A DNA stretch of 26,344 bases. Source: a virus. A program made the translations under genes and the position numbers. The DNA lies in the IMG/VR virus record IMGVR_UViG_3300044858_006686, positions 1 to 26,344 of that record, one strand, 5' to 3'. Of the stretch, positions 1 through 26,344 are shown piece after piece. Numbering within the stretch: the first letter of the stretch is position 1; each line of letters opens with the position of its first letter. Below the pieces are notes generated by a model. It had not been told where the DNA came from. It worked only from the letters and a program-made list of their open reading frames with translations, and ran no database searches.

Positions 1-117
1 CGCCAGTTCTACTGGACCCGCGTCCGGGCGGGCAAGATGCGCCAGGACGAGGCCGACCGGCGCATCGCGCTGATGGAGGCCATCGTGAAGCGCCTGACGG
101 TCACGGCGGCGCTGTGA
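1..117 (+). CDS. 3' end of an unrecognised small phage protein (partial)
   Basis: Frame 1 is open from the window edge to TGA at 115-117 and gives 38 residues ending VTAAL. The visible part is charged and helical (WTRVRAGKMRQDEADRRIALM), resembling short phage proteins that carry a 'GRM.Q.EADR.IA.M.AI' segment and sit in early/replication regions. I recall this pattern but cannot name a family. The stop overlaps the GTG start of the next gene (GTGA, 114-117), which suggests translational coupling with the replication-type protein. The 5' part is outside the window, so length and start are unknown. Confidence 0.7.
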   Translation, partial: RQFYWTRVRAGKMRQDEADRRIALMEAIVKRLTVTAAL

Positions 118-983
118 GCCACAAAGCCACCAACTGGGCGATCCAGCAGCGCGGGCTCAGCCCCGTGACCAAGCTGGTGCTCTGGCATCTCTGCGACCGG
201 CACAACCCGGACTACGGCTGTTTCCCGTCGCAGGACCAGCTGGCGGCCGACGTGGAAATCTCCCGCGCCTCCCTGAACGTCCACCTCGAAAAGCTTCAGG
301 CGGCCGGTCTGATCCGCCGCGAAAGGCGGGTTGATGAGGCAACCCACCGGCAGAAATCAACCCGCTACATCCTCGGTTTCGAGGACGATTTCCATGCCGG
401 GCCGTGTCCAGAATCTGGACACGGAAACGGGCAAAAGCCGTGTCCAGATTTTGCCAAAAGCCGTGTCCAGAATCTGGACACTAACCTTGTAAGAGAACCA
501 GTAACTACTACCGCGCGTGACGCGGGCGCGAGCGGCGACCTCGAGGCGGCCTGTCTCGAGGCCTGCGGACCGGGATTGAGCGAGGCGGCATGCGCTGCGA
601 TCACCGCCACCCGCTCGGTCATCGAGGGCTGGTTAGCTGAGGGCTACGACCTCGCCGCCGACATCCTGCCCACCCTGGCCGACCGGACCCGGCAAACCCG
701 CGCCAGCCCGATCCGGACCTGGGATTACTTCACTCCGGCGATCGCGCAGCGCCATGCCCGGCGGATCGCCAGGATGGCGACCGGCGAAAGGGCTGGGGAA
801 GTTGGCGCTGGTGGTGCCGCCAGCGCCCCCGGCCCGAACCCTGATCCGCTGATCCGACTGGCCGCCTGGATCAACTCCGGCACCTACATCCCGCCCAGCG
901 CCGTCTCGACCTCGCAACGCTATGCCCTGCTGGCCGCAGGCCTCGTCACCGAGGCCACGTTGCGGGCCCGGCAAATCTACTGA
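114..983 (+). CDS. helix-turn-helix protein, probable phage replication initiator
   Basis: The 289-residue protein starts at GTG 114, overlapping the preceding stop by 4 bases. Residues ~1-95 form a winged helix-turn-helix of the HTH_36 type seen in phage and plasmid replication proteins: KLVLWHLCDRHN, then CFPSQDQLAADVEISRASLN (recognition region) and LIRRERR before the wing. A low-complexity linker (~100-140) is followed by a helical C-terminal domain with SPIRTWDYFTPAIA, a segment common in Rhodobacterales phage homologues. The linker DNA carries three copies of a palindromic repeat (402-481), the arrangement of lambda gene O, where the initiator's own gene contains the origin. A role in replication is inferred from the fold, the position and these repeats; a transcription regulator is the alternative. 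Confidence 0.75.
   Translation: MSHKATNWAIQQRGLSPVTKLVLWHLCDRHNPDYGCFPSQDQLAADVEISRASLNVHLEKLQAAGLIRRERRVDEATHRQKSTRYILGFEDDFHAGPCPESGHGNGQKPCPDFAKSRVQNLDTNLVREPVTTTARDAGASGDLEAACLEACGPGLSEAACAAITATRSVIEGWLAEGYDLAADILPTLADRTRQTRASPIRTWDYFTPAIAQRHARRIARMATGERAGEVGAGGAASAPGPNPDPLIRLAAWINSGTYIPPSAVSTSQRYALLAAGLVTEATLRARQIY
402..424. repeat. palindromic iteron-like repeat, copy 1
   Basis: An 11-bp arm CCGTGTCCAGA (402-412), a single central A (413) and the exact reverse-complement arm (414-424) form a perfect inverted repeat. It lies inside the linker coding region of the helix-turn-helix gene. A dyad of this size is a plausible dimer binding site. Confidence 0.8.
438..449 (+). repeat. iteron-like half-site, copy 2
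   Basis: CCGTGTCCAGAT repeats the left arm of copy 1, without the right arm. The 17-base string CAAAAGCCGTGTCCAGA (432-448) recurs exactly at 455-471, so copies 2 and 3 also form a direct repeat with a 23-base offset. Confidence 0.75.
461..481. repeat. palindromic iteron-like repeat, copy 3
   Basis: The left arm CCGTGTCCAGA (461-471), central A (472) and right arm TCTGGACAC (473-481) give 9 paired bases. It is offset 23 bases from copy 2, so it is read in a different codon phase: the encoded peptides differ (GPCPESGH versus SRVQNLDT) while the DNA is the same. That points to selection on DNA rather than protein. A stretch with only 11 G/C in 30 follows at 481-510, unusual in this GC-rich window and like an unwinding element. 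Confidence 0.8.
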
Positions 984-1001
984 CCCCGAAGGAGACCGCC
1001 G

Positions 1002-1469
1002 ATGACCCTGACCCCGCGCGAGATCGAAGATCGCTTCGAAGAGGCCGCCTTGACCCTGCGCCGTCTGCCCGAGCGCAACCGCCCGCGGGGCTACGGCTCG
1101 TCCTGGCCGCCGGTCGTGCATGATGCCATGCAGGCCTATGGCTACACGCCCGAGGCCCCGATGCGGATCGTGCCGAGTGCGGCGGCGATCACCCGGATGG
1201 AGGAATGCTTCGACTGGCTGCTGATCCTCGAGCCCGAGGATGCGCGGATCGTCTGGCTGCGGGCCGAGGGCGTGCGCTGGCGGCAGGTCTGCTACCGCGC
1301 CGGGGTGGTGCGAACGACCGCGTGGCGGCGGTGGGCGGCGTCGCTCCTCACCATCGCCAAGCATCTGAAAGCCATGGAGAAACCGGCGCGCAAGGTGGTG
1401 GTGGCAAAATCAGCCGCCGCAAAGACTGTGATGAAGCCGGACGAAGGCGGGCCGGGGACGTTGTTGTAA
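1002..1469 (+). CDS. DUF6362-like phage protein with a helix-turn-helix
   Basis: The 155-residue protein starts at ATG 1002 with AAGGAG at 989-994 (7-base spacing), 18 bases after the replication-type gene, so they are probably co-transcribed. The N-terminal part (EIEDRFEEAALTLRRLP, then YGSSWPPVVHDAMQAYGY) matches my memory of the DUF6362 family of Rhodobacterales phages. Residues ~85-125 (IVWLRAEGVRWRQVCYRAG, then RTTAWRRW) look like a sigma-70 region-4-type helix-turn-helix, so DNA binding is likely. The C-terminus is Lys/Ala rich. The function is not established. A middle or late gene regulator would fit its place just before the long regulatory-looking gap, but that is inference. Confidence 0.7.
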   Translation: MTLTPREIEDRFEEAALTLRRLPERNRPRGYGSSWPPVVHDAMQAYGYTPEAPMRIVPSAAAITRMEECFDWLLILEPEDARIVWLRAEGVRWRQVCYRAGVVRTTAWRRWAASLLTIAKHLKAMEKPARKVVVAKSAAAKTVMKPDEGGPGTLL

Positions 1470-1621
1470 CGGTCCGGCACGTCGAACTTCGGGCGCGACA
1501 GATGCAACACTTTCAGGCCAGTATTTCCCCATGATCGAAGACTTGTGCACGGCTCCTGGAGACCAGGCGCGCTTCGATCCTAACCCGGCGGCGCTCCCGA
1601 CGCCTGGCCCTTCGTGTTCCG

Positions 1622-1640
1622 GCCCTGCCACGGGCAGGGC
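1622..1640. other. perfect 8-bp hairpin
   Basis: GCCCTGCC (1622-1629), loop ACG, then GGCAGGGC (1633-1640). There is no downstream T-run, so it is not a standard intrinsic terminator. It could be part of a structured leader or small RNA. Confidence 0.5.
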
Positions 1641-1783
1641 GTTCGCAGCGGAAACGTGCCACTGGCAGGTTTCTGATCGTCGCTCACCCCCCGGCCCTGG
1701 TTCCACCCGGGCGGGGTCGGTATGCGGGGGGCAGAGGCCCGACAAGCCGCTAGTGCCAGACATTTTTTCTGGGTTTCCGCCCT

Positions 1784-1814
1784 GGGTTGCCACTCTTGGG
1801 TTGCCAGGTTGCCA
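1784..1814. repeat. three GGTTGCCA repeats upstream of the ParB-like gene
   Basis: GGGTTGCCA occurs at 1784-1792 and 1798-1806, and GGTTGCCA at 1807-1814. The shared core TGCCA also occurs at 1657-1661 (within a dyad) and 1754-1758. Clustered copies 80-110 bases before a start codon look like an operator or a binding site for the adjacent ParB-like protein. Function is inferred. Confidence 0.5.
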
Positions 1815-1844
1815 ATACGGAAAACAGGACCAGAAACGACATCC

Positions 1845-1868
1845 AAGGCCGGGGTTCCTCCCGGCCTT
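1845..1868. other. GC-rich hairpin before the ParB-like gene
   Basis: AAGGCCGGG (1845-1853) pairs perfectly with CCCGGCCTT (1860-1868) across a 6-base loop. It ends 9 bases before the GGAGG (1878-1882) that serves ATG 1892. Without a T-run it is a weak terminator candidate. A leader hairpin influencing translation or a terminator of upstream transcription are both possible. Confidence 0.45.
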
Positions 1869-1891
1869 CCGCATTCCGGAGGCGGCCGCCC

Positions 1892-2692
1892 ATGCAGATC
1901 GAGATGATGCCGACCGACCGGCTGGTGCCCTACATCCGCAATGCCCGGACCCATTCCGCCGATCAGGTGGCCCAGATCGCGGCCTCGATTGCTGAGTTCG
2001 GTTTCACCAACCCGATCCTGATCGGCGAAGACGAGGTAATCATCGCCGGGCATGGCCGGCTGCAGGCGGCGCGGTCGCTGGGTCTGACCGAGGTGCCGGT
2101 CATCGTGCTGGACCACCTGTCCGATGCGCAGCGCCGGGCGCTGGTGATTGCGGACAACCGGATCGCCGAACATGCGGGCTGGGACGAGAAGCTTCTGGCG
2201 GCGGAGATCGCCGCCCTGCGCGACGAGGCCTTCGATCTGGATGTGATCGGTTTCTCGGAGGACGAGCTTCACGATCTGCTCGACGGCCTGGACGATCCTG
2301 CCGCCGACGGGATGGGCTTCGGGGGCGGCACGCAGGCGGGTGGTGCCGATCAGGACAAGGCACCGGCACCGGCCGTCGCGCCTTCCGCCACCCTGGCGGA
2401 ACGTTTCGGCATTCCACCCTTCTCGATCCTCGATGCCCGCAAGGGCTGGTGGCAGGATCGCAAGCGGGCGTGGATCGACCTCGGCATCCGGTCGGAACTC
2501 GGCCGCGGCGAGGGCGACCGGGCCTGCCCCGGCGGCAGCCCGATGCCGGGCAACGGGTCGCGCAAGGACTACAAGCCCGGCGCGGCGAAGGCCTTCCATG
2601 ATGGCGCGGTCCTCGGGAAGGGTGGTCTGTCGGATCAGGTCGCAGCGGCGGCAACAGCGCGCAAAGCGGGAAAGGCGGTGGCCCATGGCTAA
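1892..2692 (+). CDS. ParB N-terminal (ParB/Srx-fold) domain protein
   Basis: ATG 1892 is preferred over an earlier in-frame ATG (1787) because GGAGG at 1878-1882 lies 9 bases upstream and the family resemblance begins here (MQIEMMPTDRLVPYIRNART). Residues ~1-90 show the ParB-like fold: NARTHS, GFTNPILIG, and IIAGHGRLQAAR in the position of the nucleotide-binding GxRR motif of ParB. The C-terminal part has ILDARKGWWQDRKRAW and SELGRGEGD, which in related phages I recall linking a ParB domain to a methyltransferase in one polypeptide. Here the frame stops at 2692, 8 bases into the methyltransferase gene. A role in phage DNA modification, helping target the methyltransferase, is more likely than partition because no ParA is visible. 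Confidence 0.8.
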   Translation: MQIEMMPTDRLVPYIRNARTHSADQVAQIAASIAEFGFTNPILIGEDEVIIAGHGRLQAARSLGLTEVPVIVLDHLSDAQRRALVIADNRIAEHAGWDEKLLAAEIAALRDEAFDLDVIGFSEDELHDLLDGLDDPAADGMGFGGGTQAGGADQDKAPAPAVAPSATLAERFGIPPFSILDARKGWWQDRKRAWIDLGIRSELGRGEGDRACPGGSPMPGNGSRKDYKPGAAKAFHDGAVLGKGGLSDQVAAAATARKAGKAVAHG

Positions 2693-3632
2693 GGGGTTGG
2701 CGCGGACCTTCGGGCAGGATTTGATGCGCGGTGAGCATGAGGTCGGCGGCGACAAGACCAACGGCGGCGTGCTGATGCCGTCACACACCTCGGGCGACCC
2801 CGGCTTCTACGCCAAGAAACGGGCGAAGGAGGCCGAACTCGGTCGCGAGCTTTCGACCGAGGAATTCCTCACCGATCACTACCAGCCCTCCGAGGCCCCG
2901 ACCGCCTCGGGCACGTCGATTTTCGATCCGGTTCTCTGCGAGATCGCTTATCGCTGGTTCTGCCCGCCGGGCGGGACGGTGCTGGACCCCTTTGCTGGCG
3001 GATCGGTACGCGGCGTGGTGGCCTCACGCCTCGGTCTGTCATACGTCGGCGTCGAACTTCGCGGAGAACAGGTTGCCGCGAACGAGGCGCAAGCCGCGCT
3101 GGGCGCAGGCCCGGCCCCGCGCTGGATCACCGGCGACAGCCGCGACATTGCCAGGCTGGCCAAGGGCGTCGACGCCGACCTGATCTTCTCCTGCCCGCCC
3201 TATTGGAACCTCGAGGTTTACTCCGACGATCCGGCGGACCTCTCGACCCTCGGCAAAGACGACTTCTTCGCCGCCTACGCCGCCATCATCCGCGACACCG
3301 TCGCCCGGCTGCGCGAGGATCGCTTCGCCGTCTGGGTGATCGGCGACGTGCGCGACGCGGACGGGTTCTTCGTCAACCTGCCAGGCCGGACGGTCGAGGC
3401 CTTCGAGGCAGCAGGAGCGCGGTTCTACAACGACGCGATCCTCGTCACCGCCGTGGGATCGCTGCCGATCCGTGTCGGCCGACAGTTCACCGCCTCGCGC
3501 AAGCTGGGCCGGACACATCAGAACGTGCTGGTGTTTTGCAAGGGCGATCCCAAACGGGCGACCGAGGCCTGCGGGCAGGTCGAGTTTGGCGAGATCGAAG
3601 AGGAAGCTGGCGAAGAGGAGGACGCGGAATGA
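2685..3632 (+). CDS. site-specific DNA methyltransferase (N4/N6 amino-methyltransferase fold)
   Basis: The 315-residue protein starts at ATG 2685, overlapping the ParB-like gene by 8 bases. The SAM-binding motif I is VLDPFAGGSVRG (~99-110), and the catalytic motif IV is FSCPPYWNLEVYS (~168-180), a CPPY variant of the D/N/S-PP-Y/F motif. The order motif I then motif IV and the closing GRTHQNVLVFCKG segment fit amino-methyltransferases, which methylate adenine N6 or cytosine N4. The acidic C-terminus (EIEEEAGEEEDAE) is not part of the fold. No partner nuclease is visible, so this is an orphan modification enzyme, perhaps protecting phage DNA from host restriction. The upstream join may be an ancient frame break of a fused ParB-methyltransferase gene. 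Confidence 0.85.
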   Translation: MAKGLARTFGQDLMRGEHEVGGDKTNGGVLMPSHTSGDPGFYAKKRAKEAELGRELSTEEFLTDHYQPSEAPTASGTSIFDPVLCEIAYRWFCPPGGTVLDPFAGGSVRGVVASRLGLSYVGVELRGEQVAANEAQAALGAGPAPRWITGDSRDIARLAKGVDADLIFSCPPYWNLEVYSDDPADLSTLGKDDFFAAYAAIIRDTVARLREDRFAVWVIGDVRDADGFFVNLPGRTVEAFEAAGARFYNDAILVTAVGSLPIRVGRQFTASRKLGRTHQNVLVFCKGDPKRATEACGQVEFGEIEEEAGEEEDAE

Positions 3633-4333
3633 CTGCTCCGATCCTCGAGGTTCATCGCGGGATCACGGTGGTGCGTGACGATCTGTTCCCTGGTGGCACC
3701 AAGGCCCGGTTCATCGGCAGCGTGTTCGACGGGGCCACCGAAGCGGTCTACGCCAGCCCGCCCGAGGGCGGCGCGCAGACGGCGCTGGCCACGGTCGCGC
3801 GGGCGCTGGGCAAGCGGGCCACGATCTTCGTGGCGCAACGGGCAAAGCCGCATCCGCGAACGCTCGAGGCCGCGCGCCTTGGCGCGAAGGTCGTGCCGGT
3901 GGCTCCCGGATATCTGACCGTGGTGCAGGCCCGCGCCAAAGCCTATTGCCGGGAGACGGGGGCCTACTTGATCCCGTTCGGCGCGGATTTCCCGGGCGCG
4001 GCGGAGGCGATCGCATCGTCGGCGATGATGTCCGGCGCGGCCCCCGACGAAGTGTGGTGCGCCGCCGGATCGGGCGTTCTTGCGCGCGGGCTGGCGCTGG
4101 CTTGGCCGGACGCGCGACGGCACGTCGTCCAGATCGGACGGGACCTGTCGCCGCGCGAGGTGGCCGGGGCGAAGATCCACGTCCATCCGAAGAAGTTTGG
4201 CGAGCGGGCCACCGTCGGCGCGCCTTTCCCATCCGATCCACACTATGATGCGAAGGCTTGGGAATTCTGCGTCGCGATGCGCGGCGCCGGCAAGGTGCTG
4301 TTCTGGAACGTAGCGCCTTTACCGAGACCCTGA
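3629..4333 (+). CDS. small PLP-dependent (fold-type II) enzyme-like protein
   Basis: ATG 3629 overlaps the methyltransferase stop (ATGA), indicating coupled translation. The 234-residue protein resembles a shortened ACC deaminase / D-cysteine desulfhydrase-type protein. RDDLFPGGTKARFI has the place and look of the segment carrying the PLP-binding lysine (GGNK.RK in the family), here Lys25. PPEGGAQTALATVARALG matches the substrate/cofactor loop before a Rossmann-like helix, and CAAGSGVLARGL (~144-155) looks like the glycine-rich phosphate-binding loop. Family members are usually about 330 residues, so part of the fold is missing. Activity is unproven. The tight link to the methyltransferase suggests a DNA-modification role; a degenerate non-catalytic protein is the main alternative. 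Confidence 0.5.
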   Translation: MTAPILEVHRGITVVRDDLFPGGTKARFIGSVFDGATEAVYASPPEGGAQTALATVARALGKRATIFVAQRAKPHPRTLEAARLGAKVVPVAPGYLTVVQARAKAYCRETGAYLIPFGADFPGAAEAIASSAMMSGAAPDEVWCAAGSGVLARGLALAWPDARRHVVQIGRDLSPREVAGAKIHVHPKKFGERATVGAPFPSDPHYDAKAWEFCVAMRGAGKVLFWNVAPLPRP

Positions 4334-4340
4334 CGGATTG

Positions 4341-4502
4341 TCAGCGGAGGCAGGCCAAAAGCCACCAGAGTGTTGCGCCCCAGTGGGTCACCGCGAGGAC
4401 CACCGCCGCGCATGTGAGCAAGGCGGAAGCCACCGGCCGGGGCTTGCCCCAGCCGGTGTTCGGATCGACGCCGCAGGCGTGCTTCTCGTAGCCGCTGGCC
4501 AT
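4341..4502 (-). CDS. 53-residue protein with one predicted membrane segment
   Basis: The reverse-strand frame starts at ATG 4502-4500, overlapping the stop of the 192-residue gene upstream (ATGA), and ends with TGA at 4343-4341. It begins MASGYEKHACGVDPNTGWGK, followed by a hydrophobic stretch (VASALLTCAAVVLAV, THWGATLWWLLACL) that can span the membrane once. It is convergent with the PLP-like gene, with only 7 bases between the two stops. The overlap with its neighbour supports a real gene. I do not recognise a family; a small membrane protein of a prophage accessory cluster is the cautious reading. Confidence 0.6.
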   Translation of the reverse strand: MASGYEKHACGVDPNTGWGKPRPVASALLTCAAVVLAVTHWGATLWWLLACLR

Positions 4503-5080
4503 CAGGCCCCCTTGCGGGCCTCAAGGGCGGCGATGCAGAGGTCGCGATAGCGCGCGAGGGCCTTCGGGCTCGACGAGACCGGATTGATCGCGACCGCGCG
4601 CAGACCCTCGATGTCGCCGCGCCCGGCAAGGGCAATCAGCCCTTCCAGCTTGCTGCGGAAGCGGGCGTGGGTGGCGGCGGAGAAGTCCGGCGGTGTCGGG
4701 AGTTTGCCTGCGCTGGCCTCCGCCTTGAGATCAAGCAGCCGTGCCCGGGTGCGAGCCCCTTCCCGCGTCTTCCGGGCGGGTCGGGGAGCGGTCGCTGGGG
4801 AATCCTCCTGAGGGACCGAACTCGGCTCCGGGGGAGTCGCGGAGGCTACCGCGATCTGATCGCGGGCCTTGAGGGCGGCTTTCACGACCGCCTCGGCCCC
4901 GCCGTAGGTTTCGCAGACCATCGCTCGGTCGATCACGGTGGCGGCGGCATCGCCGATCACTTCGGCAAGGGTCTTGCGGAGCCGCTCGACGGTCTTTGCG
5001 ATGGTCGCAAGGCGTCCGCGCGGTTGCCCGTCGATCAGGACGGTCAGCTTGGTGAGGTCGGAGGCGGAGAGGTTGGTCAT
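4502..5080 (-). CDS. 192-residue protein of unknown function
   Basis: The start at ATG 5080-5078 is chosen because AAAGGA (complement of 5090-5095) lies 9 bases upstream; longer in-frame extensions run through the next gene. It begins MTNLSASDLTKLTVLIDGQP and has a helical N-terminal half (LATIAKTVERLRKTLAEVIGD), a Pro/Ser/Ala-rich linker (~90-118), a basic segment (RKTREGARTRARLLDL) and a C-terminal part containing SSPKALARYRDLCIAALEAR. No catalytic motif or membrane segment is visible. It is the middle gene of a three-gene minus-strand cluster. The basic linker and helices would allow DNA or RNA binding, but that is speculation. Confidence 0.7.
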   Translation of the reverse strand: MTNLSASDLTKLTVLIDGQPRGRLATIAKTVERLRKTLAEVIGDAAATVIDRAMVCETYGGAEAVVKAALKARDQIAVASATPPEPSSVPQEDSPATAPRPARKTREGARTRARLLDLKAEASAGKLPTPPDFSAATHARFRSKLEGLIALAGRGDIEGLRAVAINPVSSSPKALARYRDLCIAALEARKGA

Positions 5081-5094
5081 GGCTCGGGGTCCTT

Positions 5095-5319
5095 TCAGGC
5101 GTTCTTGATATGGGCGGAGCGGCCTTCGGCGGTCACCGCGTAGATCATGGTGCGGCTGTCCCCGAAGGTGGCGGCGAAGGCTTCGGCCTGATCCAGCCGG
5201 TCGAACCGGGCGCGGATGCGGGTCGCGGGCTTCGATCCCCGGCAGGCGATGAAGTGGTCGGCGGCGGCGAGGCAATTGGCCTCGTGGCCGGTCATGGGCG
5301 TGGCGCGGTGGGCGGTCAT
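5095..5319 (-). CDS. 74-residue small protein of unknown function
   Basis: It starts at ATG 5319-5317 with AAAGGAG just upstream on the minus strand and ends 14 bases before the start of the 192-residue gene, whose ribosome binding site overlaps this stop. The C-terminal half (ARFDRLDQAEAFAATFGDSR, then TMIYAVTAEGRSAHI) resembles small proteins seen repeatedly in Rhodobacterales genomes and prophages, but I know no function. It has no membrane segment. As the first gene of the minus-strand cluster it probably follows the cluster's promoter, which should lie in 5320-5417. Confidence 0.7.
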   Translation of the reverse strand: MTAHRATPMTGHEANCLAAADHFIACRGSKPATRIRARFDRLDQAEAFAATFGDSRTMIYAVTAEGRSAHIKNA

Positions 5320-5417
5320 GAGGCGCTCCTTTCAGGGCTGCGGATGCACCTGACACTGGGGAGACGACCGTAAAGAGCAACTGCGAAGACACTGAATACG
5401 TGGAGAAAAATACGGAA
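5320..5417. promoter_or_regulatory. divergent intergenic region between minus-strand cluster and late operon
   Basis: This 98-bp gap separates genes transcribed away from each other, so it should hold at least one promoter for each side. On the plus strand the only candidate I see is weak: CTGACA at 5350-5355 with TAAAGA at 5371-5376, spacing 15. AATACG is repeated at 5395-5400 and 5409-5414, just before the small terminase start. No convincing minus-strand -35/-10 pair was found. The promoter role rests on gene orientation, not on motif strength. Confidence 0.4.
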
Positions 5418-6044
5418 ATGGGTGTCTCGCGGCGGCAGTACGCAGCACATCGCGGGGTGAGCCATACGGCGGTCGCGAAGGCCCTGGCGACGGGGCGGAT
5501 CACGGCCGAAGCGGACGGCACGATCGATCCCGTGAAGGCAGACCGGCAGTGGGATACTGCGACCGATCCGGCCAAGCAGCGCGGGGTCCATGCCCGCCAG
5601 CTTGGGGCGGAAACGGCCCGTGGCACGGCAACGGCCAAGGCGGCAATCGGCATGAAGCCGGTGCCGCGGGCGGCGATTACGGCGGTCAACGAGACCTTGT
5701 CGGAAGCCGGGGCACCGGGGGATGGCGCGGAGCCAGGCGACGCCGAAGGCGGTCAGGTCTCCTTCCTGCGCGCCCGGATGGCGAACGAGGTGATCAAGGC
5801 GCAGACGGCCAAGGTCCGGCTGCAGAAGATGAAGGGCGATCTGGTCGACCGCAACCGCGCGGTGGCGGCCGTCTTCGATCTGGCCCGGCGGGAGCGCGAC
5901 AGCTGGCTGAACCTGCCGCCGCGAGTGGCAGCGAACATGGCCGCCGAACTCGGGGTGGAGGCGCATCGCATGGAACTGGTGCTGGACCGGGTGCTGCGCG
6001 CCCATCTGGCGGAAATGGCGGAGGTGAAGCTTGAATTCCGCTGA
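5418..6044 (+). CDS. terminase small subunit-like DNA packaging protein
   Basis: The N-terminal segment (MGVSRRQYAAHRGVSHTAVA, then KALATGRI) is a helix-turn-helix like that of Nu1-type small terminases, which bind the packaging site and recruit the large subunit. The middle is a charged helical region (ANEVIKAQTAKVRLQKMKGD), the likely oligomerisation part. A GTG at 5400 would add six residues. ATG 5418 is preferred because GGAG (5402-5405) lies upstream of it, although a 12-base spacing is long, while GTG 5400 has no ribosome binding site. It opens the structural operon, overlaps the large terminase by 14 bases and holds that gene's ribosome binding site. The Nu1-like assignment is by position and motif, not by strong family identity. 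Confidence 0.7.
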   Translation: MGVSRRQYAAHRGVSHTAVAKALATGRITAEADGTIDPVKADRQWDTATDPAKQRGVHARQLGAETARGTATAKAAIGMKPVPRAAITAVNETLSEAGAPGDGAEPGDAEGGQVSFLRARMANEVIKAQTAKVRLQKMKGDLVDRNRAVAAVFDLARRERDSWLNLPPRVAANMAAELGVEAHRMELVLDRVLRAHLAEMAEVKLEFR

Positions 6045-8022
6045 GGCCTTCGAAGGGGCTGACGACATCCGCCGCGCCTGGCTGGCGGGCCTCGCCCCCG
6101 ATCCGGCGCTGACCGTGTCGCAATGGGCCGACCGGCACCGGGTGCTGTCGTCACGCTCTGCCTCGGAGGCCGGGCCGTACCGGACCAGCCGCACCCCCTA
6201 CATGCGCGGGATCATGGATGCCCTGTCGCCGCGCAACCCGCTGCAGCGGGTGGTGTTCATGAAGGCGGCGCAGGTCGGGGCGACCGAGGCCGGGAACAAC
6301 TGGATCGGTTTTTGCATCCACCGCGCGCCGGGGCCCTTCCTTGCCGTCCAGCCGACGGTGGAACTGGCGAAACGCCTGTCGCAGCAGCGGATCGACCCAC
6401 TGATCGAAGAAAGCCCGGATCTGCGCGCACTGGTGATGGCCTCGAGGTCACGCGACAGCGGCAATACTATCCTCGGCAAGCGTTTCCCCGGCGGGCAGCT
6501 TTTGCTCACCGGGGCGAATGCCGCCGTCGGCCTGCGATCCATGCCCGCGCGCTGGGTGTTTCTGGACGAGGTCGACGCCTATCCGGGCGATGTCGATGGC
6601 GAGGGCGATCCCATCGCGCTCGCCGATGCCCGGACCCTGTCCTTCGGGCACCGCAGCAAGACCTTTCTGGCCTCGACCCCGACGATCAAGGGCCTGAGCC
6701 GCATCGAGCGGGAGTATGAATTGTCCGACCAGCAGCGCTATCACGTCCCCTGCCCACACTGCGGCGGGCTGCAATGGCTGCAGTTCGAGCGGCTGCGCTG
6801 GGCGGCCGGGAGACCCGACACCGCCCGCTATGTCTGCGAGCATTGCGAGGAACCGATCGCCGAGCGGCACAAGACCGCGATGATGGCGGAGGAGAACGGC
6901 GCGGAGTGGCGTCCCACTGCCGCGCCGGAGGTGATCGCCGCAGCGCGGTCGGGCGGCGTGATCGGCTTCCATATCTCCGGGCTCTATTCGCCGCTGGGGT
7001 GGCTGTCCTGGGAAGAGATCGCCCGAAGCTGGGAAGGCGCGCAGGGTAATGACGCCTCGCTGAAGACGCTGAAGAATACCATTCTGGGCGAGACCTGGGC
7101 CGAGAAGGGCGAGGCACCGGACTGGCAGCGGCTCTATGAGCGGCGGGAGCTCTGGCAGCTGGGCCAAGTCCAGCCGGGCGCGCTGGTGCTCACCGCCGGG
7201 GCCGACGTCCAGCGCGACCGGATCGAGATCGACGTCTGGGGCTGGGGGCGCAACCTTCGCTCCTGGCTCGTCGATCACGTTGTCCTGGAAGGCGACACCG
7301 CCCGGCCCGAGGTCTGGGCCGATCTCAGCGAGTTTCTCGGGGCGACCTGGGGCTGCGCCGGTGGCGGGCGGATGGGCCTCGCGCGGCTGGCCATCGACAC
7401 CGGCGACGGGGTGACGACGGATGCCGTCTATGCCTGGGTCCGCAAATCCGGACGCCAGCAGGTGATCGCGGTCAAGGGCGTGGGCGGGTTCGACCGGTCG
7501 ATGCCGGTGGACGGCCCCACTTACGTCGAGGTGACGGAAGGCGGGCGCAAACTGCGCCGGGGCGTCCAGCTTTGGAAAGTCGCCGGAGCCGTGTTCAAGG
7601 CGGAGTGGTACCGCTTCCTGCGCCTGTCCGCCCCGACCGAGGAAGACCTGGCCGCAGGCAGCGACTGGCCAGCTGGCTTCGTGCACATCCCGCGCGGCAC
7701 CACAGCCGAATGGATGAAGCAGGCGACCGCCGAGCAACTGGTCAGCAGCAAGACGAGGGCTGGCTTCCAGCGGCTGGAATGGCAGCAGACGCGCGAGCGC
7801 AACGAGGCCCTCGACTGCCGGGTCTATGCCCGTGCGGCCGCCTGGCTGATGGGGATCGACCGCTGGGACGAGCACCGCTGGCAGGGGCTGGAGAACCAGC
7901 TGGCTTCCGAGACGGGTCCGAAAGACGTGCCCCCGGCGGGGCAGCCGAACCGGGCTTCACCGCAACAGACAGCGCCGCGCCCCGGGGGGTTCCTCGGGCC
8001 CCGGCGCGGGAAATGGTTCTGA
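6031..8022 (+). CDS. terminase large subunit, GpA family
   Basis: The motor and nuclease that cuts concatemeric phage DNA and pumps it into the prohead. The start is TTG 6031, supported by GGAGGT at 6020-6025 with good spacing. The 663 residues match lambda gpA in length (641) and layout: adenine/Walker A-like FMKAAQVGATEAGNNW (~76-91), Walker B WVFLDEVDAYP (~175-185), a four-cysteine zinc finger CPHC (~240) and CEHC (~269), a nuclease-domain segment GADVQRDRIEIDVWGWG (~390-406), and a C-terminal portal-docking part ending in a Pro/Gly-rich tail. The unusual TTG start inside the preceding gene suggests production tied to the small subunit. Cos-type packaging is expected from the family. Confidence 0.95.
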   Translation: MNSAEAFEGADDIRRAWLAGLAPDPALTVSQWADRHRVLSSRSASEAGPYRTSRTPYMRGIMDALSPRNPLQRVVFMKAAQVGATEAGNNWIGFCIHRAPGPFLAVQPTVELAKRLSQQRIDPLIEESPDLRALVMASRSRDSGNTILGKRFPGGQLLLTGANAAVGLRSMPARWVFLDEVDAYPGDVDGEGDPIALADARTLSFGHRSKTFLASTPTIKGLSRIEREYELSDQQRYHVPCPHCGGLQWLQFERLRWAAGRPDTARYVCEHCEEPIAERHKTAMMAEENGAEWRPTAAPEVIAAARSGGVIGFHISGLYSPLGWLSWEEIARSWEGAQGNDASLKTLKNTILGETWAEKGEAPDWQRLYERRELWQLGQVQPGALVLTAGADVQRDRIEIDVWGWGRNLRSWLVDHVVLEGDTARPEVWADLSEFLGATWGCAGGGRMGLARLAIDTGDGVTTDAVYAWVRKSGRQQVIAVKGVGGFDRSMPVDGPTYVEVTEGGRKLRRGVQLWKVAGAVFKAEWYRFLRLSAPTEEDLAAGSDWPAGFVHIPRGTTAEWMKQATAEQLVSSKTRAGFQRLEWQQTRERNEALDCRVYARAAAWLMGIDRWDEHRWQGLENQLASETGPKDVPPAGQPNRASPQQTAPRPGGFLGPRRGKWF

Positions 8023-8023
8023 C

Positions 8024-8233
8024 ATGGCCTGGACACAAGCCGATCTCGATGCCCTGAAGGCGGCCTATGCCAGCGGGACGCTGCGGGTGCGGTTCTCGGA
8101 CGGCAAGGAGGTGACATATCCGACCGGTGACGATCTCTTGCGCCGCATCCGGATTGTCGCGGCGGAACTGGCCGCGAGCGGTGCCGGGCAGCCCGCGCCG
8201 GTCGGGCGCTTTGCGACGTTCCGGAGGGGATGA
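8024..8233 (+). CDS. gpW-like head-tail joining protein
   Basis: A 69-residue protein starting at ATG 8024, one base after the terminase stop. The pattern (LDALKAAYASGTLRVRFSDG, then LLRRIRIVAAEL) matches the small gpW/head-tail joining family: helix, short beta hairpin, helix. Lambda gpW has 68 residues and sits in the same place, between terminase and portal. Such proteins attach below the portal after packaging, close the head and make the surface for tail attachment. The last codons overlap the portal gene start, with GGAGGGG serving that start. Confidence 0.85.
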   Translation: MAWTQADLDALKAAYASGTLRVRFSDGKEVTYPTGDDLLRRIRIVAAELAASGAGQPAPVGRFATFRRG

Positions 8234-9783
8234 TGGCGGACAATCGGAACGGGCCGGACGGCGTGCCGTGGGGTGTGTTGGACGCGGGCCTTGCGATCCT
8301 TGCCCCCCGCCGGGCTGCGGCGCGCTACGCGGCGAAGGTAGCGATCGCCAATCTGCGGCGGGGCTATGAGGCAGGCGGCAAGACCCGGGTCACCGAGGGC
8401 TGGCGTGGCAGCAATGCCTCGGCGGATGCGGAGATCGCCGTCGCGGGACCGGTGCTGCGCGACCGGTCGCGCGATCTGGTCCGCAATAACGCGCTGGCGG
8501 CGCAGGCGGTGCAGGTGCTGGTCAACAATATCGTCGGGCCTGGCATTCGGCCCCGCGCGGCCAGCGGCAACAAGGCGCTGAACAAGCGGGTGGATGCGCT
8601 GTGGCGTTCGTTCGCAGGCAGCTGCGACTACTATGGCCACACCGATTTCCACGGGCTGCTGGCCCTCGCCGTCCGGGAAATGATCGAAGCGGGCGATATC
8701 CTCGCCCTCAAGATCGCCACGCCGCGTGGGCTGGGCAGGACCGTCCCGCTGCAAATCCAGCTGCGCGAGATCGATCACCTCGACACCGGTCGGGTGCAGG
8801 AGATCGCGGGCGGCGGCTACACCGACCAGGGCATCGAGTTCGATGCCGGCGGGCGGCGCACCGCCTTCTGGATGTTCCCGCAGCATCCCGGCGGCACCAC
8901 CCGCGCCATCCGGCGGCGCTTCGAATCCGAGCGGATCGACGCAACCCGCGTTGCGCATCTCTTCGAGCGCCAGCGGGTGCAGAGCCGGGGCGTGCCCTGG
9001 GGGGCACCCGCCATGCTGGCGCTGCGCGATCTGGGCGACTGGCAGGCGGCGGAACTGGTCCGCAAGAAGACCGAGGCCTGCCTGGTCGGCATCGTCTTCG
9101 GCGATGACGAGACGCAGGCCTCGGTCGCGCCGGTGGTGCAGGACAGTCAGGGCAACAAGGTCGAGCAGTTCGAACCGGGCCTGATCGCCTATGCCCGGGG
9201 CGGCAAGGACATCAAGTTCAACCAGCCTGCCAGCACGGCAGGCGTCTATGAATGGAACCGGGTGCAGATGCATATCGTCGCCTCCGGCTTCCGGGTCCCC
9301 TACGCGCTGATGACCGGTGATCTGAGCCAGAACAACTTCTCCTCGAGCCGGGTCGGCCTCAACGAATTCCGCCGGATGGTGGAACAACTGCAATGGCAGA
9401 CCGTCATCCCGATGTTCTGCGAGCCGATCTGGCGCTGGTTCATCGAGGCCGCGCAGCTGGCCGGGCTCCTACCGCTCGACGCCGTGATCCCGGCCGAATG
9501 GGCACCGCCGTGCTTCGAGATGGTCAATCCGCTGCAGGATGTTCAGGCAGACTTGCTGGAAACGCGGGCAGGCTTTGCCTCGCCGCAGCAGATGATCGCC
9601 AAGCGCGGCTATGACCCGGCAGCCGTCATCGAAGAATGGGCCGCCCATGCCGAGGCGACCGACGCGCTGGGCCTGATCTTCGATTCTGACCCCCGCAAGG
9701 TCAGCAAGGGCGGGAACACCCAGCCAACCGAAATTGCCGCAGCAGAGACCGAACCCACGACCGGCACCAAACCGACGGAGTAA
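8230..9783 (+). CDS. phage portal protein, lambda family
   Basis: 517 residues, close to lambda gpB (533). Twelve copies form the ring at one capsid vertex through which DNA passes. Family features are the N-terminal RAAARYAAKVAIANLRRGYE, the conserved RSRDLVRNNALAAQAVQVLV with NNIVGPGI (~80-105), GWRGSNASADAE ahead of it, and the C-terminal FRVPYALMTGDLSQNNFSSS and GLNEFRRMVE segments. ATG 8230 overlaps the gpW-like stop; a second ATG at 8233 would shorten it by one residue, and GGAGGGG (8223-8229) could serve either. The C-terminal ~30 residues are Thr/Glu/Pro rich and probably disordered. Confidence 0.93.
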   Translation: MMADNRNGPDGVPWGVLDAGLAILAPRRAAARYAAKVAIANLRRGYEAGGKTRVTEGWRGSNASADAEIAVAGPVLRDRSRDLVRNNALAAQAVQVLVNNIVGPGIRPRAASGNKALNKRVDALWRSFAGSCDYYGHTDFHGLLALAVREMIEAGDILALKIATPRGLGRTVPLQIQLREIDHLDTGRVQEIAGGGYTDQGIEFDAGGRRTAFWMFPQHPGGTTRAIRRRFESERIDATRVAHLFERQRVQSRGVPWGAPAMLALRDLGDWQAAELVRKKTEACLVGIVFGDDETQASVAPVVQDSQGNKVEQFEPGLIAYARGGKDIKFNQPASTAGVYEWNRVQMHIVASGFRVPYALMTGDLSQNNFSSSRVGLNEFRRMVEQLQWQTVIPMFCEPIWRWFIEAAQLAGLLPLDAVIPAEWAPPCFEMVNPLQDVQADLLETRAGFASPQQMIAKRGYDPAAVIEEWAAHAEATDALGLIFDSDPRKVSKGGNTQPTEIAAAETEPTTGTKPTE

Positions 9784-9788
9784 CCCCT

Positions 9789-11822
9789 ATGTCCCCCGAT
9801 ACCCTGCTCCTGCCCGTGATCGGGCGGGCCGCCTCCGTACGTCCCGAGTCCATCAACCCAGAGGCGCGCACCGTTGAGATCGTCTGGACCACCGGCGCGA
9901 CCGTGCAGCGTCGCCGCTGGGAGGGCTGGGACGAGATCCGCGAATACGACGAGGAGCTGATCGTCACGCCCCAGGCAGTGAGGCTGGAACGGATGAACGG
10001 CGGCGCGCCGTTCCTCGACTCGCATGACGGCTGGAGCCTGCGCTCGGTCCTGGGCGCGGTCGAGCCCGGATCGGTGCGGATCGAAGGCGGCCAGGGCACT
10101 GCCACGATCCGCCTGACCTCGGCCCCCGATGCGGCCGACACCGTGCACCGCATCCTCGAAAAGACCGTCCGGCATGTCTCGGTCGGCTACCGCGTCCACC
10201 GCTACGAGATCACCAAGCGCGAAGGCCAGCGGGAACTCTGGCGCGCCGTCGACTGGGAGCCCATGGAGGTTTCCGCCGTCGCCATGCCCGCCGATCCCGG
10301 TGCGCATATCAGGTCCTCCGACCCCGTACAGACGGCCCTCACCCCCTGCATCCTGACCCGGCGGGAGAACCCTGCTGCTCTCACCCCTTCCCTGAAAGGA
10401 AACGCCATGACGGCTCCGACCACCGCTGAAACCGACGCCACACGCGCCGCACCCATCCCTGTGGAAACCCGCGGCATCGACCCCACTCCGTCACCCCAGC
10501 CGGCACCCGCCTTGCCCTCGGCGGACACGATCCGCGCCGAGGAACGCCAGCGCGCCGCCGAGATCACGACGCTTTGCCAGCGGCATGGCCTCGGCCTCGA
10601 CTTCGGTGCCGATCTGATCGCGCGGGGCGTGGCGCTGGATGCGGCCCGCTCGGCGATCCTCGACCGGCTGGTCGCACAGAACCCGACCACGCGCGGCGCG
10701 GAGATCACCCCGGCCCGGGTCGGTGGCCCGACCGCGACCGACCTCGGCTTCCGCGATGCCGTGACCGAGGCACTGTTGCACCGCCACGAGCCCGGGCGCA
10801 CGCCGCTGTCTGCAGACGCCCGGGAATTCCGGGGCCTGACCCTGATGGAAATGGCGCGGATCGCGGTCGAGCGCCGGGAGGTCAACACCCGCGGCATGTC
10901 GAAGATGGAACTGGCGACCGAGGCGCTGATGGGTCGCGCCTCGGTCGGCTATCATGCCACTGCCGACTTTCCCTTCCTGCTCGCCAACGTCGCGAACAAG
11001 ACCCTGCGCTCGGCTTATGACTCGACACCCCGCACCTTCACCGCCTGGGCGCGCCAGGCGACGATCACCGATTTCAAGCAGGTGCAGCGCACCCAGCTTG
11101 GCGGTGCGCCCGATCTGCAGCGCGTGCCGGAATCGGGCGAGTTCACCTATGGGACCATCGGCGAAGGGCGCGAGGTCTATTCGCTGCTGACCTATGGCCG
11201 GATCGTCGGCATCACCCGGCAGACGCTGATCAACGACGATCTCGATGCCTTCACCCGGGTGCCCTCGGCCTTCGGGGCGTCGGCGGCGGATCTCGAAAGC
11301 GATCTGGTCTATTCGATCCTGACGACAAACCCGCTGATGGGCGACGGTCTTGCGCTTTTCGTCGCCGGTCACGGCAACCTCGGCACGGCGGCGGCCATCA
11401 CCGAGACCTCCCTTGCAGAGGCCTACCGCCTTTTCGGCAACCAGCGGGGCCTCGAGGGGCGGCAAATCTCGATCCAGCCGCGCTACATCCTCACGCCGCC
11501 CGGCACCCGGTCGGTCGAAGCGCGCAAGAACGTGACCGCCACGACGCCGATGGCGGTCGCGGGCGTGAACGCCTTCGCCGGGCGGCTGGAACCCATCGAA
11601 GAGCCGCGCCTGATCCCGGCGGCGGGTGCGGACCCGTGGTTCCTCGTCGCCGATCCCTCGCGGATCGACACGGTGGAATACGGCTATCTCGAAGGCAACA
11701 CCGGCCCCTACACCGAGACCCGGACCGGGTTCGAAGTGGACGGCATCGAGATCAAGGCCCGGCACGACTTCGCAACCAAGGCGATCGACTGGCGCGGGAT
11801 GCTCCGCAATGCAGGCATCTGA
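9789..11822 (+). CDS. prohead protease / major capsid protein fusion
   Basis: A 677-residue protein joining two usually separate functions. Residues ~1-175 are an S78-type (HK97-like) prohead protease: His79 in FLDSHDGWS, Ser131 in RHVSVGYRVHRYE, and the conserved WEPMEVSAVAMPADPG. Residues ~207-290 are helical and Pro/Ala rich, like a scaffold (delta) domain to be removed. The rest is an HK97-fold capsid protein (RQATITDFKQVQRTQLGG; STPRTFTAWA; ALFVAGHGN). After assembly the protease would cut itself and the delta region away. An in-frame ATG at 10407 has a strong ribosome binding site and could make a 471-residue capsid protein directly. Such fusions are known in phages. Confidence 0.9.
   Translation: MSPDTLLLPVIGRAASVRPESINPEARTVEIVWTTGATVQRRRWEGWDEIREYDEELIVTPQAVRLERMNGGAPFLDSHDGWSLRSVLGAVEPGSVRIEGGQGTATIRLTSAPDAADTVHRILEKTVRHVSVGYRVHRYEITKREGQRELWRAVDWEPMEVSAVAMPADPGAHIRSSDPVQTALTPCILTRRENPAALTPSLKGNAMTAPTTAETDATRAAPIPVETRGIDPTPSPQPAPALPSADTIRAEERQRAAEITTLCQRHGLGLDFGADLIARGVALDAARSAILDRLVAQNPTTRGAEITPARVGGPTATDLGFRDAVTEALLHRHEPGRTPLSADAREFRGLTLMEMARIAVERREVNTRGMSKMELATEALMGRASVGYHATADFPFLLANVANKTLRSAYDSTPRTFTAWARQATITDFKQVQRTQLGGAPDLQRVPESGEFTYGTIGEGREVYSLLTYGRIVGITRQTLINDDLDAFTRVPSAFGASAADLESDLVYSILTTNPLMGDGLALFVAGHGNLGTAAAITETSLAEAYRLFGNQRGLEGRQISIQPRYILTPPGTRSVEARKNVTATTPMAVAGVNAFAGRLEPIEEPRLIPAAGADPWFLVADPSRIDTVEYGYLEGNTGPYTETRTGFEVDGIEIKARHDFATKAIDWRGMLRNAGI
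10395..10409 (+). promoter_or_regulatory. internal ribosome binding site and start inside the protease/capsid fusion
   Basis: AAAGGA (10395-10400), a 6-base spacer and ATG (10407-10409) form one of the best ribosome binding sites in the window, in frame with the fusion at codon 207. The codons before it (NPAALTPSLKGNA) look like a linker or a read-through former intergenic region. Translation from here would give scaffold plus capsid protein without the protease. Confidence 0.55.
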
Positions 11823-11850
11823 TCGGCGCGCTGGCGCGCGTCTGAACCTC

Positions 11851-11883
11851 GCCCGGTCGTCCTGCCCCAGAGGGCGACCGGGC
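11851..11883. other. hairpin between capsid and cement protein genes
   Basis: GCCCGGTCG (11851-11859) pairs perfectly with CGACCGGGC (11875-11883) across a 15-base loop. No T-run follows. Its place after the capsid gene fits an RNA-processing or mRNA-stabilising element, or a partial terminator tuning the ratio of capsid to downstream proteins. Confidence 0.5.
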
Positions 11884-11911
11884 ACCAACCCCATCCTCAA
11901 GGAGCCACGAC

Positions 11912-12247
11912 ATGGCGAAGAACTACATCCAGGAAGGCGATACGATCAACATCATCGCCGGCGCGAACATCGCTTCCGGCGCGGGTGTGCAGCTGGGCCG
12001 CATCTTCGGTGTGGCTGCGAACGATATCGCCAGCGGCACCGAGGGCCCGATCAATCTGACCGGCGTCTATGATCTGCCGAAGACCGCCGCGCAGGCGTGG
12101 GCGGCGGGCGCGCTGATCTACTGGACGGGCACGGCCTGCACCAACGTCGCGGCCACCAACATCCTGATCGGCATCGCGACGCGGGCACAGCTCGCGGCGG
12201 ATACGATCGGACGCGTGCGCCTGAACGGCGCAGGCATTACCCCGTGA
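11912..12247 (+). CDS. DUF2190-family capsid cement/decoration protein
   Basis: A 111-residue protein starting at ATG 11912 with AAGGAG upstream (…CTCAAGGAGCC). The start MAKNYIQEGDTINIIAGANI and the repeated beta-type segments (ASGAGVQLGRIFGVA; PKTAAQAWAAGALIYWTG; ILIGIATRAQLAADT) are typical of DUF2190 proteins, small beta-barrel proteins that bind the outside of the capsid and stabilise it, in the role of lambda gpD. It directly follows the capsid gene, as usual. One protein is expected per capsomer or three-fold site. No signal peptide or membrane segment is present. Confidence 0.87.
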   Translation: MAKNYIQEGDTINIIAGANIASGAGVQLGRIFGVAANDIASGTEGPINLTGVYDLPKTAAQAWAAGALIYWTGTACTNVAATNILIGIATRAQLAADTIGRVRLNGAGITP

Positions 12248-12558
12248 CGGCGTTCGCAGAGGCGGCGCGTGCGATCTTTTCGGACCGCAACATGGCCGAA
12301 GATGCCTTCCACCGGGTTGGGGGCATTGGCGCAGGCACCATCACCCGGGCAATCCGACGCGCCTCGGATCAGGTCTCCAGCTTCAACGAGGGGCGGTTCG
12401 TGTCGGACACGATCCTGCTGGACGTGCCGACCGCTTCTGTGCCCCTGCTGGCGGTGGGCGACACCATCGAGATGGGGGCGTCGATCTACGAAGTGCGGTC
12501 CGATCCGGTGCGTGATGCGGACCGCCTGATCTGGACGGCCGAGGCGCGGGAACTGTGA
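12244..12558 (+). CDS. probable head-tail joining protein (gpFII-like)
   Basis: A 104-residue protein starting at GTG 12244, overlapping the preceding stop (GTGA). An in-frame start further upstream (12097) would lie wholly inside the cement protein gene. Features are an N-terminal helix (TAFAEAARAIFSDRNMAEDA) and a beta-rich second half (VPLLAVGDTIEMGASIYEV, then RDADRLIWTAEA), the pattern of small head-tail attachment proteins such as lambda gpFII (117 residues). The gene order capsid, cement protein, this gene, then gpZ- and gpU-like proteins matches lambda D-E-FII-Z-U in function. The family assignment rests mainly on this order and the beta-rich C-terminus. Confidence 0.6.
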   Translation: MTAFAEAARAIFSDRNMAEDAFHRVGGIGAGTITRAIRRASDQVSSFNEGRFVSDTILLDVPTASVPLLAVGDTIEMGASIYEVRSDPVRDADRLIWTAEAREL

Positions 12559-13208
12559 GGTTGTCGGTCAAGGTTGAGGGCGACTTTGTCGAGATCACCG
12601 GCAGCAGTATCGCCGAGGGCAAATCCGCCGTCACGCGCGGCGTGGCGGCGGCAGGCGCGGGATTGCAGGCCGACTGGCGGGGGCAGATCGCGGCGGCGGG
12701 GCTTGGCCCCAAACTGGCCCGCACGATCCGGCGCGAGGTCTATCCGCAGTCCGGCACCTCGCTCAGGGCGGCGGCACTGGTCTGGAGCAAGGCGAGCGAG
12801 ATCGTCGATGCCTTCGATCGGGGCGCGCTGATCCGCTCCGCCGACGGCTTCTGGCTGGCGATCCCGCTGGCGGCGGCCGGGGCCAGGGGTGCCGGCGGCA
12901 AGCGCATCACCCCGGGCGGTTGGGAACAGCGCACCGGGCGGCGGCTGCGCTTCGTCTATCGGCGCGGGCGACCCAGCTTGCTCGTCACCGAAGATGCGCG
13001 CCTGAACAGCCGCGGCCTTGCCGCCTCGAAAGGCGGGCGGCGACGGCGCAATGGCACCCTCACCGGCGCGCAGACCGTGCCGGTCTTCCTGCTGGTGCCG
13101 CAGGTCAAACTCGCCAAGCGCCTTGACCTCGGCAAGGCGGCCACCGCCTGGCAGAACCGCCTGCCGGGCCTGATCCTCGCCAACTGGCCGGAAGGAACCC
13201 GCCGATGA
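12555..13208 (+). CDS. DUF6441-like protein, probable tail completion (gpZ-like) protein
   Basis: 217 residues from GTG 12555, overlapping the previous stop (GTGA). The N-terminal part (GKSAVTRGVAAAGAGLQADW, then LGPKLARTIRREVYP) and the central GFWLAIPLAAAGARGAGGKR with ITPGGWEQRTGRRLRFVYRR match my memory of DUF6441 proteins of Rhodobacterales phages. It is basic and has no membrane segment. Lambda gpZ (192 residues), needed to finish the tail so it can join the head, occupies the same slot between FII and U, so that role is inferred from position. The downstream gene starts inside its stop codon (ATGA). Confidence 0.65.
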   Translation: MRLSVKVEGDFVEITGSSIAEGKSAVTRGVAAAGAGLQADWRGQIAAAGLGPKLARTIRREVYPQSGTSLRAAALVWSKASEIVDAFDRGALIRSADGFWLAIPLAAAGARGAGGKRITPGGWEQRTGRRLRFVYRRGRPSLLVTEDARLNSRGLAASKGGRRRRNGTLTGAQTVPVFLLVPQVKLAKRLDLGKAATAWQNRLPGLILANWPEGTRR

Positions 13209-13624
13209 GTCCGCGCGAGACGATCCTCGAGGCCTTGCGCCTGATGCTGCTCGGCATCCCCGGCGCTCGGGTGCTGCGGAACGAACCGCTGCCAGGCCGC
13301 ATCCCGGCGAGCGGACTGATGATCTTGCGCGACGGCGATCCGGGGCAACCCGAAGTCACCCTGTCGCCGCTGCGCTATCACTATGAACACAGGGCCGGGA
13401 TCGACGTGCTGATCCAGAAGGCCTCGGGGCGCGACGCGGCCTTTGATGCCCTCTGCGCTGCCATCGGGGCCCGGATCGCCGCCGACCGGACGCTGGGCGG
13501 GCTTTGCGACTGGTGCGAGGCCGAGGCCCCCGAGCCGGTGGAGATCGTCGCCGAGGGCGGCGAGCCGATCAAGGCCGCCACGGTCGCGGTGATCCTGACC
13601 TATTCGACTGCCAATCCGCTCTGA
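13205..13624 (+). CDS. probable tail terminator (gpU-like) protein
   Basis: 139 residues from ATG 13205 (ATGA overlap). It begins MSPRETILEALRLMLLGIPG, followed by ARVLRNEPLP, a beta strand rich in small residues, and YHYEHRAGIDVLIQKASGRD, then an antiparallel strand pair (KAATVAVILTYST). The size and alpha/beta layout match lambda gpU (131 residues), a hexamer that caps the tail tube and stops polymerisation. Related genes are sometimes labelled acyl-CoA transferase in databases; nothing in the sequence supports an enzyme. The next gene, the tube protein, supports the tail role. Confidence 0.65.
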   Translation: MSPRETILEALRLMLLGIPGARVLRNEPLPGRIPASGLMILRDGDPGQPEVTLSPLRYHYEHRAGIDVLIQKASGRDAAFDALCAAIGARIAADRTLGGLCDWCEAEAPEPVEIVAEGGEPIKAATVAVILTYSTANPL

Positions 13625-13656
13625 TCCACACACTATACATACAGAGGAGTCCGACG

Positions 13657-14595
13657 ATGGCACGCGCACAGGGCGCGCGGGCGCAGATGGCGCTCGCCTT
13701 CGAGACAGTCTACGGCACGGCCCCGGCGACGGGATACCGTTTTGTCCCCTTCGCCTCGACCACCCTTGGCAGCGAGCAGCCGCTGCTGGCCTCCGAACTT
13801 CTCGGCTACGGGCGCGATCCGCAGGCGCCCTTGCGCGACGCGTTCACCGCCGACGGCGATGTGGTGATCCCGATCGATGTGGAGAACTTTGGCTTGTGGC
13901 TGAAAGGCGCCTTCGGGTCGCCGGTCACCACCGGCACGACGCCGAAGGTCCACACCTTCCAGTCCGGCGGCTGGACCCTGCCGAGCCTCGCGATCGAGAC
14001 CCAGATGCCGGAGGTGCCGCGCTTCGCGATGTATTCCGGCTGCGTGGTCGATGGCCTCTCCTGGGAGATGCGCCGGTCGGGATTGCTGACGGCCACGGCG
14101 ACGCTGGTCGCCCAGAACGAGGTGGTTGCGGCGGCCACGGCAGGGGGCGCGCCGACATCGTTGTCGCTGGCGCGCTTTGGCCATTTCAACGGCTCGATCC
14201 AGCGCAACGGGACGCCCATCGGCAACATCCTCTCCGCCCGGATCGCCTATGCCAACAATCTCGACCGGATCGACAGCATCCGCGCTGATGGCCGGATCGA
14301 AGGCGCGGACCCGTCCATCGCGTCGCTCACCGGCACGCTGGAAGCGCGGTTCGACGATCTCACGCTCTACAACCAAGCCATCGCCGGAACGCCCTGCGAG
14401 CTGATCTTCGCCTATACACAAGGTGCGAACGCCGCCTTCAGCTTCACCGCCCATGCCGTCTATCTGCCGCGCCCCCGGATCGCCATCGAAGGCCCTGGCG
14501 GCATTCAGGCGACCTTCGACTGGCAGGGGGCCCGCGCCGTCTCCCCGGCCCGCATGTGCACCGCAGTCCTCACCAACACTGTCGCGAGTTATTGA
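13657..14595 (+). CDS. phage tail tube protein
   Basis: 312 residues from ATG 13657 with GAGGAG at 13644-13649; a longer in-frame reading from 13504 would overlap the gpU-like gene and is rejected. The start MARAQGARAQMALAFETVYG and the mix of beta strands (DGDVVIPIDVENFGLWLKGA; GWTLPSLAIETQMP; GLLTATATLVAQNEV) match the tube-protein family of lambda gpV-like phages. Many copies stack in hexameric rings around the tape measure to make the flexible non-contractile tail. Its own good ribosome binding site and a 32-base spacer fit the need for high expression. Confidence 0.85.
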   Translation: MARAQGARAQMALAFETVYGTAPATGYRFVPFASTTLGSEQPLLASELLGYGRDPQAPLRDAFTADGDVVIPIDVENFGLWLKGAFGSPVTTGTTPKVHTFQSGGWTLPSLAIETQMPEVPRFAMYSGCVVDGLSWEMRRSGLLTATATLVAQNEVVAAATAGGAPTSLSLARFGHFNGSIQRNGTPIGNILSARIAYANNLDRIDSIRADGRIEGADPSIASLTGTLEARFDDLTLYNQAIAGTPCELIFAYTQGANAAFSFTAHAVYLPRPRIAIEGPGGIQATFDWQGARAVSPARMCTAVLTNTVASY

Positions 14596-14597
14596 CC

Positions 14598-15032
14598 ATG
14601 ATCAGCCTGACCCTGTCCCGCGAGCCCGAGTGGCTCGACCTCTCCCATGGCGTGACGGTATTCATCCGCCCGCTGACCGCGGCGATCTTCTCGGCCGCCC
14701 GCGCCGATCTTGAGGCCGGCGACCTGATCGACGCCGAGGCGCAGGAGATCGCGGCTGCCTTGGTAAAGGCGATCGCGCGCCGGACCATCCTCTCCTGGGA
14801 GGGTATCGGCGATGCTGAGGGGAACGTCATCGCGCCCGATGATGCAACCATCGACGCGCTTTTCGACCTCTGGCCGATCTACGAGACCTTCAACGAGCGT
14901 TTCATCGCCCGCTGGCTTCTGCTCGGTGACGAGGGAAACGGCTCTGCGCCCTCGCCGACTGGCACTTCGGCGGGGGCACCGGATATTGCGCGGCCTGTCC
15001 CCGGCGCTGCGCCGACTGCCCCGCCCGGCTGA
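14598..15032 (+). CDS. tail assembly chaperone, zero-frame product (gpG-like)
   Basis: 144 residues from ATG 14598, two bases after the tube protein stop. The core (MISLTLSREPEWLDLSHGVT, FIRPLTAAIFSAARADLEAG, LFDLWPIYETFNERFIARWL) is helical. After ~114 residues the sequence turns into a low-complexity tail (SAPSPTGTSAGAPDIARP), as expected when the informative sequence continues in another frame. It lies between tube and tape measure genes, where lambda encodes gpG and gpGT, which coat the tape measure protein during tail assembly. A slippery heptamer at 14933-14939 shifts part of the ribosomes by -1 to make the longer product. Confidence 0.85.
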   Translation: MISLTLSREPEWLDLSHGVTVFIRPLTAAIFSAARADLEAGDLIDAEAQEIAAALVKAIARRTILSWEGIGDAEGNVIAPDDATIDALFDLWPIYETFNERFIARWLLLGDEGNGSAPSPTGTSAGAPDIARPVPGAAPTAPPG

Positions 15033-15280
15033 ACCAGCCGCGCACTGCCGAGGGCTGGCAGGTCTGGGACCTCGTCCAGCGCCTCGGCGGCCAGATGCGG
15101 GTGATCCCGGGCGCTGTCGTCGGCATCGACATGGGTGCGGCCTTTGAACTCGCCCGGGCGCTGGGCGTGGAGGCGCGCCTTGTCGCTGAATGGCTGCCGG
15201 GCATCGAGGCGGTGATGGTGCGGCGGATGAACGAACAGGCCCGAGGGCAAGCGGACAAGGGAGGACGGATCGATGGCTGA
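14598..15280 (+). CDS. tail assembly chaperone, -1 frameshift product (gpGT-like)
   Basis: Frameshifting at G GGA AAC (14933-14939) joins the first 114 codons to the -1 frame, which is open from 14930 to TGA at 15278-15280, giving 227 residues. The -1 part contains ADWHFGGGTGYCAACPRRCA and then TAEGWQVWDLVQRLGGQM, a more protein-like sequence than the zero-frame tail. Its CxxC-x3-CxxC motif (codons at 14987-15019) could bind a metal. In lambda the G part coats the tape measure and the T part recruits tube protein. The -1 frame has no good start of its own before ATG 15095, supporting a fusion. It overlaps the tape measure start by 8 bases. Confidence 0.8.
14933..14977 (+). promoter_or_regulatory. 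programmed -1 ribosomal frameshift signal
   Basis: The slippery heptamer GGGAAAC (14933-14939) is in phase as G GGA AAC (X XXY YYZ; lambda G/T uses GGGAAAG). After an 8-base spacer, GCCCTCGCCGA (14948-14958) pairs with TCGGCGGGGGC (14967-14977): an 11-bp stem with one G-T(U) pair and an 8-base loop. Heptamer, spacer and stem all have the usual geometry for -1 frameshifting, and both reading frames behave accordingly. Confidence 0.85.
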
Positions 15281-16829
15281 GCGGAAAGTCTCCGTCCGCC
15301 TTGGCGTTGTCGGCGGCAAGCAAGTCGAGGACCAGCTGCGCCGGATCGGGACGACCGGAAGCGATACCTTCCGCAAGGTCGGCCGCGACGGTGCGCAGGC
15401 CTTCAGCCAGATCGAACGCGCCAGCGGTTCGGGCCGTGCCGCGATCGCGAACACCGCCTTCCAGATTCAGGACCTCGCCGTGCAGATCGCAGGCGGCACC
15501 AGCGCCAGCCGGGCCTTCGCGCAGCAACTGCCGCAACTCCTGGGTGGGCTCGGGCTCATGGGGGCCGTGGCCGGTGCGGCGGCGGCGATCTTCATCCCTT
15601 TCGCCGCCTCCCTTTTCGACACGGCGGACGCAACCGCTGCGGTCGTCGAAGAGATGCTCGGCGCGGGCGGGTCGATTGGCGCGGTGGAAAGCGCCGTCTC
15701 CGCCCTTGAGGCAACGCAGCGCGCCTATAACGCGGCAATCTCGCAGACTGGCGGGGCCTCGTCTTCGGCGGCAGCACTGGTGATCGCGAACTCGGCGGCG
15801 GAATTCGAGGCCCGCAAGCAGATCCTCGCCGTCGAGTTGGAACTGCTGCGCATCCGGCGGCAGGAGAAGGCGTCCGATGCCGCCAATCTGCAGGCCGGGA
15901 TCGACCGCGAGTTCGATGCCTTTCAGATTCGGCGCGTCGAGATTGCCGACAAGTTCGACCGCAGCCGTGAACTCCCGATCCAGGACGTCCCCGGCTACGC
16001 CCGCGGCAACGACGTCGGCATGGCGGCCGAGTTTTCCGAGGCGATCAAGCTGGATCGGCTGGCCCTGCAGAAGCTCAATGCCGAGAGCGCATTGATTGAC
16101 CTCGCCATCACCAATGCCGATGGGTTGATGACCACGAAGTTCGAGCAGGTCGCCGCCGGGGCAGAGGCCGTCGTGCCCGCCGCCGACCGCGCGGGCGGGG
16201 CCGTCCGTCAAGCAGGGCAGGACGCAGGCCAGGGCGGCGAAGCGGCCACAGCGGGCTGGGCGCTGGCCATCGAGGCCCTCGATCAGTACGCGGCCAGCGC
16301 GCGCGACATCGGCAAGGACATCGGCGCAAGCCTTGTGGGCGCCTTCCGCTCCGCCGAGGACGCGATCGGCAATTTCGTGAAGACCGGCAAGCTGGATTTC
16401 GGCAGCCTTGTCACCAGCATGATCGCCGATCTGGCCAAGCTCGCGACGCGCCGGTTCATTCTCGGCCCGCTGGCCAATGTCCTGTCGGGGGCGCTGGGCA
16501 GTGGCGCGGTCGGCCAGGCGCTGGCGGGCGTGTTCCACGAGGGCGGAACGGTTGGCGCGGGCGGTGCAACCCGGGCCGTCCCGGCTGCCGCCTTCCTCGG
16601 CGCGCCGCGCATGCATTCCGGGGGCTGGGCCGGCCTTGCCGCCGACGAGGTGCCCGCGATCCTGCAGCGCGGCGAGCGGGTGCTGTCGCGCGGCGAGGCC
16701 CGGGGCTACGGCCAGGCGTCAGTCAATGTCACCATCCAGGCCCGTGACGCGGCAAGCTTCCGGCAATCGCGCAGTCAGGTTGCGGCGGACATCGCGCGCG
16801 CCGTACAGGCCGGACGGAGGAACCTCTGA
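15273..16829 (+). CDS. tail tape measure protein, lambda family
   Basis: 518 residues from ATG 15273, overlapping the chaperone frameshift product. Features: an N-terminal basic region and GSDTFRKVGRDGAQAFSQIE, the tape-measure segment AIANTAFQIQDLAVQIAGGT with ASRAFAQQLPQLLGGLG, a hydrophobic segment (GLMGAVAGAAAAIFIPFAAS, ~88-110) and a long helical middle. The C-terminal part is the lambda-type tape measure domain: SAEDAIGNFVKTGKLDFGSL, FHEGGTVGAGG, MHSGGWAGLAADEVPAILQ, GERVLSRGEA. It sets tail length and may form a channel during DNA entry. The protein is short: at ~0.15 nm per residue it predicts a tail of roughly 75-80 nm. Confidence 0.88.
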   Translation: MAERKVSVRLGVVGGKQVEDQLRRIGTTGSDTFRKVGRDGAQAFSQIERASGSGRAAIANTAFQIQDLAVQIAGGTSASRAFAQQLPQLLGGLGLMGAVAGAAAAIFIPFAASLFDTADATAAVVEEMLGAGGSIGAVESAVSALEATQRAYNAAISQTGGASSSAAALVIANSAAEFEARKQILAVELELLRIRRQEKASDAANLQAGIDREFDAFQIRRVEIADKFDRSRELPIQDVPGYARGNDVGMAAEFSEAIKLDRLALQKLNAESALIDLAITNADGLMTTKFEQVAAGAEAVVPAADRAGGAVRQAGQDAGQGGEAATAGWALAIEALDQYAASARDIGKDIGASLVGAFRSAEDAIGNFVKTGKLDFGSLVTSMIADLAKLATRRFILGPLANVLSGALGSGAVGQALAGVFHEGGTVGAGGATRAVPAAAFLGAPRMHSGGWAGLAADEVPAILQRGERVLSRGEARGYGQASVNVTIQARDAASFRQSRSQVAADIARAVQAGRRNL

Positions 16830-17455
16830 TGGCCTTCCACGAGGTCCGGTTTCCGGACACGATCAGCCGCGGGGCGCGGGGCGGGCCCGAACGGCGCACC
16901 CAGATCGTCACCCTTGCCTCGGGCGACGAGGAGCGCAACGCCAGTTGGGCAAACAGCCGTCGGCGGTATGACGTCGCCTACGGCATCCGCCGCGCCGACG
17001 ATCTGGCGACCGTTGTCGCCTTTTTTGAGGCACGCAACGGCCGCCTGCACGGTTTCCGGTTCAAGGACTGGTCCGATTATCGCTCCGGACTCCCCTCGGC
17101 CGCCATCGAAGCGACCGACCAACCGATCGGCACCGGCACGGGATCGCAGACCGCGTTCCAACTGGCGAAGCGCTACGCCTCCGGCGCGCAGTCCTGGACC
17201 CGGACGATTGCAAAGCCAGTCGCGGGCACGGTGGTCGTAGCGCTGGGCGGGGTGCCGCAGATGTCCGGCTGGTCGATCGATGCCGCCACCGGGGTCATCA
17301 CCTTCCTTGCCGCTCCGGGCGCAGGCGTCGCGGTGACGGCAGGCTTCGAGTTCGACGTGCCGGTGCGCTTCGACAGCGACACGATGGATGTCACTCTGGA
17401 CATCGAACGGCTCGGGTCGATCACGTCGATTCCGCTGGTGGAGATCAGGCGATGA
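16829..17455 (+). CDS. DUF2460 distal tail protein (GTA gp12-like)
   Basis: 208 residues; ATG 16829 shares a base with the tape measure stop (TGATG). The opening MAFHEVRFPDTISRGARGGP, then RRTQIVTLASGDEERNASW and the VAFFEARNGRLHGFRFKDWS segment are hallmarks of DUF2460. In the Rhodobacter capsulatus GTA the homologue gp12 is the distal tail protein that joins tube and baseplate. It begins a four-gene set in the same order as GTA gp12-13-14-15. The C-terminal half is beta-rich (AGVAVTAGFEFDVPVRFDSD). ATGA coupling leads into the next gene. Confidence 0.9.
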   Translation: MAFHEVRFPDTISRGARGGPERRTQIVTLASGDEERNASWANSRRRYDVAYGIRRADDLATVVAFFEARNGRLHGFRFKDWSDYRSGLPSAAIEATDQPIGTGTGSQTAFQLAKRYASGAQSWTRTIAKPVAGTVVVALGGVPQMSGWSIDAATGVITFLAAPGAGVAVTAGFEFDVPVRFDSDTMDVTLDIERLGSITSIPLVEIRR

Positions 17456-18336
17456 AGGCGCTCGCCACCGGGCTGCAGGCCCATCTTGACGAGGGCACGA
17501 CGACGCTCGCCTGGTGCTGGCGGATCGTGCGGGCGGACGGCGTGGTGATGGGGTTCACCGATCATGACCGGGCGCTGGCGTTTGACGGCACCACCTTCGA
17601 GGCCGAGACCGGGCTGATCGCCTCGGAGATCCGGACCGGTTCCGATCTTGCCGTCGATGCGCAAGACGCGGAAGGCGTGCTGACTTCCGGGCGGATCACG
17701 GAGACCGACATCGCGGACGGACGCTGGGATGCAGCGGCGGTCGAGGTCTGGCGGGTGAACTGGGCCACCCCTTCGCAGCGGGTTCTGATGCGCCGCGGCA
17801 CGATCGGGGAGATACGGCGCGGGCGGATGTCCTTCGTGGCCGAAGTCCGCAGCCTCGCCCATGTCCTTGGCCAGACCGTCGGGCGGACCTTCCAGGCGGG
17901 GTGTGACGCGGCCCTCGGCGATGCCCGCTGCGGGGTGAACCTCGAGACCCCGGCCACCAAGGGCATGGGGTCGATCACGGCCGTGCTGCGCGACCGGGCG
18001 TTTCTGGCATCGGGGCTTTCCGGCTACGCCCACGGATGGTTCGGCTTCGGCACCGTCGAATGGACAAACGGGCCGAACGCCGGACGTCGGGCCGAGATAA
18101 TCACCCATGAACGAGCGGGCAGCGACGTGATCCTCACCCTTCTGGAAGCCCCGGTGCGGGCCTTGGCGGCGGGCCAGACCTTCTCCGTCCGCGCAGGCTG
18201 CGACAAGCGGATCGCCACCTGCGCGACGAAGTTCGCCAACGCCGCCAACTTCCGCGGCTTTCCCACGATACCCGGGCAAGACACCGTTCTGCGCTATGCC
18301 GTGCGCGACCGGGCGAACGGGGGCGACGTTCTCTGA
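17452..18336 (+). CDS. DUF2163 baseplate hub protein (GTA gp13-like)
   Basis: 294 residues, ATGA overlap with the gene before. The N-terminal domain (TLAWCWRIVRADGVVMGFTD, HDRALAFDGTTFEAETG) and C-terminal domain with CDKRIATCATKFANAANFRG and FPTIPG are characteristic of DUF2163 (with its phage BR0599 C-terminal domain). Four cysteines, Cys151, Cys160, Cys250 and Cys257, are placed in two close pairs. In the R. capsulatus GTA structure the equivalent hub protein carries a 4Fe-4S cluster, so a cluster here is likely by homology. It forms the trimeric hub below the distal tail protein. Confidence 0.9.
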   Translation: MKALATGLQAHLDEGTTTLAWCWRIVRADGVVMGFTDHDRALAFDGTTFEAETGLIASEIRTGSDLAVDAQDAEGVLTSGRITETDIADGRWDAAAVEVWRVNWATPSQRVLMRRGTIGEIRRGRMSFVAEVRSLAHVLGQTVGRTFQAGCDAALGDARCGVNLETPATKGMGSITAVLRDRAFLASGLSGYAHGWFGFGTVEWTNGPNAGRRAEIITHERAGSDVILTLLEAPVRALAAGQTFSVRAGCDKRIATCATKFANAANFRGFPTIPGQDTVLRYAVRDRANGGDVL

Positions 18337-18791
18337 TGCCCGCCGATCCGTCCCGCGTCATCGCCGCCGCCCGCGGCTGGATCGGCACGCCCTATCACGA
18401 TCAGGCCAGCCAGAAGGGCGCGGGCTGCGATTGCCTCGGCCTCGCGCGCGGGGTCTGGCGCGAGGTGGTGGGGCCGGAGCCGTCGCCGGTGCCGCCCTAT
18501 TCCCGCGACTGGGGTGAAGCCGCCTCGCGCGAGGTTCTGGCCGATGGCGCGGGACGCTGGATGCTGTTGGTTCCGGTCGCCGAGGCCGGACCCGGCGCGC
18601 TGATCCTCTTCCGGATGCGGCCCGGGGCCATCGCCAAGCATGTCGGCATCCTGACCGGTCCGGTCAGCGGGCCTGCCAGTTTCATCCATTCCTATGACCG
18701 CCTCGGCGTGATCGAGGAACCCCTCACCCAAGCCTGGGCGCGGCGTATCGCCCTGGCCTTCCTCTTTCCCTCCCCTTCGGAAACCCGCTGA
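18336..18791 (+). CDS. NlpC/P60-family peptidase (GTA gp14-like)
   Basis: 151 residues; ATG 18336 shares a base with the previous stop (TGATG). The N-terminal part carries RGWIGTPYHDQASQKGAGCD, then CLGLARGVW, with Cys33 (DCLGL) as the catalytic cysteine; His102 (IAKHVGIL) and His118 (FIHSYDRLGVIEE) fit the remaining catalytic positions. NlpC/P60 enzymes cut peptide links in peptidoglycan. In the GTA the homologue sits at the baseplate and opens a local hole in the cell wall for DNA entry. It has no signal peptide, as expected for a virion-carried enzyme. All key residues are present. Confidence 0.9.
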   Translation: MPADPSRVIAAARGWIGTPYHDQASQKGAGCDCLGLARGVWREVVGPEPSPVPPYSRDWGEAASREVLADGAGRWMLLVPVAEAGPGALILFRMRPGAIAKHVGILTGPVSGPASFIHSYDRLGVIEEPLTQAWARRIALAFLFPSPSETR

Positions 18792-18793
18792 TC

Positions 18794-21700
18794 ATGGCCA
18801 CCCTCGTTCTCGGCGCCGTCGGCACCGCGCTGGGCGCGGGCTTCGGCGGGACAATTCTCGGGCTTTCTGGCGCCGCCCTTGGCGGGCTGATCGGCTCATC
18901 CATCGGCTCGGTGGTGGACAGCTGGCTGATCTCGTCGCTGGCGCCAGGCCAGCGGGTCGAGGGCGCGCGCCTCGATGCCCTGAGGATCACCTCGGCCACC
19001 GAAGGGGCCGTGATCCCGCGACTCTTCGGGCGGTTGCGGATCGGCGGCAACATCATCTGGGCGACCGATTTCCGCGAGGAGATCGTCACGACCCGCTCGG
19101 GCGGCGGCAAGGGGGCACGGAAACCCCGGGTTACCACGACGGAATACCTCTATTCGGCCTCCTTCGCGGTAGCGCTCTGCGAGGGCCCGATCACCGGCAT
19201 CGGCCGTATCTGGGCCGACGGCGAGATCATGGACCTCTCCGGCGTGGTCTGGCGTTGGCATCCGGGGAGCGAGACCCAAGGTGCCGATCCCTACATCACC
19301 GCCCGCTCCGGCGCTTCTGTTACCCCGGCCTATCGCGGCACCGCCTATGTGGTCTTCGAGGAACTGGCACTCGAGCGCTTCGGCAACAGGCTGCCGCAGT
19401 TGTCCTTCGAGGTTTTCCGCCCCCTCGCCGATCCCGACACTGCCGAAGGGGCGATCCGGGCGGTCACGCTGATCCCGGCCTCGGGCGAGGCGGCCTATGC
19501 CACCAGCCTCATCCGCCGGACAGGATCAGGGGCGTCCGGGGCCGAGAACTGCAATGCGCTGGCCGACGTCGCGGATATCGAGGTCGCCCTCAATCGCCTG
19601 CAGGCGCTGGCCCCGGCGGTGCAAAGCGTCTCGCTGGTGGCGGCATGGTTCGGCAACGATCTGCGTGCGGGAACCTGCACGATCCGGCCCAAGGTAGAGG
19701 TTGCGGTCAAGGCGACCAGCCCCGCCTGGCGGGTCGGCGGTCTCTGGCGGGACTCGTTCGGTGTCGTAAGCCAGATCGACGGCCGTCCGGTCTACGGCGG
19801 CACGCCGTCAGACGCGAGTGTCGTCGAGGCGATCCGCGAGCTGAAGGTACGGGGCAAGCGGGTGACGTTCTACCCCTTCGTGATGATGGATATCCCGCCG
19901 GGGAACAGCCTGCCCGATCCCTACAGCCCGAACGCGGCGACGCCCGAGCAACCCGCCTTCCCCTGGCGGGGGCGGATCACCTGTTCACCGGCGGCGGGGG
20001 TCGCGGGCTCGACGGACAAGACGGCGGCGGCGGGATCGCAGATCACGGCGTTCTTCGGGGCGGCGCTCCGGACGCAGTTCGCCGTCTCGGGCACAACCGT
20101 CACCTTCACCGGCCCCGGATCGGACTGGGGCTTCCGGCGGATGATTCTGCACTATGCCCATCTCTGCGCGGCGGCAGGCGGCGTCGATGCCTTCCTGATC
20201 GGCAGCGAGTTGCGCGGGATCACGCAGACCCGTAGCGCCACTGGCACCTATCCCGGTGTTGCCGCCCTGCGGTCGCTCGCGTCCGACGTCCGCGCGATCC
20301 TCGGGGCGGGCACGAAGATCAGCTATGCAGCCGACTGGTCGGAATACTTCGGTCACCAACCCGCCGACGGGTCGCAGGACGTGTATTTCCACCTCGATCC
20401 GCTCTGGGCCGATGCGAATGTGAACTTCGTCGGCATCGACAACTACCTGCCCCTGTCGGATTGGCGCGACGGCACCGAGCATCTGGACGCCACGATCTGG
20501 CCGGATGTGCACGACCGGGCTTACCTAATGGCGAACGTTGCGGGCGGCGAAGGCTATGACTGGTTCTATGCCTCTGATGCCGAACGCGCTGCACAGGTCC
20601 GCACGCCGATCACCGACGCCGGGATCGGAGCTCCTTGGGTCTTTCGCCCCAAGGATCTGCGATCATGGTGGAGCAACCCGCATTTCGACCGGCCGGGCGG
20701 GGTTGAGAGCGGCACCCCGACGGCATGGGTTCCGCAATCCAAGCCCTTCTGGTTCACGGAGGTGGGCTGCCCCGCGGTCGACCGGGGCAGCAACCAGCCG
20801 AACGTGTTCTTCGATCCAAAGTCCTCGGAAAGCTTCGTGCCCTACTTCTCGCGCGGTTGGCGCGACGACGCGATCCAGCGCGCCTACCTCGAGGCGACAT
20901 GGGCGTTCTGGGGCGGGGCCGCGAACAATCCGACCTCTAGCCTTTACGGCGCGTCCATGGTCACCCTTGCCGAATGCGCCGCCTGGACATGGGACGCCCG
21001 GCCCTATCCCTTCTTCCCCGAACAGACCGGCATCTGGAGCGACGGGCCGAACTGGCGGCTCGGGCACTGGCTGACCGGCAGGCTCGGTGCGGTGTCGCTG
21101 GCGGCTCTCGTGCGCGCCCTTTGCCTTCGCGCGGGTCTGCCTGAGACACGGATCGACGTTTCGGGTCTCTGGGGCGCGGTCGAGGGCTATGTGATCGCGG
21201 GGCTGGAAAGCCCGCGGGCCTCGATCTCGGTTCTGGCGCGGCATTTCGGGTTCGATGCGACCGAAACTGAGGGCCGCGTGCGCTTCGTGATGCGGGGGCG
21301 GGTCCCGGCCCTGACGCTGGTGCCCGACGCGATGGTTGCCGCCGGTGAGGCAGGAGCGGAGCCGTTCGAACTGGTGCGTGGACAGGAATCCGAGATCGCG
21401 CAGGCGCTGAAGTGGACCATCGCGCGCGCCGACGAGGATTACGACGCGGCCATCGTCGAGGCGCGCCGGATCACGGTCGAGTCTTCCCGGATCGGGGCCG
21501 AGAGCTTTGCCATTGCCGTGCCGCCCGAAGAAGCCGAACGCCGCTGCCGCCGGGCGCTGGTCGAGGCCTGGACCGGGCGCGAGTCCCTGAGCTTCCGCTT
21601 GCCGCCCTCGCGGCTGGCGCTCGATCCGACCGATCCGATCCGCCTCGACCATGATGGCAGGCTGGTCGAATACCGCATCACCCGGACGGCAGACGAGACG

Positions 21701-22756
21701 GCCCGGTCGGTGGAAGCCATCCGACAGGATCGCGCAGCGCTCGACCTGCCGCCCGGCGATGCCCGCCCGGCCAGCCTTGCGCGCCCGGTGGTTTTCGGCA
21801 CGCCAGACGTGGTGTTTCTCGATCTGCCGCAGCTGGACGCGGAGGTGCCCGCCCACCGCCCCTGGCTCGCGGCCGAGGCCCGGCCCTGGCCGGGGCAACT
21901 GGCAGTCGTCCGCAGCGCCGGGCTGGACGGTTTCACCCTGCTCACGACGATCGATGCCCGCGCCCGGATGGGCAGGCTCGCGGCGGCGCTGTTTCCGGGG
22001 CCGCTCAGTGTCTTCGACACGGGCAACACGCTGCTGGTAGATATGGACTCCGGCACGCTTGAAGGTATCACCGATCTGGAACTCTTCGGCGGGGCCAACG
22101 CCTTTGCGGTCGAGAGCAGCCCCGGCCGCTGGGAAGTGCTGCAGGCGGCGATCGTCGAACTGGTCGCCGTCGGGCGCTACAGCCTGACCCGCCTCTTGCG
22201 TGGCCAGCGCGGCACCGAAGGCGCAATGGGTGCGCCCACCCCTGTCGGCGCGCGGATCGTGACCCTGGACGCCGCCATTGTGCCGCTGCCGATCGCCGAG
22301 GCCGATCTCTTCCTCGATTGGAACTGGCGGATCGGTCCCGCCGTCCGTGACATCGCCGACGCCACCTATGCCGCAGCAGCCTTCACGCCCGCCGGGCGGG
22401 GCCTTCTGCCCTTCGCCCCAGTGCATGTCGAGCAGCCCTGGCGCACGGGACGTCTGCCCGGCGACCTGACGATCCGCTGGGTTCGGCGAAGCCGCGATCT
22501 CTCCGCAGATGCTTGGGAAATCGGCGAGCAGCCGCTGTCCGAGGCGACCGAAGCATATGAGATCGACATCTACAACGGCAGTACCCTCAAGCGCACCCTG
22601 ACGACCGGCACCCCGTCGGCCCTCTACACCGCCGCCCAGCAGATTGCCGATTTCGGCGCGCCATTGGGCCCGGGCCAGTCCTTCACCGTCCGCATCTTCC
22701 AGATCTCCGCCCGGCTCGGGCGGGGATCTGAGGCAATAACCACCCTCTTCACCTGA
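18794..22756 (+). CDS. GTA TIM-barrel-like host specificity protein (gp15-like, central tail tip)
   Basis: 1320 residues, near the length of RcGTA gp15. A Gly/Ala-rich hydrophobic N-terminus (LGAGFGGTILGLSGAALGGL) is followed by a tail-hub region (GAVIPRLFGRLRIGGNIIWA, STDYLYSASFAVALCEG-like TTEYLYSASFAVALCEG). The TIM-barrel glycosidase-like domain spans ~430-740 (ILHYAHLCAAAGGVDAFLIG; KISYAADWSEYFGH; FVGIDNYLPLSDWRDG; KPFWFTEVGCPAVDRGSNQP), and a gpJ-like region continues to ~1230. The C-terminal ~100 residues are beta-rich (WRTGRLPGDLTIRWVRRSRD; YEIDIYNGST). It is the megatron-type protein that completes the baseplate and contacts the cell surface. Hydrolase activity is unproven. Confidence 0.93.
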   Translation: MATLVLGAVGTALGAGFGGTILGLSGAALGGLIGSSIGSVVDSWLISSLAPGQRVEGARLDALRITSATEGAVIPRLFGRLRIGGNIIWATDFREEIVTTRSGGGKGARKPRVTTTEYLYSASFAVALCEGPITGIGRIWADGEIMDLSGVVWRWHPGSETQGADPYITARSGASVTPAYRGTAYVVFEELALERFGNRLPQLSFEVFRPLADPDTAEGAIRAVTLIPASGEAAYATSLIRRTGSGASGAENCNALADVADIEVALNRLQALAPAVQSVSLVAAWFGNDLRAGTCTIRPKVEVAVKATSPAWRVGGLWRDSFGVVSQIDGRPVYGGTPSDASVVEAIRELKVRGKRVTFYPFVMMDIPPGNSLPDPYSPNAATPEQPAFPWRGRITCSPAAGVAGSTDKTAAAGSQITAFFGAALRTQFAVSGTTVTFTGPGSDWGFRRMILHYAHLCAAAGGVDAFLIGSELRGITQTRSATGTYPGVAALRSLASDVRAILGAGTKISYAADWSEYFGHQPADGSQDVYFHLDPLWADANVNFVGIDNYLPLSDWRDGTEHLDATIWPDVHDRAYLMANVAGGEGYDWFYASDAERAAQVRTPITDAGIGAPWVFRPKDLRSWWSNPHFDRPGGVESGTPTAWVPQSKPFWFTEVGCPAVDRGSNQPNVFFDPKSSESFVPYFSRGWRDDAIQRAYLEATWAFWGGAANNPTSSLYGASMVTLAECAAWTWDARPYPFFPEQTGIWSDGPNWRLGHWLTGRLGAVSLAALVRALCLRAGLPETRIDVSGLWGAVEGYVIAGLESPRASISVLARHFGFDATETEGRVRFVMRGRVPALTLVPDAMVAAGEAGAEPFELVRGQESEIAQALKWTIARADEDYDAAIVEARRITVESSRIGAESFAIAVPPEEAERRCRRALVEAWTGRESLSFRLPPSRLALDPTDPIRLDHDGRLVEYRITRTADETARSVEAIRQDRAALDLPPGDARPASLARPVVFGTPDVVFLDLPQLDAEVPAHRPWLAAEARPWPGQLAVVRSAGLDGFTLLTTIDARARMGRLAAALFPGPLSVFDTGNTLLVDMDSGTLEGITDLELFGGANAFAVESSPGRWEVLQAAIVELVAVGRYSLTRLLRGQRGTEGAMGAPTPVGARIVTLDAAIVPLPIAEADLFLDWNWRIGPAVRDIADATYAAAAFTPAGRGLLPFAPVHVEQPWRTGRLPGDLTIRWVRRSRDLSADAWEIGEQPLSEATEAYEIDIYNGSTLKRTLTTGTPSALYTAAQQIADFGAPLGPGQSFTVRIFQISARLGRGSEAITTLFT

Positions 22757-22765
22757 AGGCGAACC

Positions 22766-23737
22766 ATGCCGAACCCGACCACAAACCTTGCGCTGCCGAA
22801 CATCCTTGGCGCGCAGGCCCAGAAACATGTCACACACAACGAGGCGCTGCGGCTTCTCGACGGAATGGTCCAGCTTGGGGTGATCAGCCGGACCCTCACC
22901 ACCCCGCCGGGATCGACGGTCGACGGCGACCGCTACATCGTCGCGAGCGGGGCCACCGGCCTCTGGGCGGGATGGGATTTCAACGTCGCGTTCTGGACGG
23001 ACGGTGCATGGTTCCGCCTCGTGCCACGGCCCGGCTGGACGGCCTGGAGCGTGGCGGACGCGTCGCTCTTCGTCTGGACGGGATCGGCCTGGATCGCGGT
23101 CGGCGGAGGTGGGGTCAGCGACGGCGACAAGGGCGATGTGATCGTCTCGGGCGGCGGGACGGTCTGGACACTGGACCCGGCGGCTGCCGTGCAGGTCGAC
23201 CGGCTCGGCCTCGGCGGGGCGGCGGCGGACGGTTACAATCGGTTCTCGGTCAACTCACCCGCTGTCCTGCTGAACAACGCAGGCAGCGGCATCGACATGA
23301 CGTTCAACAAGAACGCAGCCGCCGATGATGCCAGCCTCGCCTTCAAGACCGGATTCAGCACCCGGGCGCTGATCGGCCTCCTCGGCGACGACAACTTCAC
23401 CTTCAAGGTCTCGCCCGACGGGTCTTCGTTCTTCGAGGGCCTGACGATCCTGCGCGACACCGGCAAGCTCCGTGCGGCGCTGGCGCTACAACTGAACCCC
23501 GCCGCAGGCGACCTCGCTGCACCGGCTGATGGCGACCTTTGGTACAACAGCACCTCTGGCAAATTCCGCGGACGGCAGGCGGGATCGACCGTTGATCTTG
23601 TTGGCGCGGGCGGTGGTGGCGTGGCCGACGGCGACAAGGGCGACATCACCGTGTCCGGCGGCGGGACCGACTGGCGGCTGATAGACGCGGTGAAGTCCGG
23701 CTTTGCGCTCGCAATGCGCCAGACCTGTTTCCTCTAG
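22766..23737 (+). CDS. DUF2793 tail fibre-like protein
   Basis: 323 residues, 9 bases after the host specificity gene. Residues ~1-112 are a DUF2793 domain: NLALPNILGAQAQKHVTHNE, ALRLLDGMVQLGV, DGDRYIVASGATGLWAGWD, FVWTGSAWIAVG. The rest is fibre-like and bounded by two copies of a known fibre motif, GVSDGDKGDVIVSGGGTVW (~116-134) and GVADGDKGDITVSGGGTDW (~284-302). Between them is a beta-rich segment (NKNAAADDASLAFKTGFSTR; FTFKVSPDGSSFFEGLTILR). The protein ends 15 residues after the second copy, so it may be a shortened fibre. Receptor binding is likely but not shown by sequence. Confidence 0.8.
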   Translation: MPNPTTNLALPNILGAQAQKHVTHNEALRLLDGMVQLGVISRTLTTPPGSTVDGDRYIVASGATGLWAGWDFNVAFWTDGAWFRLVPRPGWTAWSVADASLFVWTGSAWIAVGGGGVSDGDKGDVIVSGGGTVWTLDPAAAVQVDRLGLGGAAADGYNRFSVNSPAVLLNNAGSGIDMTFNKNAAADDASLAFKTGFSTRALIGLLGDDNFTFKVSPDGSSFFEGLTILRDTGKLRAALALQLNPAAGDLAAPADGDLWYNSTSGKFRGRQAGSTVDLVGAGGGGVADGDKGDITVSGGGTDWRLIDAVKSGFALAMRQTCFL

Positions 23738-23752
23738 AGAAAGGACCCATCC

Positions 23753-24163
23753 ATGGGCAATCCGACCCCGATCTTCTCGCGCGTGCCGGTGGCCGCCTGG
23801 ATCAACGGCCTCACCGCGGCCAATACCGCCAAGGACGGCACCGGCACGCTGGAGACGATCTTCACCGCCGACGCGACCAACGGCGGCTATCTGCAGCGGG
23901 TGATCGCCCGGCCGCGGGGCACCAACGTTGCCTCGGTGCTGCGCATCTTCCTGAACAACGGGCTCGCCAATGCAACGGCGGCCAACAACTGCCTGATCGC
24001 CGAGTTGTCCCTGCCCGCGACCACCAACAGCGAAGTCGCCGCCCTTGCCGCGCCCGAGATCGGGTTCAACCTTCCGATCCCGCCGGGCTACCGGATCATG
24101 GTGGCGCTGGGCACCGCCGTGGCGGGCGGCTATGCCGTTTCCGCCCACGGGGGGGCCTACTGA
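23753..24163 (+). CDS. 136-residue putative virion protein of unknown function
   Basis: ATG 23753 has AGAAAGGA upstream (23738-23745) and the gene runs to the start of the glycine-rich adhesin gene (TGATG, 24161-24165). The sequence (MGNPTPIFSRVPVAAWINGL; GGYLQRVIARPRGTNVASVL; FLNNGLANATAANNCLIAEL; PIPPGYRIMVALGTAVAGGY) looks like a compact beta-sandwich of the kind found in tail tip or fibre-associated proteins. No catalytic or membrane features are seen. Its place between two fibre/adhesin genes and the coupled start suggest a structural or fibre-assembly role. I cannot assign a family. Confidence 0.75.
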   Translation: MGNPTPIFSRVPVAAWINGLTAANTAKDGTGTLETIFTADATNGGYLQRVIARPRGTNVASVLRIFLNNGLANATAANNCLIAELSLPATTNSEVAALAAPEIGFNLPIPPGYRIMVALGTAVAGGYAVSAHGGAY

Positions 24164-25023
24164 TGGCCTTTCCCTATCCCCTGCCGCGCGAAGCCGGGCA
24201 GTTGCGCCAGTTCGGGCCGAACGGCGGCCAGGCGATCCCTTTCTTCGTGCCGGAAGGTGCTATCCTGCTGCACATCCTTGCCGCGGGGGCTGGCGGCGCG
24301 GGTGGAAACGGCTTCTCAGGTGCGGCGGCTTCTGCTCGGGGCGGTGGAGGTGGCGGCGGGGGCGGTGCCCTGGCGCGTCTGGTCGTGCCATGTGCGCTCT
24401 TGCCGAAGGTGTTCTTCGTCCAGGCTGGCCAAGGCGGCACGGGCACCGGTGGAGACAGTTTTGTGGGCCTTGCTGCGGCGCCCTCCGCATCAACCCTGCT
24501 GGTGCGCGCGAACGGCGGCGGCGTTGGCGGCAACGGATCGCCGACGGCGGCAGGAACCGCCGGGGCGGCGGCTGCCGCGCCCACGGCGGCACAGACTCCG
24601 CTTTACGCCGCACTCGGACCCTTTCTGAACTTCGCGGGCGGCGCGGGGGCGGCAGGCGGGGCGCAAACCGGGGCCGCTGGCGGCGCGCTGACCTTTGCCA
24701 GCAACGGCATCTTCCTGATGGGCGGCTCCGGAGGGGCCGGGGTCACGGCCACAGACTTTGCCGGGGGCGCGATCACCGGCTCCGGGCTTTGCCCCTCGAT
24801 CGCAGGCGGTCCGGCCGGAACCGAAGGCAGTGCGGGCTTCGAATTGTGGCTGCCGCCGACCTTCTCCGGCGGGACCGGCGGCGGATCGTCCAACAGTGCC
24901 GCGGGCGGACCGGGTGGCAACGGCGGTCCGGGCTGCGGGGGTGGTGGCGGTGGTGCAGGCCTGACCGGCGGGATCGGCGGGCGTGGCGGCAATGGCTTCG
25001 TGCTGATCGGCTGGACGTTCTGA
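24163..25023 (+). CDS. glycine-rich putative tail adhesin
   Basis: 286 residues; the start shares a base with the preceding stop. After an N-terminal beta segment (FGPNGGQAIPFFVPEGAILL) there are several long glycine-rich runs: RGGGGGGGGGALARLV (~60-75), GGGVGGNGSPTAAGTAGAA, FAGGAGAAGGAQTGAAGGAL, and near the end GGPGGNGGPGCGGGGGGAG, closing with RGGNGFVLIGWTF. In phages such as Salmonella S16 (gp38) similar runs form polyglycine II sandwiches at the fibre tip that bind the receptor. That comparison is by composition and gene position only. The repeats may also make the gene prone to slip-strand variation. Confidence 0.75.
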   Translation: MAFPYPLPREAGQLRQFGPNGGQAIPFFVPEGAILLHILAAGAGGAGGNGFSGAAASARGGGGGGGGGALARLVVPCALLPKVFFVQAGQGGTGTGGDSFVGLAAAPSASTLLVRANGGGVGGNGSPTAAGTAGAAAAAPTAAQTPLYAALGPFLNFAGGAGAAGGAQTGAAGGALTFASNGIFLMGGSGGAGVTATDFAGGAITGSGLCPSIAGGPAGTEGSAGFELWLPPTFSGGTGGGSSNSAAGGPGGNGGPGCGGGGGGAGLTGGIGGRGGNGFVLIGWTF

Positions 25024-25078
25024 CCGACCGCCACCGCTGTCCCGTTTCTGAACCCAATCCCACACGAAGGAGCCCCGC

Positions 25079-25453
25079 ATGACCGAGCGCCCCGATCTCA
25101 TCAACTGGCTCTGGACCGAGCCTGGCAAGGCCGCGCTCGCCGGGGCGCTGGGCGGCATCGTCCGCTGGGTGACCCTGCGCGAACACTGGCGCGATGGGGT
25201 GCTGTCGCTCCTCGTCGGCTCGATCTGCGCCGTCTATCTCGGCCCGCTGGTCGCCCCGATCCTCGAGCCGGTGATCGGCAAGCTGGCTCCGAACGGCGAC
25301 AGCGCCGGGTTCTCGAGCTTTGTCGTTGGTATCGGCGGCATGTCGATCTCGGGGCTGATCATCGACATCTTCCGGGCCCGGCGGGCTGACACGGCCAGAA
25401 CGCAAACCGGTCGCGCCGATCCGGCCCGAAAGGACGACGATGCGCAGCCGTGA
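25079..25453 (+). CDS. holin-like membrane protein
   Basis: 124 residues from ATG 25079 with AAGGAG upstream (25067-25072). About three hydrophobic stretches can cross the membrane: AALAGALGGIVRWVTL, GVLSLLVGSICAVYLGPLVA and FSSFVVGIGGMSISGLIIDI. The C-terminus is highly charged (RARRADTARTQTGRADPARK), typical for holins. Placed between the fibre genes and the endolysin, it probably forms the pore that lets the amidase reach the wall, or a related lysis-control membrane protein. Family identity is not certain. It overlaps a 31-residue open frame with its own ribosome binding site. Confidence 0.65.
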   Translation: MTERPDLINWLWTEPGKAALAGALGGIVRWVTLREHWRDGVLSLLVGSICAVYLGPLVAPILEPVIGKLAPNGDSAGFSSFVVGIGGMSISGLIIDIFRARRADTARTQTGRADPARKDDDAQP

Positions 25454-25535
25454 CCTGCCCGCCCTCCTTCGTCGCGAGGGCCGGGTCTGGCTCGTCGCCC
25501 TCGCCTGCGGCGTGGTGCTGTTCCTGATCCTCTGA
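25440..25535 (+). CDS. 31-residue single-pass membrane peptide, possible lysis accessory protein
   Basis: ATG 25440 has AAAGGA at 25428-25433 (6-base spacing) and the frame ends with TGA at 25533-25535. The peptide begins with charged residues (MRSRDLPALLRREGR) and ends in a hydrophobic segment (VWLVALACGVVLFLIL), so it would sit once in the membrane with an inside N-terminus. It overlaps the holin-like gene by 14 bases and precedes an intrinsic terminator. The good ribosome binding site supports translation; function is unknown, with a holin partner or inhibitor as possible roles. Confidence 0.55.
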   Translation: MRSRDLPALLRREGRVWLVALACGVVLFLIL

Positions 25536-25563
25536 ACGGTGCCCGCCTTCCGATCTGCAACCC

Positions 25564-25586
25564 GCCCGCCCTCTGGCGGGCTTTTT
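25564..25586 (+). terminator. intrinsic terminator before the endolysin gene
   Basis: GCCCGCC (25564-25570), loop CTCT, GGCGGGC (25575-25581) and TTTTT (25582-25586) form a standard strong terminator, the clearest in the window. It lies 28 bases after the 31-residue frame and 14 bases before the endolysin start, so the amidase would need read-through, antitermination or its own promoter. Confidence 0.88.
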
Positions 25587-25600
25587 CATGGAGACCCCCG

Positions 25601-26062
25601 ATGACCGGACCCCCGATGATCCTCCAGGGCGCTGCCCGATACCCAGTGCGCGAGGTCATCCTGCATTGCAGCGCCACCCGACCGGAATGGCTGGGCGCTT
25701 CTTCCCTCGCCGCCAAGCGCGCCGAAATCCGGCGCTGGCACATGCAGGACCGAGGCTGGCGCAATATCGGCTATCACTGGCTGATCGACTTCGACGGCCA
25801 GCGGGCGGCAGGACGCCCGGAGACCGACATCGGCGCGCATGTTGTCGACCACAATCGCGGCACGATCGGCATCTGCCTGATCGGCGGCCACGGAGCCGAT
25901 GCCGACGACATGTTCGGCGAGCATTTCACCGCGCCGCAGGCCCGAACTCTGCGCGCGCTGATCACCGACATCCGCAGCCGGACCCAGATCGCCAAGGTCA
26001 CCGGCCACAATGACTATGCCGCGAAAGCCTGCCCGGGCTTCCGCGTCGCGGGCTGGATTTAG
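25601..26062 (+). CDS. endolysin: N-acetylmuramoyl-L-alanine amidase (Amidase_2, T7 lysozyme-like)
   Basis: 153 residues, the length of T7 lysozyme (151). It cuts the bond between N-acetylmuramic acid and the first alanine of the stem peptide. Zinc ligands are clear: His22 (VILHCSAT), His136 (GHNDYAAK) and Cys144 (KACPGF), with Lys142 in the T7 Lys128 position; H136-K142-C144 spacing equals T7 H122-K128-C130. GWRNIGYHWLIDFDG carries the conserved tyrosine. ATG 25601 has GGAG at 25590-25593; a second in-frame ATG at 25616 follows an exact 12-base duplication. There is no signal peptide, so export depends on a holin. Confidence 0.92.
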   Translation: MTGPPMILQGAARYPVREVILHCSATRPEWLGASSLAAKRAEIRRWHMQDRGWRNIGYHWLIDFDGQRAAGRPETDIGAHVVDHNRGTIGICLIGGHGADADDMFGEHFTAPQARTLRALITDIRSRTQIAKVTGHNDYAAKACPGFRVAGWI

Positions 26063-26158
26063 GTCCGCCCGCCAATCACGGCTTTTCCCTGATCCAACCC
26101 AAACCCGCGGCGCGGTGCCGCCGGGTCCGGCGCGCTCGCGCCCTGAAAGGAGACTTCG
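26063..26158. other. intergenic region with GC-rich hairpin
   Basis: This 96-bp gap contains GGCGC-GCTC-GCGCC, a short hairpin near 26130-26143, without a T-run. It ends in AAAGGAG, the ribosome binding site for ATG 26159. No promoter stands out. Confidence 0.35.
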
Positions 26159-26344
26159 ATGCTGACGATGATTGACGGATACAAGACCTACCTCGTGATG
26201 GCCGCCCTGCTGGCGGTGGTCGTTCTGGAAAAGGGACTCGGCCTGGACGTGCCGGGCGTGGCGCTGGGCGAAGACTGGATGCTGGTGGTGATGAACGCCT
26301 TCGGACTGGGAACGCTGCGGCATGGGGTAAAGAAGGTCAGGTGA
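26159..26344 (+). CDS. 61-residue membrane protein, holin-like candidate
   Basis: ATG 26159 has AAAGGAG upstream with good spacing, and the frame ends exactly at the window edge with TGA 26342-26344. It begins MLTMIDGYKTYLVMAALLAV and has two hydrophobic stretches (YLVMAALLAVVVLEKGLGL and WMLVVMNAFGLGTLRHG) with a basic C-terminus (KKVR), a size and shape fitting a small holin or antiholin next to the endolysin. The family is not recognised. With the 124-residue protein it would give two holin-like genes flanking the amidase. Confidence 0.65.
   Translation: MLTMIDGYKTYLVMAALLAVVVLEKGLGLDVPGVALGEDWMLVVMNAFGLGTLRHGVKKVR

Follow-up and report, generated by a model that had tools for sequence, protein, structure and literature searches.

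Repeats lying inside a replication-type gene raise the question of whether a phage keeps its replication origin within the gene for its own initiator. The window studied here (the whole 26,344-base stretch, from IMG/VR virus record IMGVR_UViG_3300044858_006686) had been proposed to hold such an origin, laid out on the plan of lambda gene O. Here, we document the anatomy of these repeats, their multi-frame conservation at the DNA level, the synonymous constraint on the tract beside them, and their covariation with the protein, and we regard it as very probable that positions 402-512 form a theta-type phage replication origin inside its own initiator gene, for which we infer binding, wrapping, melting, helicase recruitment, and origin use.

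The initiator gene and its family

The gene (114-983, + strand) encodes an O-like replication initiator of 289 aa and starts with GTG at 114, where nearly all homologues have ATG; the reading frame upstream of 114 terminates inside an overlapping GTGA. Its assignment as a replication-type gene, originally made from the letters and their translations, is borne out by a profile match of residues 1-133 to PHROG 345, “replication initiation O-like” (E 2.1e-23), with further matches to PHROG 270 and PHROG 391 (both “replication initiation”), while the N-terminal part matches Pfam HTH_36 (E 1e-13). Homologues in bacterial genomes belong mainly to Rhodobacteraceae and related families, many more are held by viral contigs, and annotated relatives include genes of Rhodobacter capsulatus phages and Labrenzia phages. 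Single bacterial genomes can carry two or three loci of this initiator family (L083 and L085; L126, L137, and L143; L086 and L133), with the same iteron type at each.

By Pfam search, the gene downstream of the initiator in the window is DUF6362, and no lambda P gene adjoins the initiator; a P-like neighbour occurs only in a distant relative, Aggregatibacter phage S1249, where the homologue is immediately followed by a “possible bacteriophage replication protein P” by annotation. Elsewhere in the window (1892-3632), the genes for a ParB-like protein and an N6/N4 DNA methylase share a 2-base overlap, unlike PHROG 498, in which the two parts are joined in one protein. A large gene (18794-22756, 1320 aa) has the size and place of the GTA TIM-barrel tail gene of RcOceanus (L315:15310-19269), and the structural region is that of an ordinary siphovirus in appearance.

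The AlphaFold2 model divides the protein into an N-terminal winged-helix DNA-binding domain predicted with high confidence (residues 1-93, positions 114-392; helices 3-11, 17-28, 40-47, and 51-63 plus wing strands), a linker predicted to be disordered (residues 98-139, 405-530, pLDDT <50), and a C-terminal helical domain (534-980, with helices from residue 141), all encoded on the + strand. DSSP on this model places the predicted recognition helix at residues 51-63 (264-302, + strand), which includes the two putative specificity codons, Arg51 (264-266) and Val56 (279-281). The predicted disordered linker coincides with the segment encoded by the iterons and the low-GC tract that follows them. 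MarR/SlyA and DnaD N-terminal domains came up as fold neighbours, but no match had an E value under 1e-3, and among solved structures a single-sequence search gave no relevant match and a profile search returned only MarR/SlyA-like, FadR-like, and DnaD-type domains. The C-terminal domain, for which the family search gave no match, is presumed to bring in either the helicase or a helicase loader.

Iterons and low-GC tract in the linker

Three copies of CCGTGTCCAGA lie on the + strand at 402, 438, and 461, exactly where they had been placed, and the description of copies 1 and 3 as near-perfect dyads proved an understatement, as their cores are perfect 9+1+9 palindromes (404-422 and 463-481), the only two in the 26,344 bases. 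Iteron 1 (402-424, 80 bp upstream of the tract) is a full dyad, CCGTGTCCAGAATCTGGACACGG, and shares 22 identical bases with iteron 3 (401-422 versus 460-481). Iteron 2 (432-448, + strand) is a half-site, not a dyad; its half-site starts at 438 (-44 from the tract) within the 17-base direct repeat that had been noticed between copies 2 and 3, which is exact (CAAAAGCCGTGTCCAGA at 432 and 455). Iteron 3 (455-481, + strand, site start 461, -21) combines the second copy of this repeat with the terminal full dyad, and the offset between copies 2 and 3 is 23 bases, as originally given.

These repeats are not due to chance. The pattern GTGTCCNGANTCNGGACAC with up to 3 mismatches occurs 3 times in the window where 0.12 matches are expected, a number reached in 0/100 shuffles, and its only exact matches are the two in the linker. 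Among 20,000 synonymous recodings of the linker peptide, none contained two such palindromes and only 2 contained the 11-mer three times; because recoding almost never recreates the repeats, they are not forced by the protein sequence.

We gathered 215 distinct homologous genes, and a common anchor and motif class could be assigned in 172. The expectation that homologues keep the repeats as DNA while codons vary held in register and in all three frames across about 200 relatives. In the 172 genes, plus-strand half-sites mostly number 3-5 per gene, are commonest at 21, 44, and 67 bp before the tract, and are separated by exactly 23 bp in 304 spacings, so that successive copies fall in different reading frames. 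The frame counts are 410/146/171, with all three frames used in 142/172 genes, and the kept DNA is read as differing peptides in different frames (PCPESGHG, SRVQNLDT, and AVSGF-like), while copies in the same frame encode similar ones (PCPESGHG). Their distances from the tract are constant from locus to locus, and half-site density is 24.0/kb in the linker versus 0.073/kb outside it, with no enrichment elsewhere in these loci, promoters included. Rhizobium-type relatives carry unrelated AACCGGAC sites, yet these too advance in 23-bp steps through successive frames before the tract, with a distal palindrome in most.

The low-GC stretch that the original prediction had placed at 481-510 does hold 11 G/C in 30 bases. 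We delimit the putative unwinding element as the 31-bp tract TAACCTTGTAAGAGAACCAGTAACTACTACC (482-512, + strand), which is conserved directly after the last iteron and is written in rare AT-ending codons. In nearly all anchored homologues, TAACCyTGTAAGrGAACC... comes straight after the last dyad. Its Val codon is GTA in 352/352 cases versus 2.7% elsewhere in the same genes, its Arg codons are AGA/AGG in 91% versus 6.5%, and its Ser codon is AGT in 93% versus 4%. Among relatives, GC3 at the tract centre is 0.07, the GC of the 40-bp tract is 0.42 versus 0.64 for the whole gene, and 156/172 genes reach their lowest-GC window there. Two relatives (L301 and L303) have the same kind of tract in another frame, encoding ETLTSNRTSKGTGN instead of TNLVREPV; together with L326, L336, and L348, their AACCnGTAA-type tracts are read as TSNRTSN-like peptides where most relatives have VREPV, and the tract DNA thus outlives its reading frame. 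The rare codons, low GC3, and frame switch therefore indicate selection on the DNA, which is consistent with an unwinding element.

In many relatives, the tract is made of 12-bp AACCnGTAA-like units. As a general origin marker, this 12-bp pattern was rejected, since a scan of viral contigs matched many unrelated genes, often opposite long ORFs, and the pattern alone is thus not diagnostic. In RK2 and F, the Rep proteins attach to a single strand of an unwinding element made of repeats (PMC4081077), and by analogy the 12-bp repeats may serve for single-strand binding of this kind.

Array order and protein-iteron covariation

From linker DNA, we set three iteron classes, with A having GTGTCC, B GTGTCTC, and C [AT]CTCC. 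Class A genes have a full dyad at -21 (130/130) and half-sites at -44 (127/127) and -67 (110/110); farther out, 147/149 of the sites at -104 and -197 are full, and genes with a -80 site have it full in 14/19. The half-site copies all share one orientation and form no hairpin, and classes B and C, judged by dyad pairing, follow the same order. The result is a stereotyped array of a distal dyad, half-sites at -67 and -44, and a terminal dyad at -21, followed by the tract, of which the window has a short form (full -80, half -44, full -21).

The class of the iterons varies with two residues of the predicted recognition helix: Arg51 with a residue other than Arg at 56 in class A (155/155 genes), Arg51 with Arg56 in class B (28/28), and no Arg51 in class C (32/32). 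Positions 51 and 56 were picked on a first set of 186 genes after the classes had been seen, and all 186/186 classified genes there obey the rule; a further 29/29 classifiable genes, from two additional scans and one pattern search outside that set, were also correct, so that residues 51 and 56 predict the class in 215/215 genes. On trees built without columns 51 and 56, the best tree has 9 class changes with 64 rows and 13 with 80 rows; on well-supported branches every independent pair agrees, but there are only one or two pairs per trait. Because well-supported branches force so few changes, the association, although without exception, is phylogenetically clustered and does not amount to 215 independent observations. 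Two genes that fall outside the classes (L559 and L513) also have Arg56, but judging by their linker peptides (AVSQ) their sites seem not to be GTGTCTC; this residue may therefore tolerate different bases at that position.

The covariation links the protein to these sites and is what direct reading of the iterons by the recognition helix would produce. Arginine-guanine contacts are known in DNA recognition, and from these we infer that Arg51 most naturally pairs with the guanine that class C has lost. A broader proposal, which we hold only tentatively and with more doubt than conviction, is that these loci form a distinct class of phage origin: a directional array of a distal dyad, one or two same-facing half-sites at 23-bp steps, and a terminal dyad would be followed by 12-bp repeats of the AACCnGTAA type, which would be read for their sequence besides being melted. 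Iteron sequence and residues 51 and 56 would change together, with Arg51 contacting the G of GTG and Arg56 accompanying the C-to-T change, under an unaltered geometry.

Known origins and rival readings

In ori-lambda, the initiator gene carries iterons mid-gene and then an AT-rich tract (PMC7466680, PMC5043065), and the proposed likeness to gene O stands as far as the winged helix, the linker iterons, and the AT-rich element are concerned, all of which are present here. Lambda's four iterons, 20, 24, and 23 bp apart in frames 0, 2, 2, and 1 and followed next by the AT tract, match the locus in having mid-gene inverted-repeat sites of about 19 bp at 20-24 bp steps in mixed frames, with the tract directly after the last iteron. 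The likeness fails on two counts. Lambda's iterons are all described as inverted repeats (PMC5043065), whereas two of the three in the window are perfect 19-bp dyads and the third is a half-site, in a family with GTGTCC-type sites and a fixed order of full dyads and half-sites. The protein is also HTH_36 and, in a Pfam search up to E 1, has no match to Phage_rep_O (PF04492), which lambda O matches at E 6e-36. The relatives' tract is far less AT-rich (40-bp GC 0.42 versus 0.225 in lambda), and the window lacks a P gene beside the initiator. A candidate direct homology with lambda O was dropped, as profile comparison found nothing, and the link rests on PHROG 345, which lambda O also matches (E 5e-17). 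Because the Pfam match fails and no P gene is adjacent, our claim is of lambda-O-like working within a wider O-like set, not of Phage_rep_O membership, and the architecture supports a candidate lambda-O-type in-gene phage origin in an HTH_36 initiator outside that family. Class B iterons (L096, L140, and L157, terminal CCGTGTCTCAAAACGAGACAC; L314:535-552) have an 11-base core, CTCAAAACGAG, in common with lambda iteron 1, ATCCCTCAAAACGAGGGA, which could reflect convergence on a palindrome or common descent.

Other systems share parts of this plan. The Rhizobium etli p42d repABC origin lies inside repC, in or near a low-GC coding region where silent changes abolish replication (PMC3155836), and is likewise in-gene and alphaproteobacterial, but it is reported to be without iterons or DnaA boxes (PMC3155836), whereas iterons are the main feature here; the RP-C (RepC) domain reaches only E 0.04 in the window protein, below the curated Pfam cut-off. 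Initiators of RepA_N plasmids and satellites have a DNA-binding N-terminus with a DnaD-like relation and semi-palindromic iterons (PMC7145576), and the window protein's domain also shows DnaD likeness, but they belong to another Pfam family, and the repeats of the V. cholerae PLE are outside coding sequence (PMC7145576). Gene 53 of RcOceanus, an R. capsulatus phage, and Rhizobium phage PPF1 represent the same gene family, with in-gene repeats and tract, but are recorded only as an HTH protein or a regulator. The main text of the R. capsulatus phage genome paper has neither “iteron” nor “origin of replication” (PMC8601537), and the open-access literature that was searched gave no earlier description of these in-gene iterons.

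Among other readings, the sites could be an in-gene operator through which the HTH protein blocks or tunes its own transcription (roadblock autorepression) with no role in replication. The HTH_36 domain is similar to MarR/SlyA regulators both by sequence and by fold, several records name the protein a transcriptional regulator, and the covariation supports at most binding, not replication; yet the sites are confined to mid-gene without enrichment at promoters, an operator has no need for a fixed, synonymously constrained low-GC tract after the array, and PHROG groups the protein with replication initiators, which makes this reading unlikely. We give still less credence, and very little, to palindromes acting as mRNA hairpins in attenuation or translation control: the full copies are perfect 9-bp inverted repeats, but many conserved copies are hairpin-less half-sites in one orientation (full in 0/127 at -44 and 0/110 at -67), and covariation with recognition-helix residues is not expected of an RNA hairpin. 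That the repeats are kept for their peptide, or are a selfish inserted palindromic element, is the least probable and is already contradicted by the frame data; similar peptides from same-frame copies would favour it, but copies occur in all three frames with unrelated peptides, the linker is predicted to be disordered, positions relative to the tract are fixed, and synonymous recoding does not recreate the repeats.

For the in-gene replication origin that we favour, the winged helix (residues 1-93) would bind the iterons through its recognition helix, with a dimer on each full palindrome (402 and 461) and a monomer or asymmetric dimer on the half-site at 438. Since 23 bp, or roughly two helical turns, separate the tract-proximal sites, the DNA may be wrapped or bent into an O-some-like complex beside 482-512, which would open under negative supercoiling, and the C-terminal domain would then bring in the replicative helicase. 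Cumulative GC skew in the complete genome of the relative RcOceanus showed no turn at the initiator gene.

This reading predicts a base-precise origin for a large set of alphaproteobacterial prophages annotated only with an HTH protein, and it suggests a natural specificity code between initiator and iterons, obtained from sequence alone. The fixed order of half-sites raises the question of how O-like initiators load directionally, and same-type iterons at several loci in one genome raise that of cross-talk between origins. Such compact origins could also serve as small laboratory replicons in Rhodobacteraceae.
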